64,000 nucleotides of DNA from Bradyrhizobium sp. CB1650 (GTDB lineage Bacteria > Pseudomonadota > Alphaproteobacteria > Rhizobiales > Xanthobacteraceae): NCBI RefSeq assembly GCF_029761915.1, contig NZ_CP121695.1, forward strand, positions 4,183,501 through 4,247,500, read 5' to 3'. Made by a program: the position numbers and the translations under genes. This document shows, piece by piece, positions 1 through 64,000 of the stretch (the stretch's first letter is position 1; every line of letters begins with the position of its first letter). The notes below the pieces were generated by a model. That model had not been told where the DNA came from, did not search any database, and saw only the letters and a program-made list of their open reading frames with translations.

Positions 1-261
1 GCCGATTTCCTAGCATCTTTCTGTTACAGCCGCGCCTGCGGCGAAATATCTCCACCGGAAGGACACGGCTTCGATTGCCCCGATAATGCCTTTTATGACC
101 AGCATCACGCTGCCCCGACGTTTTCTGGAACCGAAATGGTCCTGACAGCGACTAATCGGCAACCATTGAGAAAAGTCGCGATCCCCCTATCGAATCGTTA
201 ACCACTCGTTCAGGCCCCGCATGGAAATGCTGGTCGATCGGAAGAAGTCTGGAAGTGAACT
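1..261. other. Non-coding lead-in
   Basis: I see no convincing gene here. Short reading frames on both strands have no ribosome binding site or recognisable protein sequence. The last 60 bases carry the leader of the gene starting at 262, with a GGAAG ribosome site just before its ATG. Confidence 0.6.
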
Positions 262-834
262 ATGTCTGCCGTTGCGCCTAAGTCCGTCGAGTCCGCCTCC
301 CTCGAACCGTCCTGCCGCGATACCGCGGCCCATGCGCTGACCATCGTGCGGGACGGCGTGATCACGGGTGAGGGCCCGACCACCAAGGGCAGGGTGCATT
401 TCTCCCGCTCGCTCGACGCCGACGACACCGCCTGGTGCACGCGCATCCTGACCGCTGCCGCGGTCAATGACCAGCCGATCAGCCGCGCCGAAGCCGAGGT
501 TCTGTTCGAGATCAACGAGGCCGCGACCGAGCGCACCGATGGCGGCCGGTTCGATGACCTACTTGCCAAGGCCGTTGCTCATTATGCAGCAAGCGCCTCG
601 GGACTGAAGGTGCCGCCGCGCAGCGTCGCGCTGTCGCCGGAGGCCGACATCGAGAGCTGGGCGCCGTCCTACGCCTCCAAGGTCAACAGCGAGATGCTGG
701 AATGGATCGCCGGCCAGATGCGCGGCAAGCGCCACAACAATCGTCGTCTGATGGCGATGGTGGCGACTTTCCTGGGCGCCACCGCGCTGCCTCTGGCGGG
801 CCAATTGCCGAACGTGTTCGACATCGGCATGTAG
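262..834 (+). CDS. Hypothetical protein with C-terminal hydrophobic segment
   Basis: I do not recognise this 190-residue protein. It has no signal peptide. The first 160 residues are hydrophilic and alanine-rich. Near the C terminus a basic patch (KRHNNRR) is followed by one hydrophobic stretch at about residues 168-184, which could be a single membrane anchor. A GGAAG ribosome site lies a few bases before the ATG. The gene stands alone and converges on the phosphatase-family gene, with a strong terminator between them. Codon use matches the neighbouring core genes, so it is probably a real lineage-specific gene. Confidence 0.75.
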   Translation: MSAVAPKSVESASLEPSCRDTAAHALTIVRDGVITGEGPTTKGRVHFSRSLDADDTAWCTRILTAAAVNDQPISRAEAEVLFEINEAATERTDGGRFDDLLAKAVAHYAASASGLKVPPRSVALSPEADIESWAPSYASKVNSEMLEWIAGQMRGKRHNNRRLMAMVATFLGATALPLAGQLPNVFDIGM

Positions 835-896
835 GTTTTGGGCATGTAAGGTTGGACTTGTGGGATTTTCGCGCCTCTCGTAAGGATGCGATGAAG

Positions 897-924
897 CGGC
901 GGGGTTATTTCCCCGCCGTTTTTT
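897..924 (+). terminator. Rho-independent terminator
   Basis: An 8-bp perfect GC-rich stem (CGGCGGGG at 897-904 with CCCCGCCG at 911-918), a 6-base loop and six T residues at 919-924 make a textbook terminator for the hypothetical gene. It overlaps the last codons of the convergent gene on the minus strand. Confidence 0.9.
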
Positions 925-2758
925 GTTTGCCAGTCTCCGGCTCGAGCCCGAGCGTGCGACCTGAGAAGCCGGCAGCGTCGAAATAGCGCTGGCTGCCGAC
1001 GCGCTGGAAGTTGAGGACGGTCTGCAGGCCGTTCTCGGCAGGCCTCGACTTCACCACGCCGGCATGGGCCGCGGGGGTCGCGCCGTTCGGCATCGCTTCC
1101 GTCATCACGCGCCCGATCAGATTGCCCTTGGGCTTGACGGCAAGCCCCAGGAGTTTCGCCGCGGTGGCACCAACGTCGGCATTGCTGACGGGGAGGGCAT
1201 CGGTATAGCCGGCTTTGAAGTCGGGTCCGATCGCCGCCATGAAATTCATGGTATCGCCGCGGCTGAAGCTGCCATGCATGCCCTGGCCCTGGCGCAGCAC
1301 GGTGTCGGCGACTTGCACCGAGCAGTTGGTCGGCGCCTCGCCGCAGTCGCTGGCATAGGAGCGGAAGTTGACCACGATGGATGGCGTTGGCGTCGCCGCC
1401 TTGCCCTTCAGGCTCAATTGCGACATCGACAGAGTGCCGGCGAAGTTGCCGAGACTATCATCGACGAAAATGCCGCTGACGTAGTCCTGGGCGAGCAGCG
1501 CGCCGACGACGCGCCTGGCAAGCTTGCGATCCTGGCCCGGCAGATAGATCAGATCCGATCCCCCATTGGTGGCGACGACGACATCCGGCTTGGTCGGATC
1601 CTTGCCCAGCACGCCGTTGCCGGCCTTGGGATGCTTGTTGCCTTCAACCTTCGCATTCTTGTCGTTGGGGTCGAACAGCGGCAGGTCGAGTGCCCTGGCG
1701 AGGTCCAGCGCCAGAAAGCCCATCGGCAAGAAGTCCTTGGGCGTGTCGTCATAGCTGACCTTGGCCGAGGGGCTGGTCTTGCTTTCCTTGGAGATGGTCG
1801 AGAAGCCGTGGTCGGCTTGGACCATGATATTGGTGTTGGCGGCGAGCCCGAGCTCGTCCAGCGCCTTGCGCAGTTGCGCAAGGTTGTCGTCGGCGTTCCT
1901 GATGCCGGCCATCGAGGTCGGCCCGTTGATCCCGGGCTTGATCTCGTTCAGGCTGTCGCCGGTGTTGTGCTGGCTGCCGTCGGGATCGCGCGACCAGAAT
2001 ACCAGCACGAAGGGCTTGTTGCGCGCCTTGAACATCGGCAGCACGACCTTGGTGGCGACGTCGGCGAAATAGGCCTGCTGCGCGACGTTGGCGACGGTGG
2101 TGCCGGGCGTCTTGGCGTCGCCGGCCTTGGCGTTATCACCGCGCGATGGAGTGGCGAGAGGCAGGCCGGCCTTGGTCAGGGCCGTCTTGACCTCGTCCGA
2201 CAGCGGCACGCCGTTCTTGCCGCCAGTGGCGTCGTCGAACACGATTGAATGCAGGCCCGGCTTGTCGGGACGATCGGTATGGTCGAACTGATAGGTCGGA
2301 CCGACCTTGCCGATCGCAGCCGTGCTCAAGCCCTTGTCGCGGGCCATCTTCAAAATGGTCTCCTCGTTGAGATAGTCGCCTTTGAAGTGCTCGTCGATAT
2401 CGCCGAGGACCGCATCGTTCTCGATGAAGGGGACCACGGTATCGCCGGCGGGCACCGACGTGTAGTTGGTCCAGATCGTGTTGGAGAACACGCCGGTGTC
2501 ACCGAGATAATGTCCGGTCGACATTGCCGAGCCGTTTGCCATGGTGAAGGTCGGAAACAGCGAATGGGGGTTCTTGAAGTTGACGCCCTTGTCGCGGACC
2601 TCTGCCATCGCCGGCGCCGTCTCGGGAGTGACCTTCAGCGCGCGCAGGCCGTCAGGGATGAACAGGATCAGGTTACGGGGCGTGTTGTTCTGCGCGGAGG
2701 CAAGTCCGGTGGACAGCACTGTCAATCCGGCGGACAGCAACACCAGTGAACGGCGCAT
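905..2758 (-). CDS. Secreted alkaline phosphatase superfamily enzyme (type I phosphodiesterase/nucleotide pyrophosphatase-like)
   Basis: This 617-residue protein starts with a clear signal peptide (residues 1-22, ending ASA), so it should act in the periplasm or outside the cell. The metal-binding pattern of the alkaline phosphatase superfamily is visible: FIPDG with Asp36, a TFTMANG segment carrying the probable Thr nucleophile, D-P-D-G-S-Q-H-N in the middle, then A-D-H-G and a late M-H-G. The likely reaction is metal-dependent hydrolysis of phosphate mono- or diesters. The exact substrate cannot be read from sequence. A GGGAGA ribosome site precedes the ATG. The gene is monocistronic. Confidence 0.85.
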   Translation of the reverse strand: MRRSLVLLSAGLTVLSTGLASAQNNTPRNLILFIPDGLRALKVTPETAPAMAEVRDKGVNFKNPHSLFPTFTMANGSAMSTGHYLGDTGVFSNTIWTNYTSVPAGDTVVPFIENDAVLGDIDEHFKGDYLNEETILKMARDKGLSTAAIGKVGPTYQFDHTDRPDKPGLHSIVFDDATGGKNGVPLSDEVKTALTKAGLPLATPSRGDNAKAGDAKTPGTTVANVAQQAYFADVATKVVLPMFKARNKPFVLVFWSRDPDGSQHNTGDSLNEIKPGINGPTSMAGIRNADDNLAQLRKALDELGLAANTNIMVQADHGFSTISKESKTSPSAKVSYDDTPKDFLPMGFLALDLARALDLPLFDPNDKNAKVEGNKHPKAGNGVLGKDPTKPDVVVATNGGSDLIYLPGQDRKLARRVVGALLAQDYVSGIFVDDSLGNFAGTLSMSQLSLKGKAATPTPSIVVNFRSYASDCGEAPTNCSVQVADTVLRQGQGMHGSFSRGDTMNFMAAIGPDFKAGYTDALPVSNADVGATAAKLLGLAVKPKGNLIGRVMTEAMPNGATPAAHAGVVKSRPAENGLQTVLNFQRVGSQRYFDAAGFSGRTLGLEPETGKQKTAGK

Positions 2759-3070
2759 AGATCTCTCCCAGCGATGAGGCGGCTTGGCGGCCGACCACGG
2801 CCGCTGTCTTCGTTTAGTTTTGCTGCATGACGGTTTTGTTACAAGGGCTGTCGGCTACGAAAAAGGGATGGGGAGGGGTGGGGAAGGCGCTGCCTCAGGC
2901 TCGCAATGACGGTGCTTGTTGCGGCGGAGTGCAGACCAGCTCACGAGCAATTCAACACGAACTCAAAATTCGATCAAAAAATAGTTTCAACGTCGATGTC
3001 TGGACCCTCAAGGACCACCGTGTTTTGCCGTCGGGCAGTGCAAGAGGTTATGGCCGCGATGGGCCGGCCG
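2759..3070. other. Intergenic region with REP-like fragment
   Basis: No gene is seen in these 312 bases. They contain the promoter side of the phosphatase gene and a short REP-like fragment at about 2893-2912. Its reverse complement, CCGTCATTGCGAGC, also occurs near 44200. Small open frames here look like chance. Confidence 0.5.
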
Positions 3071-3388
3071 TCAGTCCCGCGCGGTCTGTATCCGTGGGGT
3101 CTGCGCGAGCGCCTGCGCGGGCTTCACCGCGGGCGGGTAGCCTCCGCCGTTCGCCAGATCGCGTCGCAGCGATGGCGGCGCTGCGTGCAGCGCGAAGATG
3201 ATCGCGATCTGGGTTCTGTTCTGGAGACGGTATTTGCGCATGATGTTGCCGATATGCGCCCGTACCGTGTTCTCCGAAATCCTGAGCTCGTAGGCGATGT
3301 TCTTGTTCTGCATCCCGCGTGCAATGAGCATCATCAGCTCGCGCTCACGCGGCGTCGGCGTAATCGAATCTTTCGGATCGGGGCTCAT
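3071..3388 (-). CDS. Small LuxR-type HTH regulator without receiver domain
   Basis: A 105-residue protein consisting mostly of a LuxR/FixJ-type helix-turn-helix (residues 10-70: TPRERELMMLIARG, then ISENTVRAHIGNIMRKY). No receiver or ligand domain is present, so its activity must be set by expression, partners or C-terminal residues. I chose the ATG at 3388 because GGAGGAG lies seven bases upstream; longer in-frame extensions have no such site. It is the last gene of the MacA/ATPase/permease operon, about 50 bases after the permease. It is probably a DNA-binding regulator acting on this exporter locus or on the curlin operon next to it (inference). Confidence 0.85.
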   Translation of the reverse strand: MSPDPKDSITPTPRERELMMLIARGMQNKNIAYELRISENTVRAHIGNIMRKYRLQNRTQIAIIFALHAAPPSLRRDLANGGGYPPAVKPAQALAQTPRIQTARD

Positions 3389-3437
3389 GGCTAGCTCCTC
3401 CCTGGCCTTTGATTGATGCGAACACCCCAGCATGTTC

Positions 3438-4661
3438 TCACTCCGTCTTGAGCGCCTCGATCGGACTGAGCTTGGACGCCTTGTGTGCAGGATAGAAACC
3501 AAAGATGAGACCGGTCACGATCGAAAAGGCGAGGGCAAGGCCGATCGCTTCGCTATCGATCGACGTGATCCACCCGGCCATGCGGGCGACCGTCATCGAC
3601 AGTGTGACACCACCGACGACGCCGATGGCGCCGCCGAGAAGGCAGAGCACGAGTGCCTCGCAGAGAAACTGGAGGCGGATGTCCCGCATCCGACCGCCGA
3701 GCGCGCGGCGGATGCCGATTTCCCGTGTGCGCTCGGTGACCGACACGATCATGACGTTCATGATGCTGATGCCGCCGACGAGCAGCGAGACCGAAGCGAT
3801 GGCCACGAGCAGAAGCGCCACCGTGCGGATGGCTCCCTGCTGGGCTTCCATGGCGGCGGCCGGATCCTGGACCTTGAAGTCGTCCTCCTGCCCGGCAAGG
3901 ATGCGGTGACGCTGCCGCAGGAGGCTTTCGATCTCGGATCGCGCGCCCGCCATCTGACCGCCGGCGGCCACCTTGGCGATGATGTAGGCGACCGAATCCC
4001 GGTTGATGTTGCTGGCGCTGCCGAGGAAGCGCAGCTTGGCCGTGGTGAGCGGGACGAAGGCGACGTCGTCCTGTGACGGATCCTTGTGATCGAGCACGCC
4101 GACCACTTCGAGCGGGACCTTCATGATCCTGATCTGCGCGCCAATCGGATCGTCGCCCGGGGCGAACAGCTCGCGCGCGACCGTGCTTCCGAGGATCACG
4201 ACCTTTCCCGCGCCGGCCTCCTCAGTGCCGGAGAAATAGCGCCCCGCCGCGAGCTGCCAATCGCGCACCATGAAGTGACCGGTTGTCGTGCCGTTGATCG
4301 TGGTGTTCCAGTTCTTGCCCTCGTGAATGACCTGCGCCGTTCCGGCGATCGAGCCGGCCGCAGCCTGGATCTCCGGGATCTGCTCGAGGATGGCCTGCAC
4401 GTCGCTTTCCGTCATCGTCAGCTTGCTGCCGTCCTTCAGGCGCACGCCGCCTTGATAGACCGCGCCGGGCGTGATCATCAGCACGTTGGCGCCGATCGAG
4501 CGGATCTGCTCCTGGAGGCGAAGCTGCGCGCCGGCGCCGATCGCGAAGACCGTCACGATCGACGCGACGCCGATCACGATGCCGAGCATGGTGAGGAAGC
4601 TGCGCAGCGGATTGAGGCGCAGGGCGTGCAGAGCGATCTGGAAGCCCTGGAGCATCGTCAT
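3438..4661 (-). CDS. MacB-type ABC transporter permease
   Basis: A 407-residue inner-membrane protein with the MacB layout: one N-terminal transmembrane helix (about 18-38, in LTMLGIVIGVASIV), a large periplasmic core domain to about residue 270, then the three-helix FtsX domain ending at the C terminus. The segment VTERTREIGIRRALG is the characteristic FtsX coupling motif. Unlike classical MacB, the ATPase is a separate protein, encoded just upstream with a 4-base overlap (ATGA), so the two are co-translated. With MacA it should form a tripartite mechanotransmission exporter for a peptide, lipoprotein or small molecule. No outer-membrane TolC partner lies in the window. Confidence 0.92.
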   Translation of the reverse strand: MTMLQGFQIALHALRLNPLRSFLTMLGIVIGVASIVTVFAIGAGAQLRLQEQIRSIGANVLMITPGAVYQGGVRLKDGSKLTMTESDVQAILEQIPEIQAAAGSIAGTAQVIHEGKNWNTTINGTTTGHFMVRDWQLAAGRYFSGTEEAGAGKVVILGSTVARELFAPGDDPIGAQIRIMKVPLEVVGVLDHKDPSQDDVAFVPLTTAKLRFLGSASNINRDSVAYIIAKVAAGGQMAGARSEIESLLRQRHRILAGQEDDFKVQDPAAAMEAQQGAIRTVALLLVAIASVSLLVGGISIMNVMIVSVTERTREIGIRRALGGRMRDIRLQFLCEALVLCLLGGAIGVVGGVTLSMTVARMAGWITSIDSEAIGLALAFSIVTGLIFGFYPAHKASKLSPIEALKTE

Positions 4662-5383
4662 GACGCAGCGCTCCGCTTCGGCACCACCGGAACCTGCCTC
4701 TCGTCGCTGACGAGCTCGCCGTCATGCAGGCGGATCGTGCGCCGGCACTGCGTCGCAATGCCTGGATCATGCGTGATCATCACGATGGTCTGGCCGATCT
4801 GGTTGAGTGCGAAGAAGAGCGCCAGGATCTCGGCGCCGGTCCGGCTGTCGAGCGCGCCGGTCGGCTCGTCGGCGAGCACGATCAGCGGGGAGGCGATCAG
4901 CGCCCGCGCGATGGCGATGCGTTGCTGTTCGCCGCCCGAGAGCTGCCGCGGGAAATGATGCGCCCGGTGCAGCATGCCGACGGCTTGAAGGCTCTGTTCG
5001 GCCCGCTCAAGGCGTTGCTTGCGGCCGACGCCGCAATAGACCAGCGGCAGGGCGACGTTCTCGATGGCGTTGTGGCGTGCGAGCAGGTTGTAGGACTGGA
5101 ATACGAAGCCGATGCTGCGGGCGCGCAAGGACGACCTGCGGTCCTCCGAGAGGTCGGCGACATTCGCCCCTTCGAGATAGATTTCGCCCTCGCTCGGCAG
5201 ATCGAGCAGCCCGATCATGTTCATCAGCGTCGACTTGCCCGAACCGGATGGTCCCATCACGGCGAGGATCTCGCCTTCGTCGATGTCGAAGCTGACATTG
5301 CGCACCGCCGTCACTGCGATCCCGTCCGTGCGGTAGGTCCTGCACACCGACTGGAGGCTGATGAGGGGCAGGGGAGCGGTCAT
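4658..5383 (-). CDS. MacB/LolD-type ABC transporter ATP-binding protein
   Basis: A 241-residue ATPase. Walker A is GPSGSGKST (44-52), the signature is LSGGE (148-152) followed by QQRIAIARAL, and Walker B is IVLADEP (168-174). The sequence falls in the MacB/LolD/FtsE subgroup that powers FtsX-type permeases. It overlaps the adaptor gene and the permease gene by 4 bases each, which points to a tight transcription and translation unit. It energises the neighbouring permease from the cytoplasmic side. Confidence 0.95.
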   Translation of the reverse strand: MTAPLPLISLQSVCRTYRTDGIAVTAVRNVSFDIDEGEILAVMGPSGSGKSTLMNMIGLLDLPSEGEIYLEGANVADLSEDRRSSLRARSIGFVFQSYNLLARHNAIENVALPLVYCGVGRKQRLERAEQSLQAVGMLHRAHHFPRQLSGGEQQRIAIARALIASPLIVLADEPTGALDSRTGAEILALFFALNQIGQTIVMITHDPGIATQCRRTIRLHDGELVSDERQVPVVPKRSAAS

Positions 5384-6804
5384 GATCCGAACCTGATTCC
5401 GAATAATTCCACGCCGGCCGGCCGGATCGCCTGGCCGATGGCGACCTGGCTGCCTTCGACGAGCTCTCCGCTCTTGAGCGCGACCTGTTCGGTGCCTGCC
5501 GCGCCGACAGTCACCGGGATGCGCTGGAGCGAGCCGCTGGCGGTACGCACCCAGACGCCGCTGCGTCCTGGAGTCGTGTCGGCCCGTGCGCCCGAGGGCT
5601 GGAAGCGCAGCGCGGCCAGCGGAACCTTCAACACGTCGTCCTGCCGCTCGATCACGATCTTCACCAGCGCGGTCATTCCGGGCAGCAGCGCGCCGTCGAG
5701 ATTGGAGGTCGATAGCACGACGGTATAGGTGACCACGTGCTGCTGGGTCTGCGGCGCCTTGCGCACCTGCCGCACCACCGCCTCGAAGCGGCGGTCGGGA
5801 TAGGAATCCACTGTGAAGTGAGCGCGCTGGCCCGACGCGATGCGGCCGATGTCGGCTTCATCGACCTGCGCGTGAATCTCCATGTCCTCCAGGCGGTGGG
5901 CGACCATGAAGGTGGTGCGCGACTCCAGGCCGACCGCGAGCGTCTGGCCCTCGTTGATGAACCTGCCGACCACGACGCCGTCGATCGGCGAACGGATCAC
6001 CGTGCGGTCGAGATCCGCCTGCGCCGCCGCCAGCACGGCCGCCTTTTCGGGAACCGCCATTTTCGCCTGCTGCAGCTCGGCCTCGATCCTGCGGACGTCG
6101 GCCAGCGCGCCGTCCACGGAATAGGCATTGAGGGACATGAGGACCTCGGCCTCGCGCTCCTGGGCCAATCGAGCGGTGAATTCGGTCTGCGCGTCGTCGA
6201 CTGCGGTCGTCGCCACAACGTTTTGCGACTGAAGCGCCAGCTTGCGCTGCAACGTCTTCTGTGCCGACGCCTTGACCGCCTGGGCGCTATCGAGCTTGGC
6301 GGCGAGCACGTCCCGGCTGCCCTTGGCGTTTTGCAGATCGATCCTGGCGCGATCGAGCTTGGCCCGCTGGATGTCGACCAGGGAGTTGGCGACTGCCAGC
6401 GCTGCCTTGGCCTCGTCGACCTTGGCCGCGAAGCTGCGGGGATCGATCAGGGCGAGTGGCTGGTCCTTGCTGACGGTGTCGTTGAAGTCAACATAGACCC
6501 GGGCGAGCTGCCCGGACAGTTGCGAACCCACCTCGATCGTCTTGACCGGTTGTAGGGCGCCCGTGACGGTCACGGTCTGCTCGATCGTGCCGCGTTGAAT
6601 AGAGGCGTAGCGGAACACTGGCGCATCGGACCCGAAGGTCGCGGCCTCGCCGCCGGGTGCAAGGAACCGCCTGGTCGATTCATAGGCGCGCGCCGCTGCG
6701 TCGGTCGCGCCGCCGGCAGCGCCCGTGATCAGCGGCACAGCGCCGTAGGCTGCAGCGAGGCCGCATGCAGTTCCAAGCAATGCAATGACTGGCACAAATC
6801 GCAT
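5380..6804 (-). CDS. MacA/HlyD-family periplasmic adaptor protein
   Basis: A 474-residue membrane-fusion protein. It begins with a hydrophobic anchor (VPVIALLGTACGLAAAYG), followed by a lipoyl/beta-barrel half (GSQLSGQLARVYVDFNDTVSKDQPL), a long alpha-helical hairpin at about residues 135-290, the second lipoyl half (DRTVIRSPIDGVVVGRFINEGQTL) and a C-terminal beta-barrel. I chose the ATG at 6804 because the anchor begins there and an AAGAAGG site precedes it; the open frame extends further upstream but without protein-like sequence. It should bridge the permease to an outer-membrane channel. It is the first gene of the operon and diverges from the response regulator at 7377. Confidence 0.9.
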   Translation of the reverse strand: MRFVPVIALLGTACGLAAAYGAVPLITGAAGGATDAAARAYESTRRFLAPGGEAATFGSDAPVFRYASIQRGTIEQTVTVTGALQPVKTIEVGSQLSGQLARVYVDFNDTVSKDQPLALIDPRSFAAKVDEAKAALAVANSLVDIQRAKLDRARIDLQNAKGSRDVLAAKLDSAQAVKASAQKTLQRKLALQSQNVVATTAVDDAQTEFTARLAQEREAEVLMSLNAYSVDGALADVRRIEAELQQAKMAVPEKAAVLAAAQADLDRTVIRSPIDGVVVGRFINEGQTLAVGLESRTTFMVAHRLEDMEIHAQVDEADIGRIASGQRAHFTVDSYPDRRFEAVVRQVRKAPQTQQHVVTYTVVLSTSNLDGALLPGMTALVKIVIERQDDVLKVPLAALRFQPSGARADTTPGRSGVWVRTASGSLQRIPVTVGAAGTEQVALKSGELVEGSQVAIGQAIRPAGVELFGIRFGS

Positions 6805-7376
6805 ATTGAAAACCCCGCCTTCTTGAAATGACTTGGCGGAATCCGATATCGCGCTATGATTGTAAATCGCGCGATGCGATACCGGCATCTTCAGTATGTC
6901 GTCGTTCTTAGGACGACGGACGGGCGCGCTCCATGATTCAGAAGTAAAGTTCACGCCTGCGACGTTTCGTGATTTGCACGACTCGCATACCGGGCGTATT
7001 CGAATTGATGCGCGTTGTAATTGAACTCGATAGCTGACTGAACGTCCCGTATGGTTTGGCAGACCATTGTCGTTCAAGTCGGCGTACGGTGGGTACGCCA
7101 TGATGCAGTTCGCGATATCGTGGCCGCAATGCCGAATTGCCGCATCCTCGACATGGCGTCTTGCCGCGACTGCGGCGTCGAATCCTTTCAATCACGAAGG
7201 CCGATATGTGAACGCCTTCACTCGTCTCGACCGGGTGTTGGCCTTAAGACGTCGAGACGACGGGCCGATACGACTTGTCAGGCCCGTGCGTATGCCTTCA
7301 AGCACCTTCATCGCTTGCAAAAAGAATGAGCGGCTCGTTGCTGGATCATCGGCCTCAAGTCCGGGAGTCTGTTGCT
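6805..7376. promoter_or_regulatory. Long divergent regulatory region with 10-bp inverted repeat
   Basis: This 572-base region separates the exporter operon from the response regulator/curlin operon. It is less GC-rich than its neighbours and shows no convincing gene. A perfect 10-bp inverted repeat (TCGTCTCGAC at 7222-7231, its complement at 7251-7260, 19-base spacer) sits 116 bases before the regulator start. It could be an operator or a leader hairpin. A weaker repeat (CGTCGT/ACGACG) lies near 6899-6917. Confidence 0.5.
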
Positions 7377-8024
7377 ATGAGTTCAAATCAAGCCACAGTT
7401 TACGTCGTTGATGATGAAATTGAGATTCGAAATGCGATCGGAAGTCTCTGTGAGGAGACGGGGCACCGGGTCAGGTTGTTCGCCTCAACGGACGAATTCC
7501 TGAACGAGAGCCTCTCCGACGGGCCGTCGTGCCTCGTGCTCGACGTCCGCTTTCCCGGTACGTCGCCGACCGGGCTCGAGCTTCAGCGCAGGCTGGCTGA
7601 ATCGGGCGTGCCGATTCCGATCGTCTTCATCAGCGGTCATTCGGACGTCCGCGTCTCGGTCGAGGCGATGAAGCGTGGTGCGGTCGAGTTTCTGCCAAAA
7701 CCGTTCCGCGAGCAGGAGATTCTCGACGCCATCAGGCACGGGATCGAGCGCGATCGCGCGCGTCTCGCGCGCGAAGGCGCGGTACGCGGAGCTAGGCAGC
7801 GCGTCGAAACGCTGACGGCCCGCGAGCGGGAGATCATGCTGCTGATGGCGGACGGGCTCGTCGCCAAGCAGATCGCGGCAAAGCTCGGCGTCAGCGAGGT
7901 GACGGTGAAGGTCCATCGCGCCAGGATGATGCGAAAGCTCGAGCTTCGATCGCCGATCGAGGTGGTGAGGTTGATCGACAGCATGGGACCGGAAGCGGAG
8001 ACAATGCGCTTCAGCGCGAGCTAG
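7377..8024 (+). CDS. FixJ/NarL-type response regulator
   Basis: A 215-residue two-domain regulator. The receiver domain has the acidic pocket V-D-D-E (11-14), phospho-acceptor Asp56 in LVLDVRFPG, Ser86 in FISGHSD and Lys108 in LPKPF. The LuxR-type HTH follows (LTAREREIMLLMADG, then SEVTVKVHRARMMRKL). I chose the ATG at 7377 because the receiver fold begins right after it; an in-frame ATG at 7326 is possible. No sensor kinase is adjacent. It sits directly upstream of five small secreted-protein genes and divergent from the MacA-type operon, so it is the natural candidate regulator of both (inference). Confidence 0.92.
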   Translation: MSSNQATVYVVDDEIEIRNAIGSLCEETGHRVRLFASTDEFLNESLSDGPSCLVLDVRFPGTSPTGLELQRRLAESGVPIPIVFISGHSDVRVSVEAMKRGAVEFLPKPFREQEILDAIRHGIERDRARLAREGAVRGARQRVETLTAREREIMLLMADGLVAKQIAAKLGVSEVTVKVHRARMMRKLELRSPIEVVRLIDSMGPEAETMRFSAS

Positions 8025-8066
8025 TCGCTCATCCAGACGCGCGAGCGGCGCTGCAACGCGCAGCGT

Positions 8067-8084
8067 CTAGTCGGTCCAGACTAG
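8067..8084. promoter_or_regulatory. Palindrome CTAGTC-N6-GACTAG
   Basis: A perfect 6+6 inverted repeat 43 bases after the response regulator stop codon and about 120 bases before the first curlin-like gene. It has no T-run, so it looks more like a protein-binding site in the curlin promoter region than a terminator. Its function is inferred from position only. Confidence 0.4.
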
Positions 8085-8202
8085 CATGAACTGCAGTCTG
8101 TCGCATGGAGGACGATCGGTTCACAGTGATCCCATGATGTCGGCCTCCCCAACCCACGGCATCACAACTCTGGTCAGATATTTGTCAGAAAAGGGATTAC
8201 CC

Positions 8203-8601
8203 ATGCGCAAGTTGCTCCTCGCTTCCGCCACCCTGCTCGCACTGTCCTCCGCTGCTCACGCGGCCAACACCGCCACCACCGTTCAGATGGGCGGCGCAAA
8301 CAGCTCCACCGTGACGCAGAACGGCGTGACGAATGACACCTCCAACACGACCCAGGTCGGCTTCTTCAACTCCGCGACCACGCTGCAGGGTCTCGGCACT
8401 CCGTCACTCAACAATGCCAGCACGGTGAGCCAGACTGGTGGTATCGTGAATACCGCCACCACCATGCAGAACGCGTTCTTCAACAACAACAGCTCGATCA
8501 CCCAGAGCTCGTTCCCGCTCGCGCCGCCGAGCAACAGCGCGACCGTGGGGCAGAACTCGATCTTCCTCTTCGGGAACACGAGCACCATCAACCAGCACTA
8601 A
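8203..8601 (+). CDS. Secreted curlin-repeat protein 1
   Basis: A 132-residue protein with a clear signal peptide (1-20, ending AHA). The mature part is rich in Asn, Thr, Ser and Gln. It repeats the pattern Q-x-G-x2-N-x5-Q about every 18-22 residues (VQMGGANSSTVTQNG, TQVGFFNSATTLQG, SQTGGIVNTATTMQ). This is the strand-turn-strand pattern of curli subunits (CsgA/CsgB) that build extracellular amyloid fibres. I chose the ATG at 8203 because the signal peptide starts there. It is the first of five co-directional secreted-protein genes. No csgG/csgE/csgF export genes are in the window. Confidence 0.85.
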   Translation: MRKLLLASATLLALSSAAHAANTATTVQMGGANSSTVTQNGVTNDTSNTTQVGFFNSATTLQGLGTPSLNNASTVSQTGGIVNTATTMQNAFFNNNSSITQSSFPLAPPSNSATVGQNSIFLFGNTSTINQH

Positions 8602-8724
8602 GCCGGCCCCGAACCGTCCCGGGCGCGTCGCAGCGCGCGGCACGTCCGGGCGGTATTTCAAAGCACCGCACCAGGCCGTCCGACCAACGGCGGTTCGACG
8701 GCCCGATATTCGCGGAGGAATCAT

Positions 8725-9123
8725 ATGCGCATAAAATTCATCGTTGCGATGGTCGTCACCCTCAGCGCGTTAACCGCTGTCGAGGCTCATGCCGGCAATT
8801 CGGCGAGCGTGCTGCAGTTCGGTGGAGCGAATAGCTCCTTCATCTCCCAGAGCGGCGGGACCAGCAACACCGCCACGACCCTGCAATTCGGCACGACGAA
8901 TTGGGCGACGACCTTGCAGGCGGGAACGCCGACGTCGATCAACTCGCTGACGATCGGGCAGGGTGGCTCGTCGATTGGCCCCTCGACCAGCAATACGGCA
9001 CTGGCCGGTCAGAGCGGCGGTTCGAACACGAGCCTGATCGGGCAGATCGGCGCCAACAACGCGGCCTTGCTGTCTCAATTCGGCCTTTTGAACGGATCGA
9101 CGGTTCTTCAGCAGACCCCGTGA
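8725..9123 (+). CDS. Secreted curlin-repeat protein 2
   Basis: A 132-residue protein with a signal peptide ending AHA at about residue 23. The mature part carries curlin-like repeats: LQFGGANSSFISQSG, LQFGTTNWATTLQAG, GQSGGSNTSLIGQIGANNAALLSQFG. The regular Gln and Asn ladder fits an amyloid beta-solenoid subunit. A GGAGG ribosome site precedes the ATG. It is paralogous to the genes on either side. Which of the set is the major subunit and which the nucleator cannot be told from sequence. Confidence 0.85.
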   Translation: MRIKFIVAMVVTLSALTAVEAHAGNSASVLQFGGANSSFISQSGGTSNTATTLQFGTTNWATTLQAGTPTSINSLTIGQGGSSIGPSTSNTALAGQSGGSNTSLIGQIGANNAALLSQFGLLNGSTVLQQTP

Positions 9124-9167
9124 CCACGGGGTTCATTCCTGATTTCGCAACCGTGCAGGGGCCTATC

Positions 9168-9578
9168 ATGAGACACCGTCTTCCCGCCGCGAGCATCGCA
9201 GCTCTGATCGTCTGCTGCGCGCAAGCTCACTTAGCGCAGGCGCAAACCTTCGACTTCAAGAACATCGTATCCGTCAACGGTCCTCCCGTCGTCGTGAACC
9301 AGACCAGCCAGTTCAACATGGCCGGCTTGTTCATGGTCGGCGGCAACACGAGCGGGACCGTCGTCCAGACCGGAACCACCAACGCCGTCGGTGTCCTGCA
9401 GTTCGGCGGCACGACGTCGGCGTCGATCAGTCAGACAGGGACTTTCAATGCCGCGTCGGTTGGCCAGGTCGGCCAATCGGCGACGAGCCTGCTGTCGCAG
9501 CTCGGCGCCATGAATTCGGGATCCATCGCGCAGTTCGGCGCGACCAATTCGTCGACGGTCGTCCAGAACAGCCCATGA
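9168..9578 (+). CDS. Secreted curlin-repeat protein 3
   Basis: A 136-residue protein with a signal peptide (1-25, ending AQA). The first mature segment is not repetitive (TFDFKNIVSVNGPPVVVNQ). Curlin-like repeats follow: LQFGGTTSASISQTG, GQVGQSATSLLSQLGAMNSGSIAQFGATNSSTVVQ. I chose the ATG at 9168, 44 bases after the previous stop, because the signal peptide begins there; the frame is open upstream but that part reads as non-coding. The end Q-N-S-P resembles the Q-Q-T-P end of the preceding paralogue. Confidence 0.85.
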   Translation: MRHRLPAASIAALIVCCAQAHLAQAQTFDFKNIVSVNGPPVVVNQTSQFNMAGLFMVGGNTSGTVVQTGTTNAVGVLQFGGTTSASISQTGTFNAASVGQVGQSATSLLSQLGAMNSGSIAQFGATNSSTVVQNSP

Positions 9579-9623
9579 GATGAGCGCGAGCTCGTCGGCG
9601 TCCGGAATGAACGGGGAAGCGCG

Positions 9624-10193
9624 ATGAGAGGCTGCAGGCAGGTCTTGGCTGGGCAGGGCTTGGCTAAGCAGGTCTTGGCTAAGCAGGTCTTGGCTAAGCA
9701 GGTCTTGGCTAAGCAGGTCTTGGCTAAGCAGGTCTTGGCTAAGCAGGTCTTCGCTAAGCGGGTCTTGGCGTTGACGGCGATGCTCGCCGTCATGGGCGCG
9801 GCGACGGCAGCGTCTGCCGGATCCGTGCAGCGCAGCGTGACGAACAGGAACGTCAGCATCGAGACGATCGTGGAGTTCGGCAACAATGTGCAGCCGGTCA
9901 CGATCGAGGAGAGCAGTCGCATCAATATCGCACGGGTGATCCAGATCGGCGGAATGGGAACGGTCGACGCGACCATTGTCCAGAACGGGACGCGCAACTA
10001 TGTCGATGTGATCCAGATGGGGGCCACCACCAATGCGCTGATCGGCCAGTCCGGCGTCAGCAACACCGCCAATATTACTCAGGTCGGCAATTCAACGAAC
10101 GCTTTCCTGCTTCAGGTCGGCGACATGAACACGGGGGCGGTCAGGCAGTTCGGGCGTTTCAACTGGCTCGCTATATTCCAGTTCGGACGATGA
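9624..10193 (+). CDS. Secreted curlin-repeat protein 4 with repeat-extended N terminus
   Basis: A 189-residue protein. A GGGGAAG ribosome site supports the ATG at 9624. Residues 6-50 are a tandem array of the pentapeptide QVLAK and variants, encoded by 15-bp DNA repeats. Only then does an ordinary hydrophobic signal sequence follow (ALTAMLAVMGAATAASA). The mature part has curlin-like repeats (IQIGGMGTVDATIVQNG, IQMGATTNALIGQSG, TQVGNSTNAFLLQVG). The array makes an unusually long, lysine-rich n-region before the signal core. Internal ATG codons would leave a signal peptide too short to work, so the long start is preferred, though translation from it is unproven. Confidence 0.8.
   Translation: MRGCRQVLAGQGLAKQVLAKQVLAKQVLAKQVLAKQVLAKQVFAKRVLALTAMLAVMGAATAASAGSVQRSVTNRNVSIETIVEFGNNVQPVTIEESSRINIARVIQIGGMGTVDATIVQNGTRNYVDVIQMGATTNALIGQSGVSNTANITQVGNSTNAFLLQVGDMNTGAVRQFGRFNWLAIFQFGR
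9639..9773 (+). repeat. 15-bp tandem repeat, nine units
   Basis: The unit CAGGTCTTGGCTAAG is repeated head to tail. Five copies are perfect (9669-9743), flanked by two degenerate copies on each side. It lies in frame in the curlin-repeat gene and encodes QVLAK. Because the unit is a multiple of three, copy-number change would alter the N-terminal length without breaking the frame. Confidence 0.97.
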
Positions 10194-10213
10194 ACAAGAC
10201 GACGAGGTGTGAC

Positions 10214-10507
10214 ATGAGACTTCTTCTGATCGCATCCGGAGTAGGCATCATGATGACCATTGCAGCAGCATCGGCCGGCGCATGCGAAGCAGGCGACGGC
10301 CATACCACCGTGGTTCAGGATGAGAACGGGACTTCGGTCATCACGCAGAGCGGCGATCCCGCGCAGGCCGAGGTCAGGATCGAAAAGGGGCCCGGCCGCA
10401 CCACGGTCTATCGCCGCAGCGGCGGAAATACCGCGATCGTGTCGCAGGGCTCGGCGGGTGCGCAGGACATGCTGGACTGGCTGCGCAAACAACAACAGGG
10501 TCGCTGA
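10214..10507 (+). CDS. Small secreted protein of the curlin operon
   Basis: A 97-residue protein with a signal peptide (LLLIASGVGIMMTIAAASAGA). The mature part is short, with two curlin-like elements (TTVVQDENGTSVITQSG and TTVYRRSGGNTAIVSQG) and a charged C terminus. It could be a minor subunit, nucleator or chaperone. An in-frame ATG at 10190 overlaps the previous stop (ATGA); I prefer 10214 because the signal peptide begins there and GAGG lies upstream. It is the last gene before a strong hairpin. Confidence 0.75.
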   Translation: MRLLLIASGVGIMMTIAAASAGACEAGDGHTTVVQDENGTSVITQSGDPAQAEVRIEKGPGRTTVYRRSGGNTAIVSQGSAGAQDMLDWLRKQQQGR

Positions 10508-10512
10508 AACGC

Positions 10513-10545
10513 GAGGCCCCACCGTCCGCTGGACGGTGGGGCCTC
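10513..10545. terminator. Perfect 15-bp hairpin between convergent genes
   Basis: A GC-rich 15-bp perfect stem with a 3-base loop (10513-10527, 10531-10545) begins six bases after the last curlin-operon stop codon. No T-run follows on either strand, so it is either an intrinsic terminator of the U-less type or an mRNA 3'-end stabiliser. Confidence 0.7.
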
Positions 10546-10559
10546 GTGGCGCACCAACC

Positions 10560-10847
10560 TTACCAGTAACGATAGCGGCCGCTCAGCGTGCCGTTGTTGT
10601 TGCCGCCCGGGCCGACATCACCTTGCGTCGAACTCGGTGTCGGATGGTTGGTGCCGTTGAGCGGTCCATATGGCGTCGCCGGCCCGGGATAGTACATCGG
10701 GCCGGGCTGCACCGGTTCATAGGCGGGACCGCCGCGCTCCCATCCCACGCCGCTGTCGTTCCAATCGTAGGTCTGGGCCGATGCGGCGGTCGTACCCGCG
10801 ACGAGCGATGCCGTGACCAGGCACGCAAGTTTTGTGTTTCGTTGCAT
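10560..10847 (-). CDS. Small secreted Pro/Gly/Tyr-rich protein
   Basis: A 95-residue protein of unknown function with a signal peptide (residues 1-24, ending ASA). The mature part is rich in Pro, Gly, Tyr and Asn (WERGGPAYEPVQPGPMYYPG). I chose the ATG at 10847 because AGGGAG lies upstream and the signal peptide starts there. It converges on the curlin operon. The composition suggests an extended extracellular or cell-wall protein. Confidence 0.7.
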   Translation of the reverse strand: MQRNTKLACLVTASLVAGTTAASAQTYDWNDSGVGWERGGPAYEPVQPGPMYYPGPATPYGPLNGTNHPTPSSTQGDVGPGGNNNGTLSGRYRYW

Positions 10848-11117
10848 CGAGATGCTCCCTGCTGTGTCGGGGGCCAACGACCGCAATGCAGCAGCGTTCC
10901 TCCACATCCAATCAACTCGATCAACTCGCGATCAACAGGTTATGACGCCGCTTCCATGGAACGAGGCGTTTGCAACGCCTTGGAAGCAGGGGGCGCGTCG
11001 GGCGCGCTCTGTTAATCCCGTCCCTTAACCAATAATTAATAATACGTTTGCGGGGGAGCGACGGCCCGGCCTAGCGTGCAGTGGGGAGCTGCCGTAGCCA
11101 ACGAGTTGGTGCGTATC
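10848..11117. promoter_or_regulatory. Divergent promoter region
   Basis: This region separates two divergent secreted-protein genes. A 9-bp direct repeat ATCAACTCG occurs twice in tandem at 10911-10928, followed by GATCAAC. An AT-rich stretch at 11015-11047 (AACCAATAATTAATAATACG) is a plausible core promoter for the plus-strand gene. No gene is seen. Confidence 0.4.
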
Positions 11118-11558
11118 ATGACCTATAGAATCCATGGGGCGTTGCTCGCCTCGCTCAGCGCAGCCGCGCTGCTCCTTAGCCCGAACGAGAGTGTTGCCAG
11201 GTCTGCGGTTGCGCCCGCCGCGCCAGCGCCGACCGTCGGACGTCCGGCGATCGCGCCGCCGGCCGCCGCCCGGTTCCAACATCGGCGGAACAATCCATTT
11301 GTCTACTGGCCGGGTGGGGGCGGGTTCTATTACGACCCCGGCATGACCAGCCAGCCCTTCGTCGATGCCGCGCAGCCGCCCGCGACCGACGTGCGCTACA
11401 CCTACACCTATGATGTGCCCTGGGACTGGGCGCATCGTTTCCCGCCGAACGTCGTGCCTTCCGACCGTCCCTACGTGCCGAGCTGCCCGTCGGAGACAGT
11501 GACCGTGCCCGGCCGCGGCGGTGGCGAGCACACCGTCAACATCATGCGCTGCTACTGA
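11118..11558 (+). CDS. Secreted protein, unknown function
   Basis: A 146-residue protein with an N-terminal signal sequence (GALLASLSAAALLLSPNESVA). After an Ala/Pro-rich linker comes a compact region with many aromatic residues (NPFVYWPGGGGFYYDPG, YTYTYDVPWDWAHRFPP) and two late cysteines (SCPSE and MRCY), which could form a disulfide in the periplasm. I do not recognise the family. The start is placed at the signal peptide; the ribosome site is weak. Confidence 0.7.
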   Translation: MTYRIHGALLASLSAAALLLSPNESVARSAVAPAAPAPTVGRPAIAPPAAARFQHRRNNPFVYWPGGGGFYYDPGMTSQPFVDAAQPPATDVRYTYTYDVPWDWAHRFPPNVVPSDRPYVPSCPSETVTVPGRGGGEHTVNIMRCY

Positions 11559-11570
11559 GCCGCGCGTTGG

Positions 11571-12413
11571 TTAGCCCAGCTCGAAGCTGGTCACGCCGAA
11601 CACGCGGTCGAGCCGCAGCGGGCGGATCGGTCCGGTGTACATCCGTGCGGTCTCGAACACCGGCGTGAGGCCGAAAGATTCGGCCATCGCAACCGCCTCG
11701 CCGTTGACGGCTGGGACATCGAGAAAGACCTCGCCGCCGCCCGCGCTTGCGAGCAGGGCCTGCATGATCGTCTCCGCGCCGGCGCGATCGTCGGCAACGA
11801 GCGGGCCGATCTTGCGGCCGGTACGGCACGGACGGATGACGCCCCATGCCGCAATCCGGCCGTCGCGCATGAGCGCGCGGCCGATATGGCCGGGCGCGTC
11901 GATCCAGGCCCGCAGGAAGGCGCTGCGCGGAGCCGGGAAGACAGTGGCGTCGTCGGCCTCCACCATTGCGAACGGGATGCTCTCGAGCGCGACGACATCG
12001 GCCGGCGGTGAAGGCGGAGCCGCGACGGTGCCGCCGTAGCGGATATTGGCGTGAGCAAGCTGGAAGCCGGATTTCTTGTAGTTGTCCTGCTGGGCCACGA
12101 CGCCGTCGAGCCCGATCACGCGGGATCCCGCATGTGCGATCGCTGCGTTCCAGATGCGCAGGCCATGGCCCGCGCCGCGAAAAGGTGCGCGCACGATGTA
12201 GAAGCCGAGAAAGGCGAAGGCCGCGCCATAGTTGACGCAGGAGACGGTCGCGACCGGCTCGGCATCGATCTCGCCGAGAAAGAAGCCTTGCGCATCGGGG
12301 ATGGCGAAACAGGCGGCGTCCGCGAGTCCCGGATTCCAGCCCTCCGCTGCGGCCCAGTCGATCGCGAGGGAAATCTCCTCGGGGCGCATGTTGCGGATCT
12401 GCAAGTCATTCAT
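11571..12413 (-). CDS. GNAT acetyltransferase with C-terminal second GNAT-like domain
   Basis: A 280-residue protein. The N-terminal half is a GNAT fold with the acetyl-CoA site (FYIVRAPFRGAGHGLRIWNAAI; Arg/Gly-rich loop). The C-terminal half (about 140-280) resembles the second domain of Acetyltransf_18-type proteins. The acceptor substrate is unknown. It converges on the secreted protein gene at 11118 and diverges from the SDR gene. I chose the ATG at 12413 because the conserved IRNMRPEEISLAIDWAAAEGWNPG start follows directly. Confidence 0.85.
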   Translation of the reverse strand: MNDLQIRNMRPEEISLAIDWAAAEGWNPGLADAACFAIPDAQGFFLGEIDAEPVATVSCVNYGAAFAFLGFYIVRAPFRGAGHGLRIWNAAIAHAGSRVIGLDGVVAQQDNYKKSGFQLAHANIRYGGTVAAPPSPPADVVALESIPFAMVEADDATVFPAPRSAFLRAWIDAPGHIGRALMRDGRIAAWGVIRPCRTGRKIGPLVADDRAGAETIMQALLASAGGGEVFLDVPAVNGEAVAMAESFGLTPVFETARMYTGPIRPLRLDRVFGVTSFELG

Positions 12414-12519
12414 GATGGTGGCCTGTTGCGATGGACCTGTCGGCAACTCTGCCTGTAGAACAGCCGATGATAGGCTGAGCCTCCGGCTCGCCTCAACGGG
12501 TTTGCAAGGGATGTTCGTC

Positions 12520-13224
12520 ATGGCAGCAGAAAAGGTCGCACTCGTCACCGCGGGCGGCAGCGGCATGGGGGCGGGGGCCGCGCGGCGGCTTGCCGCCGAC
12601 GGCTTTCGCGTCGCGGTCCTGTCATCCTCCGGCAAGGGTGAGGCGCTGGCGGCTGAGCTCGGCGGCTTCGGCGTCACCGGCTCGAACAGGTCGAACGACG
12701 ATCTGAAGCGGCTCGTCGATGGCGCGCTTGCCAAGTGGGGACGCATCGACGTGCTCGTCAACAGCGCCGGCCACGGCCCGCGCGCACCGATCACGGAGAT
12801 CACCGACGAGCAGTGGCACACCGGCCTCGACACGTATCTGCTCAACGTGGTCCGTCCGACACGGCTGGTCACGCCGGTCATGCAGGCGCAGAAGAGCGGC
12901 GCCATCGTCAACATCTCGACCGCCTGGGCGTTCGAGCCGAGCGCGATGTTCCCGACCTCGGCGGTGTTTCGCGCCGGGCTGGCCGCCTTCACCAAGATCT
13001 TCACCGACACCCATGCTGCCGACAACATTCGGATGAACAACGTGCTGCCGGGCTGGATCGACAGCCTGCCGGCGACGGAAGCGCGGCGCGACAGCGTGCC
13101 GCTGAAGCGCTACGGCAAGGTCGAGGAGATCGCGGCGACGATCTCCTTCCTGGCCTCAGACGGCGCGGCCTACATCACCGGACAGAACATCCGCGTCGAC
13201 GGCGGGCTGACGCGGTCGGTCTGA
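12520..13224 (+). CDS. SDR-family protein lacking the catalytic Tyr/Lys
   Basis: A 234-residue Rossmann-fold protein. The cofactor motif is TAGGSGMG (10-17), with NSAG at 81-84 and the usual SDR C terminus (ITGQNIRVDGGLTRSV). Where SDR enzymes have the catalytic YxxxK, this protein reads S147-A-V-F-R151, so both Tyr and Lys are replaced. It may bind NAD(P) without normal SDR catalysis, or use another chemistry. The ATG at 12520 has an AAGGG site at good spacing; an in-frame ATG at 12511 is too close to that site. Confidence 0.85.
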   Translation: MAAEKVALVTAGGSGMGAGAARRLAADGFRVAVLSSSGKGEALAAELGGFGVTGSNRSNDDLKRLVDGALAKWGRIDVLVNSAGHGPRAPITEITDEQWHTGLDTYLLNVVRPTRLVTPVMQAQKSGAIVNISTAWAFEPSAMFPTSAVFRAGLAAFTKIFTDTHAADNIRMNNVLPGWIDSLPATEARRDSVPLKRYGKVEEIAATISFLASDGAAYITGQNIRVDGGLTRSV

Positions 13225-13234
13225 CGCAATTGCC

Positions 13235-14404
13235 TCAATGTGACGCGACCAGCCGCGCAAGCGTTGGCAGGATCTTGTAGCGCGCGATCTCGTGTGGATA
13301 TTCGCCGCGGTTGGCCAGCAGCACTACGCCGAGCCGTCGGGCCGGGACGAAGCCGATGTAGCCCGAGGCGTTGTTGAGGCCGCCGGGCTTGTCCACGACC
13401 GTGAGACCGGGAAGATGCACGGTCTCCCAGGCCATGCCCTGTCCGAATTTCTCGTCGATGCGGAAGGTTTCGCGCTGCGTCATCTGGAGGGCCTCGCGCA
13501 ATTGCGGATCGAGCGATCGACCGTCGACGCAGGCCGCGACGAGGCTCGCCATATCCCGCGCGGAGGAGAACATCTGGCCGGTGCCGGGGAAATCGAAATA
13601 GCTCTGCTGGTCGCCGGGCGGGCCGATCGCCACGCCCTGGTCCGAATAGCCCTGAACGACGCGCCGCATCCAGCGCGCGTCCATGACGGCGCGATTGTCT
13701 TCGCCGCGCTCCGGGATGGACGTCGCGTTCATGCCGGTCGGCATCAGGACGCGGCGCTCGATGAGCTCGCGGATCGGCTTGCGGTAGCAGCGCTCGAGCA
13801 CGAGCTGGAGCAGCACGTAGCCGGCATGGCTGTAGATGCGCTGTTTCCCGGGCGCCGCGCCCGCAGCCGGCGTGAAGGCGTCGAGCATGCCGATGAACTG
13901 CCCGCGCGTGTACGACTCGTTCGGCCAGGGCGGATGGTCGGTCGGCAGCAACAGGCCCGAGGTATGGGTGACGAGCTCGCCGACGGTGACGCGGCGAATG
14001 TAATCGCCTGTGAGCTCAGGCAGGTATTTCGACACGGGATCGTCGAGCCGCAACTCGCCGCGCAGCATGCCGAGCGCCACCAGCGTCGCCTCGAAAGGTT
14101 TTCGCAAGGAGGCGAGGTTGAACAGCGTATCCGACGTCACAGGGCGCCGGGCCGTATCGTCGGCGAAGCCATAGTTGAAGAATTCGACATGGCGACCGGC
14201 ATAGAGCGCGGCGGCGAGGCCGCCCGGATGGTCCGGCGTCGCGGTCGGCGCGAGCTCGGCCGCAACGATGTCGCGCATCTGCGCAATCATGTCGGAGTCC
14301 GCGGCGGCGCGGCGCGGCCGGGCGAGGCCGATCGCGAGCGGAACGAGCGCAGCCCGGGCGAGGGTGCGCCGGGTGAGACGTGTTGATGTGACAAAAGACG
14401 GCAC
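13235..14404 (-). CDS. Beta-lactamase/class C-type serine hydrolase
   Basis: A serine hydrolase of the penicillin-binding-protein/EstB fold, about 389 residues. The SxxK motif is S-L-R-K in FNLASLRK. The second motif reads Y-S-H rather than the usual YxN, and the third is K-P-G-G. An N-terminal twin-Arg stretch before a hydrophobic run (TRRTLARAALVPLAIG) suggests Tat export. The start is uncertain: GTG at 14404 puts the Tat signal at the N terminus, while the frame is open to a TTG at 14524 inside the next gene's promoter. It is more likely an esterase or peptidase than a true beta-lactamase. Confidence 0.8.
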   Translation of the reverse strand: MPSFVTSTRLTRRTLARAALVPLAIGLARPRRAAADSDMIAQMRDIVAAELAPTATPDHPGGLAAALYAGRHVEFFNYGFADDTARRPVTSDTLFNLASLRKPFEATLVALGMLRGELRLDDPVSKYLPELTGDYIRRVTVGELVTHTSGLLLPTDHPPWPNESYTRGQFIGMLDAFTPAAGAAPGKQRIYSHAGYVLLQLVLERCYRKPIRELIERRVLMPTGMNATSIPERGEDNRAVMDARWMRRVVQGYSDQGVAIGPPGDQQSYFDFPGTGQMFSSARDMASLVAACVDGRSLDPQLREALQMTQRETFRIDEKFGQGMAWETVHLPGLTVVDKPGGLNNASGYIGFVPARRLGVVLLANRGEYPHEIARYKILPTLARLVASH

Positions 14405-14562
14405 GAGCCCGAATGAACGATGCGGTGCGCCCCCGATTTCTTTTAGCCGGGAGGACCCTTCGTCCCAATTCACGATTGCGCGTGCGAGTTCCGTGGCGGA
14501 AAGACTTAGCCAAAGAGCTAACAATCATTGACATCGCCCGCGGTTCGCGTATAGTTAGCTTC

Positions 14563-14952
14563 ATGGCTAACCAATCGACTCGACTGGATCAGATTTTTGC
14601 GGCGCTCGCGGACCCGACGCGGCGGGCGATCGTGATGCGGCTGTGCGCCGGTGAGGCATCGGTCGGCGAGCTCGCCGATCCCTTCGAGATGGCGCTGCCG
14701 AGCTTCATGAAACACATCCACGTGTTGGAGGCGAGCGGGCTCGTGCAATCGGAGAAGGCGGGCCGTGTGCGCACCTGCCGCCTCGGCCCGGACGCGCTTG
14801 TCGGCGCGGAGGACTGGTTCCAGCAGCAGCGTGCGATCTGGGAGGCGCGCCTCGACCGCTTCGAGGCCTATGTGATGAAGTTGAAGAAAGAGAAGGAGAG
14901 GGCGGCCGCAAAACGGCCGTCCCGAACAACCAAACGGAAAGGTTCCGAGTGA
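14563..14952 (+). CDS. ArsR-family transcriptional regulator
   Basis: A 129-residue winged-helix regulator (FAALADPTRRAIVMRLCAGEASVGELADPFEMALPSFMKHIHVLEASGLV). The HTH is clear, but no cysteine metal site of the ArsR/SmtB kind is seen. The C terminus is basic (KKEKERAAAKRPSRTTKRK). It overlaps the SRPBCC gene by 4 bases (ATGA). ArsR plus AHSA1-type SRPBCC pairs are common in soil bacteria; the regulator usually controls its own operon. Confidence 0.92.
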   Translation: MANQSTRLDQIFAALADPTRRAIVMRLCAGEASVGELADPFEMALPSFMKHIHVLEASGLVQSEKAGRVRTCRLGPDALVGAEDWFQQQRAIWEARLDRFEAYVMKLKKEKERAAAKRPSRTTKRKGSE

Positions 14953-15443
14953 TGACGAATTCTGCCAACCCCGCCTTGTCGCAATGGTCGCTCGACCGCG
15001 AGATCGTGATGTCGCGCGTGATCGACGCGCCGCGTGCGCTGGTGTTCGAGGCCTGGTCCGATCCAAAACATCTGCCGCAATGGTTCGGCCCGAAGGGATT
15101 CAAGATCGAGACCCATGAGATCGACGTGCGCGTCGGAGGCGTCTGGCGCTTCAACATGATCGGCCCCGACGGCACGGTCTATCCGAACCGCATGCGCTTC
15201 CGCCGCATCGAGCGGCCGTCGCTGATGGAGATGGATCACGGCGTCGACCAGGACGATGATCCCGGGATGTTCCGCTTCACCGTCACCTTTGCCGAGCAGA
15301 GCAACGGCAAGACCGTGCTGATGATGCGGCAACTGGCCTCGAGCACCGAGCAGCGCGACGGCATGATCGGTTTCGGCGCCGTCGAGTACGGCTACCAGAC
15401 GCTGGACAAGCTGGCGGCCTATGTGGGCGGGATGAAGAAATAG
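14949..15443 (+). CDS. SRPBCC/AHSA1-domain protein
   Basis: A 164-residue START-like protein. It shows the opening R-V-I-D-A-P-R-A-L-V-F-E-A-W-S-D-P and the W-F-G-P-K-G-F segment typical of AHSA1-type proteins, which form a hydrophobic ligand cavity. It is translationally coupled to the ArsR regulator. The ligand is unknown. Confidence 0.9.
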   Translation: MMTNSANPALSQWSLDREIVMSRVIDAPRALVFEAWSDPKHLPQWFGPKGFKIETHEIDVRVGGVWRFNMIGPDGTVYPNRMRFRRIERPSLMEMDHGVDQDDDPGMFRFTVTFAEQSNGKTVLMMRQLASSTEQRDGMIGFGAVEYGYQTLDKLAAYVGGMKK

Positions 15444-15454
15444 ATTCCCAGCGT

Positions 15455-15489
15455 TATTCCGGGGGCCGCGAAGAGGCGCCCCCGGAATA
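15455..15489 (+). terminator. 12-bp hairpin after ArsR-SRPBCC operon
   Basis: A perfect 12-bp stem (TATTCCGGGGGC at 15455-15466 with its complement at 15478-15489) and an 11-base loop lie 11 bases after the stop codon. There is no T-run. It probably serves as terminator or mRNA end structure. Confidence 0.65.
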
Positions 15490-15530
15490 GGCGCGGAAAC
15501 GCGTGGATGGGCAGGGCAGTCGCCTTCGCG

Positions 15531-15608
15531 AATATGACAGCGCACGGCGCAATTATGACAGCGCCGTAACGCAGAATTTTGTCGCCCCAAGCTGCCGAAT
15601 TATGACAG
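15531..15608 (+). promoter_or_regulatory. Three TATGACAG direct repeats before membrane-protein gene
   Basis: The octamer TATGACAG occurs at 15533-15540, 15554-15561 and 15601-15608, each preceded by AA or AAT. The first two are 21 bases apart, two turns of the helix, and the third is 47 bases further on, about 44 bases before the ATG at 15652. They may be operator sites for an unknown regulator. Confidence 0.4.
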
Positions 15609-15651
15609 AATTGCTACCGCTAGATGTCAAATCGACTATGCGGAGCGGTTC

Positions 15652-16488
15652 ATGTTGCAGTGGCAGGCGCGGTCAAATCCCCTCGCGTGGTGGTGGGGGT
15701 CCCTGACGCTGGTTAGTGCCGCCAACATCCTCGTCTGGTTCATGTTGTACCGCGAATTCTACCCGACGCCCTTGGCAAGCGTGGGCGGCGGCTCCGACAT
15801 CGGCCTGATGTTCCTGCTCTGCGCCGGCTATGTGTTCGGCTGCGCCTTCCGCTCCGTGCTGCCGCGCGCCGACGTGCAGCGCATCTGCCTGTTCGACACC
15901 TGGCTGTCGAGCGTCTTCGTCGGCCGCACGGTCGCAACCGTCGCCGAGGTCTGCTTCGCCGCGCAATGGGCCATCATTCTGCATCAGCTCGGCGGCATGG
16001 CAGGCGCACAGACGACGGTCAACGTCGCGCTCGTGATCGTGCCTGTGATCATCATCGCGGAGTGCTTCTCCTGGTATGCGGTGCTGACCACCAACTATCT
16101 CTTCAACGCGATCGAGAACTCGCTGTGGGCGGTGACCTTCTTTCTGGCCGGCATCGCGCTGTGCCGCTTGATGCCGGAATTTCAGGGCCCGGTGCGCTGG
16201 GCGCTGATCGCCGGCATCGTCGGCATCGCCTGCTTCCTCGCCTTCCTCGTCACCGTCGATGTGCCGATGTATCTCAGCCGCTGGCGGGCGGGGCATGACG
16301 AGGGCAGCAAGTTCCTCGGCTTCCTCGAGGGGCTGCATGACATCAGCACGCGCTGGGTGGTGACCCATGACATCGCGCACTGGAAGGGCGAGCTTGCCTG
16401 GATGGCGCTGTATTTCAGCGCCGCGGTGTGGTCGAGCCTTGCGCTCTGCGCGCTCTACGCGATGGAAATCACGCGCTATCTCGCCTGA
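15652..16488 (+). CDS. Multi-spanning membrane protein, unknown function
   Basis: A 278-residue hydrophobic protein with about seven predicted transmembrane helices (for example SLTLVSAANILVWFMLY, IGLMFLLCAGYVFGCAF, VALVIVPVIIIAECF, LIAGIVGIACFLAFLV). Conserved-looking polar residues occur in the loops (Y-L-S-R-W-R, T-H-D-I-A-H-W). I do not recognise the family. It is preceded by the TATGACAG repeats and converges on the ABC substrate-binding gene. Confidence 0.8.
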   Translation: MLQWQARSNPLAWWWGSLTLVSAANILVWFMLYREFYPTPLASVGGGSDIGLMFLLCAGYVFGCAFRSVLPRADVQRICLFDTWLSSVFVGRTVATVAEVCFAAQWAIILHQLGGMAGAQTTVNVALVIVPVIIIAECFSWYAVLTTNYLFNAIENSLWAVTFFLAGIALCRLMPEFQGPVRWALIAGIVGIACFLAFLVTVDVPMYLSRWRAGHDEGSKFLGFLEGLHDISTRWVVTHDIAHWKGELAWMALYFSAAVWSSLALCALYAMEITRYLA

Positions 16489-16493
16489 TCGGC

Positions 16494-17705
16494 TTACTTG
16501 CCGACCAGGCTGCACTTGCTGCGGTCGAGCGGGCGGAAGGCCTGGTCGGGCGGGATGGTCGCGACCAGCTTGACGAAGTCCCAGGGGCCCTTGGATTCCT
16601 CGGGCGTCTTGACCTGCACCAGGTAGAGATCGTGCACCATGCGCTGGTCCTCGCGGATGCGGCCATTGGTGGTGTAGGCATCCGACACCGGCGTCGCCTT
16701 CATCTTCGCCATCACGGTCGCGCTGTCGTCGGAATCGCCGTCCTTCACGGCTTGCAAATAGTGGCGCACGGCGGAATAGACGCCGGCCTGGATTTGTGAC
16801 GGCATCGCCTTGCGGCGCGCATAGAATGCATCGGAAAAGCGCCGGGCGGCGGGCGAAACATCCTCGAAGAACGAGGTGACGATGAGGTCGCCGCGGGTCG
16901 GCTTCAAGCCGACCGACTCGATGTCGACGTTCTGGAACGACATCGGCACGATCTTCATGCCTTGCGCGGCAAGCCCGAACTCTTCCGCCTGCTTGATCGC
17001 GGTGGCGTTGTCGCCGGCGACGTTGATCGCGAGAATCTTTGCGCCCGACGACTGCGCCTGGAGCAGGAACGAGCTGTAGTCGGGCGTGCCGAGCTGCGCC
17101 TTGACGCTGCCGGCGACCTTGCCGCCGAGCTCGGCGATGCGCCGGCGCGCGGTCGCCTCGATGGAGTGGCCAAAGGCATAGTCGCCGGTGATGAAGAACC
17201 ACGGCTCCTTGCTGGTCTGCATGATGCCCGAGACCACGGCGGTCGCGGTGGAATAGGCGTCCTGGGTCCACTGCACGCTGGTCGGGGCGCAGGCCTCATC
17301 GGTGAGCTGGTTGGCGCCGGCGCCGGAGACGAGGAAGATCTTGCCGTTACCGCGCACCAGCTCCTGCACGGCGAGCGCCGCCCCCGAGCTGCCGCCGTCC
17401 GCGATCGCCTGAACGCCGTCGCTGAACCACTTTCGCGCGAGGGACGCCGCGAGGTCAGGCTTGTTCTGGTGATCGGCCTGCAAAATCTCGATCGGCTTGC
17501 CATTGATCTTGCCGCCGAACTCTTCCGCCGCCATCCGCGCCGCCTCGACCGAGCCCGGGCCCATGGCGGTCGCGAACACGCCGTTCATGTCGGTGAGGAC
17601 GCCGATGCGGATCGCGTCGCCCTTGATCTCGGCGCGCGCAGTGGTCGCTGCGAGCGCGAGCGTGACCAGCAGGATGGCGGTGGATGTCGTGCGGAGATTG
17701 CCCAT
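16494..17705 (-). CDS. ABC transporter substrate-binding protein (branched-chain amino acid/LivK type)
   Basis: A 403-residue periplasmic binding protein with a signal peptide (1-25, ending ARA). The type I fold opening IRIGVLTDMNGVFA and the middle AILAINVAGDNATAIKQAEEFG-like segment place it in the LivK/HAAT family. Many rhizobial members bind aromatic acids. It is the last gene of the aromatic catabolic operon, so its ligand is probably the pathway substrate (inference). No LivH/M/G/F genes are present here, so it must use permeases encoded elsewhere. Confidence 0.9.
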   Translation of the reverse strand: MGNLRTTSTAILLVTLALAATTARAEIKGDAIRIGVLTDMNGVFATAMGPGSVEAARMAAEEFGGKINGKPIEILQADHQNKPDLAASLARKWFSDGVQAIADGGSSGAALAVQELVRGNGKIFLVSGAGANQLTDEACAPTSVQWTQDAYSTATAVVSGIMQTSKEPWFFITGDYAFGHSIEATARRRIAELGGKVAGSVKAQLGTPDYSSFLLQAQSSGAKILAINVAGDNATAIKQAEEFGLAAQGMKIVPMSFQNVDIESVGLKPTRGDLIVTSFFEDVSPAARRFSDAFYARRKAMPSQIQAGVYSAVRHYLQAVKDGDSDDSATVMAKMKATPVSDAYTTNGRIREDQRMVHDLYLVQVKTPEESKGPWDFVKLVATIPPDQAFRPLDRSKCSLVGK

Positions 17706-17746
17706 GGCGTTTCCTGTTTTAGTCGTTGATTGCTTGGCCGTGTCGA

Positions 17747-18604
17747 TCAGGCCGGTTCGGCGATCACCTTGTTGCGCAGGATTCCGATGCCGGAAATCTC
17801 GACCTCGACGGTGTCGCCGGGGCGCATCCACAGCGGCGGCGTACGCTTGGCGCCGACGCCGCCCGGCGTGCCCGTGACGATGACGTCGCCGGGGACGAGC
17901 GGGCAGATCGTCGAAATGTAGGCGATCAGCTCCGGTATCGCCGTGATCAGGAGATCGGTGGTGGTGTTCTGCACAACGCTGCCGTTGAGCCGCGTCTGCA
18001 AGGTGAGTTTGGACGGATCGGGGATTTCGTCCGTCGTCACCAGCCACGGGCCAAAGCTGCCACTCTCGGCAAAGGTCTTGCCGGAGAGGAACTGGCTGGT
18101 GTGCCGCTGCCAGTCGCGGATGCTGCCTTCGTTGTAGCAAGCATAGCCGGCGACATGCTCGAGCGCGCGGTTTGCGGGGATATGCCGACCTTCCCTGCCG
18201 ATCACCAGCGCGAGCTCGCCCTCATAGTCGAAATCGTCGCTGACATCAGGCTTCACGATGGGCTGGAGATGCCCGACCTGGCTGCAGGCGAAGCGGGCAA
18301 ACAGCGCCGGCCTCTCGGTGACGGTGCGGCCTGTCTCGGCGACGTGGTCGCGATAGTTGAGGCCCACGCAGATGATCTTGCCGGGATCGGGGATGACGGG
18401 CGCAAAGGAGATCTTGTCGAGCCGATGATCGGGCGCGACGGACGCGACCAGCTTTGCCGCATCGGCGGGCCGGCCAGTTTCGAGCAGCCGGCGCAGCGTC
18501 GTGCAGCCGTCGGCAGCCATGCGCGCGCCGAGATCGATGACGCCGTCGTCCTTGACGGCTCCGAAGGAGGCGCGTCCGGCGGCGATGAATGAGAGCAGCT
18601 TCAT
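17747..18604 (-). CDS. Fumarylacetoacetate hydrolase (FAH) family protein
   Basis: A 285-residue FAH-fold enzyme. Visible family features are KIICVGLNYRDHVAETG, the metal-ligand region DFDYEGELALVIGR and TGTPGGVGAKRTPP. Members include 2-hydroxypentadienoate hydratases, oxaloacetate/4-oxalocrotonate decarboxylases and acylpyruvate hydrolases. Placed 24 bases after the hydroxylase gene, it probably handles the ring-cleavage product or a later dienoate. The exact reaction is not readable from sequence. Confidence 0.88.
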   Translation of the reverse strand: MKLLSFIAAGRASFGAVKDDGVIDLGARMAADGCTTLRRLLETGRPADAAKLVASVAPDHRLDKISFAPVIPDPGKIICVGLNYRDHVAETGRTVTERPALFARFACSQVGHLQPIVKPDVSDDFDYEGELALVIGREGRHIPANRALEHVAGYACYNEGSIRDWQRHTSQFLSGKTFAESGSFGPWLVTTDEIPDPSKLTLQTRLNGSVVQNTTTDLLITAIPELIAYISTICPLVPGDVIVTGTPGGVGAKRTPPLWMRPGDTVEVEISGIGILRNKVIAEPA

Positions 18605-18628
18605 GAGGTGTCCTTGAGAGAGGTTCGG

Positions 18629-20143
18629 TCAGGCCGCGGACGGCGCACGGGTTGAAGGGACGATGGTAGCGACGAGCCGGTCGAGTTCGGCGTCGTTGCG
18701 GGCGGCACCGCGGAGGTAGCGGTCGGGACGAACGAGCGCAGCGGTGATGCCGTGCTCGTGCAGCCAGCGTCCGATGCCTTCGGCATCGTCGCCGGAGAGA
18801 ATGTCGGTGCCCGCCTGCAAGAGGGCGCCGCGACGACATGATGAGAGCGCGGTGGCGTCCTCGATGAGAAGCACGTGGTCGTAACCGATCCGCTCGTCGC
18901 TGCGCCGGCCGTCGCGCAGGTCGAACTGCGGCGCAAGGTGTCCGGCCAGTGGCAGATCGCCGAACGCCAAGCCGGGGCCGAGCAGGGGCTTTTTCACCTC
19001 GAGCTTCACTGCCGCGTTCTCGCGCGCTTGCCCGGCGGCGAGGCCCGCTTCGATGGCCTTTGTGTTGATGACGCCGCCGAGGCGAATGGCGAGCTCGATG
19101 AACTCGCGCACGTGAGGCAGGCGCTCGCTTTGGTAGGTATCGAGCAGATTGACGTCGGCGCGGCCGCGGATCATCGCGTCGAGCTTCCAGGCAAGGTTCG
19201 CGGCATCGCGGATGCCGGCGCACATGCCTTGTCCGAGGAACGGCGGGGTCTGGTGTGCGGAATCGCCCGCGAGGAGCAGTCGTCCGCTCCGCCATTGCTG
19301 CGCGATGGTGGAGTGAAAGGTGTAGACCGCGGCACGCTCGATCTCGGCGTCGTCCGGCGTGATCCAGCGCGACAGGAGCTGCCAGACCTTTGCCGGCTGT
19401 GCCACCTCCTGGGAATCTTCGTCGGGAAGGACCGTGATCTCCCAGCGCCGCCGTGTGCCGGTACCGCGGACATAGGTTGCGGGACGGCGCGGATCGCAAT
19501 GCTGGATGCTGTAGTCGCCGAGGTCGTCGCGGTTGCGCTTGAGCAGGACGTCGATCACGAGCCAGCGCTCGTGAAAGCCGAGATCGTCCATGCCGGAGCC
19601 GATGAAACGGCGCACCAGCGAGCGGGCGCCGTCGCAGCCGACGACGTAGGCGGCGCGGACTTCGTTGAGCTTGCCATTGGAGAGGTCTTCATAGCGGACG
19701 CGGACGCCGCGTTCGTCCTGATCGAGCGCAAACACGTCGCAGCGGTTGCGCAAGGTGATGTACGGCCAGCGGTTCAGGCCGCCGATCAGCACGTCCTCCA
19801 GGTCAGGCTGGTGGAAGCGGTAGCTGAGGTTCCAGCCCATCGGCGTCAGCGTTTGCGGACGCGACCAGTCCAGAAGCATCCGGCCGTCGGCATCGAGGAA
19901 GCGCATGCCGGGGCTGAGGATGACATGCGGCAGGATCGCATCCGCAAGGCCAATGGTTTGGAAGACCCGCATGCATTCGTCGTCGAAATGCACCGCGCGG
20001 GGCAGATGGTAGGTCCGCGCCTCGCGCTCCAGCACCAGCGTCCGCGCGCCGCAGAGGCCGAGCAGGTTGGCGAGCGTCGCCCCGACCGGACCGCGGCCGA
20101 CGATCACGACATCGAAGTCTTCGGAAGCGGGTTTATGTTGCAT
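18629..20143 (-). CDS. FAD-dependent aromatic hydroxylase (MhpA-like)
   Basis: A 504-residue flavoprotein monooxygenase of the PheA/MhpA group. The FAD-binding GxGxxG motif is GRGPVG near residue 17, the DG motif is V-V-G-C-D-G-A-R-S, and the GD motif is LLLAGDSAHQTPPFLGQGM. It is expected to add an ortho hydroxyl to a monohydroxylated aromatic using NAD(P)H and O2, giving a catechol for the dioxygenase at 21240. I chose the ATG at 20143 because the FAD fold begins right after it and GGGGAAGAG lies upstream. Confidence 0.88.
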   Translation of the reverse strand: MQHKPASEDFDVVIVGRGPVGATLANLLGLCGARTLVLEREARTYHLPRAVHFDDECMRVFQTIGLADAILPHVILSPGMRFLDADGRMLLDWSRPQTLTPMGWNLSYRFHQPDLEDVLIGGLNRWPYITLRNRCDVFALDQDERGVRVRYEDLSNGKLNEVRAAYVVGCDGARSLVRRFIGSGMDDLGFHERWLVIDVLLKRNRDDLGDYSIQHCDPRRPATYVRGTGTRRRWEITVLPDEDSQEVAQPAKVWQLLSRWITPDDAEIERAAVYTFHSTIAQQWRSGRLLLAGDSAHQTPPFLGQGMCAGIRDAANLAWKLDAMIRGRADVNLLDTYQSERLPHVREFIELAIRLGGVINTKAIEAGLAAGQARENAAVKLEVKKPLLGPGLAFGDLPLAGHLAPQFDLRDGRRSDERIGYDHVLLIEDATALSSCRRGALLQAGTDILSGDDAEGIGRWLHEHGITAALVRPDRYLRGAARNDAELDRLVATIVPSTRAPSAA

Positions 20144-20227
20144 GGGGCTATCTCTTCCCCAAGCCATGGCACCTCTTCAACGCCGCCGCGCCAAGTGTCC
20201 GCCCAGCGGACGGATGGGCAGGCACTG

Positions 20228-20256
20228 GTCATGGCCGGGTCAAGCCCGGCCATGAC
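20228..20256. repeat. REP-type palindrome
   Basis: A perfect 12-bp stem (GTCATGGCCGGG with CCCGGCCATGAC) and a 5-base loop lie between the hydroxylase and IclR genes. This palindrome type is widespread in Bradyrhizobium and Rhodopseudomonas genomes. Here it may attenuate read-through from the IclR gene. Confidence 0.85.
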
Positions 20257-20306
20257 GTTGTGGGAGCGTCAGCGCGAGAGCGGCGACAGACGACTTTGGG
20301 CGATCA

Positions 20307-21092
20307 CTAGGCGTCCACCGGAATGGCCGACGCCGCCTCGCGGAGCTGCGCCGCGAACTGCGCGATTGCCTCGTCGATCCCGAGCGCCGAGCGGATCCAG
20401 ATGATGGAGATGCAGCCGAACACGGCACCGTCCCGAACGATGGGAACCGCGATCGAAGCGGTCCTGGGATTGTATTCGCCCTCGCTGCGGATGGCGTAGC
20501 CGCGCGCCTGGGTCTCGGCGATCATGCATTTGAGGCGGTCGGCATCGAGGAAGGGGCGGTCATCGGCCTCGTCGATCCGGCGCAGATGATTGACGATCAG
20601 GTCGCGCTCACGCGCGGGGCATGCGGCAAGATAGGCGCGCCCCGCGGAGGTCCGGAGCATCGGCAGGCGCTTGCCGATCATGCCGCGGTCGATCGACAGC
20701 GGGCTGCGGGAATGGGTGGTCTCCTGCACCACCATCGCCGCATTCTCGTAAGTGGAGAGGTCGACCGGCCAGACCAGGGTCTTGCTGAGCTCAGCGAGAA
20801 AAGGCGCCGCCGCCTGGCAGATCACCACGCCGGGATCGTAGCCGTCGCCGAGGCTGAGGGCGCGGCGGGTGACGCGAAAGCGGTCGTCGCTGGCGCTGCG
20901 CGCGACATATCCGAGTTCCTCCAGCGTTTCGAGCAGGCGGTAGACGGTCGGGCGGGGCAGGTCGAGCGCACGGGCGAGGTCGCCGGCGCGGATGCCGCCG
21001 GAGCGGTTGACCTCATGCAGCACGTCCAGTCCGCGCTTGAAGGCACGGACGCCCTCCGACTGCCGTGGCCGGTCCGTCCGCTCCTTGGACAC
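20307..21092 (-). CDS. IclR-family transcriptional regulator (MhpR-like)
   Basis: A 261-residue IclR-type protein with an N-terminal winged helix (AFKRGLDVLHEVNRSGG, then LARALDLPRPTVYRLLETLEELGYV) and a C-terminal effector domain (about 85-255). I chose the GTG at 21092 because GGGAGGAAA lies eight bases upstream; the frame is open a little further to an ATG at 21128 without such a site. It sits between the catabolic genes on the minus strand and the divergent dioxygenase, so it probably controls both in response to the aromatic substrate. Confidence 0.9.
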   Translation of the reverse strand: MSKERTDRPRQSEGVRAFKRGLDVLHEVNRSGGIRAGDLARALDLPRPTVYRLLETLEELGYVARSASDDRFRVTRRALSLGDGYDPGVVICQAAAPFLAELSKTLVWPVDLSTYENAAMVVQETTHSRSPLSIDRGMIGKRLPMLRTSAGRAYLAACPARERDLIVNHLRRIDEADDRPFLDADRLKCMIAETQARGYAIRSEGEYNPRTASIAVPIVRDGAVFGCISIIWIRSALGIDEAIAQFAAQLREAASAIPVDA

Positions 21093-21239
21093 TTCGAATT
21101 TCCTCCCTTGTGCCGCTTCGCCCCGCAACTATCGTCCCTGCGAACGCGACGCGATCGCGGGACGCCACCGTAGGATCGCGCGCGGCCGGCATCAAGTTCG
21201 CCGCAATGCGGTGAAGGCGATACGATCGGGAGGACGTCG

Positions 21240-22223
21240 ATGGAAATCACCGCGCTGGGCTATGTCGGGATCAACTCGTCGCAGCTCGACCAGTGGAGCC
21301 GAATGGCGACCGGGCTGCTCGGGATGCAGCAAGTCGACCGAGGCGGCAAGATGCGCGCCTTCCGCATGGACGATCGCAAGCAGCGATTGATCGTCGACGG
21401 CAGCAGCGATGCCGGCCTGGCGATGATGGGGTGGGAAGTTCCGTCGACCGTCGAGCTCGACCGGCTCGCCGGCCGGCTCGAAAGCTATCGCGTGAAGGTG
21501 ACGCGCGGATCGCGCGTGCTCGCGGACGAACGGCATGTGACCGAGCTGATCGCGTTCGCGGATCCTGCCGGCAACCGGCTCGAAGCGTTCTGCAAGCCCG
21601 AGCTTGCGACCGAGCCTTTCAAGCCGGGCCGGCCGATCTCGGGCTTCCGTACCGGCGCGCTCGGCATGGGACACGTCGTGCTCAATGTGGAGGATGTCGA
21701 GCCGCTGTTGCCGTTCTACCGCGATGTGCTCGGCTTTCATGTTTCAGATTTCGGGCTGAAGCCCTATGGGCTTTATTTCTTCCACGTCAACGGCCGCCAC
21801 CACAGCTTTGCGATGGTGGGTTCGGGGCGGAAGGCGCTGCACCATTTCATGGTCGAACTCGGCAGCCTCGACGATGTCGGGCAGGGCTACGATCTCGCGC
21901 AGATGGATAACGGCCGCATCGCCTACACGCTGGGGCGGCATACCAACGACCACATGACCTCGTTCTACGTCAACACGCCATCCGGCTTCTTCATCGAATA
22001 TGGCTGGGGCGGGCGCATCATCGATCCCGAGACCTGGCAGCCGCACGAGACCTTTGACGGCCCATCACTGTGGGGCCACGAGCGGCTCTACATGGCGGAA
22101 GAGCAACGCAAGCGCCTGCGCGACATGCGATTGGATGCGGCCGCGCGCGGTGTGCGCGTGCCAGACCCAAGCGTGCCGCCGCTGAACTGCGCGTGGCTGG
22201 ACTCGGTGATCGCCCACGAATGA
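21240..22223 (+). CDS. Type I extradiol (catechol 2,3-) dioxygenase, BphC-like
   Basis: A 327-residue two-domain VOC-fold enzyme. The Fe(II) ligands of the BphC family are present: His145 (GMGHVV), His202 (LHHFMVEL) and Glu253 (FFIEYGW). The catalytic-base region N-G-R-H-H-S (184-189) is also kept. It should cleave a catechol meta to the hydroxyls with O2. A GGGAGGA site precedes the ATG. It diverges from the IclR regulator and completes the hydroxylation and ring-cleavage steps of the cluster. Confidence 0.92.
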   Translation: MEITALGYVGINSSQLDQWSRMATGLLGMQQVDRGGKMRAFRMDDRKQRLIVDGSSDAGLAMMGWEVPSTVELDRLAGRLESYRVKVTRGSRVLADERHVTELIAFADPAGNRLEAFCKPELATEPFKPGRPISGFRTGALGMGHVVLNVEDVEPLLPFYRDVLGFHVSDFGLKPYGLYFFHVNGRHHSFAMVGSGRKALHHFMVELGSLDDVGQGYDLAQMDNGRIAYTLGRHTNDHMTSFYVNTPSGFFIEYGWGGRIIDPETWQPHETFDGPSLWGHERLYMAEEQRKRLRDMRLDAAARGVRVPDPSVPPLNCAWLDSVIAHE

Positions 22224-22243
22224 TCCGCCGCCGCGTAGCGCGA

Positions 22244-22906
22244 TCAGGCCTCGCCCAGGTCGGCCTGCGTCAGCAGGCCCTGACGCAATGCAAGCCGGAC
22301 CAGCTCGATGTCAGAGGCGACGCCGAGCTTGTCCTTGATCAGCGAGTGCAGGTTCGCCACCGTCTTAGGACTGACGTGGAGCACTTCTGCGATCTCCTCG
22401 GTGCTGTTCTCGGCGAGCAGCAGGCGCAGCACCTCGAACTCGCGCGCGGTCAGGACGTCGGCGGCGGAGCTTTCGCCGGCGAGCCGGCTCAGTGCAAGCT
22501 CGTGGTCGATGTCGGGGCTGATCGCGATCTTGCCGGCGAGAACATCGGTCACGGCGCGCACCAGCGTCTCGGGCGGACTGGTCTTGGTGACATAGCCCCT
22601 GGCGCCGGCGCGGATCGCCTGCACGGCAAAGCCGGCGTTCTGGTGCATGGTGAAGACGAGGATGCGTGCGCCCTTGTCCCATTGCCTGATCCGCCTGATA
22701 GCCTCGATCCCGCCGATGCCGGGCATGCTCAGATCCATGATCACGAGATCCGGTTTTGCCGACTTGAACAGGCGGTAGGCCTCGGCCCCGTCGGAGGCCT
22801 CGGCCACGACGCGGAAGCCCGGTTGCTTCTGCAACACAGATCGATAACCCTCGCGAACGACGGCATGATCGTCGACCAGCATGATGGCGCAGCCGGCCTC
22901 GTTCAT
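22244..22906 (-). CDS. NarL-type response regulator
   Basis: A 220-residue response regulator: receiver with V-D-D-H (11-14), Asp58 in VIMDLSMPG, Thr in LVFTMHQN and Lys in YVTKTSPP, then a LuxR-type HTH (LTAREFEVLRLLLAENSTEEIAEVLHVSPKTVANLHS). It overlaps the sensor kinase gene by 4 bases, so the two form a cognate pair. Its likely target is the divergent gene at 24484 or genes elsewhere. Confidence 0.95.
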   Translation of the reverse strand: MNEAGCAIMLVDDHAVVREGYRSVLQKQPGFRVVAEASDGAEAYRLFKSAKPDLVIMDLSMPGIGGIEAIRRIRQWDKGARILVFTMHQNAGFAVQAIRAGARGYVTKTSPPETLVRAVTDVLAGKIAISPDIDHELALSRLAGESSAADVLTAREFEVLRLLLAENSTEEIAEVLHVSPKTVANLHSLIKDKLGVASDIELVRLALRQGLLTQADLGEA

Positions 22907-24303
22907 GCGGCGCGCTCCATGACGATGGAATCGACGGGTGCGGGGATCACGACGCGCAGCGCGGCGCCGTGATTCCCGTCGGCCTCGAAGCTCAGCCGTC
23001 CGCCGAGCGCGGCGACGCGCTCGCGCATTCCGAGCAGGCCCATGCCGGACTTGACGGCGGCATCGCCAGGCCGGCCGTCGTCGGCGATGCAAAGTGCTAT
23101 GACGCGATCTTCGCTGCCGGCGGCCCCGCGTGCGGTCAGTTCCAGGCTGACGCGTGCGGCGCCGGCATGCTTTGCCGCATTGGTGAGCGCCTCCTGCACG
23201 ATACGGTAGAGCGCGGCGCCGACGGCAGCGGGCAGATTCTCGAACGCGCCGTCGAAGCGGACATCGAACCGTGGCCGGCCACGGCTGCGCCCGTTCCAGC
23301 CGGCGACCAGGCCCTCGAGGCTGGCGACGAGGCCGAGCTCGTCGACATCGGGCGGACGCAGTCTGAACAGCGCGCCGCGCAACGTCTCCATCATGTCCGT
23401 TGCCGTGCGTGCGATACCGTCGCATTCGGCAAGCAGAGCAGGGCAGTCCTCCGCGGCAGTCTGGCGCGCCGACGCGGCGAGGGCGCGGATCGCGGCGAGC
23501 GATTGTCCGAACTCGTCGTGCAGCTCGCGCGCAAGATGACGGCGCTCCTCGTCCTGGAGAGCGATCAGCTTGCGCGCCAGCTCGCTGCGTTCGGCAAGTG
23601 TGGTGGCGAGAGTCTCGGCGAGATGATTGAACACCTCGCGAATGGCCGACAGCTCCGCCAGATCGAACGGCGGCAGCCGCGCCGTCAGGTCATTGGCGGC
23701 GATCCGTTCCAGGCCGGCGCATACCACCTGCGTCGGACGCAACGCGCGGGCCAATGCTGCATAGACGAGGGCACAGAGCAGCGGCAGCGCGATCGCAAGC
23801 GCGGCCATCAGTCGGCCCGCCTCGTGCCAGGCTTGCGCCGTGAGCACGGCCGGATCGATCCATGCGACCGCTTCGCCGATCTTCGCGCCGCGCGCCTCGA
23901 CCGTCCGGACGGCCTCGCGGCCCGGATCGAACAGGCTGCGATAGAAGGCGGCGAAGGCCCGCGGCGGTTCACCGTCTGCATTGGGCACACCTCCGCAGAT
24001 GCGCTGGACGATCTCGCCGTTGCCGCTACGAAAGGTGAGACAGAGGCCGGGCGTCATCACCGAGGCGGCGACATTGTCCAGGTCCGGAAATTCGGAGTGC
24101 GGGTTGTTGACCCATTGGATCTTGTTGTGCTGGAGCTCCAGCGTTCTTGCCGCAAGAGCCGCGATCGCATCGATCCTTGCGTGCACCGAACGGTCGGCTT
24201 CGACCAGAAAGTAGGCCGCGATTGCTGCGAAGCAGAGCGCGGAGATCGCCGCCACGCGAAGAGTCAGGCGGAGTTTTAGGTCGGGCTTGGAGCGGTTCCA
24301 CAT
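22903..24303 (-). CDS. NarX/UhpB-type sensor histidine kinase
   Basis: A 466-residue membrane kinase. It has an N-terminal transmembrane helix (RVAAISALCFAAIAAYFLV), a periplasmic sensor region to about residue 160, a second transmembrane helix (LMAALAIALPLLCALVYAALA), a HAMP domain, a HisKA_3 domain with the phospho-accepting His in A-R-E-L-H-D-E-F-G-Q, and a HATPase_c domain (EALTNAAKHAGA, CIADDGRPG, GMGLLGMRERV). The cysteine pair in the sensor region (GLCLTF and QRICGG) could be redox active. It is paired with the response regulator. Confidence 0.95.
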   Translation of the reverse strand: MWNRSKPDLKLRLTLRVAAISALCFAAIAAYFLVEADRSVHARIDAIAALAARTLELQHNKIQWVNNPHSEFPDLDNVAASVMTPGLCLTFRSGNGEIVQRICGGVPNADGEPPRAFAAFYRSLFDPGREAVRTVEARGAKIGEAVAWIDPAVLTAQAWHEAGRLMAALAIALPLLCALVYAALARALRPTQVVCAGLERIAANDLTARLPPFDLAELSAIREVFNHLAETLATTLAERSELARKLIALQDEERRHLARELHDEFGQSLAAIRALAASARQTAAEDCPALLAECDGIARTATDMMETLRGALFRLRPPDVDELGLVASLEGLVAGWNGRSRGRPRFDVRFDGAFENLPAAVGAALYRIVQEALTNAAKHAGAARVSLELTARGAAGSEDRVIALCIADDGRPGDAAVKSGMGLLGMRERVAALGGRLSFEADGNHGAALRVVIPAPVDSIVMERAA

Positions 24304-24483
24304 CGGCGGATACCCTGGACTTGATCTTGCGGCATTTAACGGCAGAACGGAACCGCCGGAAAGCGCCGCTGATGATCCGGGACGCCGTCGTGAAATTTTC
24401 CCGGCCCATGCCGGGACGGGAATGGCTGCGGGGCGCGGGCCGCCGGCCTAGCGTCAAGGCCCGTCCATCCCGCGAGGCCGCCC

Positions 24484-25386
24484 ATGCGTCGTTCCCTGCC
24501 TGTCTTGGTTTCCATTCTTCTGCTCGTTCTTCCCGTCGCTGCTGCGCCGGCGGGGGCCGAGGGCGTCGTCGCCGCGGCCCAGCCGGTCGGCGTTGCCGTC
24601 GATGAATTCAGCTATCTCGACACGTCGGGCGAGCCCGCCGACCAGACTGCCGTTCACGAGAAACGGCTCGCCGCCTTCATGACGGCGCTGCGACGGGACA
24701 TCGCCGCCGGCGGGCGCTACCGGCTTGCGCCGACCGTGCAGGACGGGGCGGCGTTCAAGGTCATCGGCGGCATCCAGAAGACGAGCACGCTGGTGCAATG
24801 GGCGAAGGCCGCCGTGATCGACGTCGGCGCCCGCAAGGTCGTGATGGAGAAACTCTACACCTTCCGCGGCGACAATGACGAGGCGTGGGAGCACGCCGAG
24901 CACTTCGTCGTCCGCGAGATACTGGCGGCGCTCGCCGCACCGCCGCCGATCGCGCTTGCGGTGTTCGAATTCGAGCTCGACGACAACACGGCCGCACCCG
25001 CGGATGGCCTCGCTGCCGCAGATAGCTCCTACCTCGCCGAAGCGACGGCGGCGGTGCGTGATGCGCTGGGTCAATCCGGCCGCTACCGCATCGTCGACGT
25101 CGGCGGTGCGCACGAGGACGCCGTGAGCTCCCGCAGCTTGCGCGACTGCAACGGCTGCGACGCCGCCATCGCCGGCAAGCTCGGCGCGGATCAATCGCTG
25201 ATCGGTGTGGTGCGACGGGTCAGCCGCACCGAATACACGGTGGGCTTCCAGGTGCGCGATGCCCGAACCGGCGCCGTGGTGTCACGCGGCGACAGCGGGC
25301 TGCGCATGGGCGCCGACTATTCCTGGAAGCGCGGCGCGGTCCGGCTGGTCAGCGATCGCCTCATCGACGCCGCGGCGCAGCGCTAG
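24484..25386 (+). CDS. Periplasmic protein with two copies of a DUF2380-like domain
   Basis: A 300-residue exported protein (signal peptide 1-25, ending AGA). The mature part is an internal duplication. Copy one begins G-V-A-V-D-E-F-S-Y-L-D and later has LRRDIAAGGRYRL. Copy two begins L-A-V-F-E-F-E-L-D-D and later has VRDALGQSGRYRIV. This resembles the DUF2380/DUF3280 family, whose function is unknown. It is divergent from the NarX/NarL-type pair and may be its target. Its stop codon shares the bases CTAG with the stop of the convergent dehydrogenase. Confidence 0.75.
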   Translation: MRRSLPVLVSILLLVLPVAAAPAGAEGVVAAAQPVGVAVDEFSYLDTSGEPADQTAVHEKRLAAFMTALRRDIAAGGRYRLAPTVQDGAAFKVIGGIQKTSTLVQWAKAAVIDVGARKVVMEKLYTFRGDNDEAWEHAEHFVVREILAALAAPPPIALAVFEFELDDNTAAPADGLAAADSSYLAEATAAVRDALGQSGRYRIVDVGGAHEDAVSSRSLRDCNGCDAAIAGKLGADQSLIGVVRRVSRTEYTVGFQVRDARTGAVVSRGDSGLRMGADYSWKRGAVRLVSDRLIDAAAQR

Positions 25387-26414
25387 AACGTCAACTGCAC
25401 CTTCATCGATTGCGAGCGGTCGCTGGCGAGCTCGAACGCTGCGACCGCGTTCTCGAACGGCATGGTGGCGGTGATCAGCGGCTTCACGTCGATCAGGCCG
25501 TCGCCCATCAGCCGCACCGCGAGCTCGAATTCGGGGTCGAAGCGGAAGGTGCCGCGGAGCTGCAATTCCTTGGCGACAATGGTGTTGATCGGCAGCGTCA
25601 TCTCGCCGCCGAGGCCGAGCTGCACGAGGCTGGCGCCCGGCCGCAGCAGGTCGAGCGCGGTGTGCAGCGCGGCCTGATTGCCGGAGGCTTCGAACAGCGT
25701 ATCGAATACACCCTTGCCGGCGCGCCAGGGATCCAGCGCCGCGGTGTTGGTCGCGACATTGATGGCGTGACTGGCGCCGAGCTTTCTGGCAACCGCAAGC
25801 GGCGCCTCGGCAACATCCGTCACCACGATCTCGGAAGCGCCCGCGAAGCGCGCGACCAAAATCATCAGGGCGCCGATCGGGCCGCAGCCGGTGATCAGCA
25901 CGCGCTTGCCGAGCAGGGGGCCGGCCTGCTTGCCGGCATGCAGGCACACCGCAAGCGGCTCGGCGACCGCAGCTTCCGCCAGCGACAGCCCGTCGGCGAT
26001 CGGCACCGCCTGCGTGGCGTCGACCGTCAGGAATTCGCGAAAGCCGCCCTGTACATGGGGGAAGCGCATCGCGCTGCCGAGGAAGCGCATGTCGAGGCAC
26101 TGGTTGCGCATGCCTTCCTGGCAATGCAGGCATTGGCCGCACGGCTTGCTCGGATTGACCGCAACGCGCGTGCCGGGCTTCACATCGGCGACACCATCGC
26201 CGACCGCCGCGACCACGCCGGCGATCTCATGACCGAGCGCCATCGGCTGCTTGATGCGCACGGTGCCGAAGCCGCCGTGGTGGTAGTAGTGCAGGTCGGA
26301 GCCGCAGATGCCGCCGTTGGCGATCTTGACGCGGACTTCGCCCGGGCCGGGCAGAGCATCGGGATAGCTGTCGATCCGCAGGTCCTTCGGTGCGTGAATG
26401 ACGACGGCGCGCAT
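25383..26414 (-). CDS. idnD: L-idonate 5-dehydrogenase-like zinc alcohol dehydrogenase
   Basis: A 343-residue medium-chain dehydrogenase. The catalytic zinc site is GICGSDLHYYHHGGFG and GHE. The structural zinc cysteines lie in C-G-Q-C-L-H-C-Q-E-G-M-R-N-Q-C. The Rossmann motif is G-C-G-P-I-G. The motif set matches L-idonate 5-dehydrogenases, which oxidise L-idonate to 5-keto-D-gluconate. It sits downstream of a gluconate 5-dehydrogenase-like SDR and an enolase-superfamily dehydratase, supporting hexonate catabolism. Confidence 0.82.
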   Translation of the reverse strand: MRAVVIHAPKDLRIDSYPDALPGPGEVRVKIANGGICGSDLHYYHHGGFGTVRIKQPMALGHEIAGVVAAVGDGVADVKPGTRVAVNPSKPCGQCLHCQEGMRNQCLDMRFLGSAMRFPHVQGGFREFLTVDATQAVPIADGLSLAEAAVAEPLAVCLHAGKQAGPLLGKRVLITGCGPIGALMILVARFAGASEIVVTDVAEAPLAVARKLGASHAINVATNTAALDPWRAGKGVFDTLFEASGNQAALHTALDLLRPGASLVQLGLGGEMTLPINTIVAKELQLRGTFRFDPEFELAVRLMGDGLIDVKPLITATMPFENAVAAFELASDRSQSMKVQLTF

Positions 26415-26442
26415 GGCTTGCTCCCTTGTTTCTCGCTCGCGA

Positions 26443-27210
26443 TCACATCGCGGCGATCATGCCGCCATCGACATAGATGATCTGGCCGTTGACGTAGGTG
26501 GAGGCATCGGAAGCCAGGAAGACCGCGGCGCCCACCAGCTCGTCCGGCTTGCCCCAGCGCTTCGAGGGAATGCGGCCCATCAGCCAGTTGTTGAAGTCGG
26601 GATTGTTGACCAGCGCCTCGTTCATGTCGGTGAGCATGTAGCCGGGGCCGATCGCGTTGGCCTGGATGCCGTGCTGGGCCCATTCCACTGCCATGGAGCG
26701 GGTGAGGTTCTTGATGCCGCCCTTGGCCGCGGTATAGGGCGCGATCGTCGGACGCGCGAGCTCGCTGCCGAGCGAGCCGATGTTGATGATCTTGCCGTGT
26801 TTGCGCGGGATCATGCGCCTGGCCGCCTCGCGGCCGATGACGAAGGCGCTGGTGAGGTTGGTCTCGATCACCTTGCGCCACTCGTCGGTGGTGAACTCCA
26901 CCAGCGGCTTGCGGTGCTGGATGCCGGCATTGTTGACGACGATGTCGACCGCGAGGCCCTTCTTGTCGAAGTTCTCGAAGGCCGCGACGATCGCCGCTTC
27001 GTCAGTCACGTTGAAGGCCGCGCCCTCGGCCTGGTGTCCCGCGGCGCGAAATTCGCCGACGGCCTGCTCGACGCGCTTGGGATCGACGCCGTTGATGATC
27101 AGCTTGGCGCCGGCTTTCGCCATGCCCTCGGCGATGGCGCGGCCGAGGCCGCGGGAGGAGCCGGTCACGAGCGTGGTGCGGCCGGAGAGGTCGAACAGGG
27201 AAGTGCTCAT
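26443..27210 (-). CDS. idnO: Gluconate 5-dehydrogenase-like SDR oxidoreductase
   Basis: A 255-residue classical SDR: TGSSRGLG cofactor motif near residue 16, NNAG, catalytic Ser in NIGSLGSE, and YTAAK with Tyr and Lys intact. It resembles IdnO/Ga5DH enzymes that interconvert 5-keto-D-gluconate and D-gluconate with NAD(P)H. Together with the neighbouring idnD-like gene it gives an L-idonate to D-gluconate route. The three minus-strand genes are closely spaced and probably co-transcribed. Confidence 0.82.
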   Translation of the reverse strand: MSTSLFDLSGRTTLVTGSSRGLGRAIAEGMAKAGAKLIINGVDPKRVEQAVGEFRAAGHQAEGAAFNVTDEAAIVAAFENFDKKGLAVDIVVNNAGIQHRKPLVEFTTDEWRKVIETNLTSAFVIGREAARRMIPRKHGKIINIGSLGSELARPTIAPYTAAKGGIKNLTRSMAVEWAQHGIQANAIGPGYMLTDMNEALVNNPDFNNWLMGRIPSKRWGKPDELVGAAVFLASDASTYVNGQIIYVDGGMIAAM

Positions 27211-27222
27211 CTCAAGAAATCC

Positions 27223-28422
27223 TCAGACGTTGGAGCGGCGCACCGTGAGATCGCTGCGGTCGAACACCGCCGGCAGGAGGTCGACGCCAAGGCCGGGCCC
27301 TTCCATCGGGAAGACGTAGCCGTCCTTGATGTCAGGCATGGCGGTGACGAGCTCATTGTACCAGCCCTTGTAGAAGGCGCGCACGGATTCCTGGATCAGC
27401 GTGTTGGGCTGGCTGAACGACATGTGGATGGCGGCGATGAAGCCGATCGGGCCGATGCAATCATGCGGAGCAAAAGGCCGGTGGTAGGTCTCGGCCATCG
27501 CGGCGATCTTGCGGCCCTCGGTGAGGCCGCCGGTCCAGCACAGGTCCGCCATCACCACATGCAAGGCGTCGCGATCGAGCATGTCCTTGTAGGGGAAGCG
27601 CGAGCCGAGCGTCTCGCTGGCGCAGACCCAGACGTCGGTCGATCGCGCATATTCGGCCAGCGCCTGCGGCGAGTTCATCCGGATCGGGTCCTCGTACCAG
27701 GTCGGCTTGTAGGGCTCGAGCGCACGCGCGATCTGTTTCGCCGTCGGCAGATTCCACAGGGAGTGGAGCTCGACCATGATCTCCATCTTGTCGCCGACGG
27801 CTTTGCGGATTTTCTCGAACGGCTCGATCGCGTGCTTCATCTGCGCCGCGGTGATGAACAGGCCCTTGTTCTCCTGCGCGGCCGGGTCGAATGGCCAGAT
27901 CTTCATGGCGGAGATGCCGCTTTCCAGCAGGCTTTCGGCCAGCGCATCGGCGCGGGTCATGAAGGCGTCGAGATCCTCGTAGGGCCCTTCGGACGCGCCG
28001 AGATTCCAGTTGGCGACCGGGCTGATGTTGGTTGAGCGGACATATTTGGTGCCGGCGCAGGTGTTGTAGATGCGCTGCTTGTCGCGGCAGAGGCCACCGA
28101 GCATCTGATGCACTGGTTGGCCGCAGACCTTGCCGAACAGGTCCCACAGCGCGATGTCGATAGCGGAGGCCGCGCGATATTCGACGCCGGTCGAGGACTG
28201 CGCCATCGGCAGGTTGAGCATGTCGCGGTGGATTGCCTCGATGTGCAGCGGGTTGCGGCCGAGCAGGCGACCGGCAAAGGTGTCGTGGATCTGCGCTTCG
28301 ACCGCGCCCGCACCATAGAAGGTCTCGCCGAGACCGATCACGCCGGCCTCGGTGTGGACGCGTACCCAGATGACGTTGGAGAATTCCTCGGTGCGCAAAG
28401 TTTCGATCGACGTGATCTTCAC
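27223..28422 (-). CDS. Enolase-superfamily acid-sugar dehydratase (mandelate racemase/muconate lactonizing family)
   Basis: A 399-residue member of the enolase superfamily. It has the N-terminal capping domain and a barrel with likely metal ligands in VELHSLW, YEDP and SETLG, and a catalytic His in FAPHDCIGP. The KxK position reads M-K-I-W, so the second Lys is absent. It probably dehydrates a hexonate or similar acid sugar; substrate unknown. The start is GTG at 28422 with GGGAGGA upstream. It is the first gene of the minus-strand hexonate operon, divergent from the GntR regulator. Confidence 0.85.
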   Translation of the reverse strand: MKITSIETLRTEEFSNVIWVRVHTEAGVIGLGETFYGAGAVEAQIHDTFAGRLLGRNPLHIEAIHRDMLNLPMAQSSTGVEYRAASAIDIALWDLFGKVCGQPVHQMLGGLCRDKQRIYNTCAGTKYVRSTNISPVANWNLGASEGPYEDLDAFMTRADALAESLLESGISAMKIWPFDPAAQENKGLFITAAQMKHAIEPFEKIRKAVGDKMEIMVELHSLWNLPTAKQIARALEPYKPTWYEDPIRMNSPQALAEYARSTDVWVCASETLGSRFPYKDMLDRDALHVVMADLCWTGGLTEGRKIAAMAETYHRPFAPHDCIGPIGFIAAIHMSFSQPNTLIQESVRAFYKGWYNELVTAMPDIKDGYVFPMEGPGLGVDLLPAVFDRSDLTVRRSNV

Positions 28423-28517
28423 GGCAACAGTCCTCCCGTCACGAACGCGGTGCGCCCGTCTTGTTGTTGATTTCCGCGCCGCATGAAGCGGCTGGCTCGG
28501 CGCAGTCTTACGCCCGC

Positions 28518-28533
28518 TTGTAATATATCACAA
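28518..28533. promoter_or_regulatory. Palindromic operator TTGTAATATATCACAA
   Basis: A 16-bp inverted repeat, symmetric except for one base pair (A paired with C at positions 5 and 12), lies in the divergent promoter between the dehydratase and GntR genes. The AT-rich centre and TTGT/ACAA arms fit a FadR-subfamily GntR operator. The obvious ligand protein is the regulator at 28604 (inference). Confidence 0.65.
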
Positions 28534-28603
28534 CATGTTTTAAGAGGGCCACAAATAAGGCGCCGCCCTGCGAGGCGACGATGCGGGCTGACGGGAGGAC
28601 GAC

Positions 28604-29371
28604 ATGGCACGGCGCAAGCGCGCGCTCGAGGTGGTGAGGCCAGATGACGACGGCGAGGGCAGGCCCAGCCGCCGCAACCGGCTCAATTTCTTCGAGCTGG
28701 CCTATCAACGGATCGAGGAGCTCCTGGTTCATTGCGAGCTCAAGCCCGGTCAGTTCATGACGATGCTGGAGCTGCAGCAGATCACCGGCTTCGGCCGCAC
28801 GCCGGTGCACCACGCCGTCAATCGTCTCTCCGCCGACACGCTGATCATCATCCGCCCGCGCCACGGCCTGCACATCGCGCCGATCGACTTGGCCCGCGAA
28901 CGCATGCTGCTGGGCCTGCGCCGCGACATGGAGCGCTTCGTGATCCGTCTTGCGGCCGACCGCGCCAGCCTCTCGCATCGCAATCAGGCGCTGCACATCG
29001 AACGGCTGTTGCGCGATCGTCGCGCGAGCCTGACGCTCGACGAATTCAACAGCATCGACCGCCGCATCGACGCGCTGGTGCTTGAGGCGGCCGGCGAGCC
29101 GTTCCTCGCCCACACGCTGCGGCCGCTGCATACACTCTATCGCCGCATCGGCTTCATCCACCATCGCTTCATGCCCGGGCAGGCCGACCTGTCCGGCACG
29201 ATCGATCACCACCTCGCCATTCTCAATGCGGTCGCCAGCCGCCGCGTCGATGACGCGGTGAAGGCGAGCGATGCATTGATCGACTACATGGATTTCATGT
29301 TCACGGGAATGGAGGCGGGCATCGACCCGCGTCTGCTCGATTGCAGCATCGAGCCGCTACTGGGCGCGTAA
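28604..29371 (+). CDS. GntR-family (FCD) transcriptional regulator
   Basis: A 255-residue regulator with an N-terminal winged HTH (LAYQRIEELLVHCELKPGQ, MTMLELQQITGFGRTPVHHAVNRL) and an all-helical FCD-type effector domain with several His residues (FIHHRF, DHHL) that could bind a metal. It lies between the hexonate operon and the MFS gene, 22 bases before the latter, so it probably regulates both and itself. Confidence 0.9.
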   Translation: MARRKRALEVVRPDDDGEGRPSRRNRLNFFELAYQRIEELLVHCELKPGQFMTMLELQQITGFGRTPVHHAVNRLSADTLIIIRPRHGLHIAPIDLARERMLLGLRRDMERFVIRLAADRASLSHRNQALHIERLLRDRRASLTLDEFNSIDRRIDALVLEAAGEPFLAHTLRPLHTLYRRIGFIHHRFMPGQADLSGTIDHHLAILNAVASRRVDDAVKASDALIDYMDFMFTGMEAGIDPRLLDCSIEPLLGA

Positions 29372-29393
29372 CGAGTTTTCAGGAGGACCAAAC

Positions 29394-30758
29394 ATGTCAA
29401 CGATGGCAATGCCACAACCGACCGCGAGCGAGGCCGCGGTCCGCTACCTCATCACCAACTACAGTCCAAAGGGCAACAAGGTCGGCTGGCTGATGATGGC
29501 CTCGATTCTGGTCGAAGCCTGGGATCTCTATTCGATCGCCTTCGTGCTGATCTTCATCCGCGAGCAGTACAACCCCGATCCGCTGATGCTCGGCCTTGCC
29601 GCCGCCGGTACGCAGGGCGGCGCGCTGATCGGTGCGCTGCTCGGCGGCTGGATGTCCGACAAGATCGGCCGCCGCGTGATGTTCCTGGCCACGATGGTGA
29701 TGTTCATCGTTCTGGCGCTGGCTCAGGCCTTCGTGCCCAGCGTCGGCTGGCTCGTCGTGATCCGCTTCCTGCTGGGCATTCCCCTCGGCTCCGACATCTC
29801 GACCGGCTACACCTACATCATGGAATCCATGGCCAAGGGCGAGCGCGAGGTCATGGGCAACCGCTGGCAGTTCATGTTTGCCGTCGGCGAGGTCCTCACC
29901 ATCGGCGTCATCGTGCTCTTCTTGTTGATCGACATGCAGCACGAGATGCTGTGGCGGGTCACGCTCGGCCTCGGTGCGGTGCCGGCGCTGATCATCCTGA
30001 TCATGCGCCATGACGTGCCGGAGACGGCGGTGTGGCTGGTGCAGAAGGGACGCTTCCGCGAAGCCAAGCAGGTCGCGCGCGAGATGTTTAACGACGATCT
30101 CGACATGCTGCCGGACCAGGACGTTGTGGTACCGAAGGTCTCAACCCGCGCGTTCCTCGCCGATCTCAAGAAGGACCCGATCCGCTGGCGCGCCACGATC
30201 TACGGCTGGATCGCCTGCTTCGCCCAGGGCAGCGAGTTCTCGACCTTCGCGTTCTACCTGCCGGTGCTCTTTGTCATGGTCGGCGTGTCGAGCGTGCTCG
30301 GCAACAACTTGGTGACGATGGGGCTGTTCTGCATCGCCGCGGTGTCGGGCTGGGTCGGTCCGCTGCTGACGCCGAAGATCGGCCATCGCGGCATCGCGAT
30401 CGCCGGTTTCGGCATCGTGCTGGCCTCGCTGCTGGTGGCGGCCTTCGCGCTCTACACCGACAACAAGATGCTGCTGCCGTTCGCGGCCGCCGCCATGCTG
30501 TGGGGCCATTATTGGGACGCCTCGAATTGCATGACGATCCCGACCATGGTCGCGAAGCCGAAGTATCGCGGTACCGCGAGCGGCTTTGCCTACATGTTCG
30601 TGAAGCTGCCGTCGTTCCTGGCAATCTTCCTGTTCCCGTCGCTGTTCGCGGCGATCGGGCAGGCCAATGCCACGCTGTTCGTCGCGATCTTCCCGCTGAT
30701 CGGATTGCTTGCCGCAATCTTCATCCTGCCGGAAGTCTACGGCTACGAGAACGACTGA
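29394..30758 (+). CDS. MFS transporter, probable sugar-acid uptake
   Basis: A 454-residue major facilitator protein with twelve predicted helices. The loop 2-3 motif is GGWMSDKIGRRV, and there is a sugar-porter-like G-R-F-R-E-A-K segment in the central loop. AGGAGG precedes the ATG. Linked to the GntR regulator and the divergent hexonate enzymes, it is probably the uptake system for that acid sugar. Confidence 0.88.
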   Translation: MSTMAMPQPTASEAAVRYLITNYSPKGNKVGWLMMASILVEAWDLYSIAFVLIFIREQYNPDPLMLGLAAAGTQGGALIGALLGGWMSDKIGRRVMFLATMVMFIVLALAQAFVPSVGWLVVIRFLLGIPLGSDISTGYTYIMESMAKGEREVMGNRWQFMFAVGEVLTIGVIVLFLLIDMQHEMLWRVTLGLGAVPALIILIMRHDVPETAVWLVQKGRFREAKQVAREMFNDDLDMLPDQDVVVPKVSTRAFLADLKKDPIRWRATIYGWIACFAQGSEFSTFAFYLPVLFVMVGVSSVLGNNLVTMGLFCIAAVSGWVGPLLTPKIGHRGIAIAGFGIVLASLLVAAFALYTDNKMLLPFAAAAMLWGHYWDASNCMTIPTMVAKPKYRGTASGFAYMFVKLPSFLAIFLFPSLFAAIGQANATLFVAIFPLIGLLAAIFILPEVYGYEND

Positions 30759-30765
30759 AGACGCT

Positions 30766-32025
30766 CTACCTGATCGCGGCAGCTAGCGCCGCGATCAGGG
30801 CCGGCGGCGTCACGAGCAGGCCCAGCTTGAGGAATGGCCAGGCGCCGACCTCGATCTTTTCCCGCCGCAGCGCCACCAGCCACAGGATGGTGGCGAGCGA
30901 GCCGGTGATCGAAAAATTCGGCCCGAGATCGACGCCGATCAGGATGGCGCTGACGACGGAAGCGGGCAGATGATCGCTGGCGACGATCGAGCCCGCCACG
31001 AGACCGACCGGCAGGTTGTTGGCGATATTGTCGGCGAGCGCGGTCGCGATCCCGACGCTCCAGGCCGCTTTGGGCGCCGATTGCGCGACCGCTTCGTGCA
31101 GCAGCGCCGAGAGATGGCCGATCACGCCGGTCTTCACCAACGCTTCCACCATGACGAAGAGGCCGCCGACCAGCGGCAGCACGCTCCATGACACGTGCTT
31201 CAGCACCGGCAGGGGCGACTGGCGGCTGAGCGCGAGAACGAGGCCGGTCGTCACGACGCCGCAGATGAAGGTCGGCAGACCCAGTTGCTTGTCGAGCGCG
31301 GAGGCGGTGAGCAGCACGGCTCCGATCGCGGCGATGCCGATAGCGGTCAGCTTGCCGCCGCGGCTGAGCTTTCGGTGCGGCACACGGCGCTCGATGGTCT
31401 CCTCCTTGAGCGCGCGATGCTGGGTGAGGCGGAGGACGATGTAGGTCAGCACGATCGAGGCGAGCGAGGGCAGCGCGAACAGGCGAAGCCATTCGGTGAG
31501 GTGCGGCATGCGCGAGCCGAACACCACGAGATTGGCCGGATTGGAGATCGGCAGCACGAAGCTGGCGGCATTGGCGATGAAGGCGCAGACGAACAGATAG
31601 GGCAGCGGTTTGGCGCCGGCTGCGCGCGTCGCGGCATAGACGGCCGGGGTCAGCACGATCGCGGTGGCGTCGTTGGAGAGCAGCACCGTCACCAGCGTAC
31701 CGACGAGATAGATCAGTAGGAACAGTCGCTGCGGCGAACCGGCTGCATATTCCACTGCGAGCGCAGCCAGATAGTCGAACAGGCCCTCGAGCCGCGCCAG
31801 CTCGGCGATCAGCATCATGCCGATCAGGAAGAGGTAGACGTCGACACCTTTCGCGATGCCGACGAGCGCATCCTGCCAGGGCAGGAAGCCGAGCAGCACC
31901 AGTGCGGTGGCGCCGATGACCGCCCAGATCGCCTCGGGCAGGCGATACGGGCGGACGATGACGCCCCCGGTCGCGGCGAAGATGATGCTCCAGGCCCAGA
32001 TGGCCTCATGCGGCGCGGTCGGCAC
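30766..32025 (-). CDS. ArsB/NhaD-superfamily anion transporter
   Basis: A 419-residue membrane protein with about eleven helices. Motifs of the ArsB/ion-transporter superfamily are visible: LLSNDATAIVLTPAVYAATR, LPISNPANLVVFG and the second-half copy ADNIANNLPVGLVAGS. It could export arsenite or move another anion. No arsR or arsC lies nearby. The start is GTG at 32025, two bases after the upstream MFS stop, so the two genes are coupled. Confidence 0.85.
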   Translation of the reverse strand: MPTAPHEAIWAWSIIFAATGGVIVRPYRLPEAIWAVIGATALVLLGFLPWQDALVGIAKGVDVYLFLIGMMLIAELARLEGLFDYLAALAVEYAAGSPQRLFLLIYLVGTLVTVLLSNDATAIVLTPAVYAATRAAGAKPLPYLFVCAFIANAASFVLPISNPANLVVFGSRMPHLTEWLRLFALPSLASIVLTYIVLRLTQHRALKEETIERRVPHRKLSRGGKLTAIGIAAIGAVLLTASALDKQLGLPTFICGVVTTGLVLALSRQSPLPVLKHVSWSVLPLVGGLFVMVEALVKTGVIGHLSALLHEAVAQSAPKAAWSVGIATALADNIANNLPVGLVAGSIVASDHLPASVVSAILIGVDLGPNFSITGSLATILWLVALRREKIEVGAWPFLKLGLLVTPPALIAALAAAIR

Positions 32026-32027
32026 GT

Positions 32028-33347
32028 TCAGTCCTTGAGATGGAGGGGGGTCATTCGGGCAGCGATAGCCGAAACCGGCGACGCTGTCTTCCCCCGCGGG
32101 CGGGGGACGCCATCTGCAATTTGCCGCGTCTCGGGCAAGGCGAGGAGGCAGACGATGCCGCCGATCGCGGCAACGGCGCCGAGCGTGAGAAAGGCCGCGC
32201 CATAGCCCGCGCTGACAACGACCACGCCGGCGAGCGTCGTCGACAGCGCCGCACCGATGCCTTGCGCCGTGATGATTGCGCCTTGCGCGACGTTGAAGCG
32301 GCCGGTGTTGCGCATGAGATCGGCGACGATGACGGGAAAGATCGCGCCGAAAATGCCGGCACCAACGCCGTCCAGAAGCTGTACGCCGACCAGCCAGAAA
32401 GGATTGTCGGAGAGCGTATAGAGCGCGCCGCGGACCGGCAGGATGAAAAGCGCAGCGAGGAAGAACCGCTTGTGGCCCCAGCGGTCGGCCTTGGCGCCGA
32501 CCAGCATCGCGAACGGCACCATCACCACCTGCGCCGCGACGATGCAGGCCGACATCAGGCTGGTGCCGAGCTGCTTGTCCCGAAGTGCAAGCTTTTGGCC
32601 GACCAACGGCAGCATCGCCGCGTTGGAGAGGTGGAATAGCGCGACGCAGGCCGCGAAGATCAGTAGCGGTCGGCAGGTGAGGAGAACGCTCAAGCCCGAC
32701 GGCCGTTCGCTTGCACGACCATCACCGAAACCGCGGGCGAGGTCATGGTCGATCGCGCGTTGGGGAATGAGCAGAATACAGACTAGGCTGGCCAGCGACA
32801 TGGCAGCGAGCAGGTAGAATACGATGACGGGACCGAACTGGTAGGCTCCGACACCCGCAATCGCCGCCGTGGCAGCATTGCCCGTGTGGTTGAAGGTCTC
32901 GTTGCGTCCGATCCGCGCGGTGAAGGCGCGATGGCCGACTGTACCGAGGGACACGGCGGCGAGTGCCGGCGGGAAAGTCACGCCGGCAGCATGCGCGAGA
33001 CTTTGCGAGATGGCGACTGGCACGAAGCTCGGGAAGAGCGGCAGCGTCAGTGAGGCGACCGTCACCAGAATGGCGGCGACAGCCATCACAAGACGCTTGG
33101 CCCTGGTCGCATCGACCAGCGCGCCGGCCGGCGTCTGCGCGACGATTCCGGCGATCGTCGCGATCGACATCACGAGGCCGATCCGGGCCTCGCCCCATTG
33201 CTGTTCGGTGAGGAGATAGACGGCAAGATAGGGACCAAGCCCGTCGCGGACGTCAGCGAGGAAGAAATTGGCCGCGTCCAGCGCGCGGCAGGCGCGTCCC
33301 TGGTCAGCATTCCCGGACATGGGCGTCCTCGAATCCGTGAGGGTCAT
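32028..33347 (-). CDS. MFS transporter
   Basis: A 439-residue major facilitator protein with twelve predicted helices (VYLLTEQQWGEARIGLVMSI, then the loop G-A-L-V-D-A-T-R-A-K-R). It looks like the drug/efflux-type MFS often found beside ArsB-like carriers in rhizobia. It is co-transcribed with the ArsB-like gene. The substrate is unknown. Confidence 0.85.
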   Translation of the reverse strand: MTLTDSRTPMSGNADQGRACRALDAANFFLADVRDGLGPYLAVYLLTEQQWGEARIGLVMSIATIAGIVAQTPAGALVDATRAKRLVMAVAAILVTVASLTLPLFPSFVPVAISQSLAHAAGVTFPPALAAVSLGTVGHRAFTARIGRNETFNHTGNAATAAIAGVGAYQFGPVIVFYLLAAMSLASLVCILLIPQRAIDHDLARGFGDGRASERPSGLSVLLTCRPLLIFAACVALFHLSNAAMLPLVGQKLALRDKQLGTSLMSACIVAAQVVMVPFAMLVGAKADRWGHKRFFLAALFILPVRGALYTLSDNPFWLVGVQLLDGVGAGIFGAIFPVIVADLMRNTGRFNVAQGAIITAQGIGAALSTTLAGVVVVSAGYGAAFLTLGAVAAIGGIVCLLALPETRQIADGVPRPRGKTASPVSAIAARMTPLHLKD

Positions 33348-33368
33348 TTCTTCCTCGCGAGCACGTGG

Positions 33369-33980
33369 CTAGGCCGCGCGGGTCTCGTCTCCTTGCTTGT
33401 GCTTCTTGTCCTTGGGCTTCGGCTTTCTGACCGGCTTCAGCTTCTCGGGATCGGGGCCCACCTCCACTGCATGGATCACCCGCCCGTGTTTGGTCAGAAG
33501 GCCATCTCCCCGTGCGGCGAGCGCTGCGCCCGGGACGAGCAGGGCTGCGACCATCTCGGCCTCTTTTGGGCCGATGCGCACGACTGTGTCGTCGACGAGC
33601 AGCGCGCCGCGCAATTCACCCTTGGGACCGAACAGCGACATCCTCACGGTGCCCTCGGCGGCCATCGTCTCTTGCCTCACATTCGGATGCTTGCGGTCGT
33701 GGTTCGGACCTTCGTCGACGATCTGCCGCCCGTCGGCCGTGGTCACGGCAACCGCGGCCAGCAGCTCCGCGCCACGCGGACGCACGCCACGCACGCGGAT
33801 ATTGTCGTCCGGCGACAGGTGGCGTGTGAGCTCGTGATCCATATGCGGCGGCGTGTGAACCAGAAGGGCGGCCTGCCTGTCTTTCATGACGAAGCCGTCG
33901 ACCTCACCGTGAGGGTTGAGCACGAAGCGCTCGAAAGTGCCTGCGACTTCCGGCAGGCTGTTGGGATCAATCCAATGCAT
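33369..33980 (-). CDS. Hypothetical protein, paralogue of the next upstream gene
   Basis: A 203-residue protein of unknown family. It is clearly related to the protein encoded at 34014: both have a W-x-D/S-x-x-S/N-x-L-P-E start, a P-x-G-x-V-D-G-x-x segment, V-R-G-x-R-x-R/P, a V-D-x-G-P step and a late GELRGALLVDDTVVRIGP-like repeat. It lacks a signal peptide, unlike its paralogue, and ends in a Lys-rich tail. It follows the paralogue by 33 bases and is probably co-transcribed from the sigma-54 promoter. Confidence 0.75.
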   Translation of the reverse strand: MHWIDPNSLPEVAGTFERFVLNPHGEVDGFVMKDRQAALLVHTPPHMDHELTRHLSPDDNIRVRGVRPRGAELLAAVAVTTADGRQIVDEGPNHDRKHPNVRQETMAAEGTVRMSLFGPKGELRGALLVDDTVVRIGPKEAEMVAALLVPGAALAARGDGLLTKHGRVIHAVEVGPDPEKLKPVRKPKPKDKKHKQGDETRAA

Positions 33981-34013
33981 GTTGGTTTCCTTCCTTTGAC
34001 TGCTGAAAGAGAA

Positions 34014-34727
34014 TCAGCCGCGCGGCGGCGGTGGACCGAAGCCTGGAGGGGGCGGCGGACCACGGCGATCCGGACCATTCTTCGGGCCGGGTGGGCGCGG
34101 GCCGCGCAGCTCGGTCATCTGCTCTGGTGATGGGCCGATAGCCTCGACATCGACGACCTTGCCGAGCGCGGTGTCGAGGATCTGGCCGCGCACGGAGACG
34201 GCCTGACCCGGGCGCAGCCAATCCTGCAGGCGCTCGGCTTCCGGCGGCGGAAGCCGCAGCACGGTGCCGTCATCGAGCAGCACGCCGTTCAGCTCGCCGC
34301 GCTTGCCGTGCAGCAAGATCGATATCCTGCCGTTGATCACCTGTTCGTCATGTCCGGCGCGCCGGTCTGGCGGCCCGTTGTCAACGACGCTCTTGCCTGT
34401 CGTGACGTTGGTGATCGAGGCCGCATCGACCAGCGGCAAGGCGCGGGCGCGCAAGCCGCGCACCGAGACAGCGTCCCCGGGATGGATTACGAAGACCGTC
34501 TGGGCCGTGAGATGCGGCGGCAGCTTCACCTCGGTGCCATCGGTCAGGATGATGCCATCGACGTCGCCACGCGGCGTCAGCGTGTACTGTCTGACGATTC
34601 CGCGTGACTCCGGAAGCTGCGACGAATCCCACGTCGGATCCATCGCCTGCGAATAGGCGGCCCTGCCGCCGATCGCGGTTGCTGAGAGCAGCGCACAGAT
34701 CAGTGCGCGCATGCCTGTCATCTTCAT
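34014..34727 (-). CDS. Secreted hypothetical protein with duplicated beta-rich domain
   Basis: A 237-residue protein with a signal peptide (MRALICALLSATAIGG region, cleavage near SQA). The mature part has two similar halves (GDVDGIILTDGTEVKLPPHL and GELNGVLLDDGTVLRLPPPE, each followed by GDAVSVRG or GQAVSVRG), suggesting two small OB-like barrels, then a Pro/Gly-rich tail (PPPPPGFGPPPPRG). I chose the ATG at 34727 because AAGGAG lies upstream. A sigma-54 promoter lies 48-63 bases before it. Confidence 0.8.
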   Translation of the reverse strand: MKMTGMRALICALLSATAIGGRAAYSQAMDPTWDSSQLPESRGIVRQYTLTPRGDVDGIILTDGTEVKLPPHLTAQTVFVIHPGDAVSVRGLRARALPLVDAASITNVTTGKSVVDNGPPDRRAGHDEQVINGRISILLHGKRGELNGVLLDDGTVLRLPPPEAERLQDWLRPGQAVSVRGQILDTALGKVVDVEAIGPSPEQMTELRGPRPPGPKNGPDRRGPPPPPGFGPPPPRG

Positions 34728-34774
34728 GGAACAACTCCTTCTCATTTCGCGACGATGTCGCTTGACTGAGCCTC

Positions 34775-34790
34775 AGCAAGCGATGTGCCA
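34775..34790 (-). promoter_or_regulatory. Sigma-54 (RpoN) promoter
   Basis: Read on the minus strand the sequence is TGGCACATCGCTTGCT, preceded by C. It matches YTGGCAC-N5-TTGCW exactly in the conserved positions, with the invariant GG and GC ten bases apart. It sits about 50 bases upstream of the ATG at 34727, giving a leader of roughly 35-40 bases. The adjacent NtrC-type activator gene supports it. A short palindrome TGACA-N5-TGTCA at 34856-34870, inside the end of the activator gene, is a possible enhancer site. Confidence 0.85.
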
Positions 34791-34838
34791 GTCGCGAGAT
34801 CGTTGATTTCAAAGGAGTTGATGCGATGATGCCCGAGA

Positions 34839-36200
34839 TCAGCCGTCGTCTTTCTTGACACCGTCTGTCAGGTTTTCCGACGACTCGGCAATCCCGTAGC
34901 GCTGCATCTTAGTGTAAAGAAGTTGACGATTGATGCCGAGCCGGCGCGCCGCCTCGGTCCGGTTGCCGTCGCAGGCTTCCAGCGCGCGCAGGATCATCGT
35001 CTTCTCGAGCTGCGCGACGGCCGCTGGAAGGTCTGCATCGAGAAGGGAATTTGCCGAATGCACTTCGGCGCGGCTGGTGTCGATGTCGCCTGGCCCGATC
35101 ACGTCGGCGCGGGTCAGAATGTAGGCCCGCTCGATCACGTTACGAAGCTCGCGGACGTTGCCGGGCCAGCCATGCTGCTGCAACTTCTCGATCGCCGCGG
35201 CGTTGAGCCGCTTGTGTCGTCCGCTTGGGGCGGCAACGCGCGCGAGGAAGTGCTCGGCGAGCGGCACGATATCGGCTGCGCGCTCGCGCAACGGCGGAAT
35301 CGCAATGGGCACGACGTTGAGCCGGTAATAGAGGTCCTCGCGAAATTCATTCGCCGCGACGAGTTTTGCGAGATCGCGGTGGGTGGCGGCGATGACGCGC
35401 GCGGTGGTGCGTACCGGCTTGCCGCCGACGGGCGTAACGACCTGCTCCTGCAAGGCGCGCAGGATTTTCGCCTGCATGGCAAGCGGCATGTCGCCGATCT
35501 CGTCGAGGAACAATGTGCCATCAGCGGCATCTCGGAAAGCGCCGGCCCGGTCGGCGGTCGCGCCGGTGAAGGAGCCCTTCATATGACCGAACAATTCGCT
35601 CTCGAGCAGGTCTTCGGGAATGGCCGCGCAATTGACCGCGACGAAGGGGCCATCCTTGCGCTTGCCATAGATGTGGAGCGCACGAGCGACCAGCTCCTTC
35701 CCGGTGCCGGTCTCGCCGCGGATCAGCACGATCGCATCGCTGTCGGCAGCGAGCCCGATCGCCTTCTGCACGCGGCGCATCTCTTCGCTCGATCCGATCA
35801 AGCTGTCGCCAGCGTCGCGCGTCGGTTCCACGATCGGATGCGCGCGTGCGGGCAGGCGACTGAGCAGGGCCTTCAGCTCTTCGCGCCCGATCGGCTTGCT
35901 GAGATGGTCGAAGGCGCCAAGCCGCATGGCCTCGATCGTGTTCGCGGCGCTGGCAAACGCCGTCAACACCACGACCGGCGGCGCTTTGCGCTGCGACCGT
36001 ATTCGGCGCAGCACCTCGATGCCATCCATGCCGCCGGGCATGCGCAGATCGAGCAGCACGGCGTCGACATCGTCGCTGAGCGCGGCCAGACCTTCGCGGC
36101 CGGACGCGGCCAGCCGAGGGGTGTGGCCGAGGTCGGCGAGCGCTTCGGCGAGACCGTCGCGCAGCGCCGCATCGTCATCGACAATCAGGATGGTCGCCAT
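34839..36200 (-). CDS. NtrC-family sigma-54 response regulator
   Basis: A 453-residue activator: receiver (Asp51 in LLDLRMPGG, Lys in HLSKP), AAA+ domain with Walker A GETGTGKE (162-169), Walker B around F-L-D-E-I-G-D-M, and a C-terminal Fis-type HTH (NRTEAARRLGINRQLLYTKMQRYGI). The sigma-54 contact loop reads G-S-F-T-G-A (209-214) instead of G-A-F-T-G-A. It overlaps the kinase gene by 16 bases. The sigma-54 promoter just downstream is its most likely target. Confidence 0.95.
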   Translation of the reverse strand: MATILIVDDDAALRDGLAEALADLGHTPRLAASGREGLAALSDDVDAVLLDLRMPGGMDGIEVLRRIRSQRKAPPVVVLTAFASAANTIEAMRLGAFDHLSKPIGREELKALLSRLPARAHPIVEPTRDAGDSLIGSSEEMRRVQKAIGLAADSDAIVLIRGETGTGKELVARALHIYGKRKDGPFVAVNCAAIPEDLLESELFGHMKGSFTGATADRAGAFRDAADGTLFLDEIGDMPLAMQAKILRALQEQVVTPVGGKPVRTTARVIAATHRDLAKLVAANEFREDLYYRLNVVPIAIPPLRERAADIVPLAEHFLARVAAPSGRHKRLNAAAIEKLQQHGWPGNVRELRNVIERAYILTRADVIGPGDIDTSRAEVHSANSLLDADLPAAVAQLEKTMILRALEACDGNRTEAARRLGINRQLLYTKMQRYGIAESSENLTDGVKKDDG

Positions 36201-37639
36201 GGCACCTCGACCTCGAAAGTCGTGCCGCGTGGGGTCGGCACGAGCCGTGCCTCCCCGCGGTGATTTCGCGCGATCTCGCGCACGATGGCAAGACCGAGCC
36301 CCGTGCCCTCGGCGCGGCCGGTGACGAACGGCTCGAACAGACGTTCGCGAAGCTCGTCAGAAATTCCGGTGCCGGTGTCGGCAACCCGCAGTAGCAGGCT
36401 GTTGTCGCGGCGGCGTGCGTCGACCGTCACCGAGCCGCCCGGCGGACAGTTCTGGATGGCGTTGAGGATCAGATTGTCCAATGCCCGGCGCATCTGGAAT
36501 GCATCAAACTCGGGTAACTCCCGGCCTGCCGGCGCGGTTCCGGCCGTGATGACCAGGCCCTTGGCAGCGGCGAGCTCGCGATGGGTATCGACGGTCCCTT
36601 GAAGGAACGATGCGAGGTCGACCTCCGCCCGCTTTGGCTCGCGCGCCTGAGTCAGATCCAGCAGATCGCGCAACAAAGTGTCGAGCCGCTCGACCTGCTG
36701 CAGAATGGCTGTCAGCGCCGCGTTGCTGCGCGAGCCGTCGGCAACGGCAAGTGCGTTCTCGGCCTTCAGGCGCATGGCGGCGATCGGATTGCGAATTTCG
36801 TGCGCGAGGCCGGCCGACAGACGGCCGAGCACAGCGAGCCGCTCTGCGGCGGTGGCGCGTCGGCGCTCGAACGACAGACGCTCACCGGTCGCGTTCAACG
36901 CATCCACCAGCCGGTCGAGTTCAGGTGCGCCGGTGCGTGCAACCTTCGGCAGGTCCACCAAACCGTCCTGCCGGTCATCAAGCTCGCGCTCGATCCGCGC
37001 GATCTTGCGCGACCAGGCGTAGAGCACGCGTGCGAGCCAGGCGGCCGATCCAAAGATCGTGAGCGCCAGGACGATGAGGCCGGCCACCAATTGATTGTAG
37101 GCAGGACCCTGCGCGGTAAAGACTCGCGTCATGGTCCAGCCGGTAACGCGCTGCAGGCGACCGCGCAGCGGGCAGGCATGCACGATAAGGACCTGGGAAC
37201 GGCCGGCTTGCCGGATCGACGCCGGGCGTGCAGTCCGCAAGGCCTCGGCATTGACCTCGCGAATGGTGTTTTGCTCGGCAGCCGGCAGGTCGGTCTTCGG
37301 CCCGGTCCCTTCATAGGTCGGGAATGCATAGGCCAGCGAGCCGGCGTCGGCTTGCCAAATGCCGCCTTCCACACCGACCGCGCCAGCAAGAGCGGCCTGG
37401 GTCACGCCGGTCAGCTCACCTTTGAGGCGATCGTCGAGTGGCCCGCCGCCCCAGCCTGTGACGTAAAATTGATAACGATCGGCGAGATCGCGGCAGGCGC
37501 GGGCGACCAGCTCTTCCGATCGCGCCAGTCGCGCATTTGCAGTCTGCTGGAAGGACTCGAACAGCAGGTAGCCGGTTGCACCGCCGGACACGACCAGCAT
37601 AATCCAGAGAGCCAGCAGTCGGGACCGAAGGGAGCGCAT
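36185..37639 (-). CDS. Sensor histidine kinase (partner of the NtrC-type regulator)
   Basis: A 484-residue kinase: transmembrane helix near the N terminus (LLALWIMLVVSGGATGYLLF), a periplasmic sensor of about 150 residues, a second helix (LVAGLIVLALTIFGSAAWLA), a HAMP-like linker, HisKA with phospho-His in G-L-A-H-E-I-R-N-P, and HATPase_c (NLILNAIQNCPPGGSV, ADTGTGI, GTGLGLAIV). The overlap with the response regulator marks a cognate pair. The signal is unknown. Confidence 0.95.
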   Translation of the reverse strand: MRSLRSRLLALWIMLVVSGGATGYLLFESFQQTANARLARSEELVARACRDLADRYQFYVTGWGGGPLDDRLKGELTGVTQAALAGAVGVEGGIWQADAGSLAYAFPTYEGTGPKTDLPAAEQNTIREVNAEALRTARPASIRQAGRSQVLIVHACPLRGRLQRVTGWTMTRVFTAQGPAYNQLVAGLIVLALTIFGSAAWLARVLYAWSRKIARIERELDDRQDGLVDLPKVARTGAPELDRLVDALNATGERLSFERRRATAAERLAVLGRLSAGLAHEIRNPIAAMRLKAENALAVADGSRSNAALTAILQQVERLDTLLRDLLDLTQAREPKRAEVDLASFLQGTVDTHRELAAAKGLVITAGTAPAGRELPEFDAFQMRRALDNLILNAIQNCPPGGSVTVDARRRDNSLLLRVADTGTGISDELRERLFEPFVTGRAEGTGLGLAIVREIARNHRGEARLVPTPRGTTFEVEVPWRPS

Positions 37640-37666
37640 CGTCGTGGCCTGACACTTGTCACCTGA

Positions 37667-38107
37667 TCACAGCTTCACCGCCAGCAGCACCGCGCCGGCG
37701 CCGATCATGGCGATGCCGAGCCAGCCCTGCGCGGTCGGACGTTCGCCGAGAAAGGCGAAGGCGAAGACGGCAACCAGGACCACGCTGAGCTTGTCGATCG
37801 GTGCCACCAGCGTCGCGGGGCCGAGCTTCAGCGCGCGGAAATAGCACAGCCAGGACGCGCCGGTCGCAAGTCCCGACAGCACAAGGAATAGCCAGGTCTT
37901 CGACGAGATCGCCGAGGGCACGGCAAACTGGCCGGTGAGGAGCAGCAGCACGGAGAAGGCGAGCAGGACCACGATGGTACGGATGAAGGTCGCCAGATCC
38001 GGATTGATGTTCTCGACGCCGACCTTGGCGAAGATCGCGGTCAACGCCGCAAAGCAGGCCGACAGAAACGCCCAGGTCTGCCAGGCGGAGAGGAGGGCGG
38101 GTTTCAT
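37667..38107 (-). CDS. EamA-type (DMT) small membrane protein
   Basis: A 146-residue protein with about five transmembrane helices, matching a single EamA repeat (FLSACFAALTAIFAKVGVENINPDLATFIRT, LGPATLVAPIDKLSVVLVAVFAFAFLGERP). Typical DMT transporters have two such repeats, so this is a half-size form that would work as a dimer. It is preceded by a short gap after the hybrid-kinase gene on the same strand. Confidence 0.85.
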   Translation of the reverse strand: MKPALLSAWQTWAFLSACFAALTAIFAKVGVENINPDLATFIRTIVVLLAFSVLLLLTGQFAVPSAISSKTWLFLVLSGLATGASWLCYFRALKLGPATLVAPIDKLSVVLVAVFAFAFLGERPTAQGWLGIAMIGAGAVLLAVKL

Positions 38108-38183
38108 GGGAGGTATCCGATGCGTAGCTCTTCAGTCGCCGTTGTGCGGACGACGGCAGCCTGGCAGTCCATTGGAGAGACGT

Positions 38184-40661
38184 TCACCGCGCCACCGACA
38201 GCTTCTCCGTGATCGCCTTGCGCAGGATCCGCGACAGCGATTCCACCGAATACGGCTTCTGGATCAACTCGAAGCCGCGATGGGCGCTTTCGGCGAGCAC
38301 ATTGCTGTAGCCGCTGGTGAGCACGACGGGCAGGCCTGGATAGCGCTCGCGGATGATGCCGGCGAGCTCGACGCCGTTCATGCCGGGCATGATGACGTCG
38401 GAGAAGACGAGATCGACGGCGAATTCGTTTTCGCCGAGGATCGCGAGCGCTGCATTGGCGTTGGCGACGCGGCGCACGACATAGCCGAGGTCTTCGAGCA
38501 GCTCGGTGGAGAAGCGGCCGACGTCGTCATTGTCCTCGACCAGGAGCACGCGGTAACCGCGCCCGGTGGTTGCGGCCTCGTTGCCCAGTGAAGCGGCTTC
38601 CTTTTCCCCTTCGGGGCTCTGCGCCTGCGGCAGATAGATGGTGAAGGTCGCGCCGTGGCCTTGCGTGCTCGTCACTGCGATGTCGCCCTCGGACTGCTTT
38701 GCGAAGCCGAAGGCCTGGCTCAGGCCGAGCCCGGTGCCCTTGCCGACTTCCTTGGTGGTGAAGAACGGCTCGAAGATGGCGTCGATGTTTTCCGGCGCGA
38801 TGCCGCTGCCGGTGTCGGACACCGAGATCGCGACGTAGTCGCCGCCGCGCGCCGATTGGGCGCGCAGGCCCGGAATGCCCAAGACCTTCCGGACCGCGAT
38901 GGTGAGGCGGCCTTCGTCATCCATCGCATCGCGGGCGTTGATCGCAAGGTTGATCAGTGCGATCTCGAACTGGGCGATGTCGGCCACGGTGAAGCAGTCG
39001 GTGTCAGCGATCTCCACCGCGATCTCGATGCGACCGCCGACCAGCGGCCGGACCAGTTGCGCCACGCTCTCCACCTGGCTGCCGACGTTGAAGATCTGCG
39101 GTTTCAGCGGCTGCCGGCGGGCAAAGGCCAGGAGCTGCGCGGTGAGCTTGGAGGCGCGCTCGACGGTCTCGGAGATCGCATCGACATAGCGGCGGCGGCG
39201 CTCCTCCGGCAGCTCGCGGCGGCGCAGGAAGTCGGTCGCCGAGCGGATGATGGTGAGGAGGTTGTTGAAGTCGTGCGCGACGCCCCCGGTGAGCTGGCCG
39301 ATGGCCTCCATCTTCTGCGACTGTCGCAGCGCTTCCTCGCCGCGCCGCCGCTCGGTGATGTCGACGGCTTCCGGCACCGCACCGGAAATGTTGCCGTGGC
39401 GGTCGAGCACGGGGCGCATGCCGAACTCGAAATCGCGCTCGCCGACGGGAAGACGCAGGCGCATCTCCATCCGTACGGCTTCGCCTTTGAGCACGGTGTC
39501 GAAGGCCTCGCGCACAATGGTGCCCATCCCTTCCGTGGCGGTGAACCAGGGCGTCTCCCAGAACGGCTTGCCGATGACGTCGCGCGCCTCGCAGCGGATG
39601 CCGTCGAGCGCAGTCCGGTTGGCGTAAACCAGCTCGCCCTTGAGGTTGACCAGTCCCTGATACTGGTTGCTGGTCTCCAGGATCGCGCGCAGCCGCGCCT
39701 CGTTGGATTCGAGCTCGGCGGTGCGCTCGGTGATGCGCTCTTCCAGCGTTTCGTTGAGTCGTCTCAGCTCGATCTCGGCCTGCTTGGCCACAGTGATGTC
39801 GTGGGCGACGCCGATGAAGCCGATGTGCTTGCCGGTCGGGTCCCAGCGCGGCTGCGATTCCGAGCGCAGCCAGCGCCACTCGCCTTTGGCGTTCTTGTAG
39901 CGCGCTTCCAGCACGAACGGCTTTAGCGACGCTTCGCCCTGGACGGATTGCTGCAGCACGTGCGGCAGGTCGTCCGGATGCAGCACCTTGCGCCAGTCGA
40001 AGTCGATGGCCTGATCGTAGGGCAGGCCGACGAAATCGACATAGGCCTGGTTGGCGAAGGAGCGCTTGCGGTCGAGCTTGGTCACCCAGATCGGCACCGG
40101 CGCGCTGTCGGCGATCAGCCGGAAGCGCTCCTCGCTCTCGCGCAGCGTCTCACGGGCGAGCGCCTGGGCGGTGACGTCGATGTGGGCGCCGACGAGGCGG
40201 ATGGCGCGGCCGCCCGCGTCGCGCTCGATTTTGGCGACGACGCGGATCCAGCGCGTCTCGCCGTCGCTCGGACGGATGATGCGGTATTCGGCGGTGTAAT
40301 CCTCGCTGGTCCCGGCCAGCGCATCGAAGAAGTGCTTGACGGTCTCCGCCCGATCCTCGGGATGGATGCGGTTGACCCAGTCCTCGTGCGACTCGTCGGC
40401 GGCTTCGGGGGGCAGGCCGTGGATGATCAGATATTCCGGCGAGCGGCGGTTCTTGAAGCCCTCGCGGAAATCGACCTCCACCCCGCCAACCTTCCCGATG
40501 CGCTGGATCCGCGCCAGCTCCGCTTCACGCTCCTGGAGGGCGCGATAGGCGTTGTCGCGCTCGCGCGCGATCTCCTCCAGATGCTGGCGAAGCCTTTCGG
40601 CGGCGATGGTTTCTGGCAAGGGTTCGTTCAAGGCGTCGGCCGTTGTGATGCAAATGCGCAC
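38184..40661 (-). CDS. Multi-PAS hybrid histidine kinase with C-terminal receiver
   Basis: An 825-residue soluble kinase without transmembrane helices. After an N-terminal coiled coil come three PAS/PAC modules (about 55-170, 180-300, 330-450), a HisKA domain (G-G-V-A-H-D-F-N-N-L-L), HATPase_c (NLAINARDAMDD, VSDTGSGI, GTGLGLSQ) and a receiver (VLLVEDNDDVG, Asp in LVFSDVIMPGMNG, Lys in LIQKPYS). The start codon is GTG at 40661 and is not certain. No partner regulator is adjacent. It is closely related in design to the kinase at 45449. Confidence 0.92.
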   Translation of the reverse strand: MRICITTADALNEPLPETIAAERLRQHLEEIARERDNAYRALQEREAELARIQRIGKVGGVEVDFREGFKNRRSPEYLIIHGLPPEAADESHEDWVNRIHPEDRAETVKHFFDALAGTSEDYTAEYRIIRPSDGETRWIRVVAKIERDAGGRAIRLVGAHIDVTAQALARETLRESEERFRLIADSAPVPIWVTKLDRKRSFANQAYVDFVGLPYDQAIDFDWRKVLHPDDLPHVLQQSVQGEASLKPFVLEARYKNAKGEWRWLRSESQPRWDPTGKHIGFIGVAHDITVAKQAEIELRRLNETLEERITERTAELESNEARLRAILETSNQYQGLVNLKGELVYANRTALDGIRCEARDVIGKPFWETPWFTATEGMGTIVREAFDTVLKGEAVRMEMRLRLPVGERDFEFGMRPVLDRHGNISGAVPEAVDITERRRGEEALRQSQKMEAIGQLTGGVAHDFNNLLTIIRSATDFLRRRELPEERRRRYVDAISETVERASKLTAQLLAFARRQPLKPQIFNVGSQVESVAQLVRPLVGGRIEIAVEIADTDCFTVADIAQFEIALINLAINARDAMDDEGRLTIAVRKVLGIPGLRAQSARGGDYVAISVSDTGSGIAPENIDAIFEPFFTTKEVGKGTGLGLSQAFGFAKQSEGDIAVTSTQGHGATFTIYLPQAQSPEGEKEAASLGNEAATTGRGYRVLLVEDNDDVGRFSTELLEDLGYVVRRVANANAALAILGENEFAVDLVFSDVIMPGMNGVELAGIIRERYPGLPVVLTSGYSNVLAESAHRGFELIQKPYSVESLSRILRKAITEKLSVAR

Positions 40662-40898
40662 GTGCCGGGCCGATATTCACACAGACGGGGCGGGATGACC
40701 ATTGCTCAAAGGCATAGGACTTAAGGAGTGCTTCCCGCTCCCGGCGTATCGCGACGTCGCGTGCGGAAGGCATGAACGGCTCGGCAACGCCGGGTCTGGC
40801 ATTTTGTTCCGGAGACTGGAACGATCGGCTTGCGGCCGCGTCGTCGCGGGACGCAAAGCGTCGTTTCGACAAGACTTCCTTTCAGAAGAGGCTAAATC

Positions 40899-41969
40899 TT
40901 GAAGCTCTTTCTCTGCCAGGCCTGCGGCAACGTCCTGTATTTCGAGAACCGCGCCTGCGAGCGTTGCGGCCATCGGGTCGCCTTCCTGCCCGAGACGGAG
41001 ACGATGTCGGCGCTTGAGCCTGACGGCGCGGCCTGGGTGACGCTCGCCGACAAGGGCGGGGGACGCATGCTGTGCCGGAATGCCGAGTACGACGCCTGCA
41101 ACTGGCTGACGGATGCGGGCGAGGCCAACGGCTATTGCCGCGCCTGCCGCCACAACGGCATGGTGCCGGACCTGTCCGATCCGGCCCAGCTCGCCGGCTG
41201 GCGCGAGCTCGAGGTGGCAAAGCACCGCCTGTTCTATTCCCTGATCCGCTGGAAGCTGCCGCTGCAGACGCGGCAGGAAGATCCGACGCATGGCCTGATC
41301 TTCAATTTCCTCGCCGACGATCGGTACAGTGGGCAGAAGGTCATGACCGGCCATGACAACGGGCTGATCACGATCGCGCTCACCGAAGCCGACGACATCG
41401 AGCGCGAACGGCGCAGGCTGGAGATGGGCGAGCCTTACCGGACCCTGCTCGGGCATTTCCGCCACGAGGTCGGGCACTATTTCTGGGACGTGCTGGTGCG
41501 CGACGGCGGCAAGCTTGGGGATTGCCGCGCCGTGTTCGGCGACGATTCGGCTGACTACGGGCAGGCCTTGCAGCGCCACTATGCCGACGGCGCGCCGCCG
41601 GACTGGCAGCAGACGCATGTGTCGGCCTACGCGACGATGCATCCGTGGGAGGACTTTGCCGAGACTTGGGCACATTATCTCCACATCGTCGACACGCTGG
41701 AGATGGCCGCGGAGTTCGGTATGGAGGTGCGCCCCAGGGTCGACCGCGACGGGGAGTTGACGGCGCGCATCCGTTTCAATCCCTATGAGGCCAGGGACGT
41801 CCAGGCACTCGTCCACGCATGGCTGCCCTTCACCTTCGCCATCAACAGCGTCAACCGCGCGATGGGCCTGCGCGATCTCTATCCCTTCATCCTGTCGCCG
41901 GCGGTGGTCGCGAAGCTGGACTTCATTCACGCCTTGGTCCGGGACGCTGCCAAGGCCTGGGGGCGGTAG
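40899..41969 (+). CDS. Putative zinc-binding metallopeptidase with zinc-ribbon N terminus
   Basis: A 356-residue protein. The N terminus has cysteine pairs C6/C9, C20/C23, then C59, C67, C80 and C83, suggesting zinc ribbons. The peptidase motif HEVGH is at 189-193, with a downstream E in W-E-D-F-A-E-T-W-A-H-Y as probable third ligand. This matches the Peptidase_Mx/DUF2248-type family. The start is TTG at 40899 with GAGG upstream. It is cytoplasmic; its substrate is unknown. It stands alone between a hybrid kinase and pccA. Confidence 0.85.
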   Translation: MKLFLCQACGNVLYFENRACERCGHRVAFLPETETMSALEPDGAAWVTLADKGGGRMLCRNAEYDACNWLTDAGEANGYCRACRHNGMVPDLSDPAQLAGWRELEVAKHRLFYSLIRWKLPLQTRQEDPTHGLIFNFLADDRYSGQKVMTGHDNGLITIALTEADDIERERRRLEMGEPYRTLLGHFRHEVGHYFWDVLVRDGGKLGDCRAVFGDDSADYGQALQRHYADGAPPDWQQTHVSAYATMHPWEDFAETWAHYLHIVDTLEMAAEFGMEVRPRVDRDGELTARIRFNPYEARDVQALVHAWLPFTFAINSVNRAMGLRDLYPFILSPAVVAKLDFIHALVRDAAKAWGR

Positions 41970-42150
41970 AAGGGGGACGTGCGGACTCCCGCGGCGGCTG
42001 GTTTTGGCCTCGCCTGGTACGCCAGGGGCGCGGATTTAGACCGTTGCCTCCGGCCCATTTTGCTGTACCACGACGGGGATACGGCCCGTCCCGATCGGCC
42101 CGCCAACGGTCCGGGAGGGGTCCCGCCCAAGGACGAAGCTCAAGAAGAAC

Positions 42151-44166
42151 ATGTTCAAACGCATTCTGATCGCCAATCGCGGCGAAATCGCCTGCCGGGT
42201 CATCAAGACTGCCCGCCGGATGGGAATTCAGACGGTTGCGGTCTATTCCGAGGCCGACCGCGATGCCCTCCATGTCGAGATGGCTGATGAGGCGGTGCTG
42301 ATCGGCCCGCCGTCCGCGGCTGAGAGCTATCTGGTGATCGAGAAGATCGTGGACGCCTGCCGCAAGACCGGCGCGGAAGCGGTGCACCCCGGCTACGGCT
42401 TCCTGTCCGAGCGCGAGGCCTTTCCCCGCGCGCTGAAGGACGCCGGCATCGTCTTCATCGGCCCGAACCCCGACGCGATCGCGGCGATGGGCGACAAGAT
42501 CGAATCCAAGAAGGCGGCGGCCAAGGCCAAGGTTTCGACCGTGCCCGGCTATCTCGGCGTCATCGAGGACGACAAGCACGCGGTCCGCATCGCCGACGAG
42601 ATCGGCTATCCCGTGATGATCAAGGCCTCCGCCGGCGGCGGCGGCAAGGGGATGCGCATCGCGCATTCCAAGGCCGAGGTCGCCGAGGGCTTCAACCTCG
42701 CCAAGGCCGAGGCCAAGGCCTCGTTCGGCGACGACCGCGTCTTCGTCGAAAAATTCATCGTCGATCCCCGCCACATCGAGATCCAGGTGCTCGGCGACAA
42801 GCATGGCAACGTGATCTATCTCGGCGAGCGTGAATGCTCGATCCAGCGCCGCAACCAGAAGGTCATTGAAGAGGCGCCGTCGCCGCTGCTCGATGAAGCG
42901 ACCCGCCGCAAGATGGGCGAGCAGGCGGTCGCGCTGGCGAAAGCCGTGAACTACGACTCGGCCGGCACTGTCGAGTTCGTCGCCGGCCAGGACAAGAGCT
43001 TCTATTTCCTGGAGATGAACACGCGCCTCCAGGTCGAGCATCCCGTGACCGAGCTCGTCACAGGCATCGATCTCGTCGAGCAGATGATCCGCGTCGCCGC
43101 CGGCGAGAAGCTCACCATTGCGCAGAAGGACGTCACGCTGACGGGCTGGGCGGTAGAATCGCGCCTCTATGCGGAAGATCCGTTCCGCAACTTCCTGCCC
43201 TCGATCGGGCGTCTCGTGAAATACCGCCCGCCGGCAGAAGCCAGCAGGGACGGCATCACCGTACGCAACGACACCGGCGTGCAGGAGGGCGGCGAGATCT
43301 CGATCCACTACGATCCGATGATCGCCAAGCTCGTCACCCATGCGCCCTCGCGCGCGGCCGCGATCGAAGCGCAGGGGACCGCGCTCGATGCGTTCTATGT
43401 CGACGGCATCCGCCACAACATCCCGTTCTTGGCGGCGCTGATGCACCATCCGCGCTGGCGCGAGGGCCGGCTCTCGACCGGCTTCATCGCCGAGGAATTC
43501 CCCAAGGGCTTTGCGGTGCGCGTGCCGGAGGGCGAGGTCGCGCGCCGGATCGCCGCGGTCGGCGCCGCCATCGATCACGTGCTCGGCGAGCGCAAGCGGC
43601 AGATCTCGGGACAGCTCGGCGGCCGCGTCGTGCAGCGCGAGCGGCGCCGCGCGGTGTGGCTCGACCGTGACGAGATCCTGCTCGAGGTCGGCCGCGAGGG
43701 CGACGCCATCGCGGTGCGCTTCCTCGACGCCGAGGGCAAGGCCGGCAACGCGCATCTGTTGCAATCGCCGTGGAAGCCGGGCGATCCGGTCTGGCAGGGC
43801 AGCATCGACGGCCATTTCATCGCGGTGCAGGTACGTCCGATCGCGAACGGCATCCGCCTCGCGCACCAGGGCGTCGAGGTGCCGGTCTATGTCTGGACCG
43901 AAGCGGAAGCGGCCTCGGCGCGACTGATGCCGGTCGTCACGGCCTCGGATACCGGCAAGAAGCTGCTCTGTCCGATGCCCGGCCTCGTGGTCTCGATCGC
44001 GGTGACCGAGGGACAGGAGGTCAAGGCCGGCGAGACGCTCGCGGTGGTCGAAGCCATGAAGATGCAGAACGTGCTGCGCGCCGAGCGCGACGGCACCGTG
44101 AAGAAGGTCCACGCCAGCGCGGGCGCGACGCTCGCGGTGGATGCGCTGATTCTGGAGTTTGCGTAA
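42151..44166 (+). CDS. pccA: Propionyl/acetyl-CoA carboxylase alpha subunit (biotin carboxylase + BCCP)
   Basis: A 671-residue carboxylase subunit. The N-terminal biotin carboxylase begins KRILIANRGEIACRV; the ATP-grasp glycine loop is ASAGGGGKGMR; then FVEKFI and EMNTRLQVEHPVTE. A BT-type linker domain follows, and the biotinyl domain at the end has A-M-K-M with biotin-accepting Lys637. With a beta subunit (not in this window) it carboxylates propionyl-CoA to methylmalonyl-CoA. Two genes follow on the same strand. Confidence 0.95.
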   Translation: MFKRILIANRGEIACRVIKTARRMGIQTVAVYSEADRDALHVEMADEAVLIGPPSAAESYLVIEKIVDACRKTGAEAVHPGYGFLSEREAFPRALKDAGIVFIGPNPDAIAAMGDKIESKKAAAKAKVSTVPGYLGVIEDDKHAVRIADEIGYPVMIKASAGGGGKGMRIAHSKAEVAEGFNLAKAEAKASFGDDRVFVEKFIVDPRHIEIQVLGDKHGNVIYLGERECSIQRRNQKVIEEAPSPLLDEATRRKMGEQAVALAKAVNYDSAGTVEFVAGQDKSFYFLEMNTRLQVEHPVTELVTGIDLVEQMIRVAAGEKLTIAQKDVTLTGWAVESRLYAEDPFRNFLPSIGRLVKYRPPAEASRDGITVRNDTGVQEGGEISIHYDPMIAKLVTHAPSRAAAIEAQGTALDAFYVDGIRHNIPFLAALMHHPRWREGRLSTGFIAEEFPKGFAVRVPEGEVARRIAAVGAAIDHVLGERKRQISGQLGGRVVQRERRRAVWLDRDEILLEVGREGDAIAVRFLDAEGKAGNAHLLQSPWKPGDPVWQGSIDGHFIAVQVRPIANGIRLAHQGVEVPVYVWTEAEAASARLMPVVTASDTGKKLLCPMPGLVVSIAVTEGQEVKAGETLAVVEAMKMQNVLRAERDGTVKKVHASAGATLAVDALILEFA

Positions 44167-44198
44167 GGGCTGGAAGATCACTGGCGGTACCACAAGCG

Positions 44199-44218
44199 CC
44201 GTCATTGCGAGCGCAAGT
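44199..44218. repeat. REP-like fragment
   Basis: GCCGTCATTGCGAGCGCAAG matches the start of a REP family common in Bradyrhizobium intergenic DNA. A reverse-complement copy of its core lies near 2900. Only a half-element is present between pccA and the next gene. Confidence 0.6.
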
Positions 44219-44233
44219 AGTTGAGAGATCACC

Positions 44234-45100
44234 ATGACCTTTCGTTCCCGCCGCGAAAAACTGCGCACCATCCTGTCTGGCTCGGCCTGCATCCGTCCGG
44301 GCTCGGTCTATGACGCGATCTCGATCCGGATCGCCGAGGATCTGGGCTTTCCGCTCGGCATGTTCGGCGGATCGGTTGCTTCGCTCGCGGTGCTCGGCGA
44401 TCCCGACATCGCGCTGATCACGCTGACCGAGCTCGCCGAGCAGATGCGGCGAATGTCGCGTGCCGCAAGGCTTCCGGTGCTGGTCGATGCCGACCATGGC
44501 TACGGCAATGCGCTGAACGTGCGGCGTACGGTGCAGGAGCTGGAGACTGCAGGCGCAGCCGGGCTCACCATCGAGGACACGCTGCTGCCGGCCGCTTTCG
44601 GTGAAGCCAAGACGCAATTGATCTCGCTGGAGGAAGGCGTCGGCAAGATGAAGGCAGCGCTGGACGGCCGCAGCGATCCCTCGCTCGTCATCATGGGCCG
44701 CACGGGGGCGGCCTCGATGACCTCGCTCGAAGACACTATCCGCCGCGCGCAGGCCTACGAGGCCACTGGCGTCGACGCGTTGTTCTTCACCGGCATCAAG
44801 TCGCGCGCCGAGCTTGAAGCGATCGCGACGGCGACGCGCCTGCCGATCGTGCTCGGCAGCGCGCCGGACGAATTGAACGCGCTCGACTATCTCGCCGGCC
44901 AGCGCGTGCGTATCGCGCTGCAGGGCCACGCGCCGATCGCGGCTGCGACGCAAGCTGTCCACGACACGCTCAAGGCGCTCCGCGACGGCGCGCCGCCGAA
45001 AAACCTCAAAGGCCTCGCATCGTCGGAGTTGACCGGCCGCGTGATACGCGAGGCCGACATGAAGGCGCGCAGCGCCGAGTTCCTCGGACTTGAAAAATGA
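44234..45100 (+). CDS. Oxaloacetate decarboxylase-like protein (PEP mutase/isocitrate lyase superfamily)
   Basis: A 288-residue barrel enzyme. The metal-site motif is D-A-D-H-G-Y-G (85-91), and T-I-E-D-T follows near residue 115. Members with this pattern and length are oxaloacetate decarboxylases or related C-C lyases; methylisocitrate lyases usually carry the KKCG motif, which is absent here. It lies 67 bases after pccA and overlaps the acylphosphatase gene by 4 bases. It may link anaplerotic oxaloacetate to pyruvate. Confidence 0.82.
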
Positions 45101-45396
45101 GCCGGGCAATTCTCCAGGTCATGATCCGCGGCCGCGTCCAGGGCGTCGGCTATCGTGCCTGGGTCGAGTACCAGGCCGTCACCAGTGGGCTCGAAGGCTG
45201 GGTCCGCAACCGGCGCGACGGCAGCGTCGAAGCGCTGTTCGCAGGCTCGCCGAAGCACGTGGCCGACATGATTGCGCTGTGCCGCCACGGTCCGCCGTCC
45301 TCGCGCGTCGACAGCGTCACCAGCGAGACTGCCGGCACCGATGAGCTGAACCTGCGTCGGGCAGGGGAAGCGTTTTCGGTGTTGCCGACGGTGTAG
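45097..45396 (+). CDS. acyP: Acylphosphatase
   Basis: A 99-residue small enzyme with the acylphosphatase signature [10 protein letters not shown] and G-W-V-R-N. Catalytic Arg20 and Asn38 are in place. It hydrolyses acyl phosphates to a carboxylate and phosphate in the cytoplasm. It is translationally coupled (ATGA) to the decarboxylase-like gene. Confidence 0.93.
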
Positions 45397-45403
45397 GTGC
45401 GTT

Positions 45404-45429
45404 CCCTCGCCCCCGCTTGCGGGGAGAGG
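45404..45429. repeat. GC-rich hairpin repeat between convergent genes
   Basis: An interrupted stem CCCTCGCCCCCGC/GCGGGGAGAGG with a TT loop. This element (CCTC..CCCCGC TT GCGGGG..GAGG) is frequent between genes in Rhizobiales and probably serves as transcription end for both flanking genes. Confidence 0.7.
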
Positions 45430-45448
45430 TGAAAGAGCGGGCCGGCCT

Positions 45449-46969
45449 TTACCGCGGCAGCCTGGCGATCGCCTCGCTCAGCTCGTGGATCTCGTAGGGC
45501 TTGCGCAGGATCGGGAAGTCGCCGCGGACGTCGGCAGCGACGTCGCTGTAACCGGTGGCGAGCAGGATCGGCAGGCCGGGGTGGACCTGGCGCAAATGCT
45601 GGGCGAGGCTGAGCCCGTCCATCTTGCCGGGCATCACGATGTCCGAGAACACGAAGTCGACGCCATTCATCTCCAGCTCGCGTAGCGCGGCTTCGGCATC
45701 GGCGACCCGGCGCACATTGTAGCCGAGCTGCTCCAGCAGCCCGGTGCTGACCGATGCGACGTCCGGATTGTCCTCGACCAGCAGCACAGTGCCGGTGCCG
45801 CGGAGCGGAGCCGCTTCGCTCGTCTCCCGCGCCGGCGCGTCCATCCCGCGCGGCAGGAGGATGGTGAATGTCGTGCCCCTGCCGAGCTGGCTTGCAACCT
45901 TGACCGTGCCGCCGGCCTGGTGGGCGAAGCCGTGCACCTGGGAGAGGCCAAGGCCAGTGCCCTTGCCGATCGGCTTGGTCGTGAAGAACGGCTCGAAGAC
46001 CTTGTCGAGCACGTCGGAGGGAATGCCGAGCCCGGTATCGGCAACGCTGATCGCAACGAACTCGCCGGCGTGCGGTGGCCCGTCGAGCACGACGTTGCGG
46101 GCGCCGATCGTAACCGTGCCGCCGTCGGGCATCGCATCGCGGGCATTGATGACGAGATTGAGCAACGCCGTCTCGAGCTCGGAGACGTCGGCCTTGATCG
46201 GCCAGACGCCGCGCTCGAAGTCGAAGGCGACACGCACCGAGCTGCCGACGCCGGCATCGAGCACTTCGCGGATCGACGCAATGCGCTCGGCGAAATCGAT
46301 TGCTTGCGGGTTGACGCTCTGCCGCCGCGCGAAGGTGAGAAGCTGGTTGGTAAGCGCGGCCCCGCGCTTGGTCGCGGTATCGATCGCCGAGATCGCCTGG
46401 TGGACCTTCGCGTCGCCGGCGGTTCCCCGCTTCAGGATGTGAAGGCTGCCGCTGATGATCATCAACAGGTTGTTGAAGTCGTGGGCGACGCCGCCGGTGA
46501 GCTGGCCGAGCGCGTCGAACTTCTGTGACTCGGCGAGCTGCTTCTGCATCGCCTCGAGCTTGAGCTGCGCGTCGCGCCGCTCCGTGATGTCGCGCGTGAT
46601 CTTGGCGTAGCCGACAAGCTCGCCATCCTCGTAGATCGGATCGATCACGACGCTCGCCCAGAAGAAGGTGCCATCCTTGCGGACGCGCCAGCCTTCCTCC
46701 TCGTAGCGGCCCTTTTCCCGGGCAATGCTGAGCGCGCGGGCGGGCTTGCCGTTGGCCCGGTCGGTCTCGGTATAGAAGCGCGAAAAATGCTGGCCGAGGA
46801 TATCGGAGGGTGAATAGCCCTTGATGCGCTCGCCGCCGATATTCCAGCTCGTGATGGTGCCGTTGGGATCGAGCATGTAGAGGGCGTAGTCGGCAACCCC
46901 CTCAACCAACAGCCGGAAACTGCGTTCGCTTTCGAACAAGTCTCTCTGCTGATTGTACTTTTTCACCAT
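45449..46969 (-). CDS. PAS hybrid histidine kinase with receiver
   Basis: A 506-residue cytoplasmic kinase: one PAS/PAC module (about 15-135), HisKA (G-G-V-A-H-D-F-N-N-L-L), HATPase_c (NLVINARDAMPDGG, VADTGLGI, GTGLGLSQVHGFA) and a C-terminal receiver (VLLVEDNPDVA, Asp in VFSDIVMPGKMDG, Lys in ILRKPYE). No adjacent response regulator. The kinase core and receiver strongly resemble those of the protein at 38184, so the two are paralogues with different sensor parts. Confidence 0.93.
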   Translation of the reverse strand: MVKKYNQQRDLFESERSFRLLVEGVADYALYMLDPNGTITSWNIGGERIKGYSPSDILGQHFSRFYTETDRANGKPARALSIAREKGRYEEEGWRVRKDGTFFWASVVIDPIYEDGELVGYAKITRDITERRDAQLKLEAMQKQLAESQKFDALGQLTGGVAHDFNNLLMIISGSLHILKRGTAGDAKVHQAISAIDTATKRGAALTNQLLTFARRQSVNPQAIDFAERIASIREVLDAGVGSSVRVAFDFERGVWPIKADVSELETALLNLVINARDAMPDGGTVTIGARNVVLDGPPHAGEFVAISVADTGLGIPSDVLDKVFEPFFTTKPIGKGTGLGLSQVHGFAHQAGGTVKVASQLGRGTTFTILLPRGMDAPARETSEAAPLRGTGTVLLVEDNPDVASVSTGLLEQLGYNVRRVADAEAALRELEMNGVDFVFSDIVMPGKMDGLSLAQHLRQVHPGLPILLATGYSDVAADVRGDFPILRKPYEIHELSEAIARLPR

Positions 46970-47108
46970 TCCCTCGACCCTGCAGCAACCCGTGCAAACG
47001 CTCCATGATGGGGATTGTTCCCGTACGCTGGGATATTTTTAGGCAAATGGCACGCGAGGGTATGCAAGGGCCAGCGCGTTCGAGGCGATCTTGTGAGAGC
47101 GCGCAGCG

Positions 47109-47963
47109 TCAAGCCGACGCCAGACTGCGGAACGTCGCCGCCATGGTGCGCAGCGCGGCGAGCTTGGCGGGGTCACTGACCTTCGAATGCAGCATCACTT
47201 TGGAGCTGCCGAGCTTCGGCAGCCTGTATGCAGGCCCGATGTCGACCAGCCCGCTTGGTGCGATCCGCCGCGCCAGCGGCGCGATTGCGAGTCCGGCGAG
47301 TGCCGCGGCGACGACGGCAGTGACACCGCCGCCGACAAAACGCTCGCGCCAGGGGATGCCCGCTTTGTCCAGGGCTCGCACCGCGACGGCGCGCACGCCG
47401 CAGGGCGGCGCCAGGGTTGCGAGCGGGAATGCTTCGCCGTTCGGCAGGGCAAAGCGTCTTGCCGCGAACCAGCCGAACTCGTCTTCGGCAAGCTTTTCGC
47501 CGCCGCGCCGGCTGCCTTCCTGGCGGACGATCACCGCATCCAGCCGGCCCGCATCGTAGGCGTCCTGCATCTCACGCGAGAAGCCGATGGTGACCGCGAG
47601 GGTGAGTTTTGAGGACGTCGCGTTCAGGCGTTCGAGTAGCCTCACCAGTTCGGGGCCCGCGGCGTGGTCGGAGATGCCTAGCGAGAGCGATTGCGGAGCC
47701 GTTGCCCCGCCCGACAGCGCGCGGTCATGCGCCTCCATCAGCGCGCGGGCACGTTCGAGAAAACCGGCGCCGTCCGCGGTGAGCCTGACTGCACGCGGCG
47801 AGCGTTCGATGAGGAGCTTTCCGAGCAGCGTCTCCAGCCGCTGGAGCTTGAGGCTCACGGCCGCCTGCGTCGTGCCGAGTGCTTCGGCGGCGCGGGTAAA
47901 GCTCTGGAGGTCGGCGACCAGGAGGAAAGCCCGGACGGTGGCGATGTCGAGCGTTGCTGTCAT
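47109..47963 (-). CDS. LysR-family transcriptional regulator
   Basis: A 284-residue LysR protein: N-terminal winged HTH (VRAFLLVADLQSFTRAAEALGTTQAAVSLKLQRLETLLGKLLIERS) and a two-lobed effector domain. It diverges from the tautomerase gene at 48078, the classical LysR-target arrangement, so it probably controls that gene. Confidence 0.92.
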   Translation of the reverse strand: MTATLDIATVRAFLLVADLQSFTRAAEALGTTQAAVSLKLQRLETLLGKLLIERSPRAVRLTADGAGFLERARALMEAHDRALSGGATAPQSLSLGISDHAAGPELVRLLERLNATSSKLTLAVTIGFSREMQDAYDAGRLDAVIVRQEGSRRGGEKLAEDEFGWFAARRFALPNGEAFPLATLAPPCGVRAVAVRALDKAGIPWRERFVGGGVTAVVAAALAGLAIAPLARRIAPSGLVDIGPAYRLPKLGSSKVMLHSKVSDPAKLAALRTMAATFRSLASA

Positions 47964-47974
47964 TATGAATGGTT

Positions 47975-47989
47975 ATCACTGGTATCGAT
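47975..47989. promoter_or_regulatory. Candidate LysR binding site
   Basis: ATCACTGGTATCGAT contains ATC-N9-GAT and fits the T-N11-A LysR box. It lies in the 114-base divergent promoter, about 90 bases before the tautomerase ATG. Evidence is motif and position only. Confidence 0.4.
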
Positions 47990-48077
47990 ATGCATAAGGT
48001 ACCAAAATGAGCAGTCAAGGTCTAGCTTTCCACCGACGCCGCGCAAAACCGCGCGACAATTCGAGAGGAGAACGACC

Positions 48078-48506
48078 ATGCCGCTGATCACCGTGTCCTA
48101 CACCACCTCCCGCCAATCGCCCTCGCTGAAGGCGGATATCGCTGGCGCCGTGTCCGAGCTCACCGCGAAGATCCTGCACAAGGATCCCAAGGTCACCGCC
48201 ATCATCGTGAAGTCCGTCGACGCCAGCGACTGGTTCGCCGGTGGCAAGTCGCTCGCCGAGCAGAAGCTCGCGAGCTACTGGATCGACATCCACGTCTCCG
48301 AAGGCACCAACACCAAGGACGAGAAGGCTGCCTATCTCGCCGCCGTGTTCAAGCGCATGGGCGAGCTCCTCGGCCCGCTGCATCACGAGACCTATCTGCA
48401 TGTCGACGAGGTGAGGGGCGATGCCTACGGTTTCGGCGGCCTCACCCAGGAGCGTCGCTATATCGCCGCCAAGCTCGAGGTGGCGCCGGACCGCGCGGCC
48501 GCCTAG
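48078..48506 (+). CDS. 4-oxalocrotonate tautomerase-family protein
   Basis: A 142-residue tautomerase-superfamily protein. After Met it begins with the catalytic Pro2 (M-P-L-I-T-V-S-Y). It is twice the length of classical 4-OT, so it is a fused or long form. Such proteins catalyse keto-enol tautomerisation or related reactions through Pro2. GAGAGGAG precedes the ATG. It is divergent from the LysR regulator. Confidence 0.88.
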   Translation: MPLITVSYTTSRQSPSLKADIAGAVSELTAKILHKDPKVTAIIVKSVDASDWFAGGKSLAEQKLASYWIDIHVSEGTNTKDEKAAYLAAVFKRMGELLGPLHHETYLHVDEVRGDAYGFGGLTQERRYIAAKLEVAPDRAAA

Positions 48507-48507
48507 A

Positions 48508-48616
48508 GCATGATCCGGAATAGTGTGCAGCGGTTTTCCCTCGCGACAAACGCGGAACGCGTCTGCGCGGCGATCATGCGCAAACAATAACCTGAAGCGC
48601 GATCACGATCGCGCTT
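48508..48616. repeat. Rhizobial intergenic repeat with hairpins
   Basis: The sequence starts GAGCATGATCCGGAATAGTG and contains GATCATGCGCAAACAA, a repeat family seen in many Bradyrhizobium and Rhodopseudomonas intergenic regions. It ends with a perfect 10-bp hairpin (AAGCGCGATC at 48595-48604, complement at 48607-48616), which reaches the lipB stop codon and probably ends transcription from both sides. Confidence 0.8.
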
Positions 48617-49353
48617 TAGGCCGCCGCCTCCGGCCGCAGCGCCTTGGTCGGGCCGAACAGTTCCTCGAAGGCCTGCCGGAGCGCGATGTCGACATCGGCC
48701 ATCGCTACGGGATGGCCGAGATCGACCAGCGAGGTCACGCCGTAGCGGGGATCCGCGACTCCGCAGGGCACGATCCCGGCGAAATGCGACAGCTCCGGCT
48801 CGACATTGATGGCGATGCCGTGGAACGACACCCAGCGCTTCAGGCGGACGCCGATGGCGGCGATCTTGTCCTCGTGGTCCGGCCCCTTGTCCGGCCGCCT
48901 AACCCAGACGCCGACCCGGTCCTCGCGCCGCTCGCCGCGGATGTTGAAGGCGGCGAGCGTCCGCAGGATCAATTCCTCCAGGCTCGCGACATAGGCCCGC
49001 ACGTCCGGCCGGCGGCGCTTGAGGTCGAGCATGACGTAGGCCACGCGCTGCCCGGGGCCATGATAGGTGAGCTGCCCACCGCGCCCGGTGGCGAAGGTCG
49101 GAAAGCGTGAATCGAGCAGATCGGAGGGCTTGCCCGACGTGCCGGAGGTGTAGAGCGGGGGGTGTTCGAGCAGCCAGACCAGCTCGCTCGCCTCGCCCGC
49201 CGCGATCGCCGCGACGCGCGCCTCCATGGCAGCCACCGCGTCCGGATAGGGCACGGGGACGTCCGAAATCCGCCACTCCACGGGCGCGCCGGCGGAGGCG
49301 GAAAACGACGTCAAATCGAGGCCTTGGCGGGTGTTTTGAGGCGAATTAACCAT
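48616..49353 (-). CDS. lipB: Lipoyl(octanoyl) transferase
   Basis: A 245-residue LipB. It shows the [11 protein letters not shown] and [13 protein letters not shown] signatures, catalytic Lys172 (G-V-R-L-K-R-W-V) and catalytic Cys197 (G-I-V-P-C-G-V). It moves octanoyl from acyl carrier protein to apo-lipoyl domains in the cytoplasm. It is divergent from the FliN-like gene. Confidence 0.95.
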
Positions 49354-49389
49354 TGGCTAACCATAACGTGGTGATGATCTCGGGAGCAA

Positions 49390-49665
49390 ATGCGAAAGTC
49401 CCAAGTTGCGGCGGTCCTGACAGTGCCCACTCTCGATAAAGTCACCGTGGATCTCATGGTCGTCCTCGGGACGACCACCATGCCGATCCATCAAGTATTA
49501 CGTCTTTCCCGCGGCGCCATCATTGAGCTGGACGCGACCGAGGCCGACGAGGTCAAGGTTTTGGCCAATAACCTGCCGGTGGCCTCCGGCGTCGTGCTGG
49601 TCGACCGCAACCGGATCGCGGTCGAGGTCAAGCAGATGCTGCCGCGCTCGCCGGGGACCAGATAA
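49390..49665 (+). CDS. FliN/SpoA-domain protein
   Basis: A 91-residue protein that is essentially one SpoA (surface presentation of antigens) domain: V-D-L-M-V-V-L-G-T-T-T-M-P-I-H-Q-V-L-R-L-S-R-G, then V-L-V-D-R-N-R-I-A-V-E-V. This is the FliN C-terminal domain of the flagellar switch. No other flagellar or type III secretion gene is nearby, so it is either a dispersed FliN or a solo SpoA protein. Confidence 0.85.
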   Translation: MRKSQVAAVLTVPTLDKVTVDLMVVLGTTTMPIHQVLRLSRGAIIELDATEADEVKVLANNLPVASGVVLVDRNRIAVEVKQMLPRSPGTR

Positions 49666-49799
49666 GACCGGTCCGGGCGGATCTTTCCGCGCAAGCCTGT
49701 GGAATTCGACGCTTCGGCAGGCTTGTATCCCCCTGATGGATTTGTTAGATCGGCGCCGCTGATCCGGCCGGCCCTAAAGCCTCCAGCCGGCATCCCTTA

Positions 49800-49884
49800 G
49801 CGCTCGTGGCGGAACTGGTAGACGCGCTGCCTTGAGGTGGCAGTGGGTAACACCGTGGGGGTTCGAGTCCCTCCGAGCGCACCA
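49800..49884 (+). tRNA. tRNA-Leu (GAG)
   Basis: An 85-base tRNA with encoded CCA. The acceptor stem pairs GCGCTCG with CGAGCGC, the anticodon arm is CTGCC-TTGAGGT-GGCAG giving anticodon GAG, the variable arm is long as in tRNA-Leu, and the T arm contains GTTCGAGTCC. Confidence 0.97.
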
Positions 49885-49941
49885 AGTCTCTCGACAGTCT
49901 CATCTGTAAGAACAGCCGGCCCGGATGGGCATGGGGTCCCT

Positions 49942-50199
49942 TCAGCCATATTCGTCGCCGACCCCGTATTCCCGGTAGATCTCCAGCGGATCGAGGTTTG
50001 GGAACAGGCGGCACTTGGCTTGGGCGAGGTGCAGGCTCACCGTCGCCGGCTCCTTGCCGTTCGAGAGCATTTTGCGGATGTCGTCCATATGCGCGCGCGG
50101 CTGGTGCTTCGCCTCGAGCTGCTCCAGCGCGACCAGCGCGGTCGCAAGCGCCTCGGTGAGGACCCATTCGTCGTGGCCCGTGATTCCCTTCTTCGGCAT
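49942..50199 (-). CDS. Small hypothetical protein
   Basis: An 85-residue protein of unknown function, mainly helical and charged (HDEWVLTEALATALVALEQLEAKHQPRAHMDDIRKML). No signal peptide. I chose the ATG at 50199; the frame opens slightly upstream. Composition and codon use are protein-like, and the plus-strand frame over it is not. Confidence 0.65.
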   Translation of the reverse strand: MPKKGITGHDEWVLTEALATALVALEQLEAKHQPRAHMDDIRKMLSNGKEPATVSLHLAQAKCRLFPNLDPLEIYREYGVGDEYG

Positions 50200-50499
50200 C
50201 GGCAGACCCCACATGCGGTGGTACCGCCAGTGTATCGCGGCTTGCGCCGAATCTCCATTGAGCCGTTGCTGAGCGCGGAATGGGCGCCGAACAGGCGGCC
50301 GGTCCTCCGCTCTGCCTCCCTTGTTTTATGGCCAGCGTGGATAAAACGCCGGCCTGCGCGGGCGGCCTTATCTTTGTTGCAACGAAGTGGGCGTAGAGAT
50401 CTGCACGTGCGCATTCGGGCCGGCCGTTCCGGCCCCGGACCGACTTCCCCGAAATTCGAGAGCGCGATCCGTTGCGCCGTCCTTGAGGCTGGAGCCAGC

Positions 50500-50874
50500 A
50501 TGGCCTTTCTGAGCATCCTCTACCGCTTCATCACCAACTTCGCGTTCATGGCGGTGGTCTATTTCAGCCTGAACTTCATGGAGAAGTATCCGAACCGGGC
50601 GATCCTCGCGATCCTGGTGCTGGTCTATACCGCCATGCGTGCGGCCTCGACGCTGCGCGCCTTCTATTTCTTCCAGAAGATCGAGAAGCTGGAGGCCGAG
50701 ACCAAGCGCCTGCAGGCCCCGATCAATGACGGCTCGGGCGGAACGTCGACGCGCAAGCAGATCGTGACCGACGTTGCGCGGCTCCGCCGCGACGGCGAGT
50801 TGAAGTCCTATATGGACCTGTTCTTCCTGGCGCTGATCGTGCTGCTCTGCGTCGCCAACATCATCCGGCAGTAG
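50500..50874 (+). CDS. Small membrane protein, unknown function
   Basis: A 124-residue protein with predicted helices at about 7-25, 32-52 and 106-122 (FLALIVLLCVANIIR). Between them is a short coiled-coil-like segment (FFQKIEKLEAETKRLQ). GGAG lies upstream of the ATG. It converges with the deacetylase gene, four bases apart. Confidence 0.75.
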   Translation: MAFLSILYRFITNFAFMAVVYFSLNFMEKYPNRAILAILVLVYTAMRAASTLRAFYFFQKIEKLEAETKRLQAPINDGSGGTSTRKQIVTDVARLRRDGELKSYMDLFFLALIVLLCVANIIRQ

Positions 50875-50878
50875 ACGT

Positions 50879-52153
50879 CTACTGCGGCCGCTTCTTCAGA
50901 CTGGCGAGGCGCGTCGGACGGGGCGCCGTGCCCTTGGCCTGCGGCGCGCGCTTTGCGGCCGGCGCGGCATGTGCGGTCTGACGGTTGTGCGATGAGGCGG
51001 CGGCCTTGCCCTTGTAGCCGCGGCCATTCGCGCGCGCGGCGCTGGAAAGGTCGGCCGCGGCCATCCGCATCGCGGCGCGCCGGGACAGTGTCGTCGACAG
51101 CAGGACCTCGATCGAGCCTTCCGGGATCGCGAACAGCTCGCGCTCGGGCACGGGCAGGGTGGCCGCGACATTCGCCAGCGCCTTGGTCCGGCGCGGCAGC
51201 GGCGATTGATCGGACGGCATCGCATTGAGATCGGCGAGGCCCGGTGCCGGCAGCGTCATCGTCTGCGTGAACACGAAATTCGGAACGCTCGGCCAGCGCG
51301 CGATCGGCGCGGTCTCCGACGGTGGATGCAGCAGCCATTCCACCGGCTCGGTCGGCGTCGCCGGCCGGTCGGCGGTCGCGGGCACCACATGCACGATGCG
51401 ATAGCCGCGCGCCTTCAGATCGCGGATGATCTTGGGCAGCGCCGCGACCGTGCGGGCCTGGATGTCGTGCAGGAGCAAAATGCCCTTGCCCTTGGCCTCG
51501 AGCCGCTGGATCGCGAGCTGATAGACGCGATCGGACGACACGTGCCGCCAGTCGTCGGCCGGGAAGTCGGCGCTCCAGACCTGGATGCCACGGGAGATCA
51601 GGTAGTTCTCGACGCCCTCGGCGCGCAGCAGGCCGGGAATGCGGAAGAACGGCGCAAGCGCAGACGGATCGGTCATCGCGGCACTGGTCCATTCGATGCC
51701 GCCATTGATCTCGGCCTCGGCCTTCTCGATCGGCATCTTTTCGAACGTCAGGGGATGGCTCAGGCTGTGGGTGCCGACGGTGTGCCCGGCCGCCACCAGC
51801 TTGCGCACGCCCTCGGGGTTCGCCTTGGCCTGGTTGCCGATGATGAAGAAGGTCGCCTTGATGCATTCATCGGCCAGGATCTGCAGCACCTGGTTCGAGT
51901 ATTTCGGCAGCGGGCCGTCGTCGAAGGTCAGGACCACCTCATGGTCTTTGAGGGGCAGCGTCTCACGGTACTGCATGGTGCCGATGCGCGGATGCGCGCG
52001 CGGATCGACGACCAGGGTGCGGGAGGTGCCGAGCGCGTCCGGATGGCCGGGACAGTCGGCCGCAAAGGCCGCCGGCGAAGCCGCGGTCAAGAAGCCGCCA
52101 AAGAACAGGACGATCCACGATCGCGTCCAAACAGAAACGCTACTTTCGATCAT
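50879..52153 (-). CDS. Secreted polysaccharide deacetylase (CE4 family), first of two
   Basis: A 424-residue exported protein with a signal peptide (1-31, ending AFA). The NodB-homology domain has V-L-T-F-D-D-G-P (catalytic Asp and metal Asp) and a metal His pair in H-S-L-S-H-P, with L-L-L-H-D-I near its end. After it comes a 170-residue Ala/Arg/Lys-rich tail without known domain. It probably removes acetyl groups from peptidoglycan or an exopolysaccharide in the periplasm. It is paralogous to the next upstream gene, which lacks the tail. Confidence 0.9.
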   Translation of the reverse strand: MIESSVSVWTRSWIVLFFGGFLTAASPAAFAADCPGHPDALGTSRTLVVDPRAHPRIGTMQYRETLPLKDHEVVLTFDDGPLPKYSNQVLQILADECIKATFFIIGNQAKANPEGVRKLVAAGHTVGTHSLSHPLTFEKMPIEKAEAEINGGIEWTSAAMTDPSALAPFFRIPGLLRAEGVENYLISRGIQVWSADFPADDWRHVSSDRVYQLAIQRLEAKGKGILLLHDIQARTVAALPKIIRDLKARGYRIVHVVPATADRPATPTEPVEWLLHPPSETAPIARWPSVPNFVFTQTMTLPAPGLADLNAMPSDQSPLPRRTKALANVAATLPVPERELFAIPEGSIEVLLSTTLSRRAAMRMAAADLSSAARANGRGYKGKAAASSHNRQTAHAAPAAKRAPQAKGTAPRPTRLASLKKRPQ

Positions 52154-52187
52154 GAATCCCGTCTGCCTCCATAGCGTTGCGGACATG

Positions 52188-52235
52188 TCCAACGTCGGTC
52201 GGAGACGCCCCTCCAACGTTGGTCGGAGATGCCCC
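52188..52235. repeat. 24-bp direct repeat, two tandem copies
   Basis: Two adjacent 24-bp units (52188-52211 and 52212-52235) differ at two positions; each contains CCAACGT, GGTCGGAGA and GCCCC. They lie just upstream of the first deacetylase gene, in its promoter region. Confidence 0.9.
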
Positions 52236-52342
52236 GAAAGGGTTCAGGTGCGGGTCCCCTGTCATCATTGCATAGCCTAGCATGAACAGAGACTTAACAG
52301 GCCCCGCATCACCCCATTTTGCGCCGGCGTGACATTCCGGCA

Positions 52343-53149
52343 TCAACGCGCGTCGGCGCTCTTCTGCGTGGGCGCTGCCCCGACCACGTGGACGACCCGG
52401 TAGCCGTTCTCCCGCAAATACCGCAGGAAGGCCGGCATGATCGCGGCCGTGCGCGCCTTCGGGTCGTGGAACAGGATGATGCCCTTGCCGGCGGCGGCAA
52501 GGCGCTCGGTCACGAGCTTCAGTTCCTGCTCGGGCGTCATCTCGTTCCAGTCGCTGGCCCAGAGATCCGCCCCGAACACGACGATGCCGCGCGCCTGGAG
52601 CAGGTCGAGCTGTGCGGGCGTCGCCTCGAAATAGGGGAAGCGGAAGAATGGCGTCGACGGCGTCGTCGTCGAGCTGCCGTGCAGGGCCATCTCATCGGCC
52701 GCGATCCCTCGATCGATCTCGCTCTTCGCCTTCTCGAGCGGGATCCGCGCCATGAACGGATGTGACCAGGTGTGATGGCCGATGGTGTGGCCCTCACGCG
52801 CGATCCGCTTCACCATCTCGGGATGCTCCGAGGCGTGGAGGCCGATCAGGAAGAAGGTGGCGCGCACGCACTCCTGCGCCAGCGCGGCCAGGACCTTCGA
52901 CGTGGTCGGGGGATAAGGGCCGTCGTCGAAGGTGAGCACGACCTCGTGATCGGCCAGAGGCAGCGTCTGCGGAAAGCTCTTCAGGCCGATGCGCGGGCTC
53001 GCCTTGGCGTCGACGCTCAGCACGCGCGAGGTGCCGAGCGCATCCTTGCGCGGACAGTCGGCGGCTTCAGTCGAGGCGGTGCCGACGAGTGCGGCGACGA
53101 CCGCGCTCATCGACATCAGGATCCATTTCGGCCGGCACATCTTTGCCAT
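52343..53149 (-). CDS. Secreted polysaccharide deacetylase (CE4 family), second of two
   Basis: A 268-residue exported protein (signal peptide to about residue 30, ending TEA). It has the same order of motifs as its neighbour: V-L-T-F-D-D-G-P, H-T-W-S-H-P and I-I-L-F-H-D-P. It shares the introduction D-C-P-x-x-x-D-A-L-G-T-S-R-x-L with the protein at 50879, so the pair arose by tandem duplication. The start is placed at 53149; an in-frame ATG at 53140 is an alternative. Confidence 0.88.
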   Translation of the reverse strand: MAKMCRPKWILMSMSAVVAALVGTASTEAADCPRKDALGTSRVLSVDAKASPRIGLKSFPQTLPLADHEVVLTFDDGPYPPTTSKVLAALAQECVRATFFLIGLHASEHPEMVKRIAREGHTIGHHTWSHPFMARIPLEKAKSEIDRGIAADEMALHGSSTTTPSTPFFRFPYFEATPAQLDLLQARGIVVFGADLWASDWNEMTPEQELKLVTERLAAAGKGIILFHDPKARTAAIMPAFLRYLRENGYRVVHVVGAAPTQKSADAR

Positions 53150-53232
53150 TGCGCTTGCAGTTGCCTTGTGAGTATTGCCTGAGCCGATAGCCCAGACCAC
53201 CTGATCCAACCTTTCAAACGGCGAGGCGCGCC

Positions 53233-54654
53233 ATGGATGAACAAATGGACGTTGCCCCATCCGCCGCGGCCTCGGTACTCGACCACGTCCCGATGCGCAA
53301 TGAAGACGGCGAAATTCGGCACGAATTCGTCGAGGAGATCGCGCGCGCGATCGCCGCCGGCGACTCGACGCTGCTCCGGGCCATCGTCGGCGAGCTGCAC
53401 GAGGCTGATCTCGGCGATCTGATCGGAGCCCTCGAGCCGGATGATCGCGTCCGCCTGGTCGAGCTCACGGGACGCGATTTCGACTTCTCCGCGCTGAACG
53501 AAGTCGACGAGGCGGTGCGCGAGGAGATCCTCGAGGAGCTGCCGCCGGAGACGGTCGCCGAGGGCGTTCGCGAGCTCGAATCCGACGACGCGGTCGAGCT
53601 CCTGGAAACGCTCGACGCGGCGGATCAGGAGGAGATCCTGGAGAAGCTGCCGCTGCCCGAGCGCGTCGCGCTCGAGCGCAGCCTGCTTTATCCGGAGAAC
53701 TCCGCCGGCAGGCGGATGCAGACCGAGTTCATCGCCGTGCCCCAGGATTTCACCGTCGGACAGGCGATCGACTACATGCGCGACACGCCGGATCTGCCCG
53801 AGCGCTTCTACGAGATCTACGTGGTCGACAAGGAGCAGCACTGGCAGGGCGCCGTGCCGCTCGACGTGCTTCTGCGCGCGCGCCGCCCGGTGCCGCTCGC
53901 CGACCTCTGCGACGAGGACCGCCGTCGCGTCTCCGTCCTGGAGGACCAGGAGGAGGTGGCGCGCATGTTCGGCAAGTACAATCTCGTCGCCGCGCCCGTG
54001 CTCGACACCCAGGATCGCCTCGTCGGCGTCATCACAGTCGACGACGTCGTCGACGTCATCGAGGAAGAGGCGGACGAGGATCTCAAGGCGCTCGGCGGCG
54101 TCACCAGCGACGAGGAGCTGTCGGACAACGTGCTGACGATCGCGCGCGGCCGCTTCAACTGGCTTCTGGTCAATCTCGCCACCGCGTTCCTGGCGTCCTC
54201 CGTGCTTGGCCTGTTCGAAGGCCAGCTCGAGAAGATGGTGGCGCTCGCCGTGCTGGCGCCAATCGTGGCGAGCCAGGGCGGCAACGCCGCGACCCAGACC
54301 ATGACGGTCGCGGTGCGCGCGCTCGCCACGCGCGAGCTCGGCTCATCCAACGCCTGGCGCGTGGTGATGCGCGAGAGCCTCGTCGGCCTCGTCAACGGCC
54401 TCGCCTTTGCCGTGATCACGGGCATCGCCGCGGTGGCCTGGTTCAAGATCCCGGGCCTCGGCATCGTGATCGGCCTTGCCATCATCTGCAATCTCGTCGC
54501 CGGCGCGCTCGGCGGCATCCTGATCCCGATGGGGCTCGACCGGGTACGGGCCGATCCGGCGGTGGCGTCCGGCACCTTCGTCACCACGGTGACCGACGTC
54601 GTCGGCTTCTTCTCCTTCCTCGGCATCGCGACGCTCTGGTTCGGTCTGAAGTAG
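53233..54654 (+). CDS. mgtE: Magnesium transporter MgtE
   Basis: A 473-residue MgtE-type channel: N-terminal superhelical domain (about 25-150, LLRAIVGELHEADLGDLIGAL), two CBS domains (about 155-285), and five transmembrane helices at the C terminus including the P-I-V-A-S-Q-G-G-N-A-A-T-Q pore segment. It mediates Mg2+ uptake, gated by cytoplasmic Mg2+ through the N and CBS domains. Confidence 0.95.
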   Translation: MDEQMDVAPSAAASVLDHVPMRNEDGEIRHEFVEEIARAIAAGDSTLLRAIVGELHEADLGDLIGALEPDDRVRLVELTGRDFDFSALNEVDEAVREEILEELPPETVAEGVRELESDDAVELLETLDAADQEEILEKLPLPERVALERSLLYPENSAGRRMQTEFIAVPQDFTVGQAIDYMRDTPDLPERFYEIYVVDKEQHWQGAVPLDVLLRARRPVPLADLCDEDRRRVSVLEDQEEVARMFGKYNLVAAPVLDTQDRLVGVITVDDVVDVIEEEADEDLKALGGVTSDEELSDNVLTIARGRFNWLLVNLATAFLASSVLGLFEGQLEKMVALAVLAPIVASQGGNAATQTMTVAVRALATRELGSSNAWRVVMRESLVGLVNGLAFAVITGIAAVAWFKIPGLGIVIGLAIICNLVAGALGGILIPMGLDRVRADPAVASGTFVTTVTDVVGFFSFLGIATLWFGLK

Positions 54655-54786
54655 GGAGGCTTGAGACGCGTGGTCTCTCAACGCTCGTCATGGCGCTGCG
54701 TCCGGGACACGAGACCGTGTGTTCTCCCTATCGTTAATCCGAACTTAAGCGGCCTCGCGCATGATTCTCCCGCTTGGGGGATGAAC

Positions 54787-55098
54787 ATGCGGTTGCGGCT
54801 GAAGGCGGACGGACGGATCGTCGAATTGCGGAACGGGCAGGAATTTCCGGTGCAGCCCGCAGGTCAGGGCGCGCCAGGCGAGACAGCCGCACTCGAGGCA
54901 GCTCCGCTCGCGGTGCGCGACCTGCGCCGCCGCGCCTGTCTCACCCAGATGGAGTTCGCCGCCAAGCTAGGGGTTCCCGTCGAGACCATCCGCAACTGGG
55001 AGCAGGGCAAGCGCGCCCCGCGGGGACCGGCCCGGGCGCTGCTTGCGGTGATCGCGCATGCGCCGGACACGGTGTTCCAGGCGCTCGCCAAGGTCTGA
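54787..55098 (+). CDS. XRE-type HTH regulator
   Basis: A 103-residue protein with a C-terminal helix-turn-helix (LRRRACLTQMEFAAKLGVPVETIRNWEQGKRAPRGPARALLAVI). The architecture resembles HigA/NadS-type antitoxins and small regulators. No toxin gene sits beside it. An in-frame ATG at 54781 is too close to the GGGGG ribosome site, so 54787 is preferred. Confidence 0.85.
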   Translation: MRLRLKADGRIVELRNGQEFPVQPAGQGAPGETAALEAAPLAVRDLRRRACLTQMEFAAKLGVPVETIRNWEQGKRAPRGPARALLAVIAHAPDTVFQALAKV

Positions 55099-55230
55099 CG
55101 GCAAGATAACGCATCAAGACCTCGTCAAGTCTGATCTGGATATCTCGTCCGCCCTGCCACCGCCTCGGTTGGCAGTGCCATGGGCGAGGTCCATAATGGC
55201 CACTGGGGCGAACGTGGAATCGGATTCCTC

Positions 55231-56049
55231 ATGCTGTTCGTCGAGGCCAATGGTGCGAAGATCCCCTCGCTCGGGCTCGGGACGTGGGAGTTGAGCGGCC
55301 GCACCTGTGCGCGCGTGGTCGAGCAGGCGCTGCGGCTTGGTTACCGTCACATCGATACTGCGCAGGTCTATGAGAACGAGCGCGAGGTCGGCGATGCCTT
55401 ACGCGCCTCCGGCGTGCGCCGTGACGACGTGTTCGTGACCACGAAGGTCTGGACCAATCATTTCGCGCCCCATGACCTCGAGCGCTCGGTCAAGGAGAGC
55501 CTGGCGCGGCTGCGGCTTCCGTTCGTCGACCTCGTGCTGCTGCATTGGCCGAATTCGCACGTGCCGCTGGCCGAGACGATGGGGGCGCTGGCGCACGCCA
55601 AGCAAATGGGCCTGACGCGTCATATCGGCGTCTCCAACTTCACGGTGGCCTTGGTCGAGGAGGCGGTCGCGCTGTCGCCGGAGCCGCTGGTCTGCGATCA
55701 GGTCGAATATCATCCTTATCTCGACCAGGCGAAGGTGAGGGCGGTCTGCGACCAGCGCGGCCTCGCGCTCGTCGCCTACAGCCCGATCGCCAAGGGCCGC
55801 ATCAAGACCGACCAGACGCTCGTCGAGATCGGGCGCGCGCACCGCAAGACCCCGGCGCAGGTCTGCCTGCGCTGGCTGGTGCAGCAAAATGTCGCCGCGA
55901 TTCCCCGGACCTCGCGCGTCGAGCGGCTGTCGGAGAACATCGAGATTTTCGATTTCGAACTGTCGGACGACGAGATGAGCCGTATCGCCGGGCTTGCTCA
56001 TCCCAGGGGCCGCCTGACCGACTTTGGGTTTGCGCCGAAATGGGATTGA
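55231..56049 (+). CDS. Aldo/keto reductase (2,5-diketo-gluconate reductase-like)
   Basis: A 272-residue AKR barrel with the full catalytic tetrad: Asp42, Tyr47 (D-T-A-Q-V-Y), Lys72 (T-T-K-V-W) and His105 (L-L-H-W-P). The closing I-P-R-T-S-R-V-E-R-L-S-E-N is the NADPH site. It reduces aldehydes or ketones; the physiological substrate is unknown. The start at 55231 begins the conserved fold; an upstream in-frame ATG at 55180 is possible. Confidence 0.9.
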   Translation: MLFVEANGAKIPSLGLGTWELSGRTCARVVEQALRLGYRHIDTAQVYENEREVGDALRASGVRRDDVFVTTKVWTNHFAPHDLERSVKESLARLRLPFVDLVLLHWPNSHVPLAETMGALAHAKQMGLTRHIGVSNFTVALVEEAVALSPEPLVCDQVEYHPYLDQAKVRAVCDQRGLALVAYSPIAKGRIKTDQTLVEIGRAHRKTPAQVCLRWLVQQNVAAIPRTSRVERLSENIEIFDFELSDDEMSRIAGLAHPRGRLTDFGFAPKWD

Positions 56050-56098
56050 GGGGGGCTTCCGTTATGCTAGGACCAGCGCGGCAACCCAAGATCGGGCG

Positions 56099-57040
56099 AT
56101 GGAACTGCGGCGGATCATACGGACGGACATTGCAGCGTCGGCGATCGCGCATCTGACGCTGGTCGGGCTGATCATCCTGATCAGCGAAGTCCATCCGTTT
56201 CACGCCGCGCCGCCCGAAACGGTCTCGGTCGACATCGTCACGCCGGAGCAGGTGCAAGAGACGGTAAAGGAGCAGGAGCCCAAGGAAGAGACGAAGGAGA
56301 AAACGCCGGAGCCGCTCCCAGACCTGAAACTGCCGCCCAAGCTCGATTTCCAGGATAAGGCGGAGGCCGCCGCGCCGGCGGCCAAGCAATCTGCGCCGGC
56401 ATCGTCGCGGCAGGCATCGCCTGAGCCGCAGCGGCAACAACCGCAGCCGCAGCCATCATCCGCGCCGAAGCAGCGCGAGGCCGACGTGCAGCCACAAACT
56501 CAGGCGACGCCGCAACCACCAGCCACTCAGCAACCTCAGCCGGCGCAGCCGGCGCAGCAACCGCAGCCCGTGCCGCCACAGCCGCAAGCTGCGGCCCCGG
56601 CCTATTCTGCTCCGGAGCCCGACGTCACCGTCAAATACGGCGTGATGCTGGGCCTGCCTCCCGACTTGTCGCTCGCGCCGAAGGATGCGCCCAAGGACGA
56701 CGGCGGCGATGCCAAGGATTCAATTGCCGCCAAGCTTCCGCCAGAGGTCATCGCGGAGTTTCGCCGGCACTTGAGAAGCTGCGCAAAACTGCCGGCCGGG
56801 GTGGCACCGAGCGACAACGTCCATATCAAGCTGCGCACGGTGATGGCCACCGACGGCACGCTGGCGCGCGCCCCGATCCTGATCGAGGCGAGCGCATCAG
56901 CCAAGGGCCCGCTCTTGATGCAGTCGGCAATGAGCGCGCTCCTGGCCTGCCAGCCTTACAAGATGCTGCCGGTCGACAAGTACGGGGAATGGAAGGTGAT
57001 GGACTTGCCGTTCACGCCGCAGGATTTTGGCGGATCGTAG
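56099..57040 (+). CDS. TonB/TolA-like energy-transduction protein
   Basis: A 313-residue protein with one N-terminal transmembrane helix (AIAHLTLVGLIILIS), then a long periplasmic linker rich in Pro, Gln, Glu and Lys (about 55-185), and a C-terminal domain (about 230-313) with a Cys pair (RSCAKLP and LACQPY). This layout is that of TonB or TolA. No ExbB/ExbD or TolQ/TolR genes are beside it. Confidence 0.78.
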   Translation: MELRRIIRTDIAASAIAHLTLVGLIILISEVHPFHAAPPETVSVDIVTPEQVQETVKEQEPKEETKEKTPEPLPDLKLPPKLDFQDKAEAAAPAAKQSAPASSRQASPEPQRQQPQPQPSSAPKQREADVQPQTQATPQPPATQQPQPAQPAQQPQPVPPQPQAAAPAYSAPEPDVTVKYGVMLGLPPDLSLAPKDAPKDDGGDAKDSIAAKLPPEVIAEFRRHLRSCAKLPAGVAPSDNVHIKLRTVMATDGTLARAPILIEASASAKGPLLMQSAMSALLACQPYKMLPVDKYGEWKVMDLPFTPQDFGGS

Positions 57041-57675
57041 TGGGCGCTGTGGCGACGCTGCCGCTCTGAGGCCAACTTACCCCCAAGGTTGGCCCGGCGG
57101 TCGCAGTTAATCGCTTGGCCGTCGGGCAAAGACACGCAGTGTTTCGGCGGAGCGTCAAGGCAGCATCGTAAAAATATTCCGCTTTACCGAAATTCGGATT
57201 TGTCGTATGTGTCGCCCATCCCGGCCCACCAAGAGGGGCGATCGTACGTCGTCACGTTTCGCGGGCCGGGTTGCGGTGGACGCGGCAGCGTCGGCACGAG
57301 AGGTGCGGGCAGGGCGGGTCGTCCCCGTGAGCCCGCGGCCGCGTGCGGATGAGCGGCGCTGACGGTTCGTCTCGCCAACATTTCGATGGCTACGTGCACG
57401 ACGCCGTCGAACCCTGTGGCGACGGGCGAGCTCGCGTACGGCAAAACCGTGTGGTCCTTTCTGCAAGAGGTTTTTTGGGCTTGTTGAAACCGGCGTAACT
57501 AGCGGAAAATAAAGGTATATTTCTGTTGTTGTTTGGCTAACGAGCGGTCCCCCTGAACCTGCCGGGCCCTAATAGGCCCTAGTTCGAGTTGGCATGAGAT
57601 TGATGTCCGCTTGTCCCGATTAGCGGTGCAAAGGCGGAGGAGCCGGTAGGTGATCGCCGCGTCGCAGGAGGAGAG
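57041..57675. other. Long intergenic region
   Basis: I see no gene in these 635 bases. Small open frames on both strands lack ribosome sites and have skewed Arg/Gly composition. A short inverted repeat GGGCC-N6-GGCCC lies near 57568-57584. The region marks the change from compact core-like DNA to looser accessory DNA. Confidence 0.5.
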
Positions 57676-58353
57676 CTACTCGGGCAACCCCGCTTTCCGA
57701 AGCCCTTCAATCAAAAACTTCGACTTTGTTTGCCCGCTCCGAGCGATCCACGCAGATACTGTGAAGGCGGGATCGGCGATCGACGGTTTGTCTGGAAGCG
57801 GAGGAGCCGGACTTATCCTCTCCGACAGCTCGCTACAGGGTCCCGCGCGGACAGCGTAAGCACGGACCGGCTTGGAGATGTTCTTGAGCTGCTGCTCGCC
57901 GCGATCCTCGAAGCCAGCGTCCAGCTTGCCTTCGACTTCGTTGTACACTTTTTCGGAAATGAGGATACCGCCTGGATCGGCAATCCCTTCCAGTCGGACA
58001 GCAATGTTGGTCCCGTCGCCGTAGAGGTCTCCGTCCTGGCCAACGATAACGTCACCAATGTTAAGCCCGAGGCGTAACCTGAGGGGACTGCTGCCCGAAG
58101 CGAGATGATCTTGCATCTCCATCGCGCATCTCATGGCGGCTAAGGGACTGGCGAACTCAGCGAGCGCGCCGTCACCCGTTGTCTTGATAAGTCGCCCTTC
58201 GTGGCGGGAGAGGCATGGTCCGATCAATTCTCGCTTGAGCCGCTCGAACTCGGCATAGGTGGCTTCCTCAGCTCGTTCCATGAGCGCGGAATAGCCGACC
58301 ACGTCGGCGGCCAAGATCGCCGCTAATCGCCTGTGAACCCGCTGCTCGGTCAC
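57676..58353 (-). CDS. Class III adenylate cyclase, internally deleted
   Basis: A 225-residue protein. Residues 1-165 are a class III nucleotide cyclase domain (RRLAAILAADVVGYSALM with metal Asp, KTTGDGALAEF, LNIGDVIVGQDGDLYGDGTNIAVRLEG). Long relatives continue through L-P-D-K-P-S-I-A into a 350-400 residue TolB/TPR-like region. Here that junction jumps directly to DPAFTVSAW and I-E-G-L-R-K-A-G-L-P-E, the usual extreme C terminus of such proteins. The protein therefore appears to have lost its middle in frame. Start GTG at 58353 with GGAGGG upstream. Confidence 0.82.
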   Translation of the reverse strand: MTEQRVHRRLAAILAADVVGYSALMERAEEATYAEFERLKRELIGPCLSRHEGRLIKTTGDGALAEFASPLAAMRCAMEMQDHLASGSSPLRLRLGLNIGDVIVGQDGDLYGDGTNIAVRLEGIADPGGILISEKVYNEVEGKLDAGFEDRGEQQLKNISKPVRAYAVRAGPCSELSERISPAPPLPDKPSIADPAFTVSAWIARSGQTKSKFLIEGLRKAGLPE

Positions 58354-58730
58354 AGCGCCCTCCGAACGGCCGGACAACCACGTCGCTGGGGCAAGGAGCA
58401 GCCTAGCACTTTGTTGCGGACCTGTGAGCGGAATCGCGGGAGAGCCCTATTGCCCAGGCGGCGGGCCAAAGCGGAAGTCAGCTCAAACTCGGTGCCCGGT
58501 TCACCCCCGAAAGCGGACCTTGATGTGATTTATCAGTCGGAGGCATGACGGCGCCGACCTTTATCCCTGCCACGGTTCGGATCGAATTCATCGACGGCGT
58601 TTCGCGACGCGACAGTAGTGGTCCCCGTTTGATTGGTCGTCCGGGTCCTTTGGGTCCTGCCGAAAACGCGGGGTACGCGCGACGGCCCGATGCGAGGATA
58701 TTTGCCATCGCGCATTCCCGACTTAATTTT

Positions 58731-59078
58731 ATGCGGACCGATACACAAATGGCTGTGCGCGATATAGCGTATGTCGAATACGGAAGCAGTGATCTTCATG
58801 GATTGGAACGCCGGGACCGGCACGAGGTTAGATGGATTGCGCACGATCGCGGCGGCGCTGACCGCGCGCTGGATTGGAGGCAGCACATGATCATCGTGGA
58901 CGAAGACGGCGAGATCATCGCGACAGCATCCGATGAGCATACTCTAATCGGCGGCCACCACCGCCTCGCGGCGGCGGCCAGCCTTGGTAAAAAACTGTTC
59001 TGGCGAGATACCGGCGAACCAGTGAAGCTTGATAACTTCTTCAAGCATTATGGAAGTTCTCTTCGACATACAGCCTAA
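58731..59078 (+). CDS. Small hypothetical protein
   Basis: I do not recognise this protein of about 115 residues. The C-terminal 60 residues look genuine (MIIVDEDGEIIATASDEHTL, GGHHRLAAAASLGKKLFW). The frame is open back to an ATG at 58545, but the added sequence does not look protein-like. Start and reality are both uncertain. Confidence 0.4.
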   Translation: MRTDTQMAVRDIAYVEYGSSDLHGLERRDRHEVRWIAHDRGGADRALDWRQHMIIVDEDGEIIATASDEHTLIGGHHRLAAAASLGKKLFWRDTGEPVKLDNFFKHYGSSLRHTA

Positions 59079-59226
59079 ACGGCTCGCCGACCGTATCGTT
59101 GTTCGGGTCAACAGCAGACAAGCGCTGCTGAGCCCATGTTGGTTTGGTGCCACTACCGGAGGTGACCCCCTTCCGGTCATCGGTACTGTCGTTAAAGGAT
59201 GGCATTGGCAGGACGACGAGCCATAA
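59050..59226 (+). CDS. Small hypothetical protein
   Basis: A 58-residue frame (EVLFDIQPKRLADRIVVRVN, then P-V-I-G-T-V-V-K-G-W-H-W) overlapping the previous gene by 29 bases in another frame. Composition is plausible but no family is recognised and no strong ribosome site is seen. Confidence 0.3.
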   Translation: MEVLFDIQPKRLADRIVVRVNSRQALLSPCWFGATTGGDPLPVIGTVVKGWHWQDDEP

Positions 59227-59368
59227 TGTCTCGCTCACTTGCCTTGCTGCTTAATCTCCCACAGCCGATAGGCTTCGTCCTCGTAGGGATCGTCACCTGT
59301 CGGCGGCATGTAAGGTGCGCCGCAGGCTGCGACGGTCCGAGGTCACTCACCGAACAAAACCGAATGGG

Positions 59369-59635
59369 TTATGCCGGGGTCGTTTCTCCGTCCGCATTGA
59401 TAAGGCGAACATAGGTCCCGCTCTCGTGCAGTTCGAGCCAGCCCTGTTCGACGGCATACCTGATGCCGGCGCCGAACTCCGGGCCTTTGCCGTTCAGGTT
59501 GTAAAGAAACGGCGCGTTGATCTTCTCGATGTGAATGCGGCCGTCCTGCACCGGCTCGATTCCGGCCGCGAGTTCGATCAGTTTTCGCGCGGCGGCTTCC
59601 GGGTTCGCGAAGGAATGTTCGGCGGTCAGTTTCAT
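59369..59635 (-). CDS. Small hypothetical protein
   Basis: An 88-residue protein (MKLTAEHSFANPEAAARKLIELAAG, then F-L-Y-N-L-N-G-K-G-P-E-F-G-A-G-I-R-Y-A). It has a compact alpha/beta look and no signal peptide. Genes like this are common in rhizobial accessory DNA, but I assign no function. The start was set where the protein-like sequence begins; the longer frame upstream reads as Arg/Pro-rich noise. Confidence 0.6.
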   Translation of the reverse strand: MKLTAEHSFANPEAAARKLIELAAGIEPVQDGRIHIEKINAPFLYNLNGKGPEFGAGIRYAVEQGWLELHESGTYVRLINADGETTPA

Positions 59636-59838
59636 TCGGTCAGGCGGTGCGCGATGCGGATGTGCGAATCGAGGGTGGGGATTGCTAATTACCGCGCCGC
59701 AGAAGCACTGGGCAATGCCGTCGGATCGCTGCCTGTGAGCCCCGGTTAGTGCCCCGCCGTCCGGTTGTGTCCGTCCCGTTATCCACCGCAATCCCTAGCG
59801 GCTTGTCTACCTCGCTAGGCCCGGCGATCCTTCCCGCC

Positions 59839-60252
59839 ATGGGCACCAAATCACGCGAAACCATCTATGGCGGGTCGGTGCGGGCGGCGGCTGAGCAGGC
59901 AGCAGAGGCGCGCCAGCAGGCCGACCGGCTCGCGTGTGAGGCGTGGAATAAGCGCATGCTGGCTTTTCAGGGGCCGGCGCAGCCATCGCCGACGCTGGGC
60001 GATGCACTCAACGCTGGCTATCTCTATCTCGAAGTCCGGTGCCTCGGCTGCGACACGAACCAGACCGTGGCGCTCGACATCGTGCGCCGACCGAAGGCGA
60101 CGCCGATCCACGAACTGGAGCGCTACATGCGCTGCAAGGACTGCTCGCAGGTGCGCGGCTATCCATACAAGAGAAGCCATCTGGTGGCGCTGCGGCGGAC
60201 CAAGATCAGCGCGAGCGATCCGCCGTCAACGTGGTGGCCGGGGGAGCGGTAG
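59839..60252 (+). CDS. Hypothetical protein with two CxxC pairs
   Basis: A 137-residue protein. After a helical N terminus it has a probable zinc ribbon: C-L-G-C and, thirty residues later, C-K-D-C. No further domain is visible. It may bind zinc and nucleic acid, but this is a guess from the cysteine spacing. Confidence 0.65.
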   Translation: MGTKSRETIYGGSVRAAAEQAAEARQQADRLACEAWNKRMLAFQGPAQPSPTLGDALNAGYLYLEVRCLGCDTNQTVALDIVRRPKATPIHELERYMRCKDCSQVRGYPYKRSHLVALRRTKISASDPPSTWWPGER

Positions 60253-60313
60253 GCCCTACGGAACTATCGGACGTGCAACTCATTGAGCGGTTATTCATGT
60301 AGAGGACCGGTCT

Positions 60314-60667
60314 GTGAACCACATCGCCGTTATCTTGATCTTACTCGTTGGCAGCTCTTCGCTCGCCTTGGCCCAGAGTGCGGGTGGATCGAGCAGTGGC
60401 GGCTCGGCGGCGAGTGGAACTGCAGCCACCGGCTCAACAGGTTATGCGGGCGGCACCCTATCGACCGGGCATACGATAAGCGGCACTGCGGGCTCCTCCG
60501 ATCCCAACGTGGGCAACGCGCTCAGCCACGCGGGGGCCGGCGGCGACGTGGACGCTTCCTCGGTTACTCAGGCTCCAACCTCGCATGACAACGCCGTTGA
60601 TACGCCCGCCGCTGAACGCGCCATGAAGAACTTGGGCAACACCGATATTGGCATTCTCAAGAAGTAA
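60314..60667 (+). CDS. Small secreted Gly/Ser/Thr-rich protein
   Basis: A 117-residue protein with a signal peptide (1-20, ending ALA). The mature part is low-complexity (Gly, Ser, Ala, Thr), with a more ordered C terminus (A-A-E-R-A-M-K-N-L-G-N-T-D-I-G-I-L-K-K). The start is GTG at 60314 with GAGGA upstream. Function unknown. Confidence 0.65.
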   Translation: MNHIAVILILLVGSSSLALAQSAGGSSSGGSAASGTAATGSTGYAGGTLSTGHTISGTAGSSDPNVGNALSHAGAGGDVDASSVTQAPTSHDNAVDTPAAERAMKNLGNTDIGILKK

Positions 60668-60742
60668 GACCATGCTGCAAGTCGGGCACGGTCTTGGCGT
60701 TTGCGGCTATTCTCGGTAGTCTCCGCGCGTAATGTGCAACCT

Positions 60743-60977
60743 TGTCTGATTGCGGTTGCTGGCACAAGGGTTCAGCTCGTTACCGACTGCCTGCGAGGCT
60801 CGCTCTTGTCTACGAGGTCGACGTTCATAGCCGCCTCACGATGGTAGTCCGAAGATCGGGAGCTGCTATCTATTAGGCGCGTGCTGCAGGCACAGAGGTT
60901 GCAGCGCAGTCATCCCGACCTCGTCCTCGCAGGACGTCGTCCCGCCTTGTCGGCGGATCCGCTGAATTGCTAATTGA
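60743..60977 (-). ncRNA. Candidate bridge/seek guide RNA region of the IS element
   Basis: In IS1111-type elements the guide RNA is encoded in the non-coding stretch downstream of the transposase. Read in the transposase direction, this region contains TGCAACCTCT (complement of 60894-60903), identical over 10 nt to the reconstructed insertion site spanning the junction. It lies in the loop of a potential hairpin (CTGCA...TGCAG). A second short match, GTAGA (complement of 60809-60813), is complementary to TCTAC on the right side of the site but could be chance. Confidence 0.65.
60747..60761 (+). repeat. Left subterminal inverted repeat of the IS element
   Basis: TGATTGCGGTTGCTG lies four bases inside the left junction. 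It is the exact reverse complement of 62071-62085. Confidence 0.93.
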
Positions 60978-62012
60978 TCATGCGGTCGCCTCCTCGCGGG
61001 TCCACCGGAACTCGCTTCCATCTGCCCAGATCCGATGCATCACGATCGCTAATTTTCGTGCGACCGCCACGACCGCTCGGCGAAGGCCGCGTCGCTTGGC
61101 CACCCTTACACCCCAGGCTTTCAATGCGGACCAACGCTGGGTGCGGGTTAGAAGTGCAAGCGCGGCCTGATAAAGTATGGTTCTGAGCATCACATCGCCG
61201 CACCTCGAAATAGCGCCATTCCGATCAGTTTCCCCAGATGCGTATTTGCGTGGTGTGAGGCCGAGATGCGCGCCAACGTCGCGGGAGCGTTGAAAGCGAT
61301 CCGGGTCATCAATGGTTGTTAGAAACGTGATTGCCGTCAGTGCACCAACGCCTGGTATCGTCATGAGCCGCTGACATGTCGGTTCGCGGCGTACTATTTC
61401 AAGTACCATCTTGTGGAGGACGCCGTACTGTTCACGCAGCGCGGCTCGAGCCACAAGCATTGGGCGCAGCATCGCCGCGAGTCGTGGATGGCCATCTGTG
61501 AGTTCATTAGTTTGCTGCTCAAACGTCACTTGAGATATACGACCAGACAGCTTTAAGCCGAAGACGCGTAAGACGCCGCGAATTTCATTCTCGATATCGA
61601 TCTGCTTGATCAGGAGCGTCTTGCGATTGTTGAGAAGCATTCGTAGCTCCTGGCTCAGGTCACCCTTGATATGAACAACGGTGTACCAGCCGACCCGCAT
61701 TACCTGTGCAATAGCGCGAGCGTCGTTTCGATCGGTCTTAATCGGCATTGTCTTAGTCACGCCACGCAGTCTTCGGGGATCGATGCAGACTGCGTGTAAG
61801 CCGGCAGCACGCAGCTCGCTGTACAGCCAACGAGCGAGACCACCAATCTCAATCCCGATCTTGGCGATGGGCAATCCGCTTTCGTTAAGCCAGGCAACAA
61901 TAGCCTCCGGTTCCGAAAGTGCTTTGCCCTCGCGAATGACGACGCCATTCTCGTCCACAACACAGATAGCCGTCTCCTTTAGCGAAACATCCAGACCGAC
62001 ATAGTGCTTCAT
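60978..62012 (-). CDS. IS110-family transposase (DEDD)
   Basis: A 344-residue transposase. The N-terminal RuvC-like DEDD site is Asp8 (Y-V-G-L-D-V-S), Glu55 (G-I-E-I-G-G), Asp94 and Asp97 (K-T-D-R-N-D-A-R-A). The C-terminal Transposase_20 domain has T-I-P-G-V-G and the region G-A-I-S-R-C-G-D with the catalytic Ser. No stops or frameshifts are seen, so it could be active. It acts with an RNA guide and without classical target duplication. Confidence 0.95.
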   Translation of the reverse strand: MKHYVGLDVSLKETAICVVDENGVVIREGKALSEPEAIVAWLNESGLPIAKIGIEIGGLARWLYSELRAAGLHAVCIDPRRLRGVTKTMPIKTDRNDARAIAQVMRVGWYTVVHIKGDLSQELRMLLNNRKTLLIKQIDIENEIRGVLRVFGLKLSGRISQVTFEQQTNELTDGHPRLAAMLRPMLVARAALREQYGVLHKMVLEIVRREPTCQRLMTIPGVGALTAITFLTTIDDPDRFQRSRDVGAHLGLTPRKYASGETDRNGAISRCGDVMLRTILYQAALALLTRTQRWSALKAWGVRVAKRRGLRRAVVAVARKLAIVMHRIWADGSEFRWTREEATA

Positions 62013-62070
62013 ATTCCCGCTCCTGCTGCCGCCGGCTCGCCGGCTTCCCTTCCAGGCTGAGCCTTTCGAG

Positions 62071-62085
62071 CAGCAACCGCAATCA
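62071..62085 (-). repeat. Right subterminal inverted repeat of the IS element
   Basis: CAGCAACCGCAATCA, the exact complement of the left repeat, lies six bases inside the right junction. Confidence 0.93.
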
Positions 62086-62353
62086 CCCCATCTACAGCAT
62101 CACGACGAACCAAGCCGCCATCGCTGCGCTGTTTCGCGTCATGAACCGCTACGTCGGCAACCTCGCGCCGATGACGGGCGTTTTTCCGGACTATCCCGCG
62201 CCAGTGATCCGCAACAAGGACGCTGGGAGCGAGATGGTGCTCATGCGCTCGGGGATGCCGCCACCGCCGCGCACAGGCGGGCCGCCGGTCACCAACATCC
62301 GCAACGCGTCATCGCCGCACTGGCGCGGCTGGCTCAAGCCTGAGAACCGATGC

Positions 62354-62627
62354 TCGGCAAGGCTTTCTGTCCATAACGACGTTCTCTGTCCATAACGACG
62401 TATCAGCCGAAACTGCATAAAGTTCACGCCTCGTTCACGTCTGGTTCCTGCGGTTTAGCCGAAGTTGCATAGTATTCCCGGTCCTTTGCCTGGCGTCGCT
62501 CCACCACGCATTATATTTTCAACAGGTTTCCGTCCAAGACTTGCATAGTTCTCCCGGTATAAGTGGACCGCAGCCGCTCGCGCACCACACATCCGAATGA
62601 ACGCTTCGAGGTCCTGATCCTTCCGTG
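62354..62627. other. Unidentified insertion inside the SRAP remnant
   Basis: About 275 bases separate the two SRAP fragments; the ends are approximate. It contains a 19-bp tandem repeat (62366-62384 and 62385-62403, 17 bases identical) with CTGTCCATAACGACGT. Three related motifs of the form cgaa-n2-TGCATA, two followed by TCCCGGT, occur near 62406, 62459 and 62540. No coding frame is convincing. It may be a small non-autonomous element or a remnant of several events. Confidence 0.5.
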
Positions 62628-62956
62628 CTCGCCAGCCGGCGAACAGCTTCGCCGAATACGCGCCCGAGCCCAACTCGGGGACCAAGAAGGATGTGGTCTG
62701 GTTCGCCCTAAACGAGGACCGACCGCTGTTCCGGACCGCATCTTGTCTATGGCTTCCTGACCACGACCGCGCCGAACGCGGTGGTCGAGCCGATCCATTC
62801 GAAGGCCATGCCGGTGATCTTGACCACCGATGAGGAGCGCGACGTTTGGATGCGTGCACCGTGGGACGAAGCCAAGGCGCTGCAGCGGCCATTGCCGAAT
62901 GACGCGCTCAGGATCGTCATGCGCGGGGCCGACAAAGAGGATCGCGCGGCGGCAGC

Positions 62957-63595
62957 GTGACAACGCACTATTTCCCAGACGCGGATGATCCTGCCCTCCA
63001 GCCGTTCACGCAAGCCTTCGTCGGCATGATGTTCGCCCATGCCGCCTTCGAGCGCCGGGTTTCCGAACTGATGGATGTCATCACAGGCGATGCAGGCTTC
63101 GGCGAACGTCGGGAGAACCAGTGGAATGCACGCAAGCGCCCGACGCCGATGGGAGAGCTGATCAGGGAGCATCGCCCCGGTGGCTCGCCTGAGGCGGCTG
63201 CCATCGTGGCGTGCCTCAAGCGCTCGATTTTATTTTGCGATGACCGCAATCTGCTTGGGCACGGGACTTGGTGGGAGTTCGACACCGTCGCAAACGCGAT
63301 CACGGTTCGAGCCGGGGTCGCATGGCCAGACCAAGATCAGCATCGCCGGTTTACGGTGGACGTCATCCAAGATGTCGCCGCCCGAGCTTTGGATACTTCA
63401 AAGGGCCATCGAGAAGCGGCCTCAGTCGAGCCCTCCGTCAGCCACTTGCCCATGATCATGAGGCGCGGTGGCTTCATCGAACCGCGCCTGCCGTCGAAGG
63501 TCGCGCTGCCGCCCTCCGGGCTGCTCTGGGTTCACGAAATCAAGCCCAACGGCTACCGGCTGATGGCGCGCCGCGATGGCTCGCGCACCCGCTAG
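62957..63595 (+). CDS. Hypothetical protein fused to a DNA-ligase N-terminal fragment
   Basis: A 212-residue frame starting GTG at 62957 and overlapping the SRAP stop. Residues 1-165 are helical with no recognised family ([27 protein letters not shown]). Residues 168-212 read [13 protein letters not shown] and later [11 protein letters not shown], the start of a bacterial ATP-dependent DNA ligase. Its adenylation Lys is kept but the usual D-G-Y-R is N-G-Y-R. The ligase then stops. The fusion probably arose by deletion and is unlikely to ligate DNA. Confidence 0.65.
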
Positions 63596-63607
63596 CGGTG
63601 GTGATGC

Positions 63608-64000
63608 TCATGGGGTTTTTACCGCAGCGCAGAACTGTTCCGTGACCGCTGTCGTTTCCTCGGTGACGTTCCAGCCGTTCGTCTCGGCGTTTTCCTTGGC
63701 CAACTTTTGCTCGTTCTGAAGCATCTTTTTGATGAGCGCGTACGGTTTCCAGTCGGCCTTGGACAGCTTGACGGGGGGCGCACCGCAAATGTTGTGGGCA
63801 ATCGCTTTCTGCACACTAGTGCTGACATCGCTCATGTGGCCCTCGACAACGGCGGTGAAGCGCGCCTTGGCGTATTGGCTGTTGGCTGCGATGAAGTCCC
63901 TGCAGAAGGCGACCCGTTGACCTCCGTCGCGGGCCTTGATGTAGGCCGTCTGCGTTTCGTAATGGACGCGGTAGGCGAGTTTGTCGGCGTTCGGCTCGGA
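63608..64000 (-). CDS. Hypothetical protein, 5' end outside the window
   Basis: The frame is open from the window edge to the stop at 63608 (131 codons visible). It reads S-E-P-N-A-D-K-L-A-Y-R-V-H-Y-E-T-Q at the edge and ends V-T-E-Q-F-C-A-A-V-K-T-P. The central part is helical and Lys-rich. Two cysteines (AFCRDF and HNICGA) plus a late Cys hint at an exported, disulfide-bonded protein, but the N terminus is not visible. An internal ATG at 63835 is not the true start, because coding sequence continues upstream of it. Confidence 0.7.
   Translation of the reverse strand, partial: SEPNADKLAYRVHYETQTAYIKARDGGQRVAFCRDFIAANSQYAKARFTAVVEGHMSDVSTSVQKAIAHNICGAPPVKLSKADWKPYALIKKMLQNEQKLAKENAETNGWNVTEETTAVTEQFCAAVKTP

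Follow-up and report, generated by a model that had tools for sequence, protein, structure and literature searches.

Introduction

The described systems closest to the element analysed here are the IS1111 elements that carry a seekRNA, among them ISEc11, ISPa11, ISKpn4 and ISPst6 (PMC11187229), together with IS621, whose bridge RNA is the IS110-group system of PMC11208160. Both papers present bridge-RNA recombinases as programmable DNA-insertion systems, and the mechanism to which we appeal below is already published (PMC11187229, PMC11208160). We examined a 64,000-nt stretch of Bradyrhizobium sp. CB1650 (contig NZ_CP121695.1, positions 4,183,501 to 4,247,500; hereafter the window, whose own numbering is used), in which an earlier note, made from the letters alone, had proposed an IS110/IS1111 element inside the start of an SRAP gene, with a non-coding region that matches its own insertion site. 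Our analysis indicates that the element is very probably an IS1111-group insertion sequence whose target is chosen by a two-guide RNA encoded downstream of the transposase, and which homes to SRAP starts. This reading draws directly on the ends, the empty site, the guide matches, the covariation of guides with targets, the covariation within the RNA and the repeated insertion into SRAP genes, as read from the compared sequences.

Materials and Methods

Relatives of the element were gathered in a family search (391 genomes, of which 58 matched at E ≤ 0.001), a genus search (265 genomes, of which 14 matched at E ≤ 1e-20), a search of genome contigs (45 loci) and searches of two other families (397 and 394 genomes, with 7 and 8 matching at E ≤ 1e-100); 16 genomes were reached via loci, and 2 of the 447 matching plasmid records were used. 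We picked 30 distinct loci by hand, each with an end or a loop that could be recognised. The counts exclude partial copies that have a loop but an unreadable flank (L013/L067, L062 and L088), duplicates of the same locus, and relatives at about 31-52% transposase identity, which were read by eye and mostly have other ends and targets. In the distant listing, L014, L016 and L065 (69%) are members of the SRAP group, and of these L014 and L016 were counted.

For the core dinucleotides, 14 SRAP copies were read against an empty site reconstructed from their SRAP codons, the window copy excepted. Guide mismatches were counted at 14 SRAP sites having a guide and both halves, L010, L014, L015, L016, L037 and L044 being dropped from the 20; these sites are not all independent (L040/L042 and L008/L093). 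In the test with 10 representatives, L136 was added by hand, and relatedness among loci is reduced there but not removed. The Pfam check of SRAP-like frames covered 19 of 20, L015 (19 codons) being left out.

Results

The element spans 60743-62091 in minus-strand orientation (1349 bp), limits that are supported by an identical second copy, by relatives at 93-97% DNA identity that share its ends (except for small left-end changes in L008 and L087), and by an empty site in locus L139. It consists of one transposase gene with a short upstream end and a longer downstream non-coding region, 235 nt of non-coding DNA lying downstream of the gene against 79 upstream, as is found in IS1111. The transposase (344 aa; 60978-62012, minus strand) is of the IS110/IS1111 DEDD type, with matches to PF01548 (57.8 bits) and PF02371 (86.4 bits), both above cut-off, and to NCBIfam NF033542, 'IS110 family RNA-guided transposase' (257.8 bits, cut-off 140). 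With these DEDD domains its length falls within the 330-350 aa of IS1111 transposases, and its translation contains GLTPRKYASG, an instance of the IS1111 motif GL-P----S(t)G. The subterminal inverted repeats, GATTGCGGTTGC at the left end (62073-62084, minus strand, 7 bp off the end) and GCAACCGCAATC at the right end (60748-60759, minus strand, 5 bp off the end), form a perfect 12-bp pair, within the IS1111 range of 7-17 bp. In its subterminal repeats, its non-coding region downstream of tnp, its transposase length and its motif, the element is what PMC11187229 describes as the IS1111 seekRNA family.

The element splits the SRAP gene at codons 4/5, with flanks that read ATG TGC AAC CT on one side (60732-60742, plus strand) and CTAC AGC on the other, the right side running on as YSITTNQAAIAALFRVMNRYVGNLAP. 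The remainder of the gene (62092-62392, plus strand) is decayed, and its 100 open codons gave no Pfam match at E 0.01; the same genome holds three further SRAP matches above the Pfam cut-off. The earlier note had placed the element within the SRAP start, with junctions that could be fixed to the base, and had proposed looking for an empty SRAP site in a relative. The codon 4/5 split bears this out, and so does L139 (genome G808, same genus), where the empty site ATGTGCAACCTCTACAGC stands uninterrupted as predicted: L139 reads ATGTGCAACCTCTACAGCATCACGACCAACCAAGCC without the element, the left flank of the window is matched there over 262 bp at 90%, and beyond the junction the two agree over 32 bp at 97% and then over 78 bp at 78%. 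The SRAP frame of L139 itself has an early stop. On both strands of the window genome, no exact TGCAACCTCTAY site is left, whereas a reversed control pattern gave 3 and 4. A direct repeat of TCTGTCCATAACGACGT was also seen by eye at 62366-62400, directly behind the decayed SRAP fragment.

The genome holds a second copy (L002, G000:C1:8523160-8524509), which lies in the same codon of another SRAP locus. On the simplest reading of these sequences the two copies would be independent insertions, gene conversion of the element also being possible. That they stem from one insertion duplicated together with its flank, a matter of history and not of mechanism, is rather unlikely: the flank beside the right end is indeed similar in both copies over about 620 bp, but the elements show 0 differences over 1349 bp, while 32 mismatches in 625 bp leave the right-end flank at only 94% identity and the other flank stands at 79% over 121 bp, a pattern that gene conversion could likewise yield. 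We also observed that some 620 bp preceding each interrupted SRAP gene are duplicated at 94% (60120-60742 and G000:C1:8522537-8523157), and that the short ORF within this stretch (60314-60667) has no match in Pfam.

Comparison with L002 defines a core dinucleotide, CT, at the right-end junction (60741-60742) and the left-end junction (62092-62093). L002 retains CT at both, reading TGCAACCTCT, then the element, then CTACACC, and the window copy is 2 bp shorter than L002 and lacks the 2-bp core repeat. The seamless join of the window copy is not the usual product, as a two-base core stands at both junctions in 12 of the 14 SRAP copies with both halves readable (the exceptions being L001, the window copy, and L008). 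In transposase orientation, eight of the 14 have AG on both sides and four have AG on the left with another pair on the right (AT in L039, AC in L040 and L042, GG in L087), the window copy and L008 being the two that depart from the pattern. The AC and AT right cores fit a left core base derived from the donor and a right one derived from the target. The loss of 2 bp in the window copy may reflect slippage in CTCT, or two CT cores used in different registers; L008 and L091 also seem to appear in an alternative core register.

Within the downstream region, the right target guide TGCAACCTCT (60894-60903, minus strand) pairs with AGAGGTTGCA, the core plus the right target in transposase orientation, covaries with the flank among relatives, and agrees with the empty site at 10/10 positions. 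The earlier note had reported this 10-mer on the complement of 60894-60903, crossing the junction, and had put chance at well under 1 in 100 trials. The position is confirmed, and the estimate holds as well: no shared word that spans the junction is longer than 10, and words of at least 10 arose in 6 of 2000 dinucleotide shuffles of the non-coding region (P about 0.003). The further suggestion that the guide still matches its target stood for the right guide but not for the left one, which the earlier note does not mention: the left target guide CCTAATAG (60870-60877, minus strand) matches its own left flank TGCTGTAG at TAG only (3/8), whereas the remaining 9 representatives score 5-7 of 8. 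The order of two guides, one for the top and then one for the bottom strand, thus appears in the lineage as a whole and is weak in the left half of the window copy.

The relatives share one loop layout with small variations, namely GACTGC, right guide, hairpin, left guide and TAGATAGCAG; read in transposase orientation, the core and right flank are complementary to the right guide, and the left flank has the same sequence as the left guide. L047 pairs the guide TGCAACGA with the flank TCGTTGCA (SRAP MCNDYE) and TCGTAG with TCGTAG on the left, and L040 and L042 pair ..CCGG with the flank ACCG (MCNRYR). In L038 the guide TGTTTACCT faces the flank AGGTAAACA, with TTGTAG and TTGTAG on the left, and in L136 the guide GATAATGTCC faces GGACATTATC, with GATAAAG and GATAAAG; guide and flank have changed jointly at 9 nt in L038 and 10 in L136. 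Across loci, the longest complementary run of right guides with their own flanks averaged 6.2, compared with 4.9 when flanks were permuted (n = 24, P = 0.00015), and the common suffix of left guides and flanks 4.6 compared with 3.8 (n = 21, P = 0.0003). With one locus per guide the results were P = 0.0017 (right, n = 15) and P = 0.003 (left, n = 14), and with 10 representatives 6.6 versus 4.7 on the right (P = 0.0009) and 5.6 versus 4.6 matches of 8 on the left (P = 0.003). A guide matched no other flank better than its own in only 6 of 10 cases on the right and 5 of 10 on the left, figures kept low in part by the near-identity of many targets. It is scarcely credible that the shared 10-mer arose by chance in a region that is merely a structured 3' end: a few shuffles do reach 10 nt and the second guide is poor in the window copy, yet guides and flanks covary among the relatives.

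The earlier note had also proposed comparing the guide loop of other copies with their flanks. L007 and L135, which lie in non-SRAP places with an unchanged right guide, have right flanks that match it at 9/10 and 10/10, and L038 and L136 have guides and targets that changed together, in agreement with the proposal; the right flanks of L010, L012, L043, L044 and L076, on the other hand, match their own guides poorly, which we assume to reflect rearrangement after insertion. These loci also bear on whether the transposase protein itself reads the SRAP start, with the RNA match a relic or coincidence. Most relatives with transposases 60-99% identical to that of the window do target one conserved gene motif, as such a protein would, but L038 (72% transposase identity) and L136 (62-63%) sit at unrelated sites that match their own changed guides, and L135 (96.7%) sits at a non-SRAP site with a full right-guide match, so that protein reading is highly improbable and guidance by RNA is preferred. 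L136:2408-4024 is an element on a Methylobacterium indicum plasmid, and its target, directly behind traA, differs entirely. Among the more distant IS1111-like relatives, complementarity of right guides to their flanks was likewise seen by eye, for example in L048 (CTGGATACC with GGTATCCAG) and L028 (ATGCGGG with CCCGCAT).

Mismatches between guide and target fell at third codon positions in 14 of 18 cases across the 14 SRAP sites, third positions making up 3 of 10 positions (binomial P = 4e-5). The bias mainly represents synonymous variation of the targets under a fixed protein motif, and it shows that mismatches at synonymous positions are compatible with insertion.

The predicted seekRNA or bridge RNA region (60785-60960, minus strand, with boundaries chosen by us) was modelled from a consensus of 17 sequences. 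In these aligned RNAs, 15 of 37 predicted pairs changed on both sides in a compensatory manner; with the four guide-region pairs removed, 14 of 33 pairs did so, against 5.3 in shuffles, and none of 500 shuffles reached that number. Pairing cells, again without guide pairs, amounted to 94.6%, compared with 90.0% in shuffled and 32-48% in slid versions, and the weakest of five covariation measures, further pair types, gave 29, which 26 of 500 shuffles reached, versus 26.3. On its own, the window RNA folds only modestly better than its shuffled versions (z = -1.9), of which 8 in 200 did as well. Between the target guides lies a small hairpin, GTGC-CTGCA-GCAC (60881-60893, minus strand; helix 3, with 92.6% of cells paired and 2 of 4 pairs changed on both sides). 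The suggestion that the 10-mer lies in a hairpin loop is matched in part by the minimum-energy fold of the window sequence, where ACCTCT, part of the right guide, sits in such a loop, but in the consensus of 17 sequences the 10-mer lies along one arm of an internal loop, next to the small hairpin. The right target guide is thus predicted to lie in a covarying target-binding loop, as in IS1111 seekRNAs. An Rfam scan returned no match at gathering score, and a hit to mir-2217 at 17.7 versus 60 bits was discarded. The proposal of an IS110/IS1111-type guide RNA gains support from position, guide order, covarying structure and guide-flank covariation.

Candidate donor guides were sought by eye in the second RNA loop of 18 rows, where the right-end half fits most and the left-end half some. 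AGACAAG (60805-60811, minus strand) is identical to the right end plus core, AGACA-AG; L040, L043 and L075 have ACACAAG with a right end ACACA, and L044 has ACACAAG with ATACA, one mismatch. For the left end, CCATC (60840-60844, minus strand) is complementary to GATGG, and in L045 and L047 a longer candidate, CCATCTTG, spans CA-AG-ATGG of the joined ends; the left-end candidate is poor in L011, L037, L038 and L041.

An SRAP-like start was present in 20 of the 25 loci with a readable left flank, the window copy included, and the five others were L007, L038, L043, L135 and L136. From codon 5 onwards the frames resemble SRAP, with readings such as YSITTNQ, YSMTKN, YNVTT, YRLTAKQ, YRFNPKDW and YEQHIRW, and codon 4 differs by lineage (Leu, Arg or Asp). 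Nine of the 19 frames checked passed the Pfam SRAP cut-off, L041 matched SRAP below it, and L037 and L093 had only weak matches to unrelated families; seven (L001, L002, L010, L011, L014, L086 and L087; 28 to 168 codons) had no Pfam match, and 11 of the 20 assignments rest on the likeness, by eye, of short frames. Genome G861 holds two copies, 99.85% identical, within two SRAP-like starts. In an order-wide protein search at E ≤ 1e-120 (397 genomes), only the window's own genome matched, so the lineage may be patchy or the cut-off too strict. A first search of viral contigs returned no relative and a later one a partial match at 44%, and phage records held one relative at 37.5%.

In eight loci (L040, L042, L043, L044, L045, L047, L075 and L076) the right-end motif follows the RNA loop only after 580-1933 nt, compared with 117-130 nt in the remaining rows with such a motif. 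Because each flank of L040, L042, L045 and L047 is one half of an SRAP start, the extra DNA in these four is inside the element. A TauE/SafE-type permease is encoded between guide RNA and right end in L045 (3806-4546) and L047 (3608-4510), and a SulP-type permease with a STAS domain in L076 (3145-4758), a unit that is less certain because the transposase match is partial (residues 256-341) and the right flank is non-SRAP. The small cargo ORFs of L040, L043 and L044 had no match in Pfam. L136 likewise has additional DNA ahead of its right end.

Discussion

By analogy with the published mechanism, RNA expression, binding, circle formation and strand exchange at this locus would proceed as follows. 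The downstream region would give rise to a non-coding RNA carrying two target guides, the first of which, TGCAACCTCT, would pair with the top strand in transposase orientation from the core rightward, and the second (..AATAG) with the left side of the bottom strand. The RNA-loaded DEDD transposase would then recombine the circularised element, with joined ends GACA-AG-ATGGGG, with the target, exchange taking place at the 2-nt core AG (CT on the SRAP strand). As the guides of this lineage spell SRAP codons 2-5 of M-C-N-(L/R/D)-Y, a motif whose Cys2 we take to be the catalytic residue, entry would occur at codons 4/5 and in a single orientation.

We give about even odds to a broader reading, in which an alphaproteobacterial IS1111 clade homes by guide RNA to a protein motif, the SRAP start codons including that of the catalytic Cys. 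The guide would have come to fit the SRAP genes available, both in their codons and in the residue that follows MCN (Leu, Arg or Asp), with mismatches tolerated mainly at synonymous positions, and some members would be small cargo transposons with transporter genes. If true, the lineage would document how guide RNAs are retargeted in nature under selection for a target that is multi-copy and not readily able to escape by mutation. The lineage shows a conserved gene start serving as landing pad, and it offers a graded series from exact matches through single synonymous mismatches and a changed residue-4 codon to full retargeting of both guide halves. The evolution of the target is legible as protein, and both the tolerance of mismatches and retargeting in nature become open to testing. 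The rules of bridge-RNA systems can also be learned from natural pairs of guide and target whose empty sites are known. In our searches of the open-licence literature we did not find an SRAP-start target, a natural retargeting series or cargo between guide RNA and right end, and the main text of PMC11208160 does not contain the word SRAP; the SRAP site may nevertheless already be recorded.

Homing to one recurrent sequence is shared by the window lineage with attC-targeting IS1111 elements, although attC is a recombination site, whereas the target of the window lineage is a coding start. Such elements, directed to integron attC sites, were reportedly described by Post and Hall in 2009. The window element resembles the IS1111 seekRNA systems in that the top-strand match lies 5' of the bottom-strand match, as PMC11187229 describes, and it differs from IS621 and the IS110 group, whose RNAs are placed by the same paper at the left end with the reverse guide order, in having its predicted RNA at the right end. 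Compared with the IS1111 seekRNA systems of that paper, the RNA here is predicted from sequence and the target is the protein-coding start of SRAP (PMC11187229).
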